A DNA stretch of 64,000 bases from Truepera radiovictrix DSM 17093 (GCF_000092425.1 NC_014221.1:687001-751000); one strand, 5' to 3'. Shown: positions 1 through 64,000, numbered from the stretch's first letter. Made by a program: numbers and translations. The notes: generated from the letters alone by a model not told the origin.

Positions 1-2
1 CG

Positions 3-335
3 GGCGTGCCCTACATCGTCGCGCGCAAGACCCAAAAACCCTACATGGTCGACGCCGTGCAGAAGACGGTGCTGTCGATCACCACGGGCAAACCGCAGGA
101 CCTCTTCCTCGACGGCTCGGACGTCCCCAAACTTCGGGGCAAGCGGGTCGCGGTCGTCGACGACGTGGTTAGCACCGGCGGCACGCTGCGCGCGCTCTCG
201 GAGCTTCTAGGCGACGTGGGCGCCCAGGTCGTCGCGACGCTCGCGGTGTTTACCGAGGGCGAGGAGCGCGACGACGTGATCTCGCTCGGGCACCTGCCGC
301 TCTTTGACAACGTCGGGGAGCCCGAGGTCCTCTAG
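3..335 (+). CDS. Adenine/hypoxanthine-type phosphoribosyltransferase, 3' part
   Basis: The gene runs in from outside the window, so only the last ~110 codons are visible. The PRPP-binding signature [12 protein letters not shown] lies near residue 50 of the visible part and is followed by the alternating hydrophobic strand usual in type I phosphoribosyltransferases. The family transfers ribose-5-phosphate from PRPP to a purine base in cytosolic purine salvage. The GTG at position 6 is probably an internal codon, because the hood and first strands are missing. Adenine PRTase (apt) is the most likely identity; xanthine or hypoxanthine specificity cannot be excluded from this piece. It is followed by a 200-bp gap before dnaG. 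Confidence 0.75.
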
Positions 336-354
336 GTTTCTCATAAAATGTGCG

Positions 355-425
355 TCTAGCACGCCGTTCGTGAGCTACCCGCAACCTGTGCGCGAGCCAC
401 GTTTGGGGGCTCACGGCGTGCTAGA
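355..425. repeat. Imperfect inverted repeat between the PRTase gene and dnaG
   Basis: TCTAGCACGCCG (355-366), a 3-nt bulge and GTGAG (370-374) pair with CTCACGGCGTGCTAGA (410-425), leaving a loop of about 35 nt. The right arm includes TAGACT (422-427), a possible -10 box. It could be a terminator of the upstream gene, an operator, or an RNA fold ahead of dnaG. No T-run follows it. Confidence 0.5.
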
Positions 426-536
426 CTGTGAGCCTTATAGCGCGGCGTTCTCTCTTGGCCGAGTAGCAGCTCGAGCCCGTCCCCGCGTCGCTCTCCCCAC
501 AGACCGCCGCTTTCACCCGCGCGCCCCGAGGAGCCC

Positions 537-2366
537 GTGCCTGACGACGCCAAAGAACGCATCCGCGAACGCCTCGACCTCGCCGAGGTCGTCGGTGAGG
601 TCGTGGCGCTGCAGAGCGCGGGGCGGGGGCGGCTCAAGGGGCTCTGCCCGTTTCACAGCGAGAAGACGCCGTCGTTTCACGTGCTGCAGGACCGCGGCTT
701 CTACTACTGTTTCGGCTGCCAGGCCAAGGGTGACGTGTTCGATTTCGTCATGCGCACCCAAAACGTGGACTTTTACGAGGCGCTGCAGCTGCTCGGGCGG
801 CGCGTCGGGATCGAGGTCACGCCCAGCACCCCGCAGGGGACCAAAAAGCGCGACCTCTATGAGATCAACAAGCTGGCCTTGGCCTTTTTCAAGGCGCACC
901 TGCCGGGACCCGCGCGAGACTACCTCTTGGGGCGCAAGCTGACACCGGAGAGCCTCGAGGCCTTCGACCTCGGCTACGCCCCCGACAGCTGGGACGCGCT
1001 CCTCAAGCACGCGCTCAACAAGGGCTTTTCCGACGACGACCTCCTGCGCGCGGGGCTCATCGCCGAGTCCGATTCGGGGCGGCGCTACGACCGCTTCCGC
1101 CACCGCGTGATGTTCCCCATCAAAGACGCGCTCGGGCGCGTGGTGGGGTTTTCGGGGCGCGTCCTCGACGACGCGCTGCCCAAGTACCTGAACACCCCCG
1201 AGACCGAGGTGTTTAAAAAGGCCGAGCTGCTCTACGGGCTCGACGTCGCCAAGGGGGCGATCCGCGAGGCGGGCGAGTGCATCGTCGTCGAGGGCTACAT
1301 GGACGTCATTGCGCTCCACCAGTGTGGCTTTAAAAACGCCGTGGCGGCTCTTGGTGCGACCCTCACCGCCGAACAGGCGGCGCAGCTCGCGCGCCAGGGG
1401 GTGGAGCGGCTGCTCCTCGCTTTCGACGCCGACGAGGCGGGGCAGCGGGCGGTCTTGAGCGGGCTCGAGCAGTCGGTGGGGCGCAACTTCTTGGTGCGGG
1501 CGGTGAGGGTGCCTTTCGGCAAAGACCCCGCCGACGCGGTTTTGGCGGGGCACGTCGGCGCCTTTCGCGAGGCGCTGCGGGGCGGGCTCTCCGAGGTCGC
1601 GTTTCGCTTCGAGCGCGTGTTGGCGAGGTTCGACGTGAGCACCCTGGAGGGCAAAAAGGGCGCGCTGCAGGAGCTTCTGCCCGCGCTCACCCCCCGCGAC
1701 GTGTTCGACCCCGTGGCGAGCGAGATGCGGCGGCTGGTGATCGATCACCTAGGGATCGACGGCGCGCGCCTCGACGAGTGGGTGCGCGCGCGCACGCGGC
1801 GCAAGCTCGACACCACGCAGCTCAAGGGTATGCAGCGCGGCGAGGGGGCGTCGCAGCGGGCGATTATCGAGCTCGAGGTGATCGCGCTGCTGCTGCTCGA
1901 GCCGCACCGCTTGGCCGAGCGCCTCGAGGTCCTCGAGGCGGCTCTGCCCGAGGCGGGCGAGGACGCGCTGCTGCGCGAGTTCTGCGCGGTGTGCCGCGCC
2001 TGCGCTTTTGACGACCGCGCGATCTTGCGCCACTACCAGGCGCGGGAGGAGGGGCGCATCGTCTTCGAGCGCCTGCTCACCCAGGAGGCGCAGCAAGAGC
2101 GCCGCATCGACGTCGACGGGCACCTGCACAAGTCGCTCTCGCGCCTGCGCGAGCTCTATTTGAGCGACGAAAAGGAGGCGCAGCGCAAACGCCTGTTGGA
2201 GCGGATGCAGGAGGTCTCGGGCTACTTGACCGACCCGAACTTGCCGACCGACCAGCTGCAGCACTACTACGCCGAACTGAGGGAGATCAACGCCATGCTC
2301 GCCGCCCGCGACGCCGAGCGGCGGCTGCGCGTGCCGACGGGCTACGCCAACCGCAAGCGGCGCTAG
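537..2366 (+). CDS. dnaG: DNA primase DnaG
   Basis: DnaG makes the RNA primers for lagging-strand synthesis and works with the replicative helicase. Of 609 residues, the N-terminal CHC2 zinc-binding domain is clear (Cys37, His40, Cys58, Cys61 within CPFH and YYCFGC). The catalytic core follows with TOPRIM motifs VVEGYMD (about residue 252) and FDADEAGQ (about residue 296). The C-terminal third is rich in charged helices and should be the helicase-interacting domain; it diverges as is usual for this part. The start is GTG at 537, with GAGGAG at 528-533 as ribosome binding site. Length is normal for the family (about 580-650). The gene stands alone, without the rpsU or rpoD neighbours seen in many bacteria. 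Confidence 0.97.
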   Translation: MPDDAKERIRERLDLAEVVGEVVALQSAGRGRLKGLCPFHSEKTPSFHVLQDRGFYYCFGCQAKGDVFDFVMRTQNVDFYEALQLLGRRVGIEVTPSTPQGTKKRDLYEINKLALAFFKAHLPGPARDYLLGRKLTPESLEAFDLGYAPDSWDALLKHALNKGFSDDDLLRAGLIAESDSGRRYDRFRHRVMFPIKDALGRVVGFSGRVLDDALPKYLNTPETEVFKKAELLYGLDVAKGAIREAGECIVVEGYMDVIALHQCGFKNAVAALGATLTAEQAAQLARQGVERLLLAFDADEAGQRAVLSGLEQSVGRNFLVRAVRVPFGKDPADAVLAGHVGAFREALRGGLSEVAFRFERVLARFDVSTLEGKKGALQELLPALTPRDVFDPVASEMRRLVIDHLGIDGARLDEWVRARTRRKLDTTQLKGMQRGEGASQRAIIELEVIALLLLEPHRLAERLEVLEAALPEAGEDALLREFCAVCRACAFDDRAILRHYQAREEGRIVFERLLTQEAQQERRIDVDGHLHKSLSRLRELYLSDEKEAQRKRLLERMQEVSGYLTDPNLPTDQLQHYYAELREINAMLAARDAERRLRVPTGYANRKRR

Positions 2367-2558
2367 GGCCCCGAGGCGCCGCTCGGGCTGCCGCGCGCTC
2401 AGCGTAGAAGGAGATGGCGGCGAGAGGCGGCAAGGTCTCCCGGTTAGGCGCGAGCCCGTGTGCAACCAGGCGTTCGGTGTGAGGTCGGAAGTGCCGCCCC
2501 TAGACGTCGGCTTGACGGGTATGGGGTTAGCGCTGGTGGACGCTGCCACCTAGGCGGC

Positions 2559-2921
2559 TTAGAGCGAGATCACCTGAACCGAGGGGCTTGTAGCGAGCGC
2601 GCCGTAGAGGTCGGGAAAGCAGCCGACTGCTACCCCCGCGACCACGCCCGTGGGGGTGGCGCTGCGCGGCGCGCCCACCGCGAGCCCCCGCTGCAGCGCG
2701 CACTGATCGCACATCATGAGCAAGATGCCCTGCTCCCTGGCGACGCGGCCCAAGCGTTCGCCGATGGGGTCGCCCTGGCGCAGCACAAAGGTGTTGTCGT
2801 CGAAGAAAAACATCCCGAGCACCTTGGCGCCGTGGTCGCCGCGCTCGAGCTGCGGCAAGATCATCCCACCCAGCTTGTATGTAGCGGCGTTCGGGGTGTT
2901 AAAGACGTAGGCGACGTTCAT
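2559..2921 (-). CDS. DsrE-like sulfur-relay protein linked to an ABC importer
   Basis: A 120-residue protein with the DsrE/DsrF fold pattern: N-terminal NVAYVFNTP strand, then a FFFDDNTFVLRQG segment and a cysteine pair in MCDQCAL (about residues 76-81) near where DsrE-type proteins carry their active cysteine. Such proteins pass persulfide sulfur or related groups between partners in the cytosol. The ATG at 2921 overlaps the stop of the permease gene (CATGA), and GGAGG lies 5 nt upstream, so it is the fourth gene of the transporter operon. NCBI families describe a DsrE-related protein (SaoD) in selenium-associated transporter operons; this layout resembles that, but the match is from memory of the family and is not proven here. 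A sulfur-compound import role is equally possible. Confidence 0.7.
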   Translation of the reverse strand: MNVAYVFNTPNAATYKLGGMILPQLERGDHGAKVLGMFFFDDNTFVLRQGDPIGERLGRVAREQGILLMMCDQCALQRGLAVGAPRSATPTGVVAGVAVGCFPDLYGALATSPSVQVISL

Positions 2922-3670
2922 GGGTGCCTCCAACGGAGCCAGCGGGCCTCGAGCCTACCCGCGACGTAAAAGAGCAGCAGCACGAAAAGGCCGATGAGGA
3001 GCACCAGCGCGACGACCTGCGCGGTGTTGTAGGTGCTGAGTGCGAAGGTCATCAGGTAACCCAGGCCGCGGCTCGCCGCGACGAACTCGCCGACGACGGC
3101 GCCGGTAAAGGCGAACCCTAGCGCCACCTTGAGGTTGCTCATCACCCACGAGGCGACCGACGGCCCGTAGACCTCGCGCAGGAGCACCCCGCGCCCGCCA
3201 CCCAAGGTGGTCACGCGTTCGACCAGGCGCCGGTCGACCTCGCGAAAGCCGTTGTAGACCGCGAAAAAGATGAGCACCGCGACCAGCACGAGCGACAGGG
3301 CGACCTTCGAGCCGACCCCGATACCGAACCAGATGATAAAGAGCGGCGCCAGGACAACGCGCGGGATAGCGTTTAAAAAGAGCATGACGGGCTCTAGCAG
3401 CTCGCGGAGGAAGGGGACGAGCGCGGCGGCAAACCCCAAAGCCGCCCCCACGACGAGCCCGAAGACGAGCCCCAAGAGCGCCGCGGAAAAGGTGGCTTGC
3501 AGGTGTGGCCAGATCGTGCCGCTCGCGAAGAGGGTGTAGAGCGTCTCGGCGACCGCGCTCGGGGTGGTGGCGTAGAGGTCGGCGAGCAGCCCAGCGCGCC
3601 CGACGAGCTCCCAGACGCCCAGGAGCGCGAGCCAGACGAGCGGGACGCGCAGGCGCGAGGCGCGCTTCAC
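2918..3670 (-). CDS. ABC transporter permease (NitT/TauT/SsuC type)
   Basis: A 250-residue integral membrane protein with about six hydrophobic spans. It carries the BPD_transp_1 inner-membrane permease pattern, including the EAA-like loop around VERVTTLGGGRGVLLREVYGP that contacts the ATPase. The GTG start at 3670 overlaps the ATPase stop (GTGA). The partner genes on either side define a nitrate/sulfonate/taurine-class importer. The substrate cannot be read from the permease. A longer open frame extends upstream to 4207 but overlaps the ATPase gene completely, so it was not used. Confidence 0.88.
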   Translation of the reverse strand: MKRASRLRVPLVWLALLGVWELVGRAGLLADLYATTPSAVAETLYTLFASGTIWPHLQATFSAALLGLVFGLVVGAALGFAAALVPFLRELLEPVMLFLNAIPRVVLAPLFIIWFGIGVGSKVALSLVLVAVLIFFAVYNGFREVDRRLVERVTTLGGGRGVLLREVYGPSVASWVMSNLKVALGFAFTGAVVGEFVAASRGLGYLMTFALSTYNTAQVVALVLLIGLFVLLLFYVAGRLEARWLRWRHP

Positions 3671-4443
3671 CGCGTGGCCCCCTCGAGCGGCGCCGTCGGG
3701 GAGGGGGCTGCGAAGGCACCCTCGAGGTCGCTCCACAGCCGCTTGAGGAGCGGCGCGAAACCCGGTAGCGTGCGCGTCACGATGGGGTCGCGCGGGCGCG
3801 GCAGGGGCACCTCGTAGCGCTCTTTGACGCGCGCGCGCGGGCCGTTTGAAAGCAGATAGATGGTGTCTGACAGGCTGATCGCCTCCTCTAGGTCGTGGGT
3901 GACCAGGAGCACGGTGAGGCGCTCGCGCTCCGTCCAGCGCAGCACGTCCTGGGTGATGCGGTGCCGGACGATGGCGTCGAGCGACGCGAAGGGTTCGTCC
4001 ATCAGTAGCAGGCGCGGCCCCAGCGCCAGCACCTGGGCGAGCGCCACCCGCTTGCGCTGCCCCCCCGAGAGGCGGCGCGGAAAGCGGTCCTCGAAACCCG
4101 TGAGCCCGAGCCGGCCGAGCCAGGTGTGCGCGCGCGCCAGGGCCTCGGTTTTGGCGACCCCCCGGATGGTGAGGCCCAACGCGACGTTCTGCGCCGCCGT
4201 GCGCCACGGCAAGAGGGCGTCGTCCTGAAAGAGGAAGCCGACCTCCTCGCGCGGCACGCCGAGCGACACCGCGCCGCCCTCTGGCGCTTGCAGCCCCATG
4301 ACCGCCCGCAGGATGCTGCTCTTACCCGAACCCGACGGCCCGACGAGCGAGACGAAGCGCCCCGCGGGGACCTCGAGGTTCACCCCCGCCAGCACCGGTT
4401 CGGCCCCGCCGTAGGCCAGCGTGAGGTCCCGAACCGCGAGCAT
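3667..4443 (-). CDS. ABC transporter ATP-binding protein (SsuB/TauB type)
   Basis: A 258-residue nucleotide-binding subunit. Walker A is GPSGSGKSS, the Q-loop is FLFQDDALLPW, the signature is LSGGQRKR, Walker B is LLLMDEPF and the switch is VTHDLEEA, all in order. It powers uptake through the permease encoded next. The ATG at 4443 sits inside the stop of the binding-protein gene (TGATG); a GTG one codon earlier (4446) is also possible. The C-terminal tail after about residue 210 is longer than the bare domain and is typical of the SsuB/TauB subfamily. Confidence 0.92.
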   Translation of the reverse strand: MLAVRDLTLAYGGAEPVLAGVNLEVPAGRFVSLVGPSGSGKSSILRAVMGLQAPEGGAVSLGVPREEVGFLFQDDALLPWRTAAQNVALGLTIRGVAKTEALARAHTWLGRLGLTGFEDRFPRRLSGGQRKRVALAQVLALGPRLLLMDEPFASLDAIVRHRITQDVLRWTERERLTVLLVTHDLEEAISLSDTIYLLSNGPRARVKERYEVPLPRPRDPIVTRTLPGFAPLLKRLWSDLEGAFAAPSPTAPLEGATR

Positions 4444-5576
4444 CACGCGGCCCGGAGCCCGCTCGGCGCGTCCGCCCCTAGCGCGGCGGTGTCGAGGAGC
4501 GCGTCTAGGTCCACGGGCGCCGCCAGCACCCCGGCGCTCAGGTTGGCCTCCTGGACGCGCGCGCTCGAGGCGGGGTCGATGCTGACGGTTTCGGGGTAGA
4601 GCGACAGGCGGTAGCGCTCCAAGATGTCGGCGAGCCTTCCGGGGTCGCCGCCGGTGACCAGCTCCGGCGGCAGCGCCGCGATGAGGTCGCCGGGGGAGGC
4701 GGTGCGCAGCGCCCTGAGCCCGCGCTCTAGCGCCCGCGCCAGCCGCCGCATCTCGTCGAGGCGCTCGTCTCGCTCCGCGGCGCGCACCGCGACGCCCATG
4801 AACTCGTAGGTGCCGCCCAAAAAGCGCTCGGCGTCGGTTAAGTCCATCCCGTTAAAGAGCACCCGTCCGCCGGCCTCCTGCACGAGCGAGAGCGCGGGCT
4901 CCTGCACCATCCCGGCGTCTACCTGGCCCGCGTTGAGCGCTTCGTAGAGGTTGGTCCCGATGGTGGCGTACTCGAGGCTGCCCGTGTCCACCCCCGAGCG
5001 TTGGAGCAGGTAAAGGAGCAGCGCGTGGTCGGCGTTGCCGAGCCCCGAGATGCCGACGGTAGCGCCCGCGAGCCCCTCAAGGGAAGCGATGGGGCTCCCC
5101 GGTGCGGTCGCTAGGGCGAAGAGCGGCAGTTGACCGGTGGTGGCGAAGCGCCGGATCGCGGCGCCGCTCGCGGCCGCCTGCAGCGCCACGTCGAGGCTGG
5201 TGGCGGCGTAGTCGACCGCGCCGCCGACGAGCGCCTGCATGGCGGCGTTGCCGCCGCGCGCGTAGATGTACTCGACCTCGAGCCCTTCGTCCTCGAAAAA
5301 GCCTTCGGCGCGGGTGAACTCGTAGGGCACCACGCACAGCAGCTGGCTGCAAAAGGCCAACCGAACGCGCTGCGCGCGCGGGTTGCAGGCGACGAGGCTA
5401 GGGGCGAGTGTGACGCCCACGAAGGTCCCGAAAAGACCCTTGAGGACGCTTCGGCGCTCGACGCCGCCGAGCGTACTGGGGTCTCCCTTCCAGGCGCTAA
5501 GTAGGTCGGTTGGGGGGCTCCGGCGCGCCTTGTAGCGCGGCGGGCTCTTGATGGCGAGTTCGTCACAGCATCCCAT
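4443..5576 (-). CDS. Substrate-binding lipoprotein of ABC importer (NMT1/THI5-like)
   Basis: A 377-residue binding protein of the NrtA/SsuA/TauA class. Around residue 40 there is a twin-arginine-like ERRSVLKGLFG stretch, a hydrophobic run and a lipobox SLVAC, so export (perhaps by Tat) and lipid anchoring are likely. The mature part shows the two-lobe pattern (EGFFEDEGLEVEYIYARGG near its start; GLEGLAGATVGISG-like region mid-way). The ATG at 5576 is preferred because GAGGAG lies 7 nt upstream; about 37 residues then precede the signal, which is long, and a mis-set start is possible. It leads the operon binding protein, ATPase, permease, DsrE-like protein. Ligand unknown; a reduced-sulfur or selenium compound is suggested only by the DsrE partner. 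Confidence 0.85.
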   Translation of the reverse strand: MGCCDELAIKSPPRYKARRSPPTDLLSAWKGDPSTLGGVERRSVLKGLFGTFVGVTLAPSLVACNPRAQRVRLAFCSQLLCVVPYEFTRAEGFFEDEGLEVEYIYARGGNAAMQALVGGAVDYAATSLDVALQAAASGAAIRRFATTGQLPLFALATAPGSPIASLEGLAGATVGISGLGNADHALLLYLLQRSGVDTGSLEYATIGTNLYEALNAGQVDAGMVQEPALSLVQEAGGRVLFNGMDLTDAERFLGGTYEFMGVAVRAAERDERLDEMRRLARALERGLRALRTASPGDLIAALPPELVTGGDPGRLADILERYRLSLYPETVSIDPASSARVQEANLSAGVLAAPVDLDALLDTAALGADAPSGLRAA

Positions 5577-5605
5577 GAGGTCTCCTCGATCGGCTTCCGG
5601 TATCA

Positions 5606-5624
5606 GTTGACAACTTTGGTCAAC
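5606..5624. promoter_or_regulatory. Inverted repeat in the divergent importer/P450 intergenic region
   Basis: GTTGAC (5606-5611) and GTCAAC (5619-5624) form perfect 6-bp arms around a 7-nt spacer, 30 bp upstream of the binding-protein start. This is a plausible regulator site for the importer operon. The rest of the 307-bp gap between 5577 and 5883 shows no clear promoter or RNA fold to me. Confidence 0.35.
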
Positions 5625-5883
5625 CATCGTCCACGTCCGAGTATCCGTGAGCGTCGCGGCGCTGTCAATGCGTCAGCTTGCAAAACGGGGTCAGCGCAAG
5701 TGTTCGGCGCTCATAGGTCGCCTCTCTACCCTGGCACACACTGCCCTCGGGGCACCTCCGGTCAGAATAAAGGTAGGCAGGAGCACAAAGCGCGTCGCAA
5801 GGTGAGACGCAGCTTGTGGGGGGCGCTGCGGGTTTGGGTCCGCGCCTCTACCGAAACGCTACCGAGCCACCAGAGGGGGTTAC

Positions 5884-7209
5884 ATGAACCGTGCATCGCT
5901 ACCCGTCGCTTCGGTGCAGGACACGCTAAGCGTCTTGTCAGACATCGTCATCCCGACCGTCGCCAAGGGCCCGATCATCCGCCGCCCGAAGATCGTCGCG
6001 CTTACCGAGGCGCTCGACCTTGACACCAGAGCCGTGCGCCGGATGCAGCGGCTTAGGGACACCTACGGGCCGGGGCCTCTCATGCTGCGCGTCCCGGGCC
6101 AGCCCAGAGCGCTCATCTTGGACCCGGAACACGTCCACCGCGTGCTAGCGGGTTCGCCTGAGCCCTTCACCACGGCCAGCTTCGAAAAGCGCGCCGCGCT
6201 GTCGCACTTCGAGCCCAAGGGGGCGCTCATCACCCGCGGCCCCGCGCGCCCCGACCGCCGCCGCTTTAATGAGGAGGTCTTGGACCACGAGAGCCCCATG
6301 CACAGGCTCTCGGCGCAGCTTCTGGCGGTCGTCGCCGAGGAGGCCGACGAACTCCTCAAAACGGTCCGCCGGCGCCGCTACGCGCTCGAGTGGGACACCT
6401 TCTTCGCCGCCTGGTTCCGCCTCGTGCGGCGGGTCGTCTTCGGCGACGGTGCCAGGGACGACACGAAGCTCACCGACATGATCTTTAAGCTCCGCGCGGA
6501 CGGCAACTGGGCCTTTTTAAAGCCCAAGAACAAGGGGCTGCGCAAGCGCTTTTTCAGGCGGATGCACCGCTACTTAGAGCGCGCCGAACCGGGGAGCTTG
6601 GCGCACGTCATGGCGCACACCTACGCCACCAAACAGACCGCCCCCGACCACCAGGTGCCGCAGTGGCTCTTCGCCTTTGACCCCGCCGGTATGACGACGT
6701 TTCGCTCGCTCGCGCTGCTGGCCTCGTTCCCCGAGCAGGCGGAGCGGGCGCGCCAGGAGGTTCGGGAGAGCCCACCCCTGCCGGTGCTCCCCTTTTTGCG
6801 GGCGACGGTGCTCGAGTCGCTGCGCCTGTGGCCCACGACGCCGATGGTGCTGCGCCAGAGCACCCGCGAGACGCAGTGGGAGGAGGGGGTCATGCCCGCC
6901 GAGACCGGCGTGCTGATCTACGCGCCCTTTTTCCACCGCGACGAGACGCGCCTGCCCTACGCGCACCGCTTCGCGCCGGAGGTGTGGCTCGAGCACGGTT
7001 TTTCGCAGCCGTGGCCGCTCATCCCCTTTTCGCAGGGGCCCGCCATCTGCCCGGGGCGACACCTCGTCTTGCTGCTCACCAGCAACATGCTCGCGCACCT
7101 CATCACGGGCCGCGAGGTGTGGCTACGCCCCCTCAACCGCCTCGGGGTGCCGGGGCCGCTGCCGGGGACGCTCAACAACTACGACCTGCGCTTCGAGCTG
7201 AGCCGGTAA
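5884..7209 (+). CDS. Cytochrome P450
   Basis: A 441-residue haem-thiolate monooxygenase. The haem-binding loop reads FSQGPAICPGR with the axial cysteine at residue 389, the K-helix ExxR motif is ESLR (about residue 310), and the I-helix oxygen-activation segment is FDPAGMTTF (about residue 267), where the usual acidic-Thr pair is replaced by Met-Thr-Thr. There is no membrane anchor, so the protein is soluble and needs ferredoxin-type electron donors, which are not encoded nearby. The ATG at 5884 follows a purine-rich GAGGGGGTT. Substrate unknown. The glycosyltransferase downstream is separated by 125 bp and has its own leader, so a shared pathway is not implied. Confidence 0.93.
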   Translation: MNRASLPVASVQDTLSVLSDIVIPTVAKGPIIRRPKIVALTEALDLDTRAVRRMQRLRDTYGPGPLMLRVPGQPRALILDPEHVHRVLAGSPEPFTTASFEKRAALSHFEPKGALITRGPARPDRRRFNEEVLDHESPMHRLSAQLLAVVAEEADELLKTVRRRRYALEWDTFFAAWFRLVRRVVFGDGARDDTKLTDMIFKLRADGNWAFLKPKNKGLRKRFFRRMHRYLERAEPGSLAHVMAHTYATKQTAPDHQVPQWLFAFDPAGMTTFRSLALLASFPEQAERARQEVRESPPLPVLPFLRATVLESLRLWPTTPMVLRQSTRETQWEEGVMPAETGVLIYAPFFHRDETRLPYAHRFAPEVWLEHGFSQPWPLIPFSQGPAICPGRHLVLLLTSNMLAHLITGREVWLRPLNRLGVPGPLPGTLNNYDLRFELSR

Positions 7210-7242
7210 GCAAAAGTCGGTAGCGAGGGGCCAGTAGCGATC

Positions 7243-7273
7243 ACTCGTGGCTCGTTGCTCATGGCTCATTGCT
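7243..7273. repeat. Dispersed 31-bp repeat, copy 1
   Basis: This 31-bp stretch, beginning ACTCGTGGCTC, recurs at 58503-58533 with about four mismatches. Both copies are intergenic and built of degenerate GGCTC / TTGCTC words. Confidence 0.6.
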
Positions 7274-7334
7274 CGGTAACCGGAAGCTCTTCACCACACA
7301 CCATCCTGTAGACTGCGCTAGAAAGGGGTGCCGG

Positions 7335-8540
7335 ATGAACATCACCGTCTTGACCAACGAGTACCCGCCGCACATCTACGGGGGGGCGGGGGTGCACGTC
7401 GAGTACCTGACCCGCGAACTCGCGCGCCTGGATGGGGGCGCGCACCGCCTCGAGGTCTTCTCGTTCGGTGACCAGCGCGTCGAAAAGGGCAACCTGCGGG
7501 TCGAGGGCGTCACCCCGGAGGTCGCGCTCAGCGCCCAGGACCCGCGCCACGCCAAGCTGCTTGACACCTTGCAGCGCGACCTGATGATGGCAAGCAAGGC
7601 GGGGCCGAGCGACATCGTGCACTGCCACACCTGGTACACGCACTTCGCGGGCTGTTTGGTGAAGCAGCTCCAGGGGGCCAAGCTCGTCTTGACCACGCAC
7701 TCGTTGGAGCCGCACCGCCCCTGGAAGGTCGAGCAGCTGGGCTCCGCCTACTACGCGAGCAGCTGGCTCGAGCGCACCGCGTTCGAGAACGCCGACGGGG
7801 TCGTGGCCGTCTCCGAAGCGATGAAGCGCGACGTGCACGCGCTCTACGGCGTCCCCTTCGAGCGGATTCGCGTCATCCCCAACGGCATCGACCCGAGCGA
7901 GTACAGACCGACGCGCGACGACGCGGTGCTGCGCCGCTACGGGGTCGACCCCGCGCGCCCCTACGTGCTCTTCGTCGGGCGCATCACCCGGCAAAAGGGC
8001 ATCTTGCACCTCGTAAGCGCGCTCAAGTACCTGCCGGAAGGGACGCAGGTGGTGCTCTGCGCGGGGGCGCCGGACACCCCGGAGATCGAACGCGAGATGG
8101 CCGGGCTGATCGAAAGGGCGCGCGCGGAGGGGGCCAACGTCGTCTGGGTGCGCGAGATGCTGCCGCGCGCGGAGCTCGTGGTGCTCTACAGCCAAGCGGC
8201 GGTGTTCGTCTGCCCGTCGGTGTACGAGCCCTTCGGCATCATCAACTTAGAGGCGATGGCCTGCGAGACGCCCGTGGTCGCCTCCGCCGTCGGCGGCATC
8301 CCGGAGATCGTAGTGCCCGGGGAGACGGGGCTGCTAGTGCCCTTTGAGGCGGGGGAGGACTTCGAACCGAAAGACCCCGAGGCGTTCGCCCGCGACCTGG
8401 CGGGGGCCCTGACCGAGCTGCTCTCTGACCCCGCGCGGCTGGGGGCGATGGGCAAAGCCTCGCGCCGGCGGGTCGAGGAGCGCTTCAGCTGGGCGGCGGT
8501 GGCGCAAGAGACCTTGGATTTTTACCGGTTGCTGCTTTAG
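7335..8540 (+). CDS. GT4 glycosyltransferase, glycogen synthase (GlgA/GlgM actinobacterial type)
   Basis: A 401-residue GT-B fold enzyme. The N-terminal domain opens with TNEYPPHIYGGAGVHVEYL, the donor-side glycine loop typical of the actinobacterial glycogen synthase group. The C-terminal Rossmann domain has VGRITRQKG and the retaining GT4 E-x7-E motif in EPFGIINLEAMACETPVVAS. The family uses ADP-glucose (or UDP-glucose) to extend alpha-1,4-glucan or to make maltose-1-phosphate. The ATG at 7335 is chosen over an upstream in-frame codon because the family N-terminus starts here; a TAGACT box lies about 30 bp upstream. No other glycogen genes are in the window, so exact donor and product are uncertain. 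Confidence 0.88.
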   Translation: MNITVLTNEYPPHIYGGAGVHVEYLTRELARLDGGAHRLEVFSFGDQRVEKGNLRVEGVTPEVALSAQDPRHAKLLDTLQRDLMMASKAGPSDIVHCHTWYTHFAGCLVKQLQGAKLVLTTHSLEPHRPWKVEQLGSAYYASSWLERTAFENADGVVAVSEAMKRDVHALYGVPFERIRVIPNGIDPSEYRPTRDDAVLRRYGVDPARPYVLFVGRITRQKGILHLVSALKYLPEGTQVVLCAGAPDTPEIEREMAGLIERARAEGANVVWVREMLPRAELVVLYSQAAVFVCPSVYEPFGIINLEAMACETPVVASAVGGIPEIVVPGETGLLVPFEAGEDFEPKDPEAFARDLAGALTELLSDPARLGAMGKASRRRVEERFSWAAVAQETLDFYRLLL

Positions 8541-8961
8541 GGTGAGTTGGTTTACAGGCATGACGAGCGCTTAGAGCCGCTTCCACATAAAACCAATAAG
8601 TTGCGGCTTTATAGCTCGCCGATACTAATACCTTGCCAACTCTTTTTTCGAACATCAGTTTACTGAGCATGAGTGTATAGAGGTTTAGTATGAAAGAAAC
8701 GCTACTGTCAAACTCTTAAGTCACCTCTCGCAATGGCTTTAGCCTACATTGAGTGGAAGCACTTGTCTATCGTTGAAAGACAGATTAAAAAAGGGTTAAG
8801 ATATTTGTGAAGACTCTGTGCTACTCTTTCCTTTGTTAGAAACTAGCCATATAAGAGGCTGTTAGCTACAGCTCTGGTTTATAGCATCCGGAGTTTGAGG
8901 CCTAGCCAGCTTGCTCCATCTTTCACTTTGGCTGATTGATTTCATGAACTTGGAGGACGCA
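8541..8961. other. AT-rich intergenic stretch upstream of the broken protease gene
   Basis: This 421-bp stretch is clearly AT-richer than the flanking genes and holds no convincing ORF. It marks the left edge of an island that runs to about 13.5 kb. The only site I can support is a promoter-like pair at 8773-8802. Confidence 0.6.
8773..8802 (+). promoter_or_regulatory. Sigma-70-like promoter for the protease gene
   Basis: TTGAAA (8773-8778), an 18-bp spacer and TAAGAT (8797-8802). It lies about 160 bp before the ATG at 8962, so a long untranslated leader would result. Confidence 0.35.
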
Positions 8962-9517
8962 ATGCGTAGACATTTCAATATCAAAGCGCTCATACCGTTA
9001 CTCATTCTGTCTTCTCTACTTCAAGCTTGTGTAACAAACCCTTTGGACGTTACAGAAGAAGCGCCTACACCCGAAAGTAAAGAAACGCTAGATGAGTAGT
9101 TTCTAAAAATTGCGGAAGCACTTCCTGAATTTGCAGGCTTCTATCTTGACGAAAACGGTAATTACATAGCCAATTTGGCTAAAAGCCAATCCTTCCGCAC
9201 GGCGAGCATTTCTAACGTTCAAGAAGCGATAGAGAACGTTTTTGGGTCAAACTATTTGGATCAGGAGGTGTTAATCTCATCAAGCAAAGCCAAGTTGCCA
9301 GAGATTAAATTGCAAACGGTTCGATACACATTTGAAGAGCTACACGCATATTTCACCAACGCTCTCAAGATTGCAACTGAATACGGACTTTTGTTTTTAG
9401 ACGTTGATGAGGTCAATAATACTGTAACCCTTGGTGTTGAGAGCGAAAATCATGCTTTGCGGGTCAAGGAAGCAATACAGCGGTTTAACATACCAGAAGA
9501 TGCGATTATAGAAGTTG
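8962..9517 (+). pseudogene. Secreted S1-family protease precursor, N-terminal part (interrupted)
   Basis: From the ATG at 8962 (GGAGG 6 nt upstream) the frame encodes a lipoprotein-type signal (RRHFN, a hydrophobic run, lipobox SLLQAC) and then a propeptide. The frame meets an in-frame TAG at 9097-9099 but continues open beyond it with clear coding sense (FLKIAEALPEFAGFYLDENG and later YGLLFLDVDEV), as in prodomains of bacterial trypsin-like proteases. At 9515-9517 it is cut by the IS element; the catalytic part resumes at 11919. Joining the halves at the TTG present at both junctions restores the frame (E-V-E-I-T-E-P-I). So the gene has two lesions, an amber codon and an insertion. Read-through of the amber codon is conceivable but unsupported. 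Confidence 0.8.
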
Positions 9518-9524
9518 GGGGTAT

Positions 9525-9574
9525 GGGGGGCTGCAAAACCCACGTGCTTTAGCCGTGGGATGTAGCAGCCCCCC
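9525..9574. repeat. Left-end double hairpin of the IS element
   Basis: GGGGGGCTGC (9525-9534) pairs perfectly with GCAGCCCCCC (9565-9574). Nested inside, CCCACG (9539-9544) pairs with CGTGGG (9554-9559). Subterminal hairpins of this kind are recognised as single-stranded DNA by IS200/IS605 TnpA. Confidence 0.75.
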
Positions 9575-9576
9575 AA

Positions 9577-9595
9577 CTAGCTCTGCAAGAGCTAG
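9577..9595. terminator. Hairpin at the 3' end of the IS repressor gene
   Basis: CTAGCTCT (9577-9584) and AGAGCTAG (9588-9595) form a perfect 8-bp stem with a GCA loop, overlapping the stop codon of the minus-strand HTH gene. It may end that transcript or belong to the left-end structure. There is no T-run. Confidence 0.4.
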
Positions 9596-9816
9596 CTCTT
9601 CTGGCTGTTCGCAGTCGAGGGTTTTTCTCTGACGTAGAGTTCGAGGTTTAGAGCGTCAAGAAGTTGCTGCCAGCTTTCAGGAACCTCTCCAACGTGTTCG
9701 TTTAGCATTCGGCCTAGATACTGCCGCTGCAATCCTAGACTTCGCGCCACCTCGGCTTGGCTTTTCCCAAGCTCGTCAATTCGCCTTTTAACAGCTTGTC
9801 TAATGGAGTCAGTCAT
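9592..9816 (-). CDS. XRE-type HTH regulator carried by the IS element
   Basis: A 74-residue protein with a lambda-repressor-like helix-turn-helix (KSQAEVARSLGLQRQYLGRM, about residues 18-37). It lies between the left-end hairpin and the tnpA operon, divergent to it, so it is inside the element. TATACT (9828-9823) stands exactly 6 nt before the ATG, which predicts a leaderless mRNA. The intergenic region has two CGTCACCA repeats, one of them inside the -35/-10 spacer of the opposite promoter, so repression of the transposase operon is the simplest role. It could also act as an antitoxin, but the two small ORFs opposite do not look like a known toxin. Confidence 0.75.
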   Translation of the reverse strand: MTDSIRQAVKRRIDELGKSQAEVARSLGLQRQYLGRMLNEHVGEVPESWQQLLDALNLELYVREKPSTANSQKS

Positions 9817-9822
9817 GAAGAC

Positions 9823-9828
9823 AGTATA
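9823..9828 (-). promoter_or_regulatory. -10 box of the leaderless HTH gene
   Basis: TATACT on the minus strand, six bases before the ATG at 9816, which places the start of transcription at or next to the start codon. Confidence 0.55.
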
Positions 9829-9835
9829 GCAGCAT

Positions 9836-9873
9836 CGTCACCACAACATGTTGACAGCCGTCACCATATTGTG
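9836..9873. promoter_or_regulatory. Candidate operators of the IS repressor
   Basis: CGTCACCA occurs at 9836-9843 and 9859-9866, 23 bp apart (about two helical turns), each followed by a similar A/T-rich tail ending in TG. A perfect palindrome CAACATGTTG (9844-9853) lies between them and covers the first bases of the -35 box. Confidence 0.5.
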
Positions 9874-9879
9874 TATACT
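9851..9879 (+). promoter_or_regulatory. Consensus promoter of the IS operon
   Basis: TTGACA (9851-9856), 17-bp spacer, TATACT (9874-9879). This is nearly the ideal sigma-70 promoter and it points at the small ORFs, tnpA and tnpB. Confidence 0.7.
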
Positions 9880-9945
9880 TAAAGCATCTGAGCGGCATAG
9901 CCGCCAAGCACACGCCGCTCAGAAATTCCGTTAAGGGGAATCAAG

Positions 9946-10101
9946 ATGAACGATAGCACGAACCTCCCAACCGAAGCCGAGCAAGCATCACTCCGCGACT
10001 GGCGCACCTGGCAAGCCGAGCACCACGCTCGCCGCGAAGCCAAAGGCTACAACGAGCCGGTATCCGATGAAGAAGCTCTCGACATCCTGGGGTTGCTCTA
10101 A
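9946..10101 (+). CDS. Small acidic protein, first ORF of the IS operon
   Basis: 51 residues, not recognised. It starts at the ATG at 9946 after AAGGGGAAT and ends in TAA overlapping the next start (TAATG). The middle is rich in charged residues (TWQAEHHARREAKGY) and the end is acidic then hydrophobic (DEEALDILGLL). Position and coupling tie it to the transposase operon. The overlap chain and codon use favour a real gene over chance. Confidence 0.6.
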   Translation: MNDSTNLPTEAEQASLRDWRTWQAEHHARREAKGYNEPVSDEEALDILGLL

Positions 10102-10307
10102 TGAGCAGCCCCATCAAACAGGCGGCCAATACCCTGCCGGGCTGCCATTGCACCCCACTTGAAGCCCTCCTCGAGAACTGCACTGAACAGCTTGTGCAGG
10201 AGTACAAGTTCCTCTCCGACAACGACCTTCGTATTGTCGAACTGGTGCGAGAGGCACTGAAACGGGGCGTAGAACTCGCCAACAGCCGGGTAGGGGACTT
10301 TCTCTGA
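10101..10307 (+). CDS. Small helical protein, second ORF of the IS operon
   Basis: 68 residues, not recognised. The start overlaps the previous stop (TAATG) and the TGA overlaps the tnpA ATG (TGATG), so translation of the chain is likely coupled. The C-terminal half reads as a long amphipathic helix (LSDNDLRIVELVREALKRG), as in small DNA-binding or dimerising accessory proteins. A role in target choice, cis preference or control of TnpA amount can only be guessed. Confidence 0.6.
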   Translation: MSSPIKQAANTLPGCHCTPLEALLENCTEQLVQEYKFLSDNDLRIVELVREALKRGVELANSRVGDFL

Positions 10308-10702
10308 TGCCCCGCGCCTACCAGCACAAGACCACCTCGGTATTCCTCTTGAACTACCATCTCGTGTGGATACCGAAGTACCGCAAGAAGCTGCTGGTAG
10401 GGCGCGTCAGTGACAGGCTCAGCGAACTGCTTAACGACAAGTGCGAACGGATGGGGTGGGAGGTCATCGCCTTAGAGGTGATGCCCGACCACCTCCATCT
10501 CTTCATCGGCGCTGACCCCAGCACCTCGGTGGATTGCATCGTTCGTCATCTCAAGGGCTACACCTCCTTCAAGTTGCGGCAGGAGTTTCCACATCTGGCG
10601 CGGTTGCGTAGTCTGTGGACGCGCTCGTATTTCGTTTCGACCGCTGGTAACGTCAGCTCCCAGACGATTGAGCGGTATATTGCAGAGCAGAGGAAACGCT
10701 GA
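10307..10702 (+). CDS. tnpA: IS200/IS605 Y1 transposase TnpA
   Basis: 131 residues, a full-length Y1 HUH single-strand transposase. The HUH motif is H62-L-H64 in MPDHLHLF, and the catalytic tyrosine is Y124 in IERYIAEQ. It cuts and joins the top strand at the palindromic ends, moving the element as single-stranded circles, usually linked to replication. All key residues are present, so it should be active. It is translationally coupled to ORFs on both sides by TGATG overlaps. Confidence 0.95.
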
Positions 10703-11901
10703 TGCTGCTTCGCAAGGTCTACCGCTTCCAGATGCGCCCCACAAAGGCGCAGGAAGAACTGCTGTGCCAGATGGCTGGGGCGAAACGCTTCGTGTTCAAT
10801 TGGGCGCTGGCTAGGCGTCGTGACTTCTATGAGGCGAACAAGGAGGGCATCAGTGCCAAGCAGCTTTCAAGCGAGCTAACCGACCTGAAAAAGCAACCTG
10901 AAACCGGGTGGCTTAAGGGCGTTGACTCGCAGCTCCTTCAACAGGCGCTCAAGGACGTTGACCGCAGCTTCAAGAACTTCTTTGAGAAACGCTCGCGCTT
11001 TCCTCGGTTCAAGTCGCGCAAGCGAGAGATGCCGAGCTTCCGCATTCCGCAACGGGTCAAGGTTGAAGATGGCAAGGTCTACGTTCCTAAAATCGGCTGG
11101 GTACGCATCCGCCAGTCTCAAGACATTGACTGCAAAACCAAGTCGGCCACCTTCAAGCGCGACGCCACCGGCAAGTGGTATGTGACGCTGACGGCCGAGT
11201 TTGAAATGCCGGACGTGCCACTACCGCCCGCCAAGCCTGAGAACGTCGTAGGCATAGACCTCGGGCTCAAAGACTTCGCTGTCCTTTCCAGTGGTGAACG
11301 GGAAGCGCCGCCCAAGCACTACCGCGCCGCCGAGAAGAAGCTGAAACGCGCACAAAGGGCGCTCTCTCGCAAGCAGAAGGGAAGCAAGAACCGTGATAGA
11401 GCCAGACAGCAGCTAGCTCGTATCCATCAGAAAGTCAGGAACAAACGTCAAGACTTTCTCCATAAGATGACCACCTCCCTAGTGAGGGGCTATGAGGGTA
11501 TCTGTATCGAAGACCTATCGCTCAAAGGCATGGCGAGAACCAAGCTAGCCAAGAGCGTGTCTGATGCGGCCCTCGGAGAGTTCCGTAGGCAACTCGAGTA
11601 CAAAACGGTGTGGCATCGAAAGCACCTGGCAGTCATAGACAGGTTTTTCCCAAGTTCCAAGCTGCACATGGAGTGCGGCGCTATCAACGACGCCCTGACA
11701 CTCGCTGATAGGGTTTGGACGTGTGCCTGTGGTGCGGTGATAGACCGCGACCTGAATGCGGCGCACAACATCAAAGTAGAAGGACTTAAACAGCTTGTCG
11801 CGGCGGGGCACGCCGAGACGCTAAACGCTTGTGGAGCGCAGGTAAGACCGACCCTAATCAGTCGGCACAGCGCTGTGAAGCAAGAATCCCACGTGCTTTA
11901 G
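10702..11901 (+). CDS. tnpB: TnpB RNA-guided nuclease of the IS element
   Basis: 399 residues, full length for TnpB. RuvC-like catalytic acids are D186 (GIDLG), E270 (CIEDLSL) and D350 (DRDLNAA). The zinc finger is HMECG (322-326) and CACG (341-344): the first ligand is His322 where most family members have Cys. TnpB proteins cut DNA guided by an RNA made from the right end of the element and help keep the element in the genome. The stop codon lies inside the right-end hairpin, so such an RNA would overlap the last codons. The gene looks intact. Confidence 0.94.
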
Positions 11902-11908
11902 CCGTGGG
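11888..11908. repeat. Right-end hairpin of the IS element
   Basis: CCCACG (11888-11893) pairs with CGTGGG (11903-11908) around TGCTTTAGC. The 22 bases from 11888 are identical to 9539-9560 at the left end. The tnpB stop (11899-11901) is in the loop. Confidence 0.75.
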
Positions 11909-11918
11909 AGTGTCAAGC

Positions 11919-12715
11919 TTGAAATAACTGAGCCCATTCGCTTGCTTGGAGCGACAACGCAACCATTGATACAACCTTATGCTACAAAGAATTTATGGTC
12001 TTATGTGCGACCGGTTCCTGGAGCTGTAAGAGTTGGGTATATCAAAAACAACAGCAACACGTGGTGTACCAAAGGGTTCAACGTTAGACGTAATGGAGAG
12101 TTAGGATTCCTTGTTAACAGCCATTGTACGCGTGATATCGGCTTTGTAGATCAAGTAAGGTTTTACCAAGATTGGGTTGGACCCGGAAAAGCAATTGGTG
12201 TGGAGACTCTTGACCCGGCTTTTTACATGGGTGGTGGCAGTTGTCCACCTTTTGCAACTTGTAGGTTTAGTGACGCTGCGTATGTAAGGTATGGTGACCC
12301 TGCTAACAGTGGGAGGAACACACTTCCAAGGATCACGACAGCGAACGGAAGAACGTACGATGATTCCAACTTACGTATGGTCACTGGTAAGACTTACGTC
12401 CCAGTTAATGGAGAGATTCTTGACAAAATTGGTGTTCAGACCGGTTGGACAAGAGGTACAGTTGTAAAAACCTGTGTTACGAGCCCTATGGGTGGTGTCG
12501 CCAGATGGCTAAAGTGCCAAGATTATGTGCAAGCTAATTCGGGTTTTACCAATGCCGATAATGGCGACAGTGGTTCTCCGGTATATTCCTTGAACTCAAA
12601 TGGTACTGCTCAAGCTCGCGGCATTGTTTGGGGGCTTGGGGGGTCTAATAGATACATTTTTAGTAACATCCGTAATATTGAACGGGATCTTGGGATCCTT
12701 GCTTTTGGCTACTGA
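11919..12715 (+). pseudogene. Secreted S1-family (trypsin-like) protease, catalytic part (cut off by IS)
   Basis: This is the second half of the gene starting at 8962. It has the chymotrypsin-fold catalytic triad: His in LVNSHC, Asp in FSDAAYVRY, Ser in NGDSGSPVYS, with paired cysteines (WCTKG with NSHC; two others around SCPPFATC). The mature enzyme would be an exported serine endopeptidase. After insertion it has no signal or propeptide; the first possible start (TTG at 11942) would make a cytosolic fragment. The catalytic part itself shows no frameshift, so the insertion may be recent. The sequence is AT-richer than core genes in this window. A BsuPI-like inhibitor gene follows after 20 bp. 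Confidence 0.8.
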
Positions 12716-12735
12716 TTGTGAAATGAGGAGCGGAG

Positions 12736-13284
12736 ATGAATACAAAACTTAAAGTGCGCTTGTTAGTCGTGCCCCTCGCCTTGATAGCCATTGTGGTGAG
12801 CTGTACTCCCAACCAGCTCGGCAGCACATACACACTTAGACAATACACGCCTACAGGGCACGTTCCCAACCCGTGTGTGGCGTTCAGTATGAGTGCTCCC
12901 AGCAAAGTTGCAGTCGGAGCGGGCCTCACGGTTACCCTCACTGCTGAAAATATCTGTGATGAGGAGATCACCCTTCAACTAGGTGGCCTCGAGGCGGAAG
13001 CCCATGACGACCTTTTGGTAACGAACCAAAGCGGTGAGGTTATGTTCCAGTCATTGTATGAGGTTGTTCGTACCCTCGGCCTTACGCCAAAACCAATGGC
13101 GCCGGGTGAGCGCATCTCGTTTGAGGAAAGTTGGTCGGGGAGGGACAACTGGGGTAGAGTCGTACCGGAGGGGACTTACCTTCTTATCGGAATTCTTTAT
13201 GCACCCGACGAGAGTGAGGCTCCTGTTTACAGGCCGGAGAATCAGAACTTTGAGGCGGTTCAATCTCTGAAAGTCGGCAACTAA
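12736..13284 (+). CDS. Lipoprotein with BsuPI-like proteinase-inhibitor domain
   Basis: 182 residues. The signal ends in a lipobox AIVVSC, so the protein is lipid-anchored outside the cytoplasm. The mature part resembles the intracellular proteinase inhibitor (BsuPI) beta-sandwich domain: VGAGLTVTLTAENICDEEITLQ at the start, APGERISFEESW in the middle and VPEGTYLLIGIL near the end. The ATG at 12736 has GAGGAG upstream and lies 20 bp after the protease stop, so both were one operon. A partner that restrains or protects against the neighbouring protease is a fair inference. Other BsuPI-domain proteins have unknown roles, so inhibition is not proven. Confidence 0.7.
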   Translation: MNTKLKVRLLVVPLALIAIVVSCTPNQLGSTYTLRQYTPTGHVPNPCVAFSMSAPSKVAVGAGLTVTLTAENICDEEITLQLGGLEAEAHDDLLVTNQSGEVMFQSLYEVVRTLGLTPKPMAPGERISFEESWSGRDNWGRVVPEGTYLLIGILYAPDESEAPVYRPENQNFEAVQSLKVGN

Positions 13285-13311
13285 GTCAATACTGTCTAAA
13301 TACAGCGTTAG

Positions 13312-13470
13312 CTAGAAATTAAGGCATCACACGTAACCTATGAAGCTTTGGCAAACGGCATGATAGAAGCTCAAGGGTTTTCAGGCGTGTCTCAGTTCTT
13401 GTTTAACGCTGTACAAAAGGTGTTTAGTTGCGCTATCCATCTAACCATTGGGCAGCTCCCCGTAGCCTAG
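13312..13470 (+). pseudogene. Possible gene remnant, 52 open codons without a start
   Basis: The frame reads with good protein-like composition (TYEALANGMIEAQGFSGVSQ) and ends at TAG 13468, but it opens right after a stop at 13309 with no start codon until an internal ATG. A 10-bp inverted pair (TACAGCGTTA 13301-13310; TAACGCTGTA 13404-13413) flanks it. I do not recognise the family. It looks like the tail of a lost gene at the right edge of the AT-rich island. Confidence 0.3.
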
Positions 13471-13510
13471 TGTTATAAAGGATAATGGCAAAAGCAAGAT
13501 CGGAGCGTCT

Positions 13511-15184
13511 TCACTCGATTTGCGAGGGCGGACGATTCCGGTAGTAGCGTCTGTGGCGAAGAGTGCAGGCGGCGTGCTTAAGCAAGGTGCACGCCTTGGC
13601 GCTGAGACCGAGGGCATATTGGAGCAGCACCTTGTCCACAATCGTCTGGACTTCGTCGGTTCGCCCCTGCCACAGAAGCTCATCAAGTTCCTCTGTCAAC
13701 CCCGTGCTAACCTCCGGGGTGGCGACGAGGACGCGCCTGGCTTCGCGGGGCTCGAGCTTGAGCATCCCGCCGCCCAAGGCGTGACCCTCGAGTTCGGCGC
13801 TGAGGCGTGTCAGCGAGCTCTGCCAGAGGGCCGCCAGGGCGGTCGCCGAAACGTTCGCCTGGGGGCGAAGCCGCACCACGTGCAGGGTGTTCGGTGCAGC
13901 CGCGCCGGCGGCGTTGGCGACGAGCTGCGGCCGCGCCCCGCTCATGTAGGTGAGAAAGGCGTCGGGCGCGCTGACGTGCGGGACGCGGTACCAAGGGGTG
14001 CGGGTGCGGCACTTGTAGGCTCGGGGCACCCCCTGCGCCGCGCCGGCCTCGAGGTAGGCCCGCAGCGCCGGCGCCAGGTCGCTTACCTCTACGTCGTCGC
14101 CGGTCACGTGCAGCACGTAGCCCGCGTGACCCCACCGGGCCGCCCCGTGCCAGTCGGCCTCGCCGAAGCGGAGCCCCGAGAGCGCCGCCCCGCGAAAGAC
14201 GGCCCGCTGGAGGTGCGCGGCGGGGAGGCCGAGCGCGCGCGCCCGCTCCGGGGCGAGGTGGAAAAAGCCGTTCGCGCCGGTGACGTAACCGATGCCGACC
14301 TCGGCGAGCGCGCCCAACCTCGTGACTGCTGGGTGCTGTGCGAGTTCCCTATAGAGTTCGCGCGCCGCCGCCGGGACAAAGCGCGTGACGAGCTTTTCGC
14401 GCCCCTCCAAGAGCGGCGCTTCGGGCAGCCGTTCGGTGGGCTCGAGCGGCAAGGGGGTCGCTAGGTCGGCCACCCGCGCGACGTCGCGCCAGAAAAAGCC
14501 CTCGAAGGGCGCGCCTTTGTCCTCGGCCAAGAGCAGCAGCGTGTCCTGGCTCAGCTCGGGGAAGAGGCGCTCCTGAAAGGTCAGCAGGGTCACGCGCCGG
14601 TACGTGCGGCTGAGGTGCGCCAACACGGGCCGCGCGTAGCCCGCGTGGCCGAGTTCGGCGGGCAGCACCATCCCGAGACGCCCGCCCGGCCTTAGAAACG
14701 CCGCGCTGTGGACGACGAACGCCGCCCACGAGCTCGCGAGGTCGCTGAGCGCTACGCCGGCCTCGAGCGCCCTTAAGGCCGCCTTTTTCCGAGCTTCCCT
14801 GCCGAGGCGCTGGTAACGGATAAAGGGCGGGTTGCCGACCACGGCGTCGAGGGGCGGGAGGTCGGTGGGGGAGAGGTCGAAAAAGTCAGCGCGTAGGAGT
14901 TGGCGCGGGGCTACGGGGAGCGCGCCCGACACGCGCGCGTGCACCGCCCCGTCGAGTTCGGCGCCGTAGACCCCCCCCGCCCCGCCGCCGAGCGCCTCAA
15001 GCCGCGCCAGCGCCGCCGCCAGAAAGACCCCGCCGCCGAAGCTGGGGTCTAACACCCGGTCGCTACCGCGCCTTAGCGCCCAGCGCACCACGAAGTCCGC
15101 CACGGCGGCGCCCGTATAGAACGCGCCGAACGCTTTCGCCCGTTCGCCCGTCGGGGCGGTGAGCGGTGACGGGGGGGGAGGCAC
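13511..15184 (-). CDS. Orphan N6-adenine-type DNA methyltransferase (Eco57I-like)
   Basis: 557 residues. SAM-binding motif I is [10 protein letters not shown] (residues 46-55) and catalytic motif IV is NPPF (118-121), followed by IRYQR, as in gamma-class N6-adenine methyltransferases of the Eco57I/TaqI kind. The C-terminal 300 residues are the probable target-recognition region. No nuclease motif is visible in the protein and no restriction gene is adjacent, so it may be an orphan enzyme or the methylase half of a broken system. The start is a GTG at 15184. It borders the AT-rich island but has the GC level of core genes. Substrate RNA or protein cannot be formally excluded, but the NPPF context favours DNA. 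Confidence 0.82.
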
Positions 15185-15290
15185 GACCCCGAGTCTATCA
15201 GCAGCGGGTAGCGTCTGGTCAACGGCGCTCCGAGGTGAAAGCCCTTAACGCACCCGCCGCAAGGGTACCGGTAGCGTGGGGCAGCGCCCC

Positions 15291-17072
15291 TTAGTCGGCG
15301 CTGATGGGCGTTTCGGCGCGCTCCCCCGTCTGCACCTGCCAGAGCCCCGCGTAGAGGCCGCCGCGCGCCAAAAGCGCCTCGTGCGTCCCCGCCTCGGCGA
15401 GCCTCCCGTCGCTCAGCACGAAGATGCAGTGCGCGTGGCGCACCGTCGAGAGGCGGTGGGCGATGAGGACCACCGTGCGGTCTTCGGCCAAGCGCGCGAC
15501 CGAGCGCTGGATGGCGACCTCGGTCTCGTTGTCGACCGCCGAGGTGGCCTCGTCGAGGATCAAGATGGGGGGGTCTTTGAGCACCGCGCGCGCGATGGAG
15601 ATGCGTTGGCGCTGCCCGCCGGAGAGCTTCTGCCCGCGTTCACCGACGATGGTGTCGTAGCCAAAGGGCAAGGCGGTGATAAAGTCGTGCGCTTCGGCGA
15701 CCTTGGCGGCGCGGATGACCGCCTCGCGGCTCGCGTCGGGGTCGCCGTAGGCGATGTTGTCGTAGACGGTGCCGTGAAAGAGGAAGACGTCTTGGCTCAC
15801 GTAGCCAATAGCCCGCCGCAGGTCGTGGCGTTTGAGCGTCCGCAGGTCGTGGCCGTCGAGCGTCACCCGCCCCGATTGCGGGTCGTAAAAGCGCAGCAAG
15901 AGTTTGATCAGCGTGCTCTTCCCGGCGCCCGTGGCGCCGACGATGGCGGTCGTTTGGCCCGCCCGGAGGGTGAGCGAGAGGCCGCGGAGCACCTCACCGC
16001 CGCCGCGGTAGGCAAAAGAGACGTTTTCTAGCCGCAGCTCGCCGCGCACCGCCCCTAGGGGTAGCGGGGAGAGGCCGTCTCGCATGGTGGGCTGGGTGTC
16101 AAGCAGGTTGAAGATGCGCTTTGACGAGGCCATCGCCCGCTGGTAGAGGTCGAAGGTCTGCCCGAGGGTGGTCAGCGGCCACAACAGGCGCTGCGTCATA
16201 AAGACCAGGACGCTGTAGGCGCCGACCGCCAGCGTCCCCGAGAGCGCCAGCGACCCGCCCAAGACGAGCGTGGCGATAAAGCCCGCGGCGATGGCCATGC
16301 GGATAAGGGGCACGAACGCCGCGCTGAGGCGGATGGCGCGGCGGTTGCTCGCCCGGTAGCGGTCGCTCTCGCGGCGGACGCGCTCGGCTTCGCGCGTTTC
16401 GGCGGTAAAGCTCTTGATGGTGGTGATACCGCTGAGGTTGTTCGCGAGCTGCGCGCTGAGGTCGCCGACCCGTTCGCGCACGTCGGCGTAGCGCGGGGCG
16501 ATGCGGCGCTGGAAGCGAAACGACCCCCAGATAACGACCGGTACGGGTAAAAAGGCGAGCCAGGCGACGCTGGGGGCGAGGGCGAAGAAGATCGCCCCGA
16601 CGATCACCACGGTCGTGGCGACCTGGATGAGGTCGTTGGCGCCGACGTCCAAAAAGCGCTCGAGCTGGTTGACGTCGTCGTTTAACACGGCCATCAGCCC
16701 GCCCGTCGTGCGGTCCTCGAAGTAGGCGAGCTCGAGCCCCTGCACGTGCGCGTAGGTGTCGAGCCGGAGCGCGTGCTGCACCTCCTGGGCGAGGTTGCGC
16801 CAGTAGAGCTGAAAGACGTACTCGCTCAACGACTCGAGCCCCCAGATGAGGATCGTCGCGCCGGCGAGCACCCAGAGCTGCGCCATCAAGTCGGTGACGC
16901 CGAGCTGCGCTAGCCAAGACGCCTCGCGCTGCACGACGATGTCGACCGCGACGCCAATGAGGAGCGGGGGGGCTAAGTCGAAGGCTTTGTTGAGAAACGA
17001 GAAGAGCGAGCCCAGCAGGATCTGCGAGCGGTAGGGCCGGGCGTAGCGCCAGAGGCGCGCGAGCGGGGACAT
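15291..17072 (-). CDS. ABC exporter, fused membrane and ATPase domains (MsbA/LmrA type)
   Basis: 593 residues: six transmembrane spans in the first ~320 residues (ABC_membrane), then an ATPase with Walker [11 protein letters not shown], signature KLSGGQRQR, Walker [12 protein letters not shown] and H-loop IAHRLST. It works as a homodimer or with a partner half-transporter to export lipids or drugs. The ATG at 17072 is chosen because the family start ([13 protein letters not shown]) begins there; a longer frame to 17108 exists. No second half-transporter is adjacent. Substrate unknown. Confidence 0.92.
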
Positions 17073-17160
17073 GGGGCGACGGTAGCACCCGGGGCGCGGG
17101 AGCTGCACCCGAGCGCCTTACAAACGGCGCTCGGGGGTCCACGCGTGAGTAGTGGGCGGG

Positions 17161-17817
17161 CTACAGCGGCTGCAGAAGGTCGCGCACGTAGGCGCGCAGC
17201 TCGCTCGGGTCGAAGCTGTACTGGCCGCGCGTACCGCTCAGGGCGCCGCGCTCGCGCATCTCGCTCAAAGCCGCGGTGGTGGTCTCGCGCGCGGCGCCGA
17301 TCATCGCCGCGAGGTGGTCGTGCGTGAGCGGCAGCGTCAGCTGCACGCGGCCCGCGGCGGTGGTGTGGCCGAAGCGGTGCCCGAGGCGCAACAGCGTGCG
17401 GGCGAGGCGCGCGCCGACCGGCAGGTCGGTGTCCTCCAGGGCGTCTTTAAGCTGCAGGAGCTGCGCCCCGGTCGCTTTGTGCAGCTCGCCGTGGAGCTTG
17501 GGCGCGTCCTCTTTCGGGATGACGAGCACGCGCACCTTGGGGGAGAGCGCTTCGGCGTTCTCGGCGTAGTGCGGCGCGGGGGTGAGGGCGCCGATAAAGT
17601 CGCCGGGGCCCGAGACGCCGATCACGCGCTCGCGCCCGCTCGGCAGGTCGATGCTCAGTTTAAACAGCCCCTCGGTCACGCGGTAGATCGTGCTCGCCTC
17701 GTCGCCCGCGTAGTAGAGCGCGTCCCCCTTCGCGAGATCGCGGCTCGCGTAGTCGTGCTGCGGGTTTGGTGGTGGCCCGACCCAGCTGGGGGGCAGAACA
17801 CTGACGCTTGGGGTCAT
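17161..17817 (-). CDS. CRP/FNR-family transcription regulator
   Basis: 218 residues: a cyclic-nucleotide-binding-type beta roll (GDALYYAGDEASTIYRVTEG near residue 30; GPGDFIG), a dimer helix, and a winged HTH (THDHLAAMIGAARETTTAALSEM, about residues 163-185). The effector pocket lacks an obvious canonical cAMP motif, so the ligand is open. There are no FNR-type cysteines. TAAGAT stands 5 nt before the ATG on the minus strand, giving a leaderless transcript. It is paralogous to the regulator at 58537. Confidence 0.9.
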   Translation of the reverse strand: MTPSVSVLPPSWVGPPPNPQHDYASRDLAKGDALYYAGDEASTIYRVTEGLFKLSIDLPSGRERVIGVSGPGDFIGALTPAPHYAENAEALSPKVRVLVIPKEDAPKLHGELHKATGAQLLQLKDALEDTDLPVGARLARTLLRLGHRFGHTTAAGRVQLTLPLTHDHLAAMIGAARETTTAALSEMRERGALSGTRGQYSFDPSELRAYVRDLLQPL

Positions 17818-17822
17818 AGGTC

Positions 17823-17828
17823 ATCTTA
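17823..17828 (-). promoter_or_regulatory. -10 box of leaderless CRP gene
   Basis: TAAGAT on the minus strand, 5 nt before the ATG at 17817. Confidence 0.45.
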
Positions 17829-17849
17829 CGCGCTCGAGCCGTTTTGGCG

Positions 17850-17935
17850 TGTTACGTGTGTGGGGCTCGTAGCCCGTAGCATGTGGCCCACAGAACCCCT
17901 ACAGGCCACAAGCCACAGGCTACACACCCTCGAAA
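17850..17935. repeat. Intergenic repeat of CCACAGGC / GTGTGTGG words
   Basis: Between the CRP start and the pyrC stop. GTGTGTGG and GTAGCC words on the left face GGCTAC and ACACACC words on the right, making an imperfect long hairpin; ACAGGCCACAAGCCACAGGC lies in it. A closely related patch is at 29200-29262. Confidence 0.45.
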
Positions 17936-19187
17936 GCTACCCGTCCCCCCACGAGCGTCATCACCGGCCACCCCCGAAGCGTCTGGCCCGACCACGGGCT
18001 AAACTTGGCCTTGCTTCTAAACGTTGCGGGCGTCACCGGTCTGCTCGCCTCCAGGTCGAGCACCACGAGGTCGGCGGGCTCTCCGGGCTCGAGCGTCGGG
18101 GTGGGCCAACCCATGACCCGCGCGGGGCCGGCTTGGAAGAGCTCCAGAAGGCGCTCCAAGGAGAGCGCCCCCGACCCGACCAGCTCGGTGTAGAGGAGCG
18201 CGAAGGTGACCTCGAGGTTGCCGATGCCAAAGGGCGCCTCCAACAGGTCGCGCTCCTTTTCGGCGCGCGTGTGGGGCGCGTGGTCGGTGCCGATGTTGTC
18301 GACGACGCCGCGCCGCAGCGCCTCGCGCAAGTAGGCGACGTCCTCGTCGGTGCGCAGGGGCGGCGCGACCTTGTAGATGGGGTCGAAGCTCGCCAGCGCG
18401 GCGTCCGTGAGCGTCAGGTGGTGCGGCGTCACCTCGCAGGTGACGGGGGCGCCCTGGGCTTTAAACCACTCCACGACCTGCATCCCGCGCTTTGACGAGA
18501 CGTGCGCGAGGTGGACCCGCGCGCCGGTGAGGAGGGCGATCTCGCAGTCGCGACCGATCATGGCCGCTTCGGCGGCGGCGGGGTTCCCCGGCAGCCCGAG
18601 CCGCTGCGACACGGCGCCCTCGTGCATCACCCCCCCTTGGCGCAAGCTGGGCTCTTCGGAGTGGGTCTGGATGACGAGGCCGAGGTCCTGGGCGTACTCG
18701 CAGGCGCGGCGCATGAGGTGCGCGTCCGCTACGGGGATCCCGTCGTCGGTGATCATCACCGCCCCCGCCGCTTTGAGCGCGGCGAAGTCGGTGAGCCCCT
18801 CCCCCTTAAGCCCGCGGCTCAAGGTGGCCGCGGGGCGGAGCCGAGCGAGCCCGAGGCGTTCGGCTTTAAGCGCGAGCGCCGCAACCAGGCCGGGGTCGTC
18901 GACGGGCGGGGTGGTGTTGGCCATCGAGACGACGGTGCCGAAACCGCCCGCCGCCGCCGCGGCGAGCCCCGAAGCGAGGTCCTCCTTCTCCTCCTGCCCG
19001 GGTTCGCGCAGGTGCGCGTGCAGGTCGATAAACGCAGGGGTGACGAGGTTGCCCTGGGCGTCGATGGTGTGATCGACCTCCCCGCCCAGGTCGACCCCTT
19101 CGATGCGGTCGCCCCTGAGGTAGAGGTCGTGCACGCCGTGGTCGCCTCTAGCGTCGTGCAGGTGAGCTTGCTTAATGAGCGTTCGCA

Positions 19188-19188
<1 letters not shown>
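17920..19188 (-). CDS. pyrC: Dihydroorotase
   Basis: 422 residues. It catalyses the ring closure of carbamoyl aspartate to dihydroorotate, third step of pyrimidine synthesis. Amidohydrolase motifs in order: FIDLHAHLREPG (metal-binding HxH), QTHSEEPSL, CEVTPHHLTL and GTDHAPH. The ATG at 19188 has GGAGG 5 nt upstream; an ATG one codon earlier (19191) also overlaps the pyrB stop. It is the last gene of pyrR-pyrB-pyrC and so should be under PyrR attenuation. Length and residues are normal. Confidence 0.95.
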
Positions 19189-20776
<1,588 letters not shown>

Positions 20777-20789
20777 TTAAAGGTGCCTT

Positions 20790-20819
20790 ACGATACCAGA
20801 CCCGCGGGGGCTTGTCCAA
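20790..20819 (-). promoter_or_regulatory. Promoter of the pyr operon
   Basis: Minus-strand TTGGAC (20819-20814), 18-bp spacer, TATCGT (20795-20790). It lies just upstream of the PyrR hairpin, giving a leader of about 130 nt. Confidence 0.55.
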
Positions 20820-21046
20820 ACCGGTAGGGCTCTGGCGCTACTGACCGTGTACCCGACGCACGCCCACACGGGGCTGTAGGCGGCCTCGTCCGCACCGTCG
20901 GCGAGCTGGACGTGCGGGTGGGGTGGGCGCTGTCGGGGTAGCAGCAGTGCGGGTAGACGGGCGCGCCGACGTGTGGGCGCGCCACGACCCCTCCCGGCCG
21001 AGCGAAGCGCTATGGCTTCGCGTAAAACCCGCGTTAGGGGTAAACC

Positions 21047-21062
21047 GGGGGCCGCAGCCCCC
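21047..21062. terminator. GC-rich hairpin downstream of the DUF4112 gene
   Basis: GGGGGC (21047-21052), loop CGCA, GCCCCC (21057-21062), 6 bp past the stop of the minus-strand DUF4112 gene. No T-run. Confidence 0.4.
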
Positions 21063-21067
21063 GAAGT

Positions 21068-21466
21068 TCAGGCGTGCGCCGCGAGGTAACGCTCGACGAG
21101 GCGCATGTTGCGCTTGTTGACCTTCCAGAAAAAGTCGAAGAGGTCGCCGATCAGCGGAATGCTGCCGACGAAGGAGTTCAGAAAGGCGTTAAAGACCATG
21201 CGCGCGACCAGGCGCCGGGGTAGCCCCAAACGCGCCGCTTTGAAGATGATGTAGCACGACAGGGCGAAGCCGCTGACGTCGCCGATGATGGGGACGAGCC
21301 CCAAAAGGGGCTCTAAGCCGATCCGGTAGTTGATGACGGGCAAGCGGATCGCCTCGTCTAGAAGGTGCGCGAAGTGGCGCAGGTCGCGCAGCTCGCGGGT
21401 GTAGTCGATGCGCGCGCCCGCGCGGGCACCGGTGTAGGCGTAGCTTCCGTATTGGGCTGCTGTCAT
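21068..21466 (-). CDS. DUF4112 membrane-associated protein
   Basis: 132 residues. The family pattern is clear: IGLEPLLGLVPIIGDVSG, then a hydrophobic helix, RLGLPRRLVARMVFN, and SIPLIGDLFDFFWKVNKRN. Two hydrophobic stretches suggest membrane association. Function of DUF4112 is not known. The ATG at 21466 overlaps the end of the Nudix gene (ATGA), so the two are co-translated with prfA upstream. Confidence 0.88.
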   Translation of the reverse strand: MTAAQYGSYAYTGARAGARIDYTRELRDLRHFAHLLDEAIRLPVINYRIGLEPLLGLVPIIGDVSGFALSCYIIFKAARLGLPRRLVARMVFNAFLNSFVGSIPLIGDLFDFFWKVNKRNMRLVERYLAAHA

Positions 21467-21951
21467 ACGCTTTTACCCCCTCGTCCGTCCCACCCGGCAT
21501 ACGAGTAGAACCGCCCTGTTTTACCATCTCGCAGGTAGTTGGCGAGCGGTTCGCGAATGGGCGGGATGGGGATCAGCCGCTCAACCTCCTCGACCGGAAA
21601 AAAGCGCGCTTCGACGATGAAGCCGTCCGGGTCTCTGGGGTTTAAGAGGCCGTCGTAGGAGGCGACGAAAGCGAACGACAGCGCGCGGTCGTTACGCCTG
21701 ACGTCCTCGACGTGCACCGAGTACGCGAGGTGTTCGACGCGCTTAATCACCAGGCCGGTCTCCTCTTTGACCTCCCGTGCGAGCGCGTCTAGCGTGCTTT
21801 CCCCCCGCTCGACCACCCCACCCGGAAGGGTGTAGCGGACGTTGCCGAACCCCTGCCAGTCGTTGCCCACCAACAGCACCCGACCCTTTGCATCGAGCAA
21901 GATCGCGGCGGCAACGACGAACTCACGCCGCGCCACCTGTAGGGGTGCCAC
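21463..21951 (-). CDS. Nudix hydrolase
   Basis: About 162 residues. The Nudix box [24 protein letters not shown] runs over roughly residues 45-68 with all required glutamates and the arginine. Such enzymes cleave nucleoside diphosphates linked to another group; the substrate is unknown. Start choice is uncertain: GTG codons at 21951 and 21936 both overlap the end of prfA; the conserved fold begins at [12 protein letters not shown]. It sits between prfA and the DUF4112 gene in one operon. Confidence 0.85.
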
Positions 21952-23044
21952 TGGGGGCGTGGGCGGTCGCGGAGGCGCTCGCAAGGCGCCCCAGCTGCTC
22001 TTGCTGCTCGGCGCTGCTCAGCGCTTCGGTCAGCTCGTCGAGCTTACCCAGCAAGACGTCGCTCAGGTTGTGGGTGGTGTAACCGATGCGGTGGTCGGTG
22101 ATGCGCGACTGGGGAAAGTTGTACGTGCGGATCTTTTCGCTCCGCTCCCCCGAACCGATCTGCACGAGCCGCGCCTCGCGCGCTTCGGCGGCGGCCCTTT
22201 CGCGTTCGCGCTCCAAAAGCCGCGCGCGAAGCACCGCAAGCGCTTTCTCCTTGTTTTTGATCTGCGACTTGCCGTCTTGGCAGGTGACGACGATCTCGTC
22301 GCTCGTACCGGGTTTGTAGGTGATCCTAACGGCCGAGTCGGTGGTGTTGACCGACTGCCCCCCCGGTCCCGAGGAGCGAAAGACGTCGACGCGGTAGTCG
22401 GCGGGGGAGAGCTGCACGTCGACGTCCTCGGCTTCGGGCAAGACCGCGACGGTCACCGTGCTCGTGTGGATGCGCCCTTGCGTCTCGGTCGCGGGCACGC
22501 GCTGCACCCGGTGCACCCCCGACTCGAACTTGAACTTGCTGTAGGCGCCGCGCCCGAGGATCTCGAAACTCACCTTGGAAAACCCGCCTACGCTGCTCGG
22601 GTGCGAGTCGAGCACCTCCGTTTTAAAGCCCTGCGCTTCGGCGTAGCGCCGATACATCTCGAACACCTCGGCGGCGAAGAGCGAGGCTTCGTCGCCGCCG
22701 GCAGCGGCGCGGATCTCGACGATGACGTTTTTGTCGTCGAAGGGGTCTTTGGGAAGGAGCAGCCGCTCGAGGCGCCGCTCGAGCGCCTCGAGCTGGGGCT
22801 CGAGCGCCGCGATCTCCTCGCGGGCCATCTCGGCGAGCTCGGGGTCGGCGAGCGCCTCGCGGGCGTTTTGCAACCCGTCTACGAGGTCTTTGTACTCCCT
22901 ATAGGTGCGGACGATCGTCTGCAGTTCGCTGTAGCGCCCCATCGCCTCGCGGTAGCGCGCCTGGTCGGCGATGAGCTCGGGGTCGCCCAGGGAGGCCTCG
23001 AGCTCATCGAACTCGCGTCGTAGGTTTTCCAGCTTCTCGATCAT
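21923..23044 (-). CDS. prfA: Peptide chain release factor 1
   Basis: 373 residues. RF1 ends translation at UAA and UAG. The GGQ motif is in [18 protein letters not shown], and the codon-recognition tripeptide is PAT (in [10 protein letters not shown]), which marks RF1 rather than RF2. The ATG at 23044 begins the standard N-terminal coiled coil. The tail past the family end (about 15 residues, Ala/Thr/Gly-rich) is longer than usual and overlaps the Nudix start region. Confidence 0.96.
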
Positions 23045-23146
23045 TGCCTCAGTCTAACGCCAAAGCGCCCGCGGGAGCGGCGCGCTGGCTGCGTAGCGAG
23101 GCGTGTGCCGAGCGGGGTTTCGGGTACGCTCCCCAAGGCCCAGAGC

Positions 23147-24307
23147 CTAGGGCGCTGTCGGCGCGCCCAACGGGCGCCACGCCCCCCCCTGCCAACGCGC
23201 CGCGACGAGCGCGCCGCTCACCGCGACGCCGAGGCGCTGCGCGCTGGGTTGCAGCACCGCGCTCGAGCCCGCTACCGGCTCGAGCCCAAAGAGCACCTCG
23301 CGCAGCGCGGCGCGCAGGCGCGCCCGCTGGTCCTCGCCGCGGGCTGCGCCGCTTGTGAGACCGTAAGCGTAGGCCTGTTCAAACGCCCCGCCGAGCAGCT
23401 GCAAAGCGTCCCAGGCGTAGGCGCCCGCGAGGCTGCTCTCACCCCCGGAGAGCGCGCTCGCGCGCCGGTACCGCGCGCTCTGGGCGGCCGAGGGGTGCTC
23501 GGCGGCGAGGGCGAAGCCGAGGACAAAGGGGCTGACGACGGCGCGCGCCTCGAGCGCCGCGCCCTCTAGCCGCGCGCGCTGGAGGGCGCTCAGACCCTCT
23601 AGCGCGCGCGCCTCCAAGTAGACCGGGCCGGTGTAGCCGCGCGCTGCGAGGGCGGTGAGCGCCTCGCCCGCCCGCTCCCCCCAGACGACGACCGCGTCCG
23701 GCAGCCGGGTGATGGCGAGGAGCGCCTCGGGCGTCAGCGGGTCCCCGGACGCCACGGGATAGCGCTCGCTGCCGACGAGGCGTTCGCCGAGGCGCGCGCG
23801 CAGCACCGCCTCGGCGGTGTCGCCGGCGGGGGAGTAGGGCGCGAGGAGCGCGACGCGCGCCTGCGCCGCGAGGTGCCGGGCGAGCTCGGCGAGTTCGTAC
23901 GCGCTCCCCGGCTCGAGGCTGAAAAACCCGCGCGTGGGCGCGCCCGCGCCCCTGGGGTGGCTTAACGCGAAGGTGGGCGGCGCGTCGGCGTCGAAAGCGG
24001 CCCGCACCGCGTCCGCGACCTCGGGGCTCGAGCAGCACACGAGCGCGTGCGCCCCCTCCGCGAGGAGCGCCGCGGCGTGTTCGGCGGCCCTCTGGGGATC
24101 GCTGCGGTCGTCGAGGACGCGCAGCTCGAGGCGGAGGCCGCGCGCGGCGAGGTCGCGTGCGGCGAGCTCGAGGGCTGCTGCTTGCGCGTTGCCGGTGTGT
24201 TCGTCCGCCCCGGAGAGGGAGAGCACCGCGCCGACACGTGGGGTTTCGGCGCGCGCCCACGTGAAGAGCGCGCAGAGGGCGTAGAGGAGGACAAGAGGCC
24301 GTTGCAC
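23147..24307 (-). CDS. Periplasmic binding protein, branched-chain amino acid (LivK) fold
   Basis: 386 residues. A signal peptide (PLVLLYALCALFTWARA) precedes RVGAVLSLSGADEHTGNAQAAALELA, the typical opening of peripl_BP_6 proteins. The rest alternates two Rossmann-like lobes with many Ala, Leu and Arg. GTG at 24307 gives a signal right at the start; upstream frame is not protein-like. No permease or ATPase genes are adjacent, so it may serve a distant transporter or be a sensor. Ligand unknown. Confidence 0.75.
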   Translation of the reverse strand: MQRPLVLLYALCALFTWARAETPRVGAVLSLSGADEHTGNAQAAALELAARDLAARGLRLELRVLDDRSDPQRAAEHAAALLAEGAHALVCCSSPEVADAVRAAFDADAPPTFALSHPRGAGAPTRGFFSLEPGSAYELAELARHLAAQARVALLAPYSPAGDTAEAVLRARLGERLVGSERYPVASGDPLTPEALLAITRLPDAVVVWGERAGEALTALAARGYTGPVYLEARALEGLSALQRARLEGAALEARAVVSPFVLGFALAAEHPSAAQSARYRRASALSGGESSLAGAYAWDALQLLGGAFEQAYAYGLTSGAARGEDQRARLRAALREVLFGLEPVAGSSAVLQPSAQRLGVAVSGALVAARWQGGAWRPLGAPTAP

Positions 24308-24347
24308 CCCTTTACTATCGCCTCTCGCCTGAGAAAAAGGTGAACGC

Positions 24348-24365
24348 GGGGCGCGGCCGCGCCCC
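24348..24365. repeat. 18-bp perfect palindrome in a divergent intergenic region
   Basis: GGGGCGCGGCCGCGCCCC lies 40 bp upstream of the minus-strand binding-protein gene. It may be an operator or a cruciform; no other support. Confidence 0.4.
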
Positions 24366-24523
24366 GTGCGACGGCGACCGGCGAGGTGCGGCGACGCGGG
24401 ACCGACGCGTCCGCCGGCCGCCGCTCGACGGGGTCGCGTCACGGGGATCCGGGCGCTGCGCAAGGTGCGCTGCACGCCCTTGGTACACGCCTGGGCCGCA
24501 AAGGTGCCGCGTCTACGTCGTGC

Positions 24524-24529
24524 TACACT
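24524..24529 (+). promoter_or_regulatory. -10 box of leaderless c-di-AMP receptor gene
   Basis: TACACT, 6 nt before the GTG at 24536. Confidence 0.5.
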
Positions 24530-24535
24530 GTCGTC

Positions 24536-24865
24536 GTGAAGCTCATCCTCACTATCGTGCAGGACGCCGACGCCCCAAAGCTGCAAAACGCGCTTTTAGA
24601 GCACGGGTTGCGTTCGACCAAGCTCGCCTCGACGGGGGGGTTTTTGCGCGAGGGCAACACGACGTTTCTCCTCGGGGTCGAAGATCACCAGGTCGAACGC
24701 GCCAAGGCGATCATTCACGACGTCTGCCGCGAACGGAGCAAGATGTTGCGCCCGTTGCCCCACATGAGCGAGATGGGGCCGGTCATGCCCAACGAGCCGA
24801 TCGAGGTCACCATCGGCGGGGCGACGGTGTTTATCCTCGACGTCGAAGAGTTCGCCAAGCTGTAA
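24536..24865 (+). CDS. DarA/PstA-type cyclic-di-AMP receptor (PII-like)
   Basis: 109 residues, the exact size of this PII-like family (PF06153, formerly DUF970). It opens with VKLILTIVQDADAPKLQNAL and has the conserved LASTGGFLREGNTTFLLG segment, where the Gly-Phe-Leu part contacts c-di-AMP, and the family end VTIGGATVFILDVEEF. These trimeric cytosolic proteins bind c-di-AMP and relay it to unknown partners. GTG is used as start and TACACT lies 6 nt upstream, so the mRNA is probably leaderless. No cyclase gene is in the window. Confidence 0.92.
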   Translation: MKLILTIVQDADAPKLQNALLEHGLRSTKLASTGGFLREGNTTFLLGVEDHQVERAKAIIHDVCRERSKMLRPLPHMSEMGPVMPNEPIEVTIGGATVFILDVEEFAKL

Positions 24866-25118
24866 AGCGCGTCGCTGCGCAGGGGGTTGTGTACCTTTAT
24901 ACCACCTTGCCGAATGATTATGCGCCACCGCCCCGAGTAGACTAGAGCTGCTTTTTCGTAAGCGTCCCCTTGCACCGCAACCGAGCCGCGTCCGTCACGG
25001 GCGCTTTGTGGGGATTGGGAGCGCTGTAGCTGGACGCTAAACGCCAGGGGAGGTGAGGCGATCGGCGATCTGTAACCTGATGGCGTTTCTCGTGGCAGCG
25101 GGTTTTGGAGGGTAGCAC

Positions 25119-25310
25119 ATGACGGGACAGCAAGGAACGCAGCAGATCGAGCAGCTCCTTCACCACGACCTCACCCTAAAGCAGCTTATCGGGCTCGCCA
25201 ACACGGTTAAAGAGACGCGCACACTCTCGCCGGTGCAGCGCACGAGGCTCCTACGCAACATCTCTCGCCGCATCTGGCAGCGCTCCGTCTGCGAGTACGA
25301 CGGCTACTAG
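25119..25310 (+). CDS. Small basic protein of unknown function
   Basis: 63 residues, not recognised. The ATG at 25119 has a good ribosome site (GGAGGGTAGCAC). The protein starts Gln-rich, then has two helices (LTLKQLIGLANTVKETR; RTRLLRNISRRIWQ) and ends in a short acidic tail. A strong hairpin follows 22 bp after the stop, so it looks like a self-standing transcription unit, preceded by a 250-bp leader region in which I see only an unpaired TAGACT at about 24938. Confidence 0.6.
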   Translation: MTGQQGTQQIEQLLHHDLTLKQLIGLANTVKETRTLSPVQRTRLLRNISRRIWQRSVCEYDGY

Positions 25311-25332
25311 AAGCCCCCTGGGCTTTGTCGCG

Positions 25333-25362
25333 ACAACCCCTCGGCGTCCGCCGAGGGGTTGT
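25333..25362. terminator. Strong hairpin after the 63-residue protein gene
   Basis: ACAACCCCTCGGCG (25333-25346) and CGCCGAGGGGTTGT (25349-25362) are perfect 14-bp arms. It is the best terminator-like stem in this part of the window, though only TT follows. Confidence 0.7.
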
Positions 25363-25494
25363 TAGCTGAGCGGGTCACGGGCTAAACGCGCGCGCTCAAA
25401 GGCTCCACGGCCGAGGCCCAAACCGCGAGAGGGTCTCGCGCCCCCGGCGTCAGCGGCGCTCGAGGCTGAGCGGGGGTTCAGGGTAAGCTGCGTC

Positions 25495-25806
25495 ATGCGT
25501 TTTGTGACCTACGCTCTCGTCGCCTTCGCGCTCGGCGCCTGCTGCCCCGCACCCACAGCGCCGGGGGCGCCGCTCGCGCTGCGCGCCGAGGTCGTCGGCG
25601 CTGCGCCAGCCTCCGAGCAGCTCTACGTCCGCTCCCAGCAAGGCGGGCCGATCAGCAGCATTTCGGTCGCCGGAGCGTCGTTGCGCGCAGCCGACGGCGC
25701 GCCCCTCCCCTGGAGCGCCCTGCAAGCGGGTGGTGCCGAGGTCTACCTCACGGGTGGACCGGACGGCGCCGTGCGCGAGGTGCGCCTGCTCGGCCCGCTG
25801 CCCTGA
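25495..25806 (+). CDS. Small lipoprotein, unknown function
   Basis: 103 residues. A short signal (RFVTYALVAFALGAC) ends in a lipobox LGAC-C. The mature part is a small beta-rich domain (LRAEVVGAAPASEQLYVRSQ; AVREVRLLGPLP). TAAGCT lies 5 nt before the ATG, so it is probably leaderless. Not recognised as a family. Confidence 0.6.
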   Translation: MRFVTYALVAFALGACCPAPTAPGAPLALRAEVVGAAPASEQLYVRSQQGGPISSISVAGASLRAADGAPLPWSALQAGGAEVYLTGGPDGAVREVRLLGPLP

Positions 25807-25920
25807 CGCCGCTCCCGCACGGCAAAAGCTGCCATCAGCGGGGTTGCAGCGCCCTTAGGTGAGCGCCTTGCCTCAGAGCACCCCTGCGCGCGCCTGTCAA
25901 AAGCCAGCTGCCATACGTCC

Positions 25921-25956
25921 ATATGTGGCGTAACGCGCATATGTGGCGTAACGCGC
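25921..25956. repeat. Two tandem 18-bp repeats
   Basis: ATATGTGGCGTAACGCGC occurs twice head to tail (25921-25938, 25939-25956), and GTAACGCG-type words recur beside it. It lies 150 bp upstream of the coiled-coil lipoprotein gene and could be a regulator array. Confidence 0.6.
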
Positions 25957-25979
25957 AATGAGGGGTGAAGGGAGCCACT

Positions 25980-26015
25980 ATGTTGGCGTATACTGGCCTA
26001 GACGTAGGCCAACAT
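25980..26015. promoter_or_regulatory. Inverted repeat around a TATACT box
   Basis: ATGTTGGC (25980-25987) and GCCAACAT (26008-26015) flank TATACT (25989-25994). A promoter -10 inside an operator-like palindrome, about 95-115 bp before the ATG at 26110. Confidence 0.45.
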
Positions 26016-26109
26016 GAGCGGCGGGTACGGCCGGGCGTACCGCTCCCTCACCCAAGTTCAGCTTGTCAACGCCAACGGACTTGGGCATGGAGGCTCTGAG
26101 GAGGCTGGC

Positions 26110-27468
26110 ATGACGATTCGGGTAAGCGGGAAGCGGGTGGGCCGCTTTGCGGCGGCGGTGCTGCTGTTGGGTGCGTTGGGGGCGTGCGACCGACCTTTGC
26201 GGGGACAGCGCGATGAGGTGCAGGGGGCGCTCGGGACGACGCGCGACGAACTCGTCGAGGCGCGTCAAGAGCTAGCCGCCTTAGAGCGCCGGCTCGCGGA
26301 GGCGCGGGCGGCGTCCGAGGGGGTGCGCGCGCAAGCCGAGGTCGTCGAGCGCGCGGGGGCGGCGCTCACCGATAACACCCAAGGGGCCGCCGCGCTGCGG
26401 GCCCGCACCGAGGCGTTGGAGCGCCGCGCCGCGGAGCTCGTCGAGGAGAACGCGCGGCTCACGACCGCGCTCGACGAGACGCGCGTGCGGCTCGCCGAGG
26501 TGCTCGATCAGGTGCAAATAGCCGAGCGCGAACGCGCGGAGCTGCTCGCAGAGCTCGAGAGCGCGCGCGCCGAGATCGCCGAACGCGAGGCGCAGGTGCG
26601 CGAGGCGGAGGCCGCGGGCGACACCCGCGTCGAGGCGGTGCTCGCCGAGCGCGACACGGCGCGCGCCGAGCTCGAGGCGCTGCGCGCCCGCGAGGCGCAG
26701 CTCGTCGAGCAGAGCGAGCGTTTGAGGACGCAGCTGGTCGCCTCCGAAGAGGCGATCACCGAAGCGGGCGAGGAGATCACCCGCCTTACCGACGAGCAGC
26801 GCCGCTTGACCCAAGAGCTGCAGAGCACCCGCAACGAGCTCGCCGCGCTCCCCACCCAGGAGGAGCTCAACGCGCTCCTCGAAGAGCGCGACACGCTGCT
26901 CAACGAGCTCGAGTCGGTGCGGGCGCAGCTCAACGAACGCCCCACCCAGGCGCAGCTGACCGCCGCGCGCGAGGAGGCCGAGGCGCTGCGGGCGCAGCTG
27001 CGCGACCGCCCGACGCCGGAGATCGTCGCCGCGCTCGAGGCGCAGGTCGCCGCGATTCAGTCCGAGCGCGACGCGCGCCCCACCCAGGCGACCTTGGAGG
27101 CCGCCGAAGCGCGCGTCGCCGAGCTCGAGGAGCGCCTCAACGCCCGCCCCACCCAGGCGCAGCTCAACGAGGCGCAGGCGCGCATCCGGGCGCTCGAGGC
27201 GCAGATCCAGGCGATCGAAGCCCAGGTCGGCCCGCAGCCGATCGTCAGGACGACCACCCAGCAGCTCGGCGGGGGCGGCGCGCAGCAGCCGGAGGCCCAG
27301 GAGGGTGAGGGGGCGCAGCCGGGTGCCGCGGGGGCGGACCAGGAAGAGGGCGCGGCGCCGGCTCAAGAGGCGGCGCAAGAACAGCAAGGACAACAAGAGG
27401 CGGCGCAAGAACAGCAAGGACAAGAAGAGGAGACCACCGGCGATAACGAGGGCAGCGGGGCGCAGTAG
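26110..27468 (+). CDS. Coiled-coil lipoprotein with RPTQ repeats
   Basis: 452 residues. Signal with lipobox LGAC (about residue 24), then about 320 residues of almost unbroken heptad-like coiled coil rich in Glu, Arg, Ala and Leu. From about residue 235 the motif RPTQAQL or close variants (LPTQEEL, RPTPEIV, RPTQATL) returns five times, marking regular breaks. The C-terminal 70 residues are low complexity (Gln, Glu, Gly, Ala). The ATG at 26110 follows GAGGAGG; a longer frame upstream starts in the promoter region. It would form an extended stalk from the outer side of a membrane. A cell-envelope structural role is inferred only from shape. Confidence 0.75.
   Translation: MTIRVSGKRVGRFAAAVLLLGALGACDRPLRGQRDEVQGALGTTRDELVEARQELAALERRLAEARAASEGVRAQAEVVERAGAALTDNTQGAAALRARTEALERRAAELVEENARLTTALDETRVRLAEVLDQVQIAERERAELLAELESARAEIAEREAQVREAEAAGDTRVEAVLAERDTARAELEALRAREAQLVEQSERLRTQLVASEEAITEAGEEITRLTDEQRRLTQELQSTRNELAALPTQEELNALLEERDTLLNELESVRAQLNERPTQAQLTAAREEAEALRAQLRDRPTPEIVAALEAQVAAIQSERDARPTQATLEAAEARVAELEERLNARPTQAQLNEAQARIRALEAQIQAIEAQVGPQPIVRTTTQQLGGGGAQQPEAQEGEGAQPGAAGADQEEGAAPAQEAAQEQQGQQEAAQEQQGQEEETTGDNEGSGAQ
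27370..27429 (+). repeat. 30-bp tandem repeat in the lipoprotein tail
   Basis: Two copies (27370-27399, 27400-27429) differing at one position, encoding AAQEQQGQ(Q/E)E twice. Likely slippage-prone. Confidence 0.7.
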
Positions 27469-27552
27469 GTACCGCTACCCCTGCTTTGGGCCCCGCTCGG
27501 CGTCGTAAGGAGCGCGTATCGGTCCGTGGCCCCCCTTGCTATAGAGTGGGCT

Positions 27553-29193
27553 ATGGACGCAAAAGAACTCTCAACGCTGCTGCAGAGCGCGAGCGGGGCG
27601 CTCTCCCGCCTCGCCGCCTCGCTGCCGGGTCAGCGCCCCGAGGTCGTGGTCGTGGAGCTCTCCGGGAGCTTCCCCGCCCGCAGGGCGAGGCGACCGCTCC
27701 CGAGGGCGCTCCCCGTCGCGCCGCGCGAGATGAGCCTGGAGGAGCTCACCGCGCAGCTTGAACGCCTCGCGCAGGCCCCGTGGCTCAAGGGGGTGCTCTT
27801 CCGCGTCGAGGGGCTCACCGTGGGCGGCGCGACGGCGGAGGCGCTGCGCGCGCTCGTCACTCGCCTGCGGCAGGCGGGCAAGCGCACGAGCTGCTACCTC
27901 ACGCGCCTAGACCTGCTCAGCTACTTCGTCGCCAGCGCCGCCGACGAGGTCGTCTTGCCCGAGAGCGCCGAGCTGTCGGTCTTCGGGCTCGCCCTGGAGA
28001 CCACCTTTATGCGCGACGCGCTCGCGCGTTACGGGATCGCCTTTGAAAAGCTCGCCCTGCGCGACTACAAAACGGCGGGCGACACGCTCGCGCGTCAGGA
28101 GATGAGCCCGGCGCAGCGCGAGCAGTACGGGCGGCTTTTGGAGAGCCTCGAGGCGACCCTGGTGGAGGCGATCGCCAGCTCGCGCGGCGTCGCCGCGGAC
28201 ACCGTCAGGGCGTGGTTCGACGAGGGCGTGACCTCAGCTTCGCGCGCGCTCGAGCTCGGCATGATCGACCGCGTCGCCTACGAAGACGAGCTCATTGGGC
28301 GGGGGCACAAACCGCTGCGCGAAGCCGCGCGCTTTTTCCCCGCGCCGCTCCCACCGCTGCGCTCGCGCAAGGTCGCCGTGATCACCCTAGAGGGCGCCAT
28401 CGTCACGGGTCGCTCGCGCCGTTTGCCCTTGCCGCTGCCGCTCGTGGGGGGGAAGCAGGCGGGTGCAGAGACGCTGCTGCGGGCCTTTCGCGCCGCCGAG
28501 GCCGACGACGGGGTCGCCGCGGTGGTCTTCTACGTCAACTCGGGCGGCGGCTCGGCCTTGGCGAGCGACCTCATCTGGCGCGAGGTGGTGCGGCTGAGGC
28601 GCAAGAAACCGGTCGTCGCGGTGATGGGGGAGGTCGCCGCCTCGGGCGGGTTTTACGTGCTGACGCACGCTGATCACGTCATCGCGGGGGCGACCACGCT
28701 CACCGGTTCGATCGGCGTGCTCACCGGCAAGTTCGTGCTCGAGGAGTTCAACCGGCGCTACGGCTTTCACCCCGAAGCGATCCGGCGGGGCCGCTTCGCG
28801 CTCGCCATGAGCCCCGCGCACCCCTTTACCGACGACGAGCGGGCGCTGCAGGCGCGCGCCATCGCCGAGGTCTACGCGCGTTTTACGGAGCGCGTCGCCG
28901 CGGGGCGCAAGCTCCCCCTGGGGCGCGTCGAGGAGCTCGCTGGGGGCCGCGTGTGGACGGGGCGCGACGCGCAGGCGCGGGGGCTGGTCGACGAGCTCGG
29001 CGACGTGGCGTTGGGCGTCGCGCGGGCGCGCGAGATGGCCGGGCTGCGTGAGGACGCGCCCGTCTGGAACGTGCCGGCGCCCGCGAAGTTGGTGCTGCCA
29101 CAGCCCGACAAGCCAGGGGCGTGGGAGAGCCTCTACCCCTGGCGCGAAGATCGCGCGCTGCTTTGGGCGCCGCTGCCGAGCGTGCGGCTTTAG
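27553..29193 (+). CDS. SppA-type serine protease (peptidase S49), no visible membrane anchor
   Basis: 546 residues, the double-length 67K form. The general-base lysine is K173 in RDYKTAGD, the nucleophile is S364 in EVAASGGFYV, a spacing close to that of E. coli SppA. SppA degrades leftover signal peptides in the inner membrane. Unlike E. coli SppA, no N-terminal transmembrane helix is seen with the ATG at 27553, nor with the upstream frame from 27526; the protein may bind membranes peripherally. TATAGA lies 7 nt before the ATG. Confidence 0.85.
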   Translation: MDAKELSTLLQSASGALSRLAASLPGQRPEVVVVELSGSFPARRARRPLPRALPVAPREMSLEELTAQLERLAQAPWLKGVLFRVEGLTVGGATAEALRALVTRLRQAGKRTSCYLTRLDLLSYFVASAADEVVLPESAELSVFGLALETTFMRDALARYGIAFEKLALRDYKTAGDTLARQEMSPAQREQYGRLLESLEATLVEAIASSRGVAADTVRAWFDEGVTSASRALELGMIDRVAYEDELIGRGHKPLREAARFFPAPLPPLRSRKVAVITLEGAIVTGRSRRLPLPLPLVGGKQAGAETLLRAFRAAEADDGVAAVVFYVNSGGGSALASDLIWREVVRLRRKKPVVAVMGEVAASGGFYVLTHADHVIAGATTLTGSIGVLTGKFVLEEFNRRYGFHPEAIRRGRFALAMSPAHPFTDDERALQARAIAEVYARFTERVAAGRKLPLGRVEELAGGRVWTGRDAQARGLVDELGDVALGVARAREMAGLREDAPVWNVPAPAKLVLPQPDKPGAWESLYPWREDRALLWAPLPSVRL

Positions 29194-29199
29194 GGGTGA

Positions 29200-29262
29200 C
29201 CTGTGGCGCGCGGCGTGTGGGTCGTCGACCACAGGCCACGCGCCACAGGCCACAAGCCATGT
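29200..29262. repeat. Hairpin repeat between convergent genes
   Basis: CCTGTGGCGCG (29200-29210) pairs with CGCGCCACAGG (29239-29249); ACAGGCCACAAGCC follows. Same word family as 17850-17935. It separates the sppA-like gene and the PAS-LuxR gene, which converge here, so a two-way terminator role is plausible. Confidence 0.5.
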
Positions 29263-29273
29263 CCTGCGAGGCG

Positions 29274-30800
29274 TCAGCCGATCACGCCGCGCTCTCTAGC
29301 CCACACCACGGCCTCGGCCCGCGAGCGCACCCCCAGCTTGTCGTACACCGCCGAGATGTAGTTGCGCACCGTCTGGGTGGCGAGCCCCAGCTCGGCGGCG
29401 ATGGCCTCGTTGCTTTTGCCCCGCGCGAGCCGCTCCAAAACCTGCCGTTCGCGTTTGGAGAGGGTCACGAGCGCGCTGCGCTCGAGCTTGCGCGCGCGCA
29501 CCTGGGAGAGGCGCTCTAGCACCTGCGAGCTAAACCAGGCCGTGTCCGACATCACCTCCTGGAGGGCGCGGTGCAGCTGCTCCTCGGTCTGTTTGCGTTC
29601 GGTGATGTCGTAAAACAGCTTGAGCTGCCCCCGTTCGTCGCCAAAGCGCAAGACCTCCCCCGAGATGAGGATGTCGCGAACCTCCCCCGTTTTGGTGCGG
29701 AGCCTCAGCTCGAGGTTGCGAAACGCCTCCGGGGGCGGTTCTTGTGCCCCCGCTTGGCAGCTCGCCCCGCGTTCGGAGGGTTGGGTCGCCCACAACCCCA
29801 GCTCGCGCGCGCTGCGGCCGAGAACCTCCTCGCGCGAAAACCCGGTGAGGGCCAAAAACGCGTCGTTGACGTCGACGAAGTGTCGCGTGGCGAGCGCGGT
29901 GATACACGCCGCGACGGGTCCCGCGTGAAACACCGTAAAAAAGCGCGCTTCGCTCTCGCGGAGCGCCTCGAGCGCCCGCTTTTGCACGTCGATGTCGCGG
30001 TTCATACCGACCCAGCCGGTGACCGCCCCGCTGTCGTCGAAGAGCGGCACGGCGCGCGCGCTCATCCAGCGCCACGCGCCGCTATGGTGGCGGACGCGAA
30101 ACTCGGTGTCCGAAGGCACGAGCGTGCGCAGGTCGTTCTGCCACTGCGCGACGACGTCGTCGCGGTCGTCGGGGTGCACGGCGTCCAGCCAGCCCCACCC
30201 CTGCCGCTCGGCTTCGGTCTGACCGGTAAAGGCACACCACGAGGGCGACTCGCCCACGACGAGCCCCGCAGCGTCGGCGGTCCACACCGCTTGGGCGGAG
30301 GCTTCGACGAGGGCGCGGAACCGCCTTTCGCTCTGGGTCAGCGCCGGCTCGGTGGCGTGTGCCGGGTCGCGCACCACGGCGACGCACGTCGGCGCTGCGC
30401 CAAGCAGCACGGTGAGCTCGAGCTGCAACCAACGCGTCGCCCCCGCTCGGTGCCGAAACCGCGCCGCCGTACGGCACCCGAACGGCTTCCGACGGGCGCT
30501 AGCGGCGCGCGCGAGCCGCGCGAGGACGGCGGCGCTGTGCGCTCTATCCTTCGGGTGCATAAAGTCGGTGTAGGGGTGACCGCGCAGCTCCGCAGCGGTG
30601 TAGCCCAGGAGCGCGCAGAGGGCGCGGTCGACGTAGACGACGCGGCCCGTGCGCAGCGCGACCCGCGCCACGCCGGCGTCGGTGCGGGTGAGAGCGCAAC
30701 CCGTGGCCGCCCCCGCGACGTCGTCAGCACCCCCCGGGTCGGCGTCTTCCCCTTTGCTGTCGGTACCCTCTACGTCGTCGGTGACCCCGGCATACTCCAT
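29274..30800 (-). CDS. Multi-PAS LuxR-type transcription regulator
   Basis: 508 residues. Three PAS domains (about residues 45-150, 165-285, 290-400; LGYTAAELRGHPYTDFMHPKD marks the first, WRWMSARAVPLFDD a PAC segment) are followed by a LuxR/FixJ HTH at the C-terminus (SKRERQVLERLARGKSNEAI, RNYISAVYDKLGV). There is no kinase or receiver domain, so ligand or redox sensing would act straight on DNA binding. TAGACT stands 6 nt before the ATG on the minus strand. The signal is unknown. Confidence 0.88.
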   Translation of the reverse strand: MEYAGVTDDVEGTDSKGEDADPGGADDVAGAATGCALTRTDAGVARVALRTGRVVYVDRALCALLGYTAAELRGHPYTDFMHPKDRAHSAAVLARLARAASARRKPFGCRTAARFRHRAGATRWLQLELTVLLGAAPTCVAVVRDPAHATEPALTQSERRFRALVEASAQAVWTADAAGLVVGESPSWCAFTGQTEAERQGWGWLDAVHPDDRDDVVAQWQNDLRTLVPSDTEFRVRHHSGAWRWMSARAVPLFDDSGAVTGWVGMNRDIDVQKRALEALRESEARFFTVFHAGPVAACITALATRHFVDVNDAFLALTGFSREEVLGRSARELGLWATQPSERGASCQAGAQEPPPEAFRNLELRLRTKTGEVRDILISGEVLRFGDERGQLKLFYDITERKQTEEQLHRALQEVMSDTAWFSSQVLERLSQVRARKLERSALVTLSKRERQVLERLARGKSNEAIAAELGLATQTVRNYISAVYDKLGVRSRAEAVVWARERGVIG

Positions 30801-30806
30801 TGACGC

Positions 30807-30812
30807 AGTCTA
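30807..30812 (-). promoter_or_regulatory. -10 box of leaderless PAS-LuxR gene
   Basis: Minus-strand TAGACT, 6 nt before the ATG at 30800. Confidence 0.5.
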
Positions 30813-30883
30813 CGCCAAGCGCCCGGGGCGCGCGGGGTCTGGCCCGAGCGCGACGGTTGGCGTGTCGGCGAGCGGGGGGCGCT

Positions 30884-31327
30884 CTAAGGCGCCTCCTCCC
30901 AGTAGGGGACGACGCCAAACTGGTCGTGCAGCTTCCGCCCCCACTCGCGGTCGGCGGTGTTGGGCCAGTTGCGTTTGTCGAAGCCCTCGGCGTTTTTGAG
31001 CACCTCGCGTTCGATCTCGAGCCGCAGCGCCTTGTTCTTGGCGTCGAGCGCGAGCGCCCGCCACGGGACGGCGAAGAGCTTGTCGCCGTAGCCCAAGATG
31101 CCGCCGTAGGAGAGCACCGCGTAGGCGATCGTGCCCGTCTCGAGGTCGATCATCAGATCCTCTAGGTGGCCTAAGTCCTCGCCGCGCGCGTTGGTGACCT
31201 TGTCGCCGATGAGCGTCTTCGCCGTGAGGTTGCGCCCCTCCGGGGTGGCCATGTGGGGGTTGCTGGGGTCGTGCCCCGTGGTGCCTTGTCCCGCCCCACT
31301 GGGCGCGGCGTCGCCTTCTCGGGTCAT
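30884..31327 (-). CDS. PRC-barrel domain protein
   Basis: 147 residues. The barrel begins at LTAKTLIGDKVTNARGEDLG (about residue 34) and includes EDLMIDLETGTIAYAVLSYGG and FAVPWRALALD, the standard PRC-barrel order. Such small proteins are often stress-related in Deinococcota and their partners are unknown. The first 30 residues are Gly/Ser-rich and look disordered. Start at ATG 31327 with AAGGAGG upstream, and TACACT further up. Confidence 0.85.
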   Translation of the reverse strand: MTREGDAAPSGAGQGTTGHDPSNPHMATPEGRNLTAKTLIGDKVTNARGEDLGHLEDLMIDLETGTIAYAVLSYGGILGYGDKLFAVPWRALALDAKNKALRLEIEREVLKNAEGFDKRNWPNTADREWGRKLHDQFGVVPYWEEAP

Positions 31328-31448
31328 AGAAGCCTCCTTAGGGGCGCAGTGTAGTCCAGCGGCGCGCGCCAGACTGTGAGGCAGCTTGAGAAGGGCTTTT
31401 GTGCCCGCCGTGCGCCCGGGCGGGGGGTAGCGGGGGGTTTGGGCGTAT

Positions 31449-31454
31449 TAGGAT
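31449..31454 (+). promoter_or_regulatory. -10 box of leaderless thiolase gene
   Basis: TAGGAT, 6 nt before the ATG at 31461. Confidence 0.45.
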
Positions 31455-31460
31455 GGAGCG

Positions 31461-32735
<1,275 letters not shown>

Positions 32736-32738
32736 AGC

Positions 32739-32767
32739 TTGACACCGCCCGGCGGCTGCGGTTAAGT
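32739..32767 (+). promoter_or_regulatory. Promoter of the MFS gene
   Basis: TTGACA (32739-32744), 17-bp spacer, TTAAGT (32762-32767), just after the thiolase stop and 44 bp before the next ATG. Confidence 0.6.
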
Positions 32768-32810
32768 AAGCGCCTGCCGCACAGCTCACCGCAGGCGGCG
32801 AAAGGGACCG

Positions 32811-34013
32811 ATGAGACGCGGCGCCGCCGCTAAAGGCTTCTACTTCTGCTACTACGCCGCGATGGCCGCGCTCTTGCCCTCGCTGGTGCTGCTCTACGGC
32901 GAGCTCGGTTTTAGCGGCGAGCGCATCGGGACGCTCACCGCGCTCCTGCCGCTCATGCTGATGACGGGAACGTTTGGTATGGGCGTGCTCGCCGACCTCG
33001 TGGGCCGCCGCCGCGCCCTCCTCGTGGGGCTGCACCTGGGCGCCACCCTCGGCGTGCTCGGGCTCACCCAGAGTGCGGCGTACGGCCCGCTCGCCCTCTT
33101 TGTGGCGCTTTTCGCCCTCTGCTTCGGGCCGCTCGCCCCGCTTGTGGACAGCACCGTGCTCGCGGCGCTCGGCGAGCACAAGGAGCGCTACGGCCGCTAC
33201 CGGGTGTGGGGGGTCGTCGGGTGGGGGCTCGCGGCGCCCTCGGTGGGGGCGCTCACCGAGCGTTACGGGCTCCCCGTCGCCTTCTGGGTCACCGCCGGGC
33301 TGCTGCTCGCCTGCCTCGTCATGGGCGCTCTGCTCCCCTTGGAGCGCTCCGAAGGGGGGCTCCGCCGCGCCCTGGCCGCCCGCGAGCTGCTGAGCGCGCG
33401 CTGGGGGGTATTTCTGGCGCTGGTGTTCGCCGGCGGGCTCGCGCTCGCGGTGTGCAGCAACTACGTCTACCTCTACCTCGCCGCTCTGGGGGCGAGCCGG
33501 ACGGTGGTGGGGTTGTCGCTCAGCGTGGCGACCCTGTCGGAGCTGCCCTTTACGCTGCTGGGCGGCCTCCTGCTGAGGCGCTCTGCGGCGCCCGCGCTCC
33601 TCGTGGGGGCGCTCGCGCTCCTCGGGGTGCGCCTGCTGCTCTACCCCGTAGGGGGCGCGGTGCCGTGGGTGCTCACGGTGCAGCTCCTGCACGGGGCGAC
33701 CTTTTCGGTCATCTGGATCGCCGGGGTGGCCTACGCCGACGCGCTCGCGCCGCCCAGGCTCAAGGTGACGGCGCAGGGGCTCTTTAGCGCCGTCATGATG
33801 GGCCTCGGGGGCGCAGCGGGGGGGCTCGTGGGCGGGGTGCTCTACGGCAGCGTGGGGCCGGCGGCGACCTTTACGCTCGTGGGTGCCGGGGCGCTCGCCC
33901 TCTCCGGTGTGCTCTTCTGGGTCGTGCAGCGCCAGGGGGTGGCGTCAGGGACGGTCCCGCGCGAGCGAGAGCGTCGCCAGGGCGAGCCCGCCGAGCAGGA
34001 CGAGCGCCCCTAG
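32811..34013 (+). CDS. MFS transporter
   Basis: 400 residues with about twelve hydrophobic spans. The loop between spans 2 and 3 has the MFS signature-like GVLADLVGRRRALLVG. It resembles the MFS_1-like/nucleoside-symporter group (GRYRVWGVVGWGLAAPSVG). Substrate unknown. The ATG at 32811 follows AAAGGGACCG. The last 23 codons overlap the 3' end of the convergent EamA gene. Confidence 0.85.
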   Translation: MRRGAAAKGFYFCYYAAMAALLPSLVLLYGELGFSGERIGTLTALLPLMLMTGTFGMGVLADLVGRRRALLVGLHLGATLGVLGLTQSAAYGPLALFVALFALCFGPLAPLVDSTVLAALGEHKERYGRYRVWGVVGWGLAAPSVGALTERYGLPVAFWVTAGLLLACLVMGALLPLERSEGGLRRALAARELLSARWGVFLALVFAGGLALAVCSNYVYLYLAALGASRTVVGLSLSVATLSELPFTLLGGLLLRRSAAPALLVGALALLGVRLLLYPVGGAVPWVLTVQLLHGATFSVIWIAGVAYADALAPPRLKVTAQGLFSAVMMGLGGAAGGLVGGVLYGSVGPAATFTLVGAGALALSGVLFWVVQRQGVASGTVPRERERRQGEPAEQDERP

Positions 34014-34883
34014 CGCCGTCCCCGCGCCCGGCACCTCGCCGAAGGCGGCGTACCCGAGGAGGCTCGAGAGCACGGGGATGAGCAGCATGATGAGCGACAC
34101 CACGGTCGGGGACACCCAGCGCATCGTCCAGGTGTAGATGGTGTGGCCGACGAGCTGCGGGACGAGCGCGATGAGCAGGATGTAGAGGTAGACGTCGCCG
34201 CCATGGCCGAGGTAGCCGACCCCCGCGAGGGGCGGAAAGGGCGCGAGCACGAGCGCCCCCGTGACGCAGCTCAGGGCGGCGAACTGCCCCGCCGAGAGGC
34301 CGCGCCGCTGCGCCTGCCGGCCGAGCAGAAAGTAGACCGAGACGGCCGCCGCCGAGGCTAAAGCGAGCGCGTTGCCCAGTAGCGGGTTCGCCCCCGCGCC
34401 GCCGTCTCCCTGGCTTAGACCGATGACCAGCGCGCCCCCTAGCGACACGAGCAGGGCGGCAAAGCGCAGCGGGCCTAGGCGCTCGCGCAGCCAGAGCCAG
34501 GACAGGAGCGCGATCCACACCGGGCTGCTGCTCGAAAGCGTCACCCCCGCCGCGATGGTGGTCTGCGAGAGCGCGGTGATAAAGCCCGCGAAGTGCAGCG
34601 CGAGCATGGCGCCGGCGAGGGCCGCGTAGCGCAGCGCCCCCCCTTGGGGCGGGGTCTTGCGGAGCGGCAGGAGCAGCGGGGAGAGCAAAAGGCCCGAGAG
34701 CGCGAGGCGGCCGGCGGCGATCAGCAGGCTCACGCCCGGAGCGGGGGCGCTGCTCGCCGCGAGGGCCAAACGGATGAGGATGGCTGCGGTCGACCCCGCC
34801 AGGATGCCGACCGCGAGGGTGAGGCCGATGCGCCACGGCGTGGGCGCGGTTAAGGGGGGCGCGAGGGTGGGGGAGCGAGACAC
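33945..34883 (-). CDS. EamA/DMT-family transporter
   Basis: 312 residues with ten predicted spans arranged as two EamA repeats (first repeat near LTLAVGILAGSTAAILIR; second opening with NPLLGNALALASAAAVSVY). The family exports metabolites or takes up drug-like molecules. Starts at GTG 34883, with TAGCGT 6 nt upstream. Its 3' end overlaps the MFS gene by 69 bp in antisense. Confidence 0.85.
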   Translation of the reverse strand: MSRSPTLAPPLTAPTPWRIGLTLAVGILAGSTAAILIRLALAASSAPAPGVSLLIAAGRLALSGLLLSPLLLPLRKTPPQGGALRYAALAGAMLALHFAGFITALSQTTIAAGVTLSSSSPVWIALLSWLWLRERLGPLRFAALLVSLGGALVIGLSQGDGGAGANPLLGNALALASAAAVSVYFLLGRQAQRRGLSAGQFAALSCVTGALVLAPFPPLAGVGYLGHGGDVYLYILLIALVPQLVGHTIYTWTMRWVSPTVVSLIMLLIPVLSSLLGYAAFGEVPGAGTALGALVLLGGLALATLSLARDRP

Positions 34884-34889
34884 CTCTAG

Positions 34890-34895
34890 ACGCTA
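34890..34895 (-). promoter_or_regulatory. -10 box of leaderless EamA gene
   Basis: Minus-strand TAGCGT, 6 nt before the GTG at 34883. Confidence 0.4.
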
Positions 34896-34927
34896 CCAGT
34901 CAGCCCTATGCGGGGAGCCCTGCGGAG

Positions 34928-36355
34928 CTACGCGAGCCGGTAGGTCCGCCGCGCCAGCCCGTAGGTGAGCTCATGCGCCAGCTCCGCCGCCTCGCTTTCA
35001 TCCAAAACGCCCCTCAGCGTCTCCCCGGCGAGCCAGTTGCAGACCGTGCGGCGCCACACGTCGTGGCGGGCGGGGATGGAGGCGAACGCGCGGGTGTCGT
35101 CGTTAAAGCCCGCTAGGTTGTACACCCCGGCGGTTTCCACCACGGCGTCCAAAAAGCGCTCGATCCCCTTGACCGAGTCGAAAAACCACCAGGGCGGCCC
35201 CAGGCGCAGGGCGGGGTAGTGCCCGGCCAAGGGCGCCAGTTCGCGGCTGTAGGTGCTCTCGTCGAGGGTAAAGACCACGAGGCGGAACGCGGGGTCGCTC
35301 CCGTGAGCGTTGAGTAGGGCGCGTAGGGAGCGCGTCCACTCGGTCTGCAGCGGGATGTCGGCGCCCCTGTCGGGGCCGAAGCGTGCAAACACGGCCCGGT
35401 TGTGGTTGCGCAGGCTGCCCACGTGGAGCTGCATCACGAGGCCGTCCTCGGCGCTCATGCGCGCCATCTCCAGGAGCATGTGGGCGGTGAAGCGCGCGGC
35501 GTCCTCGGCGCTGCTCTCCCCGGCGAGGGCGCGCTGGAAGATCGCGTCGGCCTCGCGGTCGCTTAAACGCTCGGTGTGCGGCGTTTCGGCGGCGTGGTCC
35601 GTGGCGGTGGCGCCCAGCGCCTTGAAGAAGGTGCGGCGGGCCTCGAGCGCCGCCACGAAGCGCCGGTAGTCGGTGACCTCGAGGCCGGAGACCTCGCCCA
35701 GTCTGTCCAGGTTCTCCCGCCACCCTTCGGCGTCTAGGTTCACCACGGCGTCCGGCCGGAAGGTCGGGCGGACGTTCGTCCACCCCTCCCTTTGCAGCGA
35801 GCGGTGCTCGGCGAGGGTGTCCGTGGCCGCGTCGGTGGTGCAGAGCACCTCGATGTGAAAGCGTTTAAAAAGGGCGCGTGGGCGGTACTCGGGCTCTGCA
35901 AGCTTCTCCGTAAGCTCGTCGTAGATGGCGTCGGCGGTGTCGGCATTGAGGGGCTTCGTGACGCCGAAAACGCGCACGAGCTCGTCTTTGAGCCAGAGCC
36001 CGGTCGGGGTGCCGCGAAAGAGGTAAAAGTGCGCGGCGAAGCGCCGCCAGATCTCGCGGTGGTCGGTCTCGACCGAGCTGCCATCACGGGTCGGCACGCC
36101 GAGCGACGCCAAGCTCACCCCTTGGCTGTAAAGCATGCGGGTGACGTAGTGGTCGGGGATGACGAAGAGCTCGGCGGGGGTGCCCAGCGTCGCGTCGGGG
36201 TCGGCCAGCAGGCGCGGGGGGACGTGGCCGTGGGGGCACACGAGCGGGAGCTCGGCGACGCCCTCGTAGAGGTGCCGGGCGAGCTCCCGCTGCCGGGGTT
36301 CGGCGGCAAAGAGGCGGTCGGGGTCGTGGGCCCAGGTGGACGGGTTGGTCGTCAT
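34928..36355 (-). CDS. uxaC: Uronate isomerase
   Basis: 475 residues, normal for UxaC. It turns D-galacturonate into D-tagaturonate and D-glucuronate into D-fructuronate. Amidohydrolase-like motifs: LVCPHGHVPPR near residue 38, RFHIEVLCTTDAATDTL, MQLHVGSLRNHN and AGFNDDTRAF. The ATG at 36355 overlaps the gntK stop (ATGA). It is the last gene of an eight-gene LacI-headed operon that also contains uxaE and uxuB, which fixes its role in hexuronate use. Confidence 0.95.
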   Translation of the reverse strand: MTTNPSTWAHDPDRLFAAEPRQRELARHLYEGVAELPLVCPHGHVPPRLLADPDATLGTPAELFVIPDHYVTRMLYSQGVSLASLGVPTRDGSSVETDHREIWRRFAAHFYLFRGTPTGLWLKDELVRVFGVTKPLNADTADAIYDELTEKLAEPEYRPRALFKRFHIEVLCTTDAATDTLAEHRSLQREGWTNVRPTFRPDAVVNLDAEGWRENLDRLGEVSGLEVTDYRRFVAALEARRTFFKALGATATDHAAETPHTERLSDREADAIFQRALAGESSAEDAARFTAHMLLEMARMSAEDGLVMQLHVGSLRNHNRAVFARFGPDRGADIPLQTEWTRSLRALLNAHGSDPAFRLVVFTLDESTYSRELAPLAGHYPALRLGPPWWFFDSVKGIERFLDAVVETAGVYNLAGFNDDTRAFASIPARHDVWRRTVCNWLAGETLRGVLDESEAAELAHELTYGLARRTYRLA

Positions 36356-36867
36356 CGGTCCTCCGGTTGGTTCTCGAGGTAGCGCACGACGGCCTCGACG
36401 AGCTCGGGCACGCTGCGCCGGACGTCCAGCACGAGGGCGTGGCGGGGCCTCTCCAGCGCCTCGAACTGGCTCTTTAGAAGCCCCGCTTTCATGTAGTGCC
36501 CAGTGCGCGCTTCAAGCCTCTCGCGGATCGTTTCGCGGTCGCCCTCCAAAAAGACGAAGCGCACCTCGGGGCGGCGCAGGAGGTCGCGGTAGCGCGCCCT
36601 TAGCGCCGAGCAAGCGAGCACGAGCGCCCCCCCCCGCGCACGGTGCGCGTCGATCAGCGCGGCGAGCGCGCGCAGCCAGGGTTCGCGGTCGGCGTCGGTG
36701 AGGGGCTCCCCGCGCGCCATCTTGGCGACGTTCTCCGGCGGGTGGACGTCGTCGGCGTCGATGAAGGCCCACCCCGTGCGCTCGGCGAGCGCGCGCCCCA
36801 CGGTGGTCTTGCCCGCGCCGGAGACGCCCATGAGGATGACGATAGGGTGAGCGGGGTCGGGGGTCAC
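36352..36867 (-). CDS. gntK: Gluconokinase
   Basis: 171 residues, typical GntK size. Walker A is MGVSGAGKTTVG; WAFIDADDVHPPENVAKM and the GHYMKAGLLKSQFEALE segment are GntK signatures. It phosphorylates D-gluconate to 6-phosphogluconate. The GTG start at 36867 overlaps the upstream stop (GTGA). In a hexuronate operon one expects KDG kinase; finding gluconokinase together with a LarA-family enzyme suggests that mannonate is turned into gluconate first. Confidence 0.95.
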   Translation of the reverse strand: MTPDPAHPIVILMGVSGAGKTTVGRALAERTGWAFIDADDVHPPENVAKMARGEPLTDADREPWLRALAALIDAHRARGGALVLACSALRARYRDLLRRPEVRFVFLEGDRETIRERLEARTGHYMKAGLLKSQFEALERPRHALVLDVRRSVPELVEAVVRYLENQPEDR

Positions 36868-37292
36868 GCGCTCGCCTGCCAGGGCCAGCGGACGCAGCCT
36901 TTGAGCTCGGGCAATACCACCAGGTCGGCGCGCCCCTTAAAGACCAAGGTGGTGAGCTCGCAAGCGGGCAATAGCGCCCTGGCCGCTAAAAGCGTCTGAC
37001 CGGTCACGCTCACGTCGTCGACGAGCAGCACGCGCTTGCCCGCGACAGCGCCCCCGTCGAAGGGCGCTTTCAAGACGGGCGCGGGGTGCTGCGGGGTGTT
37101 GTCGGGCGCGCGGAAGTTGAGGTGGAGCGTGAGGAGCGGACAGCCGAGGCGGTAGGCCAGCAGAGCCGCCGGGACGAGCCCACCGGTGGCGACGCCGACG
37201 ACGACGTCGGTGGGGGGGAGCTCGAGCCGCGCGAGGCGCGCGAGCAGCATAGGGAGCTCGAGCTGCGGCTTCTCAGTCCCTGCAGCGCCCAT
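36864..37292 (-). CDS. Phosphoribosyltransferase-fold protein in the hexuronate operon
   Basis: 142 residues. The PRPP loop is VLLVDDVSVTGQTLLAA, preceded by a strand GVATGGLVPAALLAYRLG like the hood and first motif of type I PRTases. It is short for a purine enzyme. The ATG at 37292 lies in the stop of the upstream gene (TGATG). Why a PRTase is made with hexuronate enzymes is unclear; it may be a nucleotide salvage enzyme caught in the operon or have a regulatory or cofactor role. The substrate cannot be inferred. Confidence 0.8.
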   Translation of the reverse strand: MGAAGTEKPQLELPMLLARLARLELPPTDVVVGVATGGLVPAALLAYRLGCPLLTLHLNFRAPDNTPQHPAPVLKAPFDGGAVAGKRVLLVDDVSVTGQTLLAARALLPACELTTLVFKGRADLVVLPELKGCVRWPWQASA

Positions 37293-38557
37293 CACACGCT
37301 CCCCTCTAACCGGTAGAGCACCTCGCCCGCATTCTCCACAAGCAGCTTGCCCGCGTCCTCGCGGTCTCGCCAACCCTCGGGGTCGAGCCCACGAGGGTCT
37401 CGGTAGCCCAAGTTGATCCGCTCACAGACCTCCTCGGGGACAGACGTCGCCAGCGTCACCTGGATCCGGGGGCGCTCCACGCCGCCTTCGAAAGTTCCCG
37501 CCCCTTTGACGTGGGTCGAGTGCGCCAGCACCGTCCACGAGTGGTCTTTAAAGCGCTCCCACTGCCCCAAGAAGTAGTCGCGCACGTGGTAGCCGACCGC
37601 CTCGATGGCTTTGCCGTGGGTCACGCTGACCTCTGTAATGTGCGGCGCGTAGATGATGACCTCGCCGCCGTCTTTGATCACCGGTTCGGTCTTGTACATC
37701 GCCTTGGCGGCCGTCCAGAGGTCGTCGTACTTGGTCGAGGGCATCGACAGCACGCTCGTAAATGGCTTTGGCTTGTAGATGATGTTGAGCTTCGCCGACA
37801 GGTCGGCGGCCGCCTCCCACGCCGCCTCGAGGTCGCCGATAAAGAGCCCGTGCAGCGCCGAGCCCTTCATCACCAGCTTGAGGCAGCTTAGCGGTTTGCG
37901 CTCGGTGACGAAGCGCGCGCCGCGGTGCAGAACGCGCCGCACCGCCGTGTCCTTGACGCCGATGGTCGCGTAACTCGTCGCGAGCGCCCCGAGCCAGTGG
38001 GTCGCGTCGATGATCTCGCGCCCCGCGATGCCGGGGAAGAGGTACTTGGCGCCCCCCGAAAAGCCCGCGACCTCGTGGGGAAAGACCGGGCCGACGATCA
38101 AAAGCCGGTCGTACGCCCAGATCATGCGGTTAAGCGTAATGGGCGTCTCGCGCGCCACCAAACCGTCCGTGAGCGCGCGCATCTCGCCGGCGCCGATCAC
38201 CCCGACCGTCTCCAGGGCGCCGGGCTGGTCCCAGCGGTGGTTGAAGACCTCGGACTTGGGGTAGCGCGCGCGCCGCTCCGCAGCGTCGGCGCCGACGAGT
38301 TTGGCGATGGCCGCTTCTGGCATCGGTTGGTGGGTGCCGAGCGCGATGAGGAGGTCGAGCCGTGACACGCGCGCGCCCAGCACCTCGTAGAGGAGCCGGA
38401 AGAGAAGCGGCACGGGGGCGGTGCGGGTGCCGTCGGGGATGATGACGAGCACGCGTTCGCCGTCCGTGGGTTCGTCCGCGAACGCCTCCATGAAGAGCGC
38501 CCGCACGCGCCCCTCCGTCAGGGTGTCGTGTTCGCTGCCCCAGCCGATGACCGCCAC
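37292..38557 (-). CDS. LarA-family nickel-pincer racemase/epimerase (possible gluconate/mannonate 2-epimerase)
   Basis: 421 residues. LarA-type motifs: PDGTRTAP (42-48), GTHQPM with His76, PHEVAGFSGGAK with His161 and Lys171, and DATHW with His187. The His-Lys distance of 10 and Lys-His distance of 16 equal those of H174, K184 and H200 in lactate racemase, where the lysine carries the nickel-pincer cofactor and the last histidine binds nickel. The family includes a D-gluconate 2-epimerase, and mannonate and gluconate differ only at C2. Placed between uxuB and gntK, this enzyme would link mannonate to gluconate. The start is GTG 38557, 2 bp after uxuB. Cofactor genes larB, larC and larE are not in the window. 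Confidence 0.82.
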   Translation of the reverse strand: MAVIGWGSEHDTLTEGRVRALFMEAFADEPTDGERVLVIIPDGTRTAPVPLLFRLLYEVLGARVSRLDLLIALGTHQPMPEAAIAKLVGADAAERRARYPKSEVFNHRWDQPGALETVGVIGAGEMRALTDGLVARETPITLNRMIWAYDRLLIVGPVFPHEVAGFSGGAKYLFPGIAGREIIDATHWLGALATSYATIGVKDTAVRRVLHRGARFVTERKPLSCLKLVMKGSALHGLFIGDLEAAWEAAADLSAKLNIIYKPKPFTSVLSMPSTKYDDLWTAAKAMYKTEPVIKDGGEVIIYAPHITEVSVTHGKAIEAVGYHVRDYFLGQWERFKDHSWTVLAHSTHVKGAGTFEGGVERPRIQVTLATSVPEEVCERINLGYRDPRGLDPEGWRDREDAGKLLVENAGEVLYRLEGSV

Positions 38558-38559
38558 CG

Positions 38560-39366
38560 CTAGACCCCGCTAAAGGCCGAGAAGCCGCCGTCGACAGGGA
38601 CGACGACGCCCGTGACGAAGCTCGAGGCGTCCGAAGCGAGCCACACGGCCGTCCCGACGAGCTCCTCGGGTTCGCCGAAGCGGCCCATGGGGGTGTGCGC
38701 GATGATCTGCTGGCCCCGCTCGGAGAGCGAACCGTCGTCGTCAAGGAGCAGGTCGCGGTTCTGTTCGCCGAGAAAAAAGCCCGGCGCGATGGCGTTGACG
38801 CGCAGCCCAGGTCCGCACTTCTGCGCGAACTCGACCGCCAGCCAGCGGGTGAAGTTGTCCAGGGCGGCCTTCGCGGCGGCGTAGCCGACCACGCGCGTCA
38901 GGGGGCGCCCCCCGGCCATCGACGAGATGTTGATAATCACCCCCTGCCCCGCCGCCGCCATCGCCTCGCCGAAGACCTGCGACGGCAGCAGCGCGCCGAA
39001 CAGGTTGAGCGCCACGACCTCCTGCAGCGCCGCTTGGGAGAGCCCGAAAAAGCTCCGCTCGCCCGCGGCGGTGGCCTCCGGCAGGTTGCCGCCCGCGCCG
39101 TTGACCAAGATGTCGAGCCGCCCCCAAGCGTCGAGCACCCGCGCGCGCGCCGCCTCGAGCTGCCCCTTGTCGGTAACGTCGGCGGTGAGCGCGAGCGCCT
39201 CGCCACCCGCTTCGCGGAGGCGCGCGGCGACCGCCTCGGCCTTCTCCGTGCGCCGCCCCAGCACCCCGACCTTCGCGCCCGCTGCCGCGAGCCCTAATGC
39301 CAGCGCCCCGCCGAGCACCCCCGTGCCGCCCGTGACGACGGCGGTTTTGCCGCTTAAGTCAAACAT
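38560..39366 (-). CDS. uxuB: SDR-family D-mannonate oxidoreductase (fructuronate reductase)
   Basis: 268 residues. NAD-binding TGGTGVLGGALALGL at residue 12, NGAGGN loop, catalytic Ser in ISSMAGG and Tyr/Lys in YAAAKAALDNF. The segment NAIAPGFFLGEQNRDLL is typical of the SDR mannonate dehydrogenases of Gram-positive type, different from the long-chain E. coli UxuB. It reduces D-fructuronate to D-mannonate with NADH. The ATG overlaps the previous gene's stop by 8 nt. Sorbose- or other ketose-reductase activity is an alternative. Confidence 0.85.
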   Translation of the reverse strand: MFDLSGKTAVVTGGTGVLGGALALGLAAAGAKVGVLGRRTEKAEAVAARLREAGGEALALTADVTDKGQLEAARARVLDAWGRLDILVNGAGGNLPEATAAGERSFFGLSQAALQEVVALNLFGALLPSQVFGEAMAAAGQGVIINISSMAGGRPLTRVVGYAAAKAALDNFTRWLAVEFAQKCGPGLRVNAIAPGFFLGEQNRDLLLDDDGSLSERGQQIIAHTPMGRFGEPEELVGTAVWLASDASSFVTGVVVPVDGGFSAFSGV

Positions 39367-39913
39367 CTTTCCCCCAGGTGTGCTTCGAGCGCGCGACGAG
39401 GTCGAGCACCAAGAGCGCGCCGAGGCCAGGCAGCGCCACCTGGAGCGACGCGAAAAGCCCCCCCCAAGCGTCGCTGCTAATGAGCGCCGCAGGTTGCTGA
39501 GCGAAGAAGACCACGACCCTGGCCGCTAGGTAGGCTAAGGGCGCGCTTAGGGCGAACTGGGGCCAGCGCCGCCGCAGCAGGAGCAGCACCCCGACGAAGA
39601 CGAGCAGCTCGGCGCTCAGCTGCGCCGCCAGCGGGAGCGGCGGGTTGCCCGTCACGGCGTGGTTGACAAAGGGCGCGACGGCGCCCCCGACGAACGCGAC
39701 GACGGGGGGGAAGAAGTGTGCCGCCAAGAGGGGCGCGTAAAAGATCGGCAACAAGCGCGCGCCGAGCGGAATACCCGGCGAGGGCAGGAGGTGAAAGAGC
39801 AAAGGCAGCGCGAAGGTGAAGGCGACCGTGAGGGCGGTGACGGAGATCAGCAGCGGCGGGCTGAGCGGGCGCCTTGACGCGCGGTTTACAGTACGGCTTT
39901 CAGTACGGTTCAC
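39359..39913 (-). CDS. Small integral membrane protein in the hexuronate operon
   Basis: 184 residues with five to six hydrophobic spans (e.g. LISVTALTVAFTFALPLLF, LAAQLSAELLVFVGVLLLL). The overall look is that of an ECF-transporter S component, but I see no decisive motif. The GTG at 39913 overlaps the uxaE stop (GTGA). The first 15 residues come from a short CAGTACGG-type repeat and may be dispensable. Function unknown; a substrate channel for hexuronates is only a guess, since a TRAP system is already present. Confidence 0.7.
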   Translation of the reverse strand: MNRTESRTVNRASRRPLSPPLLISVTALTVAFTFALPLLFHLLPSPGIPLGARLLPIFYAPLLAAHFFPPVVAFVGGAVAPFVNHAVTGNPPLPLAAQLSAELLVFVGVLLLLRRRWPQFALSAPLAYLAARVVVFFAQQPAALISSDAWGGLFASLQVALPGLGALLVLDLVARSKHTWGKDV

Positions 39914-41376
39914 GGTGCGACCTCCGCAAACGGGGTGAGGTGCTTCGCGAAGTGCGCCGCCAACCCCGCTTGGTACGCTTCGTCATGCGCCTCCAGCACC
40001 CTTAAGAGCGGCGCTCGGTAGCGGTCTAAAGCCGAGCCGAAGGTGACGTGCAGGACTTGGCGGGCGTCGTCGTCGTCCAAAAGCCTCGGCAGCTCGTCGT
40101 CGGTAAGGGTGTCCGCTTCGGACACCCGCGCGAGCGCCGCCGAGATGTGGTAGCTCTGTTTGTCCACCGCGAACCGCTCGCGCCCGAGCGTCAGGATCTC
40201 GCGGAAGAGCCCCGGGGCGACCTGCGCGGCGACGCGCAGCGCCTCGAGGTAGCTCGTGCCGGCCGTTTTGAGGTGGACCATCCCGCCGGTCGCCTCGGCA
40301 ATAAGCGGATAGACGCTGAACTTGTCCGAACCCGAGTGCAAGGAGAGCTTGTACGGCCCCAAAGACCGGGCGAGCGCCGCGTGCCCCGCTAGGTCGGCCT
40401 TGAGCTCGCCCAAATCGCCGCGGTAGTCCACCCCTTTCTCGAAACGCCCGACGAAGCGCGGCGCGAGGCCGACCCAGCGCACGCCGAGGCGCCTCAGTTC
40501 AAGCGCCACGACCGCGTGTTCGGCGTGCGAGGTGGGGGTCGCGGTTTCGTCCACCGAGACCTCGAGCTCGAACGGCGCGCCCTTGCCCTCCAGGTGCCGG
40601 TAGAGCGTCGCGACGTGCAGCACCGCGCGCGCGTACTTGGCGCCGGCGCGCAGCACGGCTTCACGTGCTAACACGAGCTCACGGTCCCCGAGCTCGAGCC
40701 TGCGCCCCGCGTAGCGCTCGAAGTCGGCCCGGGTCGTCTCCAGCTCGCGCCACGGCAGCGCCGCGACCTTCGCCTCGAGGTCGCTTGCGGGGGCGCCATG
40801 CGCGCTGTCGTCCACGTGGTCGCTGGGGTCTACCGTGAAGAGGGTAAAGCCCGCCGCCGCGCAGCGCTCAAGGTCCGCCACCGTCTTCTGGTGGTCGGCG
40901 TCGGCGCCCAGCGCGCCCCGCCAGCCCGCTGCAAAGGCGCCCCAGGTGGCGTCGTCCAGGACCTCCTGCGGGGTGCGGCCCGTGCGGGTCATTTCGCGGA
41001 TCGACTGCTGCGCGAACACGGGTGCGACCCCCGCCCCGTAACGCTGCGCGGCGCGCACGTGCCCCGGCGTCGCGACGCCCAAACGGTCGCCGAAACCCGC
41101 CGAGGTGACGAGCCCCAACGGGCGGGGCTGCAGGTCGGGGAGGAGCGCTCTAAGCGCCGCCGCGTTTTCGGCCCTCCGCTCGGCGCGCAGCAGCCGGTGG
41201 TCGCCTACGTGCTGCACCTCGCCGCGAAAGCGGGTGAGCGCGGGGTGCTCGGGCGGCGCCAGCACGGCGAGGCGCGCCCCCGCCAGCCAGAGGGCCGCTC
41301 CCTCGTGTAGCCGGAACGAGGGATGAGCGCGCGCTTCCGGGGGCACCGGTAAGGGTTCGGGGAGCTGGCTTGGCAT
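39910..41376 (-). CDS. uxaE: Tagaturonate epimerase UxaE
   Basis: 488 residues, matching the UxaE family (PF16257) in length and in segments such as YKLSLHSGSDKFSVYPLI, HLKTAGTSYLEALR and SADKQSYH-like FAVDKQSYHISAAL. UxaE interconverts D-tagaturonate and D-fructuronate, letting galacturonate enter the fructuronate branch without UxaB/UxaA. The ATG at 41376 has GGAGG 5 nt upstream. It is the first catabolic gene after lacI (16-bp gap). Together with UxaC and UxuB it completes conversion of both hexuronates to mannonate. Confidence 0.88.
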   Translation of the reverse strand: MPSQLPEPLPVPPEARAHPSFRLHEGAALWLAGARLAVLAPPEHPALTRFRGEVQHVGDHRLLRAERRAENAAALRALLPDLQPRPLGLVTSAGFGDRLGVATPGHVRAAQRYGAGVAPVFAQQSIREMTRTGRTPQEVLDDATWGAFAAGWRGALGADADHQKTVADLERCAAAGFTLFTVDPSDHVDDSAHGAPASDLEAKVAALPWRELETTRADFERYAGRRLELGDRELVLAREAVLRAGAKYARAVLHVATLYRHLEGKGAPFELEVSVDETATPTSHAEHAVVALELRRLGVRWVGLAPRFVGRFEKGVDYRGDLGELKADLAGHAALARSLGPYKLSLHSGSDKFSVYPLIAEATGGMVHLKTAGTSYLEALRVAAQVAPGLFREILTLGRERFAVDKQSYHISAALARVSEADTLTDDELPRLLDDDDARQVLHVTFGSALDRYRAPLLRVLEAHDEAYQAGLAAHFAKHLTPFAEVAP

Positions 41377-41392
41377 GCGACCTCCTAGGCGT

Positions 41393-42394
41393 CTAGGGCG
41401 CGCTCTCGCGCACCACGAGTTCGGGTTTCACCGCTTCGGGCGCCGGCGCCTCCTCCGGCGGCGCGCCCAGCCGCTCCAGCAGCAGCCTCACGGCGCGGCG
41501 CCCGAGAGCCGGTTTGTCCACGCGCAGCGTCGTGAGGCTCGGGGTGACGAGGCTCGCTAGACGGATGTCGTCGCAGCCGACCACCGCCACGTCGTCCGGG
41601 ACCCGCACCCCCAGCTCCCGGAGGGCTCGGAGCACCCCCACGGCTACGAGGTCGTTGTGGCAGAGGAGACCGTCCAGTTCGGGGTGCGCCCTGAGCAGCG
41701 CTCTCGCCCCCTCGTAGCCGCCCATCTCGTCGGGTACGCAGGAGACGATGCGCGAGGGCACGACCTCGTTGCCGGTGGTCTCGAGCGCCGTGGTGTAGCC
41801 CGCCACGCGGCGTTTGCGCGAGTGTGAGGTCTCGGGTCCGGCGACCATACCGACGTTTCGCCGCCCCCCCCCGAGCAGGTGATGGGTGGCGCGCATCGCG
41901 CCGTGGGTGTCGTCGACCTGCAGGCTGCCCGCGAGCGCCTCGGGGGCGCTGCGGTTGAGCACAAGGGCCGCGCGGTGGCCCTTGAGGAGCTCGAAGAGCG
42001 TCTCGTCGGGGAGGCGTGGGCTGCACACGAGCACGCCGTCGACGTGGTGGTCTTCTAGGAGCTGCAGCGTGCGCGCCTCGCGCTCGAGGTTCTCCACCGT
42101 GCTGCTGATGATGAGCGCGTAGCCGCGCTCCCACGCCTCGTCCTCGGCGCCCCGGACGATCTCCGAAAAAAAGGGGTTGTTGATGTCGGGCACCACCATC
42201 CCCAAGGTCTGGCTGGCCTGCAACGAGAGCGCCCGCGCGAGGCGGTTGGGCCGGTAACCGAGCCGCTCGATAGCCCGCTCGACGCGCGCGCGGGTCGCGG
42301 GGCTGATCTCACCCTTGTTGTTGACCACGCGAGAGACCGTCATGGCCGAAACCTCGGCCTCGCGGGCAACATCTGCGATCGTGACTCGAGACAT
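41393..42394 (-). CDS. LacI-family regulator of the hexuronate locus
   Basis: 333 residues. N-terminal HTH VTIADVAREAEVSAMTVSRV and hinge NRLARALSLQASQTLGMV, followed by a periplasmic-binding-like effector domain (VVPDINNPFFSEIVRGAEDEA). It heads the catabolic operon and faces dctP. A perfect palindrome CGTTAGCGCTAACG lies 39 bp upstream of its ATG, and related sites lie closer to dctP, so it most likely represses both directions and is released by an intermediate. The effector is not known; fructuronate, tagaturonate or mannonate are candidates. Confidence 0.93.
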   Translation of the reverse strand: MSRVTIADVAREAEVSAMTVSRVVNNKGEISPATRARVERAIERLGYRPNRLARALSLQASQTLGMVVPDINNPFFSEIVRGAEDEAWERGYALIISSTVENLEREARTLQLLEDHHVDGVLVCSPRLPDETLFELLKGHRAALVLNRSAPEALAGSLQVDDTHGAMRATHHLLGGGRRNVGMVAGPETSHSRKRRVAGYTTALETTGNEVVPSRIVSCVPDEMGGYEGARALLRAHPELDGLLCHNDLVAVGVLRALRELGVRVPDDVAVVGCDDIRLASLVTPSLTTLRVDKPALGRRAVRLLLERLGAPPEEAPAPEAVKPELVVRESAP

Positions 42395-42432
42395 CGTCTC
42401 CCTTACTCAAACTCAGGTTTGTAAACAAAACC

Positions 42433-42446
42433 CGTTAGCGCTAACG
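42433..42446. promoter_or_regulatory. LacI-type operator 1
   Basis: CGTTAGCGCTAACG, a perfect 14-bp palindrome with the central CG step typical of LacI-family operators, 39 bp upstream of the lacI start. Confidence 0.75.
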
Positions 42447-42554
42447 AAATCTCCGTAGTGTCTGCAGTATAGGTGGGGGCACCCCCCGTGTCAACGCTGA
42501 GGGCTGTACAAAGGGGTGGTGACGGATCTTGACGTGGGTGCCAAGGCTGTGCTA

Positions 42555-42567
42555 CGTTTCGCTAACG
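42555..42567. promoter_or_regulatory. LacI-type operator 2 (half site)
   Basis: CGTTTCGCTAACG keeps one full half (CGCTAACG) of operator 1 with a degenerate left half. Confidence 0.45.
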
Positions 42568-42585
42568 CTTTTTTACATCGCGTCG

Positions 42586-42599
42586 TGTTAGCGGTAACG
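42586..42599. promoter_or_regulatory. LacI-type operator 3
   Basis: TGTTAGCGGTAACG differs from operator 1 at two bases. It lies 94 bp before the dctP start, well placed to control the transporter. Confidence 0.6.
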
Positions 42600-42692
42600 G
42601 TTTTGGCGACTCGGGTGAGCGTCGTTGCTGACGGCGGCGATCAACCTGTTTTCGCGTCAGGCAGCTCTAACGAGCTGCGGAAAGGAACGCTG

Positions 42693-43679
42693 ATGCAACG
42701 TTGGGTGAGGTACATGGGAGGCCGCTTTCTGGCGCTGCTAGCGCTGACACTCGCCGCTGGTGCGGGGGCGCAGGAGATCACGCTGCGCGCCGCCGACAAC
42801 CAGCCGGAAAACTACCCGACGGTCGTGGGGCTTCGGGCGATGGCCGACTACTTGGCCGAAAACAGCGATGGGCGCATCCAGATGGAGGTCTTCGCCGGTG
42901 GTCAACTCGGAGACGAGCGCTCCACCATCGAGCAGGCACAGCTCGGGGTGATCGACATCGTACGCACCTCGACGAGCCCGGTGGGCGAGTTCTACACGCC
43001 GATGGGCGTCTTTAGCCTGCCCTACCTCTTTCGCGACGAGGCGCACTTCGTGAGCGTCTTGGAGGGCGACGTCGGTCAGGAGCTGCTCGAGGGGCTTTCG
43101 GAGGCGGGCCTCGTCGGGCTGGCCTACTACGACTCGGGGAGCCGCAACTTCTATACCACCCAGACGCCCATCCGCAGCGTGGCCGACCTTCAGGGGCTGC
43201 GCATCCGCACGCAGGAGAGCCAAGTGGTCTTGGACATGATGGAGGCCCTTGGCGCCGACCCCGTGCCGCTGCCCTTCGCCGAGGTCTACAGCGCGCTGCA
43301 GACGGGCGTCATCGACGGGGCCGAAAACAACTTTCCCTCTTACGGCCCCGAGGGGGTGCGGCACTTCGAGGTGGCGCCCTACTACACCCTGGACGCGCAC
43401 GCCCGGGTGCCCGAAGTCGTGATGATCAGCAGCAGCACCTGGGCGGGCCTCAGCCCCGAAGACCAAGCGTTGGTGCGCGAGGCGGCGCAAGCGAGCGTTC
43501 CCGTGCAGTTTGAAGCGTGGGCCGAGCTGGTCGAGAGGAGCCGGCGAGCCGTCGAGGAGGCAGGCAGCGAGATCATCGAGGTGGACATCGCCGAGTTTCA
43601 AGCGGCCGTCGCGCCCGTTTTAGAGCAGTACAGCGCGGTGTACGGCGACCTGATTCGGCGCATCCAGGACACCGAGTAG
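42693..43679 (+). CDS. dctP: TRAP transporter solute-binding protein DctP
   Basis: 328 residues. A cleavable signal (GGRFLALLALTLAAGAGAQ) precedes the DctP domain (EITLRAADNQPENYPTVVGLR). The conserved arginine region GLRIRTQESQVVLDMM and the segment GVIDGAENNFPSY are family marks; the arginine binds the carboxylate of the ligand. It captures organic acids outside the membrane for the DctQM permease. The ATG at 42693 follows GGAAAGGAA. The neighbours make hexuronates the likely ligand. A GCAGCTC/GAGCTGC hairpin lies just before the ribosome site. Confidence 0.93.
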   Translation: MQRWVRYMGGRFLALLALTLAAGAGAQEITLRAADNQPENYPTVVGLRAMADYLAENSDGRIQMEVFAGGQLGDERSTIEQAQLGVIDIVRTSTSPVGEFYTPMGVFSLPYLFRDEAHFVSVLEGDVGQELLEGLSEAGLVGLAYYDSGSRNFYTTQTPIRSVADLQGLRIRTQESQVVLDMMEALGADPVPLPFAEVYSALQTGVIDGAENNFPSYGPEGVRHFEVAPYYTLDAHARVPEVVMISSSTWAGLSPEDQALVREAAQASVPVQFEAWAELVERSRRAVEEAGSEIIEVDIAEFQAAVAPVLEQYSAVYGDLIRRIQDTE

Positions 43680-43681
43680 CG

Positions 43682-45613
43682 ATGACCGGGCCCCTCGAGC
43701 AACCCCGTGTGGAGGGGACGCGCGCCTCGAGTCCCCGCGCCGAGTCGCGTCTGGGGCGGCTCGAGGGGGGCTTCTCGAGGTTCGTCGGCGCGACCACCGC
43801 CCTCTTGCTCCTAGGCATCGTGGTGGTCATCTCCTACCAGGTCGCCGCCCGCTACCTGCCGGGGATGCGCGTGCCGCGTTGGACGGAGGAGGTGAGCCTC
43901 ATCCTGATGGTGTGGCTCGCGATGCTCGGCAGCGGCCTCGGCGTCCGCGCGGGCGAGCACCTCGCGATGGACATTGCCCTGCGGCAGCTCGGTGCGCGCG
44001 CGCAGCGCCTGGTCTCTAGACTCATCTACCTGCTGGTGGCGGGCTTCGGGGTCTACCTCGTCGTCTACGGCTACGAGCTCGCTAGCCGCACGATGGGGCA
44101 GACCTTTGCCGCTTCAAAGCTGCCGATCGGTTGGATGTACCTGGGCATCCCGCTCGGCGGCGTGTTGGTGGCACTCTACGCGCTGCGGGCGCTTTTCGTC
44201 CCACCGCCGGCGCTGGGGGAGGCCGCCGCCATCCCCAAACGCAACCGGCTCCTGCAGGGGACGCTGCTGGCGATGGCCCTGCTGCTGATTTTAGGTGGCG
44301 TCGCGGTGTTCGGCCCCTCGCTGTGGGGCCCCATCGGGGTGCTCCTCGGTTCGTTCGCCCTGCTGCTGGTCGCGGGGGTGCCCATCGCCGTGGGGGTGGG
44401 GATCGCCAGCTTGATCACCGCGCTCACCCTCGAGCTGCCGCCTCTTATCATCGCCCAGCGCATGGCCAACGGGGTCTCCTCGACGCCGCTTTTAGCCATC
44501 CCCTTTTTTATCCTGGCCGGGCAGATCATGGCCGAAGGGGGGATCGCCAAGCGCCTGGTGGACTTTGCGCGGGTGCTCGTCGGGCCGATCCCGGGCGGGT
44601 TGGCGATGGTCAACGTGGTCTCCTCGATGCTCTTCGGCGGGGCCTCGGGGTCGGCGGTCGCGGACGTGAGCGCGAACGGCACCATCCTCATCCCGATGAT
44701 GAAGCGTCAGGGCTACGGCGGCGACTTCAGCACCGCCATCACGGTGGCGAGCTCCGTGCAGGGCATTATCATCCCGCCGAGCCACAACGCGGTCATCTAC
44801 TCGCTCGCGGCGGGCGGGGTCTCCATCGGGGCGCTCTTTTTGGGCGGCTACATCCCCGGCATCATGATTGGCCTGTCGTTGATGGTGGCCTCCTACGTCC
44901 TCTCCAAGCGGCGCGGCTACCCCGCCCTGCCGCGCCCAAACCTGGGCGAAAGCCTGCGCATCACCCTCGCGGCCATCCCCAGCCTCGCGGTGGGGTTTAT
45001 CATCGTCGGCGGCATCGCCTTTGGGTTTTTCACCGCCACCGAAGCGGCGGCGGTGGGGGCGGTCACGGCCTTTTTGGTTTCGACGCTCGTCTACCGCGAA
45101 CTCTCCCTGACGGGTCTCTGGCACGCCACCCTGGGGTCGGTCCGGACGATCGCGGTGGTGATCTTTCTCATCGCCACGGCGAGCGCCTTTGCCTGGCTCA
45201 TGGCCTATCTGCGGATTCCGGCGGCGCTCGCCTCGGGGCTCCTGGCGCTGACCGACAACCCCTACGCGCTGCTTTTGCTCATCAACCTGCTGCTGCTACT
45301 CCTCGGCGCGGTGATGGACATGGCGCCGCTCATCCTCATCCTTACCCCCGTCTTGCTGCCCATCGTCACCGCCGACCCCATCAACATGGACCCGGTGCAC
45401 TTCGGCGTGATGCTGCTGATGAACCTGGGGCTCGGCCTCACCACGCCGCCCGTGGGTTCGGCGCTCTTCGTGGGCTGCGCCATCGGCCGGGTGCGGCTCG
45501 AGGAGGCGAGCCGCGCCATGCTCTACCTCTGGCCTGCGCTCTTTATCGTGCTGATGTTAGTCACCTACTTCCCCTGGTTCGTCCGGGTGCTGCCGCGGCT
45601 GTTGGGAGCCTGA
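43682..45613 (+). CDS. TRAP transporter fused permease DctQM
   Basis: 643 residues. About 190 residues of the small DctQ subunit (four spans; VPRWTEEVSLILMVWLAMLGSG) are fused to a full DctM permease (LLVAGVPIAVGVGIASL; FGGASGSAVADVSANG; NLGLGLTTPPVGSALFVG). It drives sodium-coupled uptake with DctP. The ATG at 43682 is 2 bp after the dctP stop. Q-M fusions are known in part of the TRAP family. No other reading of the frame fits. Confidence 0.92.
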   Translation: MTGPLEQPRVEGTRASSPRAESRLGRLEGGFSRFVGATTALLLLGIVVVISYQVAARYLPGMRVPRWTEEVSLILMVWLAMLGSGLGVRAGEHLAMDIALRQLGARAQRLVSRLIYLLVAGFGVYLVVYGYELASRTMGQTFAASKLPIGWMYLGIPLGGVLVALYALRALFVPPPALGEAAAIPKRNRLLQGTLLAMALLLILGGVAVFGPSLWGPIGVLLGSFALLLVAGVPIAVGVGIASLITALTLELPPLIIAQRMANGVSSTPLLAIPFFILAGQIMAEGGIAKRLVDFARVLVGPIPGGLAMVNVVSSMLFGGASGSAVADVSANGTILIPMMKRQGYGGDFSTAITVASSVQGIIIPPSHNAVIYSLAAGGVSIGALFLGGYIPGIMIGLSLMVASYVLSKRRGYPALPRPNLGESLRITLAAIPSLAVGFIIVGGIAFGFFTATEAAAVGAVTAFLVSTLVYRELSLTGLWHATLGSVRTIAVVIFLIATASAFAWLMAYLRIPAALASGLLALTDNPYALLLLINLLLLLLGAVMDMAPLILILTPVLLPIVTADPINMDPVHFGVMLLMNLGLGLTTPPVGSALFVGCAIGRVRLEEASRAMLYLWPALFIVLMLVTYFPWFVRVLPRLLGA

Positions 45614-45657
45614 AGGTGCACCGAGCGCTGCGCCACGGCTAGCGTAAGCTGGGGAGC

Positions 45658-46644
45658 ATGACAGCGCGCGTTCGTTGGGGCATCATCGGGGTAGGGAACG
45701 TCACCGAGCGCAAGAGCGGGCCGGGCTTTCAGAGGGCGGCCCGCTCCGAGCTCGTCGCGGTGATGCGCCGCGACGCCGCCAGAGCCGCCGACTACGCGCG
45801 GCGCCACGGCGTGCCCAGATGGTACGCGGACGCGGGGGCGCTCATCCACGACCCCGAGGTCGACGCCGTCTATATCGCCACGCCGCCCGATTCGCACATG
45901 CGCTACACGCTCGAGGTCGCCGCGGCGGGCAAACCCGTCTATGTGGAGAAGCCCATGGCGCGCACCGCCGCCGAGTGCGAGGCGATGGTCGCCGCGTGCC
46001 GGGCGGCCGGTGTGCCGCTGTTCGTGGCCTACTACCGGCGGGCGATGCCACGGTTTGTAAAGGTCAAAGCGCTGTTGGAGGGGGGTGCTGTCGGGGAGCC
46101 GCGGGCGGTGGTGGTCCGGCTGCAGCAGAACTTCGCGCCGGAGCCCGGGGCCGCGTTGCCCTGGCGCGTCCGTCCAGAGGTCTCCGGGGGCGGGCTCTTC
46201 GTGGACCTGGGTTCGCACGTCCTCGACCTGCTCGACTGGCTTTTCGGCCCCATCGTGGAGGTCACGGGCGCGGCGGCCAACCAAGCCGGGCGCTACCCTG
46301 CCGAGGACCTCGTCACGGCCACCTTTCGCTTCGCGTCGGGGGTGCGGGGGGTGGGTCTTTGGTGTTTTAGCGCCGCCTTGTCCACCGACGAGGTCGAGGT
46401 CGTTGGTTCGGCGGGGAGCCTGCGCTTTGCGACCTTTAACGGCCAACCCCTAAAGCTCACGACGGCAGCGGGCACCGAGGAGATCCCCGCGCCCTACCCC
46501 GAGACCGTGCAGCTGCCCCTCATCCAAACCGTCGTCGACGCCCTGACGGGGCGCGGGATGTGCCCCAGCACGGGGGAGAGCGCCTTGCGCACGGCGAGGG
46601 TCATCGACGCGCTGCTCGAGGCGCACCGGCGTGGGTCGACGTAG
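45658..46644 (+). CDS. Gfo/Idh/MocA-family oxidoreductase
   Basis: 328 residues. N-terminal Rossmann fold with VRWGIIGVGNVTERKSGPGF and the family EKPMA motif (about residue 99, in YVEKPMARTAAE). The C-terminal alpha/beta domain binds a sugar or polyol. It follows dctQM by 44 bp on the same strand, so it is likely part of the locus; TAAGCT lies 7 nt before the ATG. Members oxidise or reduce sugars, inositols or sugar acids with NAD(P). A role on a hexuronate or a related sugar is inferred from position only. Confidence 0.85.
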   Translation: MTARVRWGIIGVGNVTERKSGPGFQRAARSELVAVMRRDAARAADYARRHGVPRWYADAGALIHDPEVDAVYIATPPDSHMRYTLEVAAAGKPVYVEKPMARTAAECEAMVAACRAAGVPLFVAYYRRAMPRFVKVKALLEGGAVGEPRAVVVRLQQNFAPEPGAALPWRVRPEVSGGGLFVDLGSHVLDLLDWLFGPIVEVTGAAANQAGRYPAEDLVTATFRFASGVRGVGLWCFSAALSTDEVEVVGSAGSLRFATFNGQPLKLTTAAGTEEIPAPYPETVQLPLIQTVVDALTGRGMCPSTGESALRTARVIDALLEAHRRGST

Positions 46645-46901
46645 GGCTCCCCTCGTCCATGGGCGCCGCGCAAGTCGCTCGCTACCGGTCTCACCCCAAC
46701 GGGGTAGCGGGATGTCATCTCGGAACGTGCGTGCCGAGCGACCTCATTATCAGCGACCGCTTATCGATGTGAGAGCGTCTCTGACCAGATGGTACCTGCT
46801 ACGGTTCGCAGTCGCGCCGGGCGCTCTGCCACCCTCTCGAGCTCTCGGCTGGCGTCACCCGACCCGCTGATGACCCGATTCAGCGACCCCCTCCGCTGGA
46901 G

Positions 46902-47780
46902 CTATCCGGCGAACTGCCGCGCGCAGCGCGCTTCGGCGTCGCGGCCATCGCTAGCCGCGTCAGCCGAGGTGCCCCACGACGCGAGGTCGTAACCGGTCCA
47001 GCGGCGCAGCCTGTCGGTGTCCTCGGCGAACGCCTCGGCGAGCCGCTGCCGCAGCTCCGCAGAGAGCGCGGGGAGCCCGATGGGGGGGCCGAAGAGCCAG
47101 GGGAGGTTGCGCTCGATCCAGTACACGCCGCGTTTGTTGCGCCGCACGAGCCAGCGTTTAAGCGGTCCGCGGCGCCGCACCGCTACCGGCGGCATCGTCC
47201 GCGAGGGGACGGCGAAGCGCGCGTCTTCGTAGGAGGGGTCGACGCCCAAAAACGCGAAGACCGACCGTAGCGTCTCCTGCGGTCGGCGCTGCAGCTCTTC
47301 GAGCACCACGACTTTGATCTGCGTGGGCGGGTAGAACTCGAGAAACCGCTCGAGCTGAAAGCTGTAGAGGCTGCAGAGCAGATAGGGGGTGTCGGTGAGG
47401 GCCGCCACCTCCTCGAGGCTGCGGTCTTCGGCGCCCAACGAGTACGAGTGCAGGTAGTGCGACACAAAGCGCTTGATGGGGTCGCGCACGCAGTAGATGA
47501 GTTTAGCTTCGGGTAAAAGCGCGTGCATGCGCTCGGGGACGCCTGGAAAGAGCGGGTGACGGGTGTAGTTGGGGGAGCTCTCGCCGCGCACGGTGGCCCC
47601 TTCGCTGCCCCCAAAGTGCGACGCGTACCAGTCCACGCCCCGGCGCCACTCCTGGTGCTCGACGAAAAAGTTGAGCTCTTTGCGCCGCGACATAAAGATC
47701 TCGGGGTGATACGAGAGGTACTCGTGAAGGCTCGTCGTCCCGCTTTTCATGGCGCCTAGGATGATTAGGTTGGGCAGCAT
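46902..47780 (-). CDS. Sulfotransferase (PAPS-dependent)
   Basis: 292 residues. The 5'-phosphosulfate loop is GAMKSGTTSLHEYL at residue 8 and the 3'-phosphate-binding segment is VRDPIKRFVSHYLH. Such enzymes transfer sulfate from PAPS to sugars, lipids or peptides. The ATG at 47780 is used because the PSB loop must lie near the N-terminus; the open frame upstream is repeat-like. The 257-bp gap before it (46645-46901) shows only a short CGCTACC/GGTAGCG stem. PAPS-making genes are not nearby and the acceptor is unknown. Confidence 0.85.
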   Translation of the reverse strand: MLPNLIILGAMKSGTTSLHEYLSYHPEIFMSRRKELNFFVEHQEWRRGVDWYASHFGGSEGATVRGESSPNYTRHPLFPGVPERMHALLPEAKLIYCVRDPIKRFVSHYLHSYSLGAEDRSLEEVAALTDTPYLLCSLYSFQLERFLEFYPPTQIKVVVLEELQRRPQETLRSVFAFLGVDPSYEDARFAVPSRTMPPVAVRRRGPLKRWLVRRNKRGVYWIERNLPWLFGPPIGLPALSAELRQRLAEAFAEDTDRLRRWTGYDLASWGTSADAASDGRDAEARCARQFAG

Positions 47781-48049
47781 AACACCTCGCTGATAACACC
47801 CCGCTGAACTGCGCAGTCCGTGATAGGTTTGACGCGTGTGGCGTGCGTGTGCCCCAGGGCGCCCTTGGCTGTCAAGCGAGCGACCCAGCATGTAGGGCGC
47901 GCCGCTAGCCTCATTATAGGGTGCGTAGGCAAGGTGCGCGCATTTGCCGGCCGTAACGGCAGGGCGCGTCACGCGTCGTTGCGGTAAGCTAGGGCGTCAC
48001 CGATACCTGTTGCGGTCTCTGTAAGCCGCACGATCTCGAGGAGGACGCT

Positions 48050-49615
48050 ATGCTGAGCCTAGCCACCTTCGTCCAGGAGCACGCCCGCACCACCCCTGAG
48101 CGCGTCGCACTGCGCCTCGGCGAGCGTACCTACAGCTACGGTCAACTCGACGCGATGGCCTCGGCGGTCGCGGGCTACCTCACGGCCCAGGGGCTAAAGC
48201 CCGGCGACAAGGTCGCTCTGAGCTGCCCCAACCTCCCCTTTTTCCCGGCGGTCTACTACGGCGTGCTGAAAGCCGGGATGGTGGTCGTGCCCCTTAACGT
48301 CCTTCTCAAACCCGCCGAGATCAGCTATCACCTCAAGGATTCGGACGCGAAAGCCTACTTCGTCTTCGAGGGCACCGCCGAGCTGCCGATGGCGAGAGCG
48401 GGTGCGGCGGCCTTCGCCGAGGTGCCCTCGTGCGAGCACCTCGTGGTGATGACCGCTGATCTTGCTGCCCCTAGTCCTATAGAGGGGGCGCTGACCTTCG
48501 GGGAGCTGCTGCAACGCTACGCGGGTCCCTTCGAGGGGGTGCCGCGCGAGGCGGACGACACGGCGGTGATCCTCTACACCTCGGGGACGACCGGCCAACC
48601 CAAGGGGGCCGAGCTCACCCACCTCAACATGGTGATGAACGCCGTGGTGGGGGCGCGGCTCGTCGAACGCCCGCAGCTCGCGCAAAAAGATCAGGTGTTT
48701 TTGGCCGTCTTGCCCCTCTTTCACGTTTTCGGTCAGACCTGCGCCATGAACGCGATGTTTTATAGCGGCGGGCAGATCGTGCTGATGCCGCGCTTTGACC
48801 CGGAGGCGGCGCTTAGGCTCATGCGCGCAACTGGCGTGACGACCTTTGCGGGCGTGCCGACGATGTACTGGGGGCTACTCAACGCGGTCAAAGCTGCGGG
48901 CGGCGACCCCGAGGTGAGCAGCCTGCAGATCTGCTTGAGCGGCGGTTCGGCGATGCCGGTCGAGCTTTTAAGGCGCTTCGAGGAGACCTTTCGGGTACCC
49001 ATCTTGGAGGGCTACGGGCTCTCGGAAACGAGCCCCATTGCCTGCTTTAACCACGCCGACCGCCCGCGCAAGGTGGGCTCTATCGGGCAGGCGGTCTTCG
49101 GTGTCGAGCTCAAGGTCGTCGACGAGCGCGACCAGGAGCTGCCCCCGGGCGAACCCGGCGAACTCGTCGTGCGCGGTCACAACGTGATGAAAGGCTACTA
49201 CGGCCGCCCCGAAGCGACGGCCGAGGCGATGCGCGGCGGCTGGTTTCACACGGGCGACGTCGCGACGCGCGACGAAGACGGCTACTTCACCATCGTCGAC
49301 CGCCTCAAAGACATGATCATCCGGGGCGGTTTCAACGTCTACCCGCGCGAGGTCGAGGAGGTCCTCATGACCCACCCCGAGGTCTCTTTGGCGGCCGTCG
49401 TCGGGGTGCCCGACGAGCAGTACGGGGAGGAGGTCAAGGCGTTTGTGGTGCTGCAAGAGGGCTCGAGCCTCACCCCCGAGGGGTTGCGCGACTGGAGCAA
49501 GGAGCGCCTCGCGGCCTACAAATACCCGCGCCAGGTGGAGGTCGTTAAGAGCCTGCCGATGAACGCGACCGGCAAGATTTTGCGCCGGGAGCTGCGGGCC
49601 CAGAGCGCTCGCTAG
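48050..49615 (+). CDS. Long-chain fatty-acid--CoA ligase-like enzyme
   Basis: 521 residues, ANL superfamily. The P-loop is LYTSGTTGQPKGAELTH, followed by YGLSETSP, the hinge DRLKDMIIRGG and the acyl-adenylation lysine in MNATGKILRRELR. It activates a carboxylic acid as acyl-AMP and then acyl-CoA. RBS GAGGAGG before the ATG at 48050. The upstream 270-bp gap has no gene; TAAGCT lies about 60 bp before the start. Fatty acid is the usual substrate, but aryl or medium-chain acids cannot be ruled out. Confidence 0.9.
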   Translation: MLSLATFVQEHARTTPERVALRLGERTYSYGQLDAMASAVAGYLTAQGLKPGDKVALSCPNLPFFPAVYYGVLKAGMVVVPLNVLLKPAEISYHLKDSDAKAYFVFEGTAELPMARAGAAAFAEVPSCEHLVVMTADLAAPSPIEGALTFGELLQRYAGPFEGVPREADDTAVILYTSGTTGQPKGAELTHLNMVMNAVVGARLVERPQLAQKDQVFLAVLPLFHVFGQTCAMNAMFYSGGQIVLMPRFDPEAALRLMRATGVTTFAGVPTMYWGLLNAVKAAGGDPEVSSLQICLSGGSAMPVELLRRFEETFRVPILEGYGLSETSPIACFNHADRPRKVGSIGQAVFGVELKVVDERDQELPPGEPGELVVRGHNVMKGYYGRPEATAEAMRGGWFHTGDVATRDEDGYFTIVDRLKDMIIRGGFNVYPREVEEVLMTHPEVSLAAVVGVPDEQYGEEVKAFVVLQEGSSLTPEGLRDWSKERLAAYKYPRQVEVVKSLPMNATGKILRRELRAQSAR

Positions 49616-49660
49616 CTGCACCGTAAGGCTGCGTGTGCGCGTGATCTGAGCGTTGCCAGT

Positions 49661-49750
49661 GCCGTGACCGTTCGGCTAGCGCCACGAGGCGCCGTGACCG
49701 CTCGGTTAACGCCGCTGGGCGCTGTGACCGCTCGGTTAGCGCCGCTCGCC
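49661..49750. repeat. Three tandem 30-bp repeats
   Basis: Units at 49661-49690, 49691-49720 and 49721-49750 share G(C/T)GTGACCG(T/C)TCGG and differ at a few bases. Both strands are open across it and would encode 10-residue repeats, but neither ORF has a convincing start. It lies between the acyl-CoA ligase gene and the cobalamin riboswitch. Confidence 0.75.
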
Positions 49751-49869
49751 GAGCGCAAAGCGCGCCGAAGGCACCGAAGAAACCGCTTAGCGGCCGTGCA
49801 GTCGGGTAGGCGACCTTGCGTGCCCGTGTGCCGCGACGTTGACAACCCCCTCACGCCGCCGTAAGCTCA

Positions 49870-50055
49870 CCCTTAGCGCACGCGTTGGGGAAGTCCGGTG
49901 AGAGTCCGGCGCTGTCCCGCAACGGTAACGAGGTAGGCAGGCGTCAGCTGGTTTAGGAACGCTGTCAGATGGTGAGGGGGCGCGTTTCGCTAGCTGCGCT
50001 CTCGGCGTCTTCGCCAACGCCACAACCTCGAAGCCCGATCGCCGACCGTGACGCT
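49870..50055 (+). promoter_or_regulatory. Cobalamin riboswitch
   Basis: The conserved core is plain: GGGGAAGTCCGGTGAGAGTCC (first part) followed by GCGCTGTCCCGCAACGGTAA, the B12-box region, and a closing AAGCCCGATCGCCGACC. It binds adenosylcobalamin-type ligands and represses genes downstream. After it come CTTGCGAG (50066-50073) with CTCGCAAG (50130-50137) and a palindrome GCACCGGCGCCGGTGC (50095-50110), which may form the expression platform that hides or frees the ribosome site (GAGGAGG) of btuF. Confidence 0.93.
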
Positions 50056-50155
50056 TGACGCACCCCTTGCGAGGACGAGGACGGGCGATAGACGGCACCG
50101 GCGCCGGTGCTACGGATGATCGCGCCTCCCTCGCAAGCTGCCCGAGGAGGCGCTT

Positions 50156-50395
50156 GTGAGTGGTTCTGGTTTCTACAAACGTTGGGCAAGTCTGTTCGCG
50201 CTGCTAGCCGCGCTCGCGTCGGCGGCGTGGGCTTACCCCCTTAGCGTCACCGACGACCTAGGCGTCACCGTGACCCTCGAGCGGGAACCGGAGCGGGTGG
50301 TGGCGATGATGCCCAGCCACACCGAGACGCTCTGCGCCCTTGACGCCTGCGACACGCTCGTCGGCGTCGACGACGCTACCAAGTCGGCGCCGTGA
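50156..50395 (+). pseudogene. btuF: Truncated B12-binding protein BtuF
   Basis: 79 residues only, while BtuF is about 250-300. It starts with a signal peptide ([13 protein letters not shown]) and the correct opening of the domain: [32 protein letters not shown] and LVGVDD. The frame then ends as ATKSAP, with its TGA overlapping the btuC start (GTGA) as a normal operon junction. So the middle and most of the end appear to be deleted, in frame or nearly, without harm to the junction. It cannot bind cobalamin as is. An assembly error over a repeat is an alternative. Confidence 0.75.
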
Positions 50396-51450
50396 ACCGC
50401 TCGATGCTCCGCCGTCCGGCGCGGCGCGCGGCGGCCCCCTGGAGCTGGCGCTTTCACATCACGCCGCTGCTGTTGGCGGCGCTGCTGCTGCTAGCTGGGA
50501 TGACGCTGGCGGTAGGGGTGGGGTCGGTCGCCCTCGGCCCCGCCGAGGTGCTGCGGGCGGTGTGGCACGGGTTGACGGGGGAGCTCTCGAGCACCGCCGA
50601 CACCATCGTCTGGCAGGTGCGCCTCCCGCGGGTGCTCCTAGCGGCGCTGGTCGGCGCCGCGCTCGCGCTCGCGGGGGTGGCCTATCAGGGGGTCTTTCGC
50701 AACCCGCTCGCCGACCCCTATTTGCTCGGGGCGGCGAGCGGGGCGGGGTTTGGGGCGGCGGTCGCGCTCGTCTTCGGGGCGAGCGTACCCCTCTTGGCGC
50801 GCAGCTTGCCGCTCGTCGCCTTTGTCTTCGCCCTCATCTCGGTCGCCCTGACGGTGCTGCTCGCCCAGCAGCGGGGCCGGTTGCCGCTCGTATCGTTGAT
50901 CCTCGCGGGGGTGGTGCTGGGCTCGAGCTTCTCTGCAGCGACCTCTTACCTGATGCTCTGGGAGCGCGACAACGCCGCGCGCGTGCTGAGCTGGCTTTTA
51001 GGGAGCTTTGCGCTCTCGAGCTGGGCACAGGTCGCGACGCTCACGCCGCTCGCGCTGCTCGCTGGGGGGGTGATGTGGGCTTCGGCCCAGGCGCTCAACG
51101 TCATGCAGCTCGGTGAGGAGAGCGCGCTGCAGCTCGGGTTGCCGCTCGAAGCCTTTAAAGCGACGCTGATCACGGTGGCGACGCTCGCGACCGCCGCGGC
51201 GGTCAGCGTCGCCGGTATTATCGGCTTCGTCGGCCTCATCGTGCCGCACGCCGTGCGCCTCGCCGTCGGCCCCGACCACCGCACCCTGATCCCACTCTCA
51301 GGGCTTGTGGGGGCGCTTTTCATGGTGCTCGCCGACCTCGCCGCGCGCACCGTCATCGCCCCCGCTGAACTGCCCATCGGCGTGGTCACGGCGCTCGTCG
51401 GGGGGCCGTTTTTCCTCTACCTCTTACGGCGGCAGCGGCGTTTGGGTTGA
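50392..51450 (+). CDS. btuC: Cobalamin ABC transporter permease BtuC (FecCD family)
   Basis: 352 residues with about ten spans. FecCD motifs: [34 protein letters not shown] and [13 protein letters not shown]. It forms the membrane channel for vitamin B12 with BtuD. Under the cobalamin riboswitch, coupled to btuF. No btuD ATPase follows, so one must be elsewhere or the importer is broken. Starts at GTG 50392. Confidence 0.9.
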
Positions 51451-51468
51451 GCCCCGCGGCCACGAAGT

Positions 51469-51488
51469 CCCCCGGCGCGCCGAGGGGG
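51469..51488. terminator. Hairpin after btuC
   Basis: CCCCC (51469-51473) and GGGGG (51484-51488) enclose a GC-rich inner palindrome, 19 bp after the btuC stop. No T-run. Confidence 0.4.
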
Positions 51489-51512
51489 TCGTAGTGGTGC
51501 GAGCGCAGCTCC

Positions 51513-51518
51513 TATAAT
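51513..51518 (+). promoter_or_regulatory. TATAAT box upstream of the ATP-grasp gene
   Basis: A perfect -10 hexamer 72 bp before the ATG at 51591; no good -35 is seen at 16-18 bp. Confidence 0.45.
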
Positions 51519-51590
51519 GTGCAGAGAGGTCACCGACGATCCCCAAGCGCGCTGGCGGCCTCGAGCGCCGAGCTGAAGGGGCAGGGGTGT

Positions 51591-53117
51591 ATGGACGAGT
51601 CCGATCTGCGGGAAGAGCGGCGGCGTTTCGCCGCCCTTCAGGCGCGCCTGCCTGCGCTCTACGAGCGGGTCTTCGAGAACCCGCGGGAGCCCCGCACGGT
51701 CGTGGTGGTCCCCAGCCTCAGCATGGACGCTAAGGTGCTCGCCAAGATTACCGGGGTGCAGCACTACGAGGAGCGCCTGCTCTGTCTGCTGATGCTGCTC
51801 AGGCTGCCGCGCACCCGCGTCGTGCTGGTCACGAGCCAGCCGGTGCACCCGTCGATCATCGACTACTACCTGCACCTCTTGCCGGGGGTGCCGGCGTCGC
51901 ACGCCCGCGCGCGGCTCACGCTGCTTAGCGCCCACGACGCCTCGAGCGTGCCGCTCACCCAAAAGATCCTGGCGCGCCCCAGGCTCTTAGAGCGGCTCAA
52001 AGCGGCGATCCCCGACCCCGCGACGACGCACCTGACCTGCTTTAACGCCACGGGGCTCGAGCGGACGCTTGCGGTCAAGCTCGGCGTGCCGCTCTACGCC
52101 TGTGACCCCGAGCTCAACGCGTTGGGGAGCAAAAGTGGCAGCCGCAAGGTCTTTCGGGAGGCGGGGGTGGCGCTGCCCGACGGTTTTGAAGACCTGCGTG
52201 ACGAAGGGGACGTCGTCAGCGCGCTCTACGCGCTTAAACGGCGCCACCCCACGCTGGAGCGCGCTGCAATCAAGCTCAACGAGGGCGCCTCGGGCGAAGG
52301 AAACGCCGTCTTCGCGTTTGGTGACTGCCCACCCAAGGGAAGCCGCGCGTGGATCCGGCGCGAACTCCCCAGAAAGCTCCGCTTTGAGGCGCCGGGGGAG
52401 CGCTACGAGCACTTTTTTGCCCAGTTTGCCGCCATGGGCGGGGTGGTCGAGAGCTGGATCGAGGGGGCGCAGAAGCGTTCCCCTTCGGTGCAGTGCCGGA
52501 TCAACCCGGTCGGCCAGGTCCACCTCGTGTCGACGCACGATCAGGTCTTGGGGGGACCTTCGGGGCAGATCTACCTCGGCGCGAGCTTTCCCGCGGACGC
52601 GGCCTACCGCTGCGACATCCAGGCGGCGGGGCTGCGCATCGGCGAGGTGCTCCGGAGCCGCGGCGCGCTCGGCCGCTTCGGCGTCGACTTCGTGTCGGTT
52701 CAAGCGGGCGAAAGGTGGCGGCACCTCGCTATCGAGATCAATCTGCGCAAGGGGGGCACCACCCACCCCTTTATGATGCTGCAGTTTCTCACAGATGGCG
52801 TCTACGACGCTGCGACGGGGCTCTACCTGACCCCCACGGGGGAGCCGCGTTACTACTACACCTCAGACAACCTGCAGAGCCCGAGCTACCGCGGGTTCTC
52901 ACCGGACGACCTGATCGACATCTCGGTGTACCACGGCCTTCACTTTCACGGCGCCGAGCAGCAGGGGGTGGTGTTTCACCTGATCGGCGCCCTGTCGGAG
53001 TTCGGCAAGCTCGGCGTGGTGTGCCTCGCCGACAGCCCACAGGGGGCGCAGCGGCGTTACGCCGAGACGGTGGCGGTCCTCGACCGGGAGACGCGCGCTC
53101 GGGCGCCGACCTCGTAG
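51591..53117 (+). CDS. ATP-grasp ligase related to PGM1 peptide ligases
   Basis: 508 residues. The N-terminal ~170 residues form a pre-ATP-grasp-type domain (TVVVVPSLSMDAKVLAKITG; RVVLVTSQPVHPSIIDYYL). An ATP-grasp fold follows: substrate helix GSKSGSRKVFREAGV, nucleotide lysine and flexible loop in AAIKLNEGASGEGNAVFAF and the metal-binding LAIEINLRKGGTTHPF near residue 385. The C-terminal ~110 residues end the PGM1 type. PGM1 joins amino acid groups in pheganomycin; what this one ligates is unknown, and no peptide-precursor gene is seen beside it. The ATG at 51591 fits; a longer frame starts in leader sequence. Two histidine phosphatases follow on the same strand. Confidence 0.8.
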   Translation: MDESDLREERRRFAALQARLPALYERVFENPREPRTVVVVPSLSMDAKVLAKITGVQHYEERLLCLLMLLRLPRTRVVLVTSQPVHPSIIDYYLHLLPGVPASHARARLTLLSAHDASSVPLTQKILARPRLLERLKAAIPDPATTHLTCFNATGLERTLAVKLGVPLYACDPELNALGSKSGSRKVFREAGVALPDGFEDLRDEGDVVSALYALKRRHPTLERAAIKLNEGASGEGNAVFAFGDCPPKGSRAWIRRELPRKLRFEAPGERYEHFFAQFAAMGGVVESWIEGAQKRSPSVQCRINPVGQVHLVSTHDQVLGGPSGQIYLGASFPADAAYRCDIQAAGLRIGEVLRSRGALGRFGVDFVSVQAGERWRHLAIEINLRKGGTTHPFMMLQFLTDGVYDAATGLYLTPTGEPRYYYTSDNLQSPSYRGFSPDDLIDISVYHGLHFHGAEQQGVVFHLIGALSEFGKLGVVCLADSPQGAQRRYAETVAVLDRETRARAPTS

Positions 53118-53154
53118 CGGCGGTGCGCCTCACAACCTCGCGCAAGGAGCCTGT

Positions 53155-53160
53155 TACAGT
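53155..53160 (+). promoter_or_regulatory. -10 box of leaderless histidine phosphatase gene
   Basis: TACAGT, 6 nt before the ATG at 53167. Confidence 0.5.
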
Positions 53161-53166
53161 GGGTTG

Positions 53167-53799
53167 ATGCTAGAGTTGTGGCTGATTCGGCACGGTGAAA
53201 CCGACTGGAACCGTGAGGGGCGCATTCAGGGTCAGCAGCACAACCCACTAAGCGCCCTCGGGGAGCTCCAGGCGCGCCGTTTGGGGGGGCGCCTCATGGG
53301 GGAGCGCTTCGACATCGTCTACTGCTCCGACTTAAGGCGCGCCGTGCAGACGGCGGAGCTCGCCCTGCCCGGCGTCCCCTTGACGCTCGACGAGCGCCTG
53401 CGCGAGATCTCGCGCGGCACCCTCGAGGGGCACCTGGGTGCCGAGCTCGTCGGGGAGGCGAAGGACGTCTACGCGCAGATGCAGCGCGACCTGATCAACG
53501 TGCGCCCGCCGCAGGGGGAGAACTACCGCGACCTCAGCGTGCGGGCGGTGGCGTGGCTTGAGAGCCTGCCCGCGCGCGGCAAGGTCGCCGCCGTGACGCA
53601 CGGCGGGGTGATCTACGCGCTGCTGCACCACATCGTCGGGGCCCACGAAGGCGCGACCTGGCGCTTTACCGCGTCGAACGCGGGGATCACCAGGCTGCAT
53701 ATCCACAACGGGCGCACGACGCTCGTCAGCGTCAACGACACCGCACACCTCGAGCCCCAAGCTGACCTGCGCGTCGCGAGGCAGCCGCTCGTCACGTGA
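53167..53799 (+). CDS. Histidine phosphatase (phosphoglycerate mutase-like)
   Basis: 210 residues. The RHG motif LIRHGETDWNREG is at residues 6-18 with the catalytic His9; the second His is in VAAVTHGGVI. Members are phosphatases or mutases of small phosphorylated molecules. The residues are complete, so it should be active. A paralogue lies 250 bp downstream. The 249-bp gap between them holds no ORF. Substrate unknown; the CobC-type phosphatase is one possibility given the B12 genes nearby. Confidence 0.9.
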   Translation: MLELWLIRHGETDWNREGRIQGQQHNPLSALGELQARRLGGRLMGERFDIVYCSDLRRAVQTAELALPGVPLTLDERLREISRGTLEGHLGAELVGEAKDVYAQMQRDLINVRPPQGENYRDLSVRAVAWLESLPARGKVAAVTHGGVIYALLHHIVGAHEGATWRFTASNAGITRLHIHNGRTTLVSVNDTAHLEPQADLRVARQPLVT

Positions 53800-54048
53800 C
53801 GCACGCCTCGCGGCGCGGCCCGCCGGTGAGCGGTTGAAGCCGTCGGCAGGGTGCGCTAGGGTTAAGTCGCGCTTAAGGTGGGCGTGGTGTGATGCCGTGT
53901 CGTGGCCCGGGGTGGACCGATCTCTGCGACCGGGCGGCGACCGAGCCAAGACGCAATGAGGAGGCGGCGGGTGTGGTGAGTGGACGACAGGGGCAGCGTG
54001 GGGCGGCGTTTAGGCGCGTCGGGGTGGCGCCAAACCCCGAGGGTCTAG

Positions 54049-54645
54049 ATGGCTAGCCTCGAGCTCTGGCTCGTGTGCCACGGCGAAACCCCCTGGAGCC
54101 GGGAGGGGCGCGCGCAGGGTCAGAGCGACCCACCGCTCTCCGAACTCGGGGTGCGCCAGGCCGAGCTGCTCGGCCGGCGCCTCGCGAGCACCCCGTTCGA
54201 CGAGGTCTACGCCTCAGACCTAGCGCGGGCGCGCTACACCGCGCGGCTCGCGCTGCCGGCGGCGGAGATCAAACTCGACGCGCGGCTGCGCGAGATGCAC
54301 TTCGGCGCGTGGGAGGGCAAGGTCTGGTCGTCGCTCGAGGAGGACGACCGGCGCGCGCTCGAGAGGTGGCGCCAAGACCCCTACCGCTGCCGCGCACCGG
54401 GGGGTGAATCGTACGAAGACGTGCTCAAGCGGGTTTCGGCGTGGCTCACCGAGCTCCCCCCGTCGGGGCGGGTGATCGCCTTTACCCACGGCGGTGCCGT
54501 GCGCTGCGCCCTCTACCGCTTTACCGGGTTGCCGCAGGGGGCGTCGTGGCGCTTTCAGATCGACACGGGCAGCGTGACGAGGCTGGTGATCGGCCCGGGC
54601 GGCACGGTCGTCAGCGCCGTCAACGACACCGCGCACCTGCGCTAG
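54049..54645 (+). CDS. Histidine phosphatase paralogue with altered RHG motif
   Basis: 198 residues, about half identical in pattern to the gene upstream. The motif reads LVCHGETPWSREG: Arg is replaced by Cys10 (TGC instead of CGC), while His11 and the second catalytic His (AFTHGGAV) stay. The RHG arginine normally holds the phosphate, so activity may be lost or changed. The C-terminal end (NDTAHLR) is shared with the paralogue. Starts at ATG 54049. A pseudo-enzyme role or altered substrate are both open; a sequencing error at one base is possible. Confidence 0.85.
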   Translation: MASLELWLVCHGETPWSREGRAQGQSDPPLSELGVRQAELLGRRLASTPFDEVYASDLARARYTARLALPAAEIKLDARLREMHFGAWEGKVWSSLEEDDRRALERWRQDPYRCRAPGGESYEDVLKRVSAWLTELPPSGRVIAFTHGGAVRCALYRFTGLPQGASWRFQIDTGSVTRLVIGPGGTVVSAVNDTAHLR

Positions 54646-54673
54646 GAGCCGCGCCGCACCCCATCGCCGACCG

Positions 54674-55732
54674 TCACATCGTCTTGGTGACCTTGTTGAG
54701 GTGCCTGGGCGCGTCGGGGTCGAGCCCTTTGGCGCGGGTGAGGTAGAGCGCCAAGAGCTGCCCCGCGAGCACCAGCAGAAAGCTCTGGGTGACGGGGTGC
54801 AGCCCGCTCGGCAACCTTACGGCGGCGCTCGCGCGGTCGCAGAGCCCCGGGTCGCTACTTAGCGCGCTTAAGTCGGCGCCGACCTCCAAGAGCTTGCGCT
54901 CGGCCTCTAAGTTGGACTCGAGCGTCCCGTCGTCTAGCGCGAGCATCAGCACGGGGTCGGTGGGGTTCACGGCGGCGATGGGGCCGTGCTGAAACTCCGC
55001 CGACGAGTAGGCCTGCGCTTGCACGTAGGCCGTCTCTTTGAGCTTGAGGGCGGTCTCGAGCGCCGGGCCATACGAGAGCCCGCGCCCGAGCACGTAGGCG
55101 CTGCGGGCGTGCGTGAGGCGCAGCGCGAGGTGCTCGAGCCCTGCGGGCGCCCCCAACAGCCTCTGCATCTGCTCCGGCACCGCTTTTAGCGCGTTTAGAA
55201 GCGCCGCGTCCTCCCCCCAGTGCGCGACCAAGAGCGCCAGCAGCAGCATCTGGGAGGTGACGGTTTTGCTGGCCGCTACCGCCCGTTCGGTGCCCGCTCC
55301 CTGCAAGAGGGTGTGGTGCGCCGCACGCTCGAGCGCGCTGCTCGCACGGTTGGTGACGGCGACGGTGGTGGCGCCCGCTGCTTTCAGGGCGCGCAGCCCC
55401 TCAACGACGTCGCTGCTCTCACCCGACTGGCTGACGCCGATCCCCAAGACCTCCTGGAGGCGCAGGTTGCTCCGGTAGACGCTGAGCAGGCTCGGCGGCA
55501 AGCTGGCGACGGGCAGCCCCAGCGTCTGCCCCGCGAGGTAGGTGAAAAACGTCACCGCGTTGTCCGACGAACCGCGCGCGAGCGTGGCGATGAGCGCCGG
55601 GGGGCGCTCGCGCAGCGCCTGCGCGACCCTCTGCACCGCCGCCTGGGCAGGGCCGCCCTCGAGCAAGTTGGCCAACACCTCGGGTTGCTCATAGATTTCG
55701 CGTTCAAAGTGGCTCGTTGGGCGCTCGGTCAT
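54674..55732 (-). CDS. SIS-domain sugar-phosphate isomerase/deaminase-like protein
   Basis: 352 residues with two SIS domains (ATLARGSSDNAVTFFTYLAG near residue 50; YVLGRGLSYGPALETALKLK near 215). It resembles the isomerase half of GlmS and AgaS-type proteins; GVSQSGESSDVVEGL is the phosphosugar loop. No glutaminase domain is present, so it may deaminate or isomerise glucosamine-6-phosphate or a like compound. ATG at 55732 with AGGTGA upstream. It stands alone between convergent and divergent genes. Confidence 0.85.
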   Translation of the reverse strand: MTERPTSHFEREIYEQPEVLANLLEGGPAQAAVQRVAQALRERPPALIATLARGSSDNAVTFFTYLAGQTLGLPVASLPPSLLSVYRSNLRLQEVLGIGVSQSGESSDVVEGLRALKAAGATTVAVTNRASSALERAAHHTLLQGAGTERAVAASKTVTSQMLLLALLVAHWGEDAALLNALKAVPEQMQRLLGAPAGLEHLALRLTHARSAYVLGRGLSYGPALETALKLKETAYVQAQAYSSAEFQHGPIAAVNPTDPVLMLALDDGTLESNLEAERKLLEVGADLSALSSDPGLCDRASAAVRLPSGLHPVTQSFLLVLAGQLLALYLTRAKGLDPDAPRHLNKVTKTM

Positions 55733-55871
55733 GGGTCACCTGCTCTTCGTGGCTCGCCGTGAGGTCTTAGCGCCCTTACACTAGCACTCGCGTCGCGGCG
55801 TCGGTTGAGATGCGTTACGGGGCGTCTGCTGGCGCAAGCTGCGGGAGCCGGGTTTTAGCGCGGGGCCGCGT

Positions 55872-55877
55872 TAGACT
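55872..55877 (+). promoter_or_regulatory. -10 box of leaderless flavin oxidoreductase gene
   Basis: TAGACT, 6 nt before the ATG at 55884. Confidence 0.5.
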
Positions 55878-55883
55878 AGAGCG

Positions 55884-57149
55884 ATGACACAGATGCAACC
55901 AACGGTCGTCATCGGGGGCGGCCTGGCGGGGCTCACGGCGGCGCGGGCGCTGCGCCGCGCGGGGGTGGGCGTGCGGGTGCTCGAGGCTGCCGGCGAGGTC
56001 GGCGGGCGGGTGCGTTCGCGCGTGCTGGACGGCTTTACCCTCGACCGCGGCTTTCAGGTGCTCTTTACCGCCTACCCGGCCGTGGGGCGCGAGCTCGACC
56101 TCGCGCGCCTCGACCTCGTGACGCTGCCGCCCGGGGCGGTGATCATGAGCCCGGGGGGGCGTGAGCGCGTCGGCGACCCCGTGCGCGACCCCAAAAGCCT
56201 CCCCACGACCCTGCGCGCGCGCACCTTCTCGCTCAAAGATAAGCTGCTCGTCGGCAAGCTCGCCGCCGAGTTAAGCGGCGTCCCCGCCGCGCACCTGCTG
56301 CTCGGCGACGACGAACCGACGGGGGACTTTCTGCGCCGCTTCGGCTTCTCCGAGCGGGCCATCGGGCGCTTTTTCGCCCCCTTTTTCGGGGGCATCTTTT
56401 TAAAGCGCGACCTCTCGACCTCGGCGCGGCTCTTTCGCTACTACTTCCGGATGCTGCTGAGTGGCCGGACGACCCTGCCGCGCGGCGGGATGGGCCGGGT
56501 GACGCAGGGGCTTGCCGAAGGTTTGGACGTGACCCTGGGCGCCCGCGTCGAGGCGCTCTCGGCGCGCGAGGACGGCGTCACGGTGAGGCTCGCGGACGGG
56601 ACGCTAGAGGCGTCTCGGGTGATCGTCGCCACCGACCCCCCCGAGGTGGCGCGTCTAACGGGCGTCTCGGCGCCGAGTGCGCTCACGGGGGTCGGCAGCA
56701 CCTACCTCTACTTCGCCGCCACGCGCCCTTTGGACGACGAACGGCGGCTGTTGCTCAACGCCGAGCCCGGCGTGATCAACAACGCGATCTGGGTGAGCAA
56801 CGTCAACCCCCTCCTGGCCCCCGAGGGGCAGCACCTGCTCGTGGTGACCGTTTTGGGGGTGCCCGAGGACGACGCGGCGCTCGAGACCGCCGTGCGCGCC
56901 GAGCTGGGCGCGTGGTACGGCATGGCGGCGGCGGCGCTGCGGCTCTTGGCGGTCGAGCGCATCCCGTTTGCGCAGTTCGCTCAACCGCCCGGTTTCGCCG
57001 CGCACCTGCTGCCGCACCGCACCCCGCTCCCGAACGTCGTGATCGCCTCCGAGGCGACCAGCATGAGTTCGATCCAGGGGGCGATGGAGAGCGGCGAACA
57101 GGCCGCAGCGTGCCTGTTGGGCCGCGGCGGGCGGGCGCGGGGGGCTTAG
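55884..57149 (+). CDS. FAD-dependent oxidoreductase (amine oxidase / phytoene desaturase-like)
   Basis: 421 residues. The FAD-binding motif VVIGGGLAGLTAARAL is at residue 9, GEVGGRVRSR follows at residue 38, and the C-terminal end has IASEATSMSSIQGAMESG, the second FAD contact in this superfamily. It could oxidise amines, carotenoid precursors or related lipids. Starts at ATG with TAGACT 6 nt upstream. No carotenoid synthesis genes are next to it. The stop is 3 bp from the end of the convergent GNAT gene. Confidence 0.85.
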   Translation: MTQMQPTVVIGGGLAGLTAARALRRAGVGVRVLEAAGEVGGRVRSRVLDGFTLDRGFQVLFTAYPAVGRELDLARLDLVTLPPGAVIMSPGGRERVGDPVRDPKSLPTTLRARTFSLKDKLLVGKLAAELSGVPAAHLLLGDDEPTGDFLRRFGFSERAIGRFFAPFFGGIFLKRDLSTSARLFRYYFRMLLSGRTTLPRGGMGRVTQGLAEGLDVTLGARVEALSAREDGVTVRLADGTLEASRVIVATDPPEVARLTGVSAPSALTGVGSTYLYFAATRPLDDERRLLLNAEPGVINNAIWVSNVNPLLAPEGQHLLVVTVLGVPEDDAALETAVRAELGAWYGMAAAALRLLAVERIPFAQFAQPPGFAAHLLPHRTPLPNVVIASEATSMSSIQGAMESGEQAAACLLGRGGRARGA

Positions 57150-57152
57150 AGG

Positions 57153-57461
57153 CTACCCCCGAGGTGACGCGTCGTTAGGGGCGCGCAGCGCCCCAAACTC
57201 CGGGTGCCGGTCGAGGTAGCGCGCCACGAACGGGCAGTAGGGCGCGACCGCGTACCCCTGGTCGCGGGCGTACTCGAGCGCCGCGCGGGTGAGCCTGCTG
57301 GCGACGCCGCGGCCCTCGAAGGGTCGGGGCACCCCCGTGTGGGTGATCGCCATCGTGCGGTTGTGCAGGGTGTACTCGAGCACCGCCAGAGCGCCCTCTA
57401 AGGGGATCTCGAAGCGGTTGGCGGCCTCGTTGTGGGTGACGGCTAGCGTCGAGGTGTCCAT
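57153..57461 (-). CDS. YidJ/GNAT-like N-acetyltransferase, short form
   Basis: 102 residues. The short GNAT_YjdJ-type family shows EGALAVLEYTLHNRTMAITHT, FEGRGVASRLTRAALEYARDQG (acetyl-CoA-binding A motif) and VAPYCPFVARYLDRHPEF. These are predicted acetyltransferases of unknown substrate. The ATG at 57461 fits the family start; the longer frame is a shadow over the next gene. Confidence 0.88.
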   Translation of the reverse strand: MDTSTLAVTHNEAANRFEIPLEGALAVLEYTLHNRTMAITHTGVPRPFEGRGVASRLTRAALEYARDQGYAVAPYCPFVARYLDRHPEFGALRAPNDASPRG

Positions 57462-57496
57462 AAGGGGAGTGTACGGCCCCGCGCGGGCGGCAGACG

Positions 57497-58444
57497 TTAG
57501 CGGGCCACCAGGTTCCTCAGGGGCTCTCCGGCGAGAAAGCGCGCGACGTTGTCCCGGATGAGCGCCTCCGCCCCCTGCGGCCGACCCCCCGCGGCGTGCG
57601 GCGAGATGATGACGTTCTCCAGCGCCCACAAGGGCGAGCTCTCGGGGAGCGGTTCGGTCTCGAAGACGTCGAGGGCGGCGCCCCCCAGGCGCCTCTGCTG
57701 GAGCGCCGCGACGAGCGCCCCCTCGTCGAGGGTGTCGCCGCGCCCGACGTTGACGACCCAGGCGTGGCGCGGCAGGTGCGCGAGCAGCGCCGCCGAGAGG
57801 GCGTGGCGCGTCTCGGGGCTCGAGGGCAGGATCATCACCAAGGCGTCGGTCTCGGGGAGAAGCTCGGGGAGCGCGTCGGCGGCGAAGACGGGGAAGCCGG
57901 CGCGCTCCCCGGCACTGCGCGCGACGCCCCGCACCTCGGCGCCCAGCATGGTGAGGAGCGGCGCTAAGCGCTGGCCGATGCTGCCAAAACCCCAGATGAG
58001 GACCCTGGCGTCCTGAAGGGTTCGGAACGCCCCCTTGGGCCGGTCCGGTTGCAACCCGCCCAGGTGCCCCGGCCAACGCCGCTGGCGCTGCGCGTCGCGC
58101 ATCTCGTGAAAGCGGCGCGCGGCGACCAACAGGAGCCCGAGGGTGTGCTCGGCGACCGTGTGGTCGTGCAGCCCGCTCCCCGAGGTGACGCGCACGTGCG
58201 CTGGGAACCCCGCTTTAAGGACGTCGTTGGGGCCCGCCGCGAGCGACTGGACCCACTGCAGCCGCGTCATCCGCGCCGCCGCGCCCCGCAGCATCTCGGC
58301 GCTGTTGCCCCAGGTGACGAGCACCTCGGCGTCTTCGTGCGCCGCCGGCAAGGGGGCGGCGACGTCGTAGGGAAGAGCGCTCACGCCCGGGAGGGTAAAG
58401 GCGTCCGGGCGCAGCTCGAGCGACGTGGGGTAGAGGAGTTTCAT
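57497..58444 (-). CDS. D-2-hydroxyacid dehydrogenase family protein
   Basis: 315 residues. The NAD-binding motif LIWGFGSIGQRLAPLL is at about residue 149, and the catalytic Arg, Glu and His region is present (VVNVGRGDTLDEGALV; DVFETEPLPESSPLW; SPHAAG). It reduces or oxidises 2-hydroxyacids with NAD(P). Glyoxylate/hydroxypyruvate reductase is a likely subgroup. ATG at 58444. No pathway neighbour supports a precise substrate. Confidence 0.88.
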   Translation of the reverse strand: MKLLYPTSLELRPDAFTLPGVSALPYDVAAPLPAAHEDAEVLVTWGNSAEMLRGAAARMTRLQWVQSLAAGPNDVLKAGFPAHVRVTSGSGLHDHTVAEHTLGLLLVAARRFHEMRDAQRQRRWPGHLGGLQPDRPKGAFRTLQDARVLIWGFGSIGQRLAPLLTMLGAEVRGVARSAGERAGFPVFAADALPELLPETDALVMILPSSPETRHALSAALLAHLPRHAWVVNVGRGDTLDEGALVAALQQRRLGGAALDVFETEPLPESSPLWALENVIISPHAAGGRPQGAEALIRDNVARFLAGEPLRNLVAR

Positions 58445-58502
58445 GGGGTGACTATAGCAATGAGCCAGTCATAAGCAATGAGCAACGAGCCACGAGGGTT
58501 TG

Positions 58503-58533
58503 ACTCGTGGCTCATAACTCATGGCTCGTTGCT
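58503..58533. repeat. Dispersed 31-bp repeat, copy 2
   Basis: Near-copy of 7243-7273. Here it lies in a hairpin: AGCAACGAGCCACGAG just upstream pairs with CTCGTGGCTC within the copy, between two minus-strand genes. Confidence 0.6.
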
Positions 58534-58536
58534 GTG

Positions 58537-59199
58537 CTACAGCACCTGCATCACGTACTCGTCGGTGGCGGCCTCGAGGCCTTTGGGGTTAGCGAGGTAG
58601 ACGCCGCGGGTGCCCGAGAGCGCGCCCTCTTGGCGCAGCTCGCCCAAGATGCGGGTGATGGTCACGCGCGAGGAGCCCGTGAGTGAGGCGAGGTCCTCGT
58701 GGGTGAGCGCGAGGGGGAGCTTGACGCCCTCGCCGCTGTCCGAGGCCTGGCCGAAGCGCTCGGTCAGGCGCAGGAACGCGCGGGTGACGCGGGCGCCGAC
58801 GGGCAGCTCGGCGTCGTCGAGCGCTTCGCGGGCGTGGCGCAGCTGCCGCGCGAGGCTGCGCAGGATGTACTCGCGGAGCCGCTTGTCGTTCATCGCCTGC
58901 TGCGGGTCTAGGGGGGTGAGCTGCGCGTCGTGGACGGCCTGGACCGTTTCGGCGTGGAGGCCGCCATCGAGCGCGGCGGTGCCGAGGACGTCGCCGGGGC
59001 CGTAGAGGTCGGCGATGCGCTCTTTGCCCATCGACGTCGGCACGATGGCTTTAAGCACGCCGCTACCGACGATGTAGAGCGAGCTCGCCTCGCGGCCCTC
59101 CTCGTAGAGGGTGTCGCCGGGCTCCAAAACGCGGGTCGGGAGGGCGAGCGTGCTGGGGATGGCAAAACCGGGGTGAGCTGTCAGGGCAGCGTCGGTCAT
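58537..59199 (-). CDS. CRP/FNR-family transcription regulator, second copy
   Basis: 220 residues. Cyclic-nucleotide-type domain (LEPGDTLYEEGREASSLYIV near residue 27) and winged HTH (THEDLASLTGSSRVTITRIL, about residues 168-187). The HTH differs from the paralogue at 17161. The ATG at 59199 has GAGGTG 7 nt upstream. A strong promoter lies 110 bp upstream with a palindrome inside its spacer, so autoregulation is possible. Confidence 0.92.
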   Translation of the reverse strand: MTDAALTAHPGFAIPSTLALPTRVLEPGDTLYEEGREASSLYIVGSGVLKAIVPTSMGKERIADLYGPGDVLGTAALDGGLHAETVQAVHDAQLTPLDPQQAMNDKRLREYILRSLARQLRHAREALDDAELPVGARVTRAFLRLTERFGQASDSGEGVKLPLALTHEDLASLTGSSRVTITRILGELRQEGALSGTRGVYLANPKGLEAATDEYVMQVL

Positions 59200-59311
59200 A
59201 GAACACCTCATTCTTGTGTCTGTGAGCAGAGGGTGGGGAAAAACGGGTGGCGCCGGAGACGGGGCCGTGGGCGCGCTAAAGGGGGTGACCTACATCGTCA
59301 TCAGTACGGCC

Positions 59312-59340
59312 ATTTTACCTTATTTTTTAAGGTGGGTCAA
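59312..59340 (-). promoter_or_regulatory. Promoter of the second CRP gene, with internal palindrome
   Basis: Minus-strand TTGACC (59340-59335), 17-bp spacer, TAAAAT (59317-59312). ACCTTA and TAAGGT, separated by 5 nt, occupy the spacer and would be a good operator. Confidence 0.6.
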
Positions 59341-59373
59341 GGCGTCCCAAAGGCGTCCAGGACGGCGCGGCGG

Positions 59374-59379
59374 TATGCT
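59374..59379 (+). promoter_or_regulatory. -10 box of leaderless M24 peptidase gene
   Basis: TATGCT, 6 nt before the ATG at 59386. Confidence 0.45.
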
Positions 59380-59385
59380 GCGCGT

Positions 59386-60492
59386 ATGAGCACCCCCACA
59401 GGCCCAGAGACGCTGTTTCAAGCGCGCCGCGCCAAGCTCGCGGCGCTAGGCACCGTCGCGCTCGTACCGGGCGCCAACCTGCGCTACTTCACGGGGCTCG
59501 CCCTCCACCCCTCGGAGCGCCCGACGGTGGCGTTCGTTCGGGGGGCGGCGCTGCTGATCGTCGCCCCCGAGCTCGAGCGCCCTCAGCTCGAGGCGCACCC
59601 CGACTTGGGGGCGTCGGTGCTGACCTGGCGCGACGACGAGGGGCCCGAGGGGGCGTTTCGGCGCGCCTTGGGCGAGCTCGCTTTGGCGGGCGAGCTCGGC
59701 GTCGACGCGTCGGCGATGCGCGTGAGCGAGCTTCTGCTGCTCCAGCGCCTTCAGCCGGGGTTGGGGGTACGCGACTGCACGCGCGACCTGCTGCGATTGC
59801 GCGCGCGCAAAGACGAAGCGGAGCTTTTGGCGATGCGGCGCGCGGCGGCGCTCAGCGAAGCCGCGCTAGAGGCGCTTTTGGCGCAGCTCGAGCCGGGGCT
59901 GAGCGAGCGCGAGATCGCCGCGCGGCTTACAAACGCGCTCAGCGCGGCGCTCAGCGAGGGGCACGCGTTCGCGCCGCTCGTGCAGACGGGCCCCAACAGC
60001 GCCCTGCCCCACGGCGCGGTGAGTGACCGCCGGCTCCGCGCGGGGGAGCCCCTGCTCATCGACTTCGGCGGCACGTGCGGCGGCTACCCCGCCGACATCA
60101 CCCGGACCTTCTGCCTCGGGGAGCCGCCGGCGGCGCTGAGGCGCCTCTACGAGGTCGTGAGCGCGGCCAACCGGGCGGCGGTGCGCGCGGTCGGCCCGGG
60201 TGTGCCGATGCAGGAGGTCGACCGCGCCGCGCGGCGCGTGATCGCCGAGGCGGGCTTTGGCGAGCGCTTTATCCACCGCACCGGCCACGGGCTCGGGCTC
60301 GAGGTGCACGAAAGCATTCCGCAGCTCGCCGAAGGGGTCTTGGATCCTTTAGAGCCGGGGATGGTGATGACGGTCGAACCCGGCGTCTACCTGCCCGGTT
60401 TCGGCGGGGTGCGCCTCGAAGACGAGGTGCTCGTCACCGAGACGGGGGCGGAGCTGCTGACGCACTCGCCGCACCGGTTGCAGCTCCCGTGA
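59386..60492 (+). CDS. Xaa-Pro peptidase family protein (M24)
   Basis: 368 residues, with an N-terminal creatinase-like domain and a C-terminal pita-bread fold. Metal ligands are visible in LLIDFGGTCGGYPADITRTF (two Asp), RTGHGLGLEVHE (His), MTVEPGVYLPG (Glu) and VRLEDEVLVTE (Glu). It cleaves X-Pro bonds of peptides in the cytosol. A longer frame from 58930 is a shadow over the CRP gene. Single gene, ended by a strong hairpin. Confidence 0.93.
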   Translation: MSTPTGPETLFQARRAKLAALGTVALVPGANLRYFTGLALHPSERPTVAFVRGAALLIVAPELERPQLEAHPDLGASVLTWRDDEGPEGAFRRALGELALAGELGVDASAMRVSELLLLQRLQPGLGVRDCTRDLLRLRARKDEAELLAMRRAAALSEAALEALLAQLEPGLSEREIAARLTNALSAALSEGHAFAPLVQTGPNSALPHGAVSDRRLRAGEPLLIDFGGTCGGYPADITRTFCLGEPPAALRRLYEVVSAANRAAVRAVGPGVPMQEVDRAARRVIAEAGFGERFIHRTGHGLGLEVHESIPQLAEGVLDPLEPGMVMTVEPGVYLPGFGGVRLEDEVLVTETGAELLTHSPHRLQLP

Positions 60493-60594
60493 CCGCGCTC
60501 CGAGAGGGCGCAACCGCGCTGCTTCGGGGCCCGTGCAAGCGGTGCGGCACCCACACGGCCAACGACACGAAACCTCAAAACACCATGACACCGT

Positions 60595-60619
60595 GAGGTG
60601 GGGCGCAAAGCCCCACCTC
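60595..60619. terminator. Hairpin between convergent genes
   Basis: GAGGTGGGGC (60595-60604) and GCCCCACCTC (60610-60619), loop GCAAA. Placed between the M24 peptidase and PKD lipoprotein ends. Confidence 0.6.
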
Positions 60620-60650
60620 CACGGGTACAGACACGCCACGGGTACAGACA
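60619..60650. repeat. Two 15-bp direct repeats
   Basis: CCACGGGTACAGACA at 60619-60633 and 60636-60650, separated by CG. Confidence 0.6.
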
Positions 60651-60678
60651 GCGGTCAGCCGAAATGCGCTCGCGCTCT

Positions 60679-62379
60679 TTAGTCCTCGCGTCCGAGACGC
60701 TGCAAGAGCTCCGCGCGGGCGGCCTCCAAAACGGCGTGCTCGGTGATCGCCGGGGTGTTGTCGATCTTGACCATGGCGAAGCTTAGCCCCTCGCCGCTGC
60801 CGTCCTCGAAGAACCAGATGCCACCGCCCATGAGCGTCGGGGCGCCCCCGACCTCGTTGCCGACGGTGTCGTCGTCGTCAAAAGCGACCATCGCTACCTC
60901 GCCGCTCTCGTATACGAAGACGATGTCGTAGAGGTCGCCCGAACCGTAGTTGACGATATCGATGAAACCGAGGCCGGTCGGCCCGCCGCAGGCGTCGATG
61001 CCCGCCGGGCAGTACGTCCAGGCGCCGCTGCCGCCGTCGACGAAGCTCTCGGCGAGCGCGGGGTCGGCCGGCGGGGGGGTGCGCCGCGACACGCTCACGA
61101 AGCCCTCATAGACTCTGCCGGTGTCCTCGCCGCGCGCCGCCCAGGCCCACTCGCCGTAGAAGGGGATGTCGCTGGGGGGTGGGGTGGCGTTGTCGGAGGG
61201 GCGCACCGTCACCGCGACCTCCTCGCGGGCCACCCCGTCGTCGTTACGCACCGTCACCGACGCGGTGTAGCTGCCGGGGGTGCGGTAGGTGTGACGGGCG
61301 GGGTTGTCGCTCGAGATGGTGCCGTCGCCGAAGTCCCACAAAAAGCTCACGCCCTCGGCGTCGGTAGTGGCCGTAAAAGTAACGGCCAAGGGCGCTTCGC
61401 CCTGGAGCGGGGTGGCGTCGACCGTCACTTCGGGGGGGGTGCTGCCCACCGCGCCTTCCGTGACCCGCACCGAAAAGCTCGCGCGCGCCTCGGCGAGCCC
61501 GTCGGAGACGACTACCGAAGCGGTGTACTCGCCCGGTTCGGTGTAGGTCACCGTCTGGCTGGCGTTGCCCTCGGCCGTGGTGCCGTCGCCGAAGTTCCAG
61601 CGGTAGGTCAAGGGGTCGCCGTCGGGGTCGGAGGCGGTGGCGTTAAAGGAGACCGTGAGCGGCGCTGGCCCCTGCGCGGTGCTCCCCGAGAGCGTCACCG
61701 TGGGGGGGCGGTTCGCCTCGCCCGGTGGCACGGGGGGTTCGACGGGGTCTGGCACGTTGATCTCGTCGGGGTTCGCTACGGCGATCTGAAGTCCTTGCTG
61801 CGCGACCCCACCCCGGCCGTCGGTCACGGTCACCGTGACGTCAAAGCGCCCTGTGCGCTCGAAGCGGTGGGTTTGGGTGTTTTCGGAGGTGGCAGCGAGC
61901 GTCGTGCCGTCGCCGAAGTTCCAGCTGTACTGGAGCGGGTCGCCGTCGGGGTCGATGGCGGTAGCGACGAAGGTCACTTCCAAAGGGGCCTGCCCGGCGA
62001 TGCTCGAGGCGGTCAGCTCGACGACGGGGGGGGCGTTGTCGGGGTCGTCGGGCGCTTCGGCGACGGTGACCTGAACCGTGTCGCTGGCGCTCACCCCGCG
62101 GCGGGTGGCGGTCACCCGGACGTCGTAGGTACCGGCCTCGGTGAAGGTGTACGAGCGGCTGGCGCTGCCCTGCACGGTGCTGCCCGTACCGAAATCCCAA
62201 ACGTAACCGACGGCGCCGTCGGCGTTGGGGACGGCCGCGCTAAAGTTGACCGTCAAGGGGGCCTGACCTTGGGTCGCGTCGGCGGTCAGCGCGACGCCAA
62301 ACGGCTCCTCGGGGGGGGCGTCTCGTCCACAGGCTGCGAGCAGCACGAGCAAAAGCATGAACGTGAGGGATCTTTTCAC
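60679..62379 (-). CDS. Lipoprotein with four PKD domains
   Basis: 566 residues. Signal with lipobox LLAAC (about residue 17). Four PKD domains follow at about residues 28-110, 118-205, 225-310 and 318-400; each has the WDFGDG-type core (YVWDFGTGST, YSWNFGDGTT, YRWNFGDGTT, FLWDFGDGTI). The last 160 residues are a separate unknown domain (FYGEWAWAARGEDTGRVYEG; IDACGGPTGLGFIDI) with one pair of cysteines. PKD domains are usually surface-exposed adhesion or spacer modules. GTG at 62379 has AAGGAG upstream. Confidence 0.85.
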   Translation of the reverse strand: MKRSLTFMLLLVLLAACGRDAPPEEPFGVALTADATQGQAPLTVNFSAAVPNADGAVGYVWDFGTGSTVQGSASRSYTFTEAGTYDVRVTATRRGVSASDTVQVTVAEAPDDPDNAPPVVELTASSIAGQAPLEVTFVATAIDPDGDPLQYSWNFGDGTTLAATSENTQTHRFERTGRFDVTVTVTDGRGGVAQQGLQIAVANPDEINVPDPVEPPVPPGEANRPPTVTLSGSTAQGPAPLTVSFNATASDPDGDPLTYRWNFGDGTTAEGNASQTVTYTEPGEYTASVVVSDGLAEARASFSVRVTEGAVGSTPPEVTVDATPLQGEAPLAVTFTATTDAEGVSFLWDFGDGTISSDNPARHTYRTPGSYTASVTVRNDDGVAREEVAVTVRPSDNATPPPSDIPFYGEWAWAARGEDTGRVYEGFVSVSRRTPPPADPALAESFVDGGSGAWTYCPAGIDACGGPTGLGFIDIVNYGSGDLYDIVFVYESGEVAMVAFDDDDTVGNEVGGAPTLMGGGIWFFEDGSGEGLSFAMVKIDNTPAITEHAVLEAARAELLQRLGRED

Positions 62380-62589
62380 AACAACGCTCCTTCGGGGGTG
62401 CGCCCCATGTCGTTCAGTCTGACCCAGCCCTCTGAGAGGTCGCTGTGAGGCCGCTAACAGCTTCTCGTGGGAGAGCGGCCGACCCAAAGCGCGTACGCCG
62501 ACCCGTCAGCGGCGCCAAGGCCCGTGGTGCGGGCGCCCGGGGCGGTCGTGCCGCGTGAGGGCAGCCGGGGGCGCGTGGTAGCTTAGGGC

Positions 62590-63228
62590 ATGCCCGACAC
62601 GGCCCCGGTCACGGTCATCGACCACCCGCTTGTGCAGCACAAGCTCGCCATCTTGCGCGACAAAAACACCGACGTCCGCAGCTTTCGCGACCTCTGCCGC
62701 GAGATCAGCATGCTCATGGCCTTCGAGGCGATGCGGCACCTTCCCCTCGAAGAGGTCACCGTCGAGACCCCCGTCGCCCCCGCCAGGGTGCGCCGTTTGA
62801 GCGGCAAAAAACTCGCGTTGATCGCGATTTTGCGCGCGGGGCTGGTGATGGTCGACGGCATCTTGACGCTCGTACCGGCCGCGCGCGTCGGCCACATCGG
62901 CCTCTACCGCGACCCGCAGACCTTGGCACCGGTGCAGTACTACAACAAACTCCCCTCGGACGTCGCCGAGCGCGACGTGTTTCTGCTCGACCCGATGCTC
63001 GCGACCGGCGGCAGCGCGGTCGCCGCGGTGAGCATCCTTAAAGGGCTCGGCGCCAAGGCGATCCGGCTCCTCTGCATCTTGGGTGCCCCCGAAGGGATCG
63101 CGGCGGTGCACGAAGCCCACCCCGACGTCGAGATCATCCTGGCGGCGCAAGACGAGCGCCTCAACGAGCACGGCTACATCGTACCCGGCCTCGGCGACGC
63201 GGGCGACCGCATCTACGGGACGCGCTAG
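62590..63228 (+). CDS. upp: Uracil phosphoribosyltransferase
   Basis: 212 residues, the normal size. PRPP-binding [16 protein letters not shown] near residue 137, plus [19 protein letters not shown] and the C-terminal [12 protein letters not shown] uracil-binding loop. It makes UMP from uracil and PRPP in salvage. TAGCTT is 5 nt before the ATG, so it is probably leaderless. It complements the pyr operon at 17.9-20.7 kb. Confidence 0.97.
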
Positions 63229-63262
63229 CTCGGTGCCGGTAGTGCGGAGCCCAGGAGTTCGG

Positions 63263-63285
63263 GCGCGGTCGCGAAGCGACCGCGC
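63263..63285. terminator. Hairpin after upp
   Basis: GCGCGGTCGC (63263-63272), loop GAA, GCGACCGCGC (63276-63285), 35 bp after the upp stop. No T-run. Confidence 0.6.
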
Positions 63286-63373
63286 AAGACCGAAGGGGCG
63301 CCCGTAGCGCCACTTGCACCGCCTGAAGGCTATAGGGTACATCCCTACTTTACACACCGCGCGGGGAGCAGCG

Positions 63374-63379
63374 TAAACT
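63374..63379 (+). promoter_or_regulatory. -10 box of leaderless glycan-transferase gene
   Basis: TAAACT, 6 nt before the GTG at 63386. Confidence 0.5.
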
Positions 63380-63385
63380 AGAGGG

Positions 63386-64000
63386 GTGCGCGCCACGCTC
63401 CTGCTCTACCTGCCCGCCGTGCTGCTCACCTTTTTGCTCGCGCTGCTTTGCGTCGCGGCGCTGTCGCCGCTCGTGGCGCGCGCTGCTAGGCGCGTCGGGG
63501 CGGTGCAGCAAGGCGGCGGTCGGCGCGTCCACGAGGGGGCGGTCCCCAACATCGGCGGGCTGGCGATCTTCACCGGCTTTATGCTCGCCCTGATTGTCGG
63601 CGGGGCGCTCCAACCGGAGCTCATCGGCGCCCTTCGCCTCGAACTCTTGGCCATCATTTTGGGCGCCGCGCTGATGACGCTCTTGGGGCTTTTCGACGAC
63701 CTCTGGGAGCTCTCGCCCGTACTGCGCCTCGCGGGGCAGTTTGTGGCGGCGGGGATCCTGGTCGCCAACGGCGTGACGATCGACTTTATCACCAACTACT
63801 TCGACCCCACCGCCTCCCCGTATCACTACCTCGGCGTACCGCTGTCGGTCGGTGTGACGCTGCTCTGGGTCGTGGGTTTTACCAACGCTTTCAACTTTAT
63901 CGACGGGCTCGACGGGCTCTCGTCGGGGATCGCCGCGATTTCAAGCCTCGCCCTTTTGGCCGTCGCCGTGCAGCTCCCCGACCGCGGGGCGGCGGTGCTG
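63386..64000 (+). CDS. Undecaprenyl-phosphate glycosyl-1-phosphate transferase (WecA/TagO/MraY superfamily), 5' part
   Basis: The gene runs off the window; 205 codons are visible. It opens with a transmembrane span (LLYLPAVLLTFLLALLCVAAL), the loop RRVHEGAVPNIGGLAIF, the DD motif GLFDDLWELSP and FNFIDGLDGLSSG, all typical of polyprenyl-phosphate sugar-1-phosphate transferases. The last motif, with NFIDGLDG, fits WecA/TagO better than MraY. It begins the lipid-linked step of a cell-surface glycan. The GTG at 63386 is used with TAAACT 6 nt upstream. Confidence 0.9.
   Translation, partial: MRATLLLYLPAVLLTFLLALLCVAALSPLVARAARRVGAVQQGGGRRVHEGAVPNIGGLAIFTGFMLALIVGGALQPELIGALRLELLAIILGAALMTLLGLFDDLWELSPVLRLAGQFVAAGILVANGVTIDFITNYFDPTASPYHYLGVPLSVGVTLLWVVGFTNAFNFIDGLDGLSSGIAAISSLALLAVAVQLPDRGAAVL

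Follow-up and report, generated by a model that had tools for sequence, protein, structure and literature searches.

The four overlapping genes described here from Truepera radiovictrix DSM 17093 form a real, conserved importer operon, which encodes a substrate-binding protein (SBP), an ABC ATPase, an ABC permease and a DsrE-fold protein. Our leading but tentative reading, to which we give a probability of roughly 40%, is that of an ABC importer of the TauT/NitT class, independent of selenium and adapted to a ligand that binds thiols, which most likely serves the economy of zinc or of another thiophilic metal. The window, that is the whole 64-kb stretch of DNA analysed, spans bases 687001-751000 of a genome that forms one contig of 3,260,398 bases, and harbors the following features, numbered from its first base:

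4443..5576, minus strand: substrate-binding protein, 377 aa, NMT1/SsuA-like (profile scores, alignment, AlphaFold)
3667..4446, minus strand: ABC ATPase of TauB/SsuB type, starting at GTG 4446 or ATG 4443 (profile scores)
2918..3670, minus strand: ABC permease of SsuC/TauC type (profile scores)
2559..2921, minus strand: DsrE-fold protein of family NF040913, 120 aa (bit score, AlphaFold)
5640..5668, minus strand: sigma-70-like promoter TTGACA-17-GATACT (motif scan)
5606..5624, no strand assigned: palindrome GTTGACCAAAGTTGTCAAC, candidate operator, between promoter and SBP ATG (pattern search)
5565..5576, minus strand: N-terminal M-G-C-C motif of the SBP, ahead of the Tat signal (Cys3-Cys4 invariant in alignment A1)
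5451..5456, minus strand: twin arginines R41-R42 of the RRSVLKG Tat signal (invariant in alignment A1)
5334..5351, minus strand: C76-S-Q-L-L-C81, end of beta-1 and start of the first mature-domain helix (C76, Q78, L80 and C81 invariant; DSSP on the model)
5025..5036, minus strand: N181-A-D-H184 of the GNADH motif (D183 and H184 invariant)
2700..2711, minus strand: C71-D-Q-C74 of the DsrE protein (C71, C74 and C101 invariant in the alignment)

The genes follow each other on the minus strand in the order SBP (5576-4443), ATPase (4446-3667), permease (3670-2918) and DsrE (2921-2559), with overlaps of four bases each at GTGATG (SBP stop/ATPase start), GTGA (ATPase/permease) and ATGA (permease/DsrE), the first of which shrinks to one base with the ATG start of the ATPase. 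An earlier note on this DNA had described a binding protein, an ATPase, a permease and a DsrE protein encoded by genes overlapping by a few bases; coordinates and junctions agree with this description, and the MCDQCA stretch it had pointed out is seen in the translation of the DsrE gene. The SBP-ATPase-permease order is found again in at least 25 genomes from several phyla, with SBP identities of 49-63%, and its conservation across these phyla indicates that the arrangement is not due to chance.

The SBP passes PF09084 (NMT1/THI5-like superfamily; 81.7 against a gathering score of 20.5), and reaches neither the cut-off of SsuA_fam (74.8 bits, cut-off 163.5) nor that of the taurine SBP model (24.7 bits, cut-off 304.25). 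Its N-terminus consists of a 40-residue N-region starting with MGCC, followed by the twin-arginine signal RRSVLKG and a lipobox-like Cys64 (LVAC); this signal has to be added to the description given in the earlier note. In the alignment, M1, C3, C4, R41, R42, C76, Q78, L80, C81, D183, H184 and many other residues are invariant, and three motifs mark the family: M-x-C-C ahead of the twin-arginine signal, GNADH, and, where the mature domain begins, C-x-Q-[LIF]-L-C. MxCC, CxQxLC and GNADH, including the histidine of the latter, are missing from the outgroup SBPs (L060-L065, 20-29% identity).

A genome scan retrieved 29 close relatives of the SBP (49-63% identity), labelled as Acidobacteria/Vicinamibacterales, alpha-, beta- and deltaproteobacteria, a spirochaete and HR32, nearly all of which are followed downstream by the same ATPase and permease. 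As one of the search seeds contained MGCC, the search may itself have favoured the MxCC motif; the Deinococcota members, which were retrieved by profile instead, retain it as MSCC, MDCC, MGCC, MECC or VDCC (YCC in the most divergent), and in Thermaceae it stands immediately ahead of the twin arginines. MxCC and CxQxLC are both kept in the members recovered by this unbiased profile search. In the AlphaFold model (mean pLDDT 81), C76 closes the first strand, and the first helix of the mature domain contains C81; the fold suggests that both would face the cleft. The best fold match is 3QSL (TM 0.77 on target), other close folds being PqqT, TauA, SsuA and THI5-like proteins; among sequence relatives of solved structure, 3QSL alone is close, and no lead on the ligand was drawn from it. 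The SBP belongs to a conserved, cysteine-marked family without a name that spans several phyla, and the importer is a predicted new variant of the TauT/NitT class built around it. If our leading reading is right, SBPs carrying MxCC and CxQxLC would represent a new importer family, present in several phyla and recognisable from sequence alone, whose cargo is named by no current model.

A likeness to the selenium-linked SaoB, SaoA, SaoP and SaoD proteins had previously been proposed for this operon. Scored with NCBIfam profiles, the ATPase is closer to TauB (184.1 bits) than to SaoA (144.4 bits, cut-off 360), the permease is closer to SsuC (100.9 bits) than to SaoP (86.4 bits, cut-off 295), and the DsrE protein reaches 110.5 bits with SaoD, under the cut-off of 169, while the SBP has no match to SaoB or SaoX at E<=1 and matches SsuA/TauA-type models only, all below cut-off. 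As to partner genes, SaoT has no genome match at E<=0.001, and SaoC gave no match in a search that was also silent on control genomes. The proposed selenium link was not recovered, no SelA being found in the genome and its best SelD match scoring 27.5 bits against a cut-off of 125. SelD exceeds its cut-off in some other SBP carriers, so that the capacity for selenocysteine (Sec) varies among carriers and the importer is independent of it. Better scores to plain transporter models and a lack of Sao partners are what the earlier note had named as refuting its proposal, and this is the outcome here. With the Sao models below cut-off or unmatched, no SelA, no SelD above cut-off, and neither SaoC nor SaoT detected, the operon is not a sao operon, and a genuine selenium-linked importer made of SaoB, SaoA, SaoP and SaoD is highly improbable, even though the gene types and the SaoD/DsrE superfamily agree. 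Like the Sao system (SaoB NF040727, SaoA NF040729, SaoP NF040733, SaoD NF040732, SaoC NF040734, SaoT NF040730), the operon combines an ABC importer with a DsrE-related protein and cysteine motifs, and the part of the proposed likeness that stands is that its DsrE protein belongs to NF040913, a sister family of SaoD named "SaoD/DsrE family" by NCBI. The SBP, in contrast, is marked by MxCC and CxQxLC, whereas SaoB is listed with CUxxT. A tempting selenium annotation is thereby corrected.

The DsrE protein passes NF040913 with 189.6 bits (cut-off 152) over profile positions 1-125, and its AlphaFold model (pLDDT 92) matches the folds of YchN, DsrEFH and TusBCD, with 8-17% identity to these solved relatives and no significant sequence relative of solved structure. 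The DsrE fold and conserved cysteines are common to the DsrEFH/TusBCD sulfur relays, but the window protein is single, 120 aa long, and carries a CxxC and a third invariant cysteine. Family NF040913 is matched in 27 of 111 Deinococcota genomes. Its gene is joined directly to the permease gene in the window, in G083 and in the Thermaceae genomes G054-G056, while a NifU_N-like gene with an N-terminal CC stands between permease and DsrE in three alphaproteobacteria, and a NifU_N-DsrE pair lies on a separate contig from the SBP in the spirochaete. The ABC operon and DsrE are apart in G046, G049 and G072, where DsrE accompanies zinc-type genes or stands behind a zinc-type box, and likewise in G063, whose SBP has an internal stop. 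The gene calls used here are based on codon positions and miss some genes, such as DsrE in L068, L075 and L079, and several permease and SBP genes.

Carriage of the SBP and of DsrE is associated. Among Deinococcota, DsrE is found in 11 of 14 genomes with the SBP and in 16 of 97 without it (Fisher p = 6e-6, a value that ignores shared ancestry); among alphaproteobacteria, it is found in 3 of 8 SBP carriers, a non-random set, against 2 of 288 sampled genomes (p = 1e-4, again ignoring shared ancestry), and G192, one of the alphaproteobacteria sampled, carries the SBP and no DsrE. Outside Deinococcota, 22 of the 29 SBP carriers have no DsrE of family NF040913, which implies that this protein is not essential to the importer.

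Outside the importer operon, the NF040913 family is tied to zinc-starvation genes. In Deinococcota, Thermaceae among them, DsrE genes located elsewhere often adjoin AztD-like, ZnuA/AztC-like and CobW genes, and TGATAATnnATTATCA, a 7-2-7 palindrome of the Fur-family type, is found just 5' of DsrE in eight loci (L066, L068, L069, L072, L073, L076, L078 and L079) and 5' of a ZigA-DsrE pair in L071. With up to three mismatches, 23 such boxes occur in 27 Deinococcota loci (461 kb), against 1.8 in mononucleotide shuffles. In G006, DsrE lies with a ZigA that scores above its cut-off. In HR32, DsrE is part of an AztC-type ABC operon, flanked there by the AztC-type SBP and an ABC ATPase; in the alphaproteobacterium G287, it belongs to a gene run made of MerB-like, HisI, a 68-aa frame, DsrE and ZigA-like; and in another alphaproteobacterium (G259), it adjoins DUF1826 and a CobW gene. 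In Zur regulons, HisI paralogues, DUF1826 and COG0523 GTPases are known to occur as companions (PMC2770081). The genome of the window itself has a perfect copy of TGATAATnnATTATCA flanked by a Fur-family gene and an AztD-like gene, a next copy between a CobW side and an AztC/AztA-like operon, and, ahead of a ZigA-like gene (570 bits, cut-off 600), one of the copies with three mismatches. The neighbours favour zinc as the metal that the putative regulator would sense, but the models closest to the ZnuA-like SBPs include manganese ones.

Homologues of the AztABCD zinc importer and of the ZigA and CobW genes provide a known system for comparison: in Thermaceae they have both gene neighbourhoods and operators in common with the DsrE family, and in HR32 and alphaproteobacteria the neighbourhoods. 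The window operon differs in that its SBP is of NMT1 type, not of ZnuA/AztC type, and in that it has no box, since TGATAATnnATTATCA with up to three mismatches is absent from the 64-kb window, including upstream of the importer operon. The zinc-type box is likewise missing from all SBP operons scanned (Deinococcota including Thermus; the window and four others), which indicates that the importer operon is not regulated like the zinc genes. No report of a link between NF040913 and zinc starvation was found in the literature searched, and NCBI has so far classed this family only by its likeness to SaoD; the zinc-starvation context in Deinococcota, Alphaproteobacteria and HR32 gives it a functional setting that is independent of the importer.

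Which cargo would such an importer carry? In the reading preferred here, the Tat-exported SBP would hold its ligand in a cleft presumably lined by the two invariant cysteines and probably by the invariant histidine, the permease and ATPase would carry it inward, and the DsrE protein, with its CxxC and third invariant cysteine, could take or swap the thiolate-bound cargo in the cytosol by a putative hand-off. The cargo is probably one that sticks to thiols, as metal complexes and reactive sulfur compounds such as sulfane sulfur would, and the proposed ligand is a metal-thiolate or metallophore complex of zinc or another thiophilic metal, favoured because the DsrE family stands under a zinc-type operator elsewhere. 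The fuller form of this proposal is an undescribed, widespread importer, providing a zinc route unrelated to ZnuABC, in which a Cys2-His NMT1-type SBP would capture the metal-thiolate or metallophore, the N-terminal Cys-Cys would act in the cytosol by sensing or receiving cargo, and the DsrE protein of the zinc-starvation regulon would be the cytosolic acceptor; taken as a whole, it is unlikely. The relatives of the SBP fold bind organic anions, PQQ or thiamin-type ligands, which speaks against our leading reading.

The lack of a zinc box on SBP operons, the 22 of 29 carriers without DsrE and the Blh-like neighbours of the SBP make a sulfur cargo nearly as likely as a metal, the common ground being a thiol-reactive cargo. 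An importer of reactive sulfur or organosulfur compounds (persulfide, thiosulfonate or sulfonate), in which DsrE, NifU_N-like and Blh-like proteins would be sulfur carriers as in sulfur relays, is a possibility that we rate as doubtful but serious: the SBP is of SsuA/TauA type in fold and sequence, the DsrE fold matches the DsrEFH and TusBCD relays, a NifU_N-like partner gene is present, and Blh/TIGR01244 sulfur-transferase homologues adjoin the SBP in 11 loci (acidobacterial and some alphaproteobacterial), so that sulfur fits as well as metal there. Against it, enzymes that cleave sulfonates were not recognised next to the operons, and the operators and neighbours of the DsrE family elsewhere are of zinc type. 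The same fold and gene types would also suit a plain SsuACB/TauACB-type importer of an ordinary small anion, with the DsrE gene and the cysteines as incidental features, given that the curated models matching its three ABC components best are of SsuACB/TauABC type (TauB for the ATPase, SsuC for the permease) and that many SBP carriers have no DsrE. This is clearly unlikely, however, as the SBP scores far below the SsuA cut-off, and Cys3, Cys4, C76 and C81 are invariant over several phyla, which argues that the cysteines are not incidental. The operon also differs from SsuACB and TauABC by the MxCC before the Tat signal and by the attached DsrE gene. A role in detoxification or demetallation, in which a mercury-like or organometallic compound would be taken up or handled, is quite improbable: a MerB-like protein at L139 keeps the C-A-L-D motif in a gene run with DsrE, HisI and ZigA-like, a MerT-like CC membrane protein was noticed by eye near one SBP locus (L051), and metal ligation has been suggested for the Sec residues of SaoB and SaoC (PMC13188914), but the MerB-like and the MerT-like protein are each seen at a single locus, mer genes were not recognised in the vicinity of the window operon or of most other loci, and the HisI, ZigA and DUF1826 genes of such runs point to zinc starvation.

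Turning to the expression signals of the operon, the sigma-70-like promoter upstream of it is the one such site found in 3.7 kb, where shuffles gave 0.2 on average, and a Shine-Dalgarno-like GAGGAGA immediately precedes the SBP ATG at 5576. The 19-base palindrome GTTGACCAAAGTTGTCAAC is the sole exact match to GTTGAC-N7-GTCAAC in the genome; as only this site is exact, and allowing up to one mismatch yields 17 sites compared with 5 for a control pattern, it was rejected as a regulon-wide operator. By eye, the operon converges downstream on a dnaG-like gene (537-2366, plus strand), and diverges upstream from a cytochrome-P450-like gene at 5884.

Homologues of Blh/TIGR01244-like sulfur transferases adjoin the operon of the importer's substrate-binding protein (SBP) in 11 loci from other genomes, lying either upstream of the SBP gene (L032, L035, L038, L040, L046, L048, L051 and L056) or downstream of the permease gene (L037, L039 and L052), and those of the Acidobacteria are apparently secreted. 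At a single locus (L051:6593-6955), a CC-motif membrane protein, MerT-like by eye, is encoded close to the SBP operon. In alphaproteobacterium G287, one gene run (L139:6849-10173) comprises HisI, DsrE (NF040913), a ZigA-like GTPase and a MerB-like protein that scores 105 bits against PF03243 and retains the C-A-L-D motif.

Immediately 5' of DsrE, the following pairs have a gene for a small NifU_N-like protein whose N-terminus bears CC or CCC:
L118:2143-2909, NifU_N-like protein and DsrE
L041:10616-11369, NifU_N-like protein and DsrE
L059:9988-10744, NifU_N-like protein and DsrE
L047, about 10600-11369, NifU_N-like protein and DsrE

The zinc-type clusters of Thermaceae contain a conserved protein of ~140 aa (MNPMPVVMYLMGLEAEHGLL...), for which Pfam and NCBIfam searches returned no match:
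L077:12005-12430, conserved ~140-aa protein (further copies in L071, L078, L079 and L081)

The SBP gene of genome G063 (L091 / L110) carries an internal TAG and is apparently broken; this genome retains DsrE within its zinc-type cluster. In the AT-rich genome G380, a DsrE homologue with one in-frame TAA (L140:7657-8031) lies close to a Fur-family gene.

In the window itself, the gene divergent from the SBP operon (5884-7209) is Cytochrome-P450-like, and neighbouring frames at 10307-11901 are IS200/IS605-type transposase-like and TnpB-like, all by eye.
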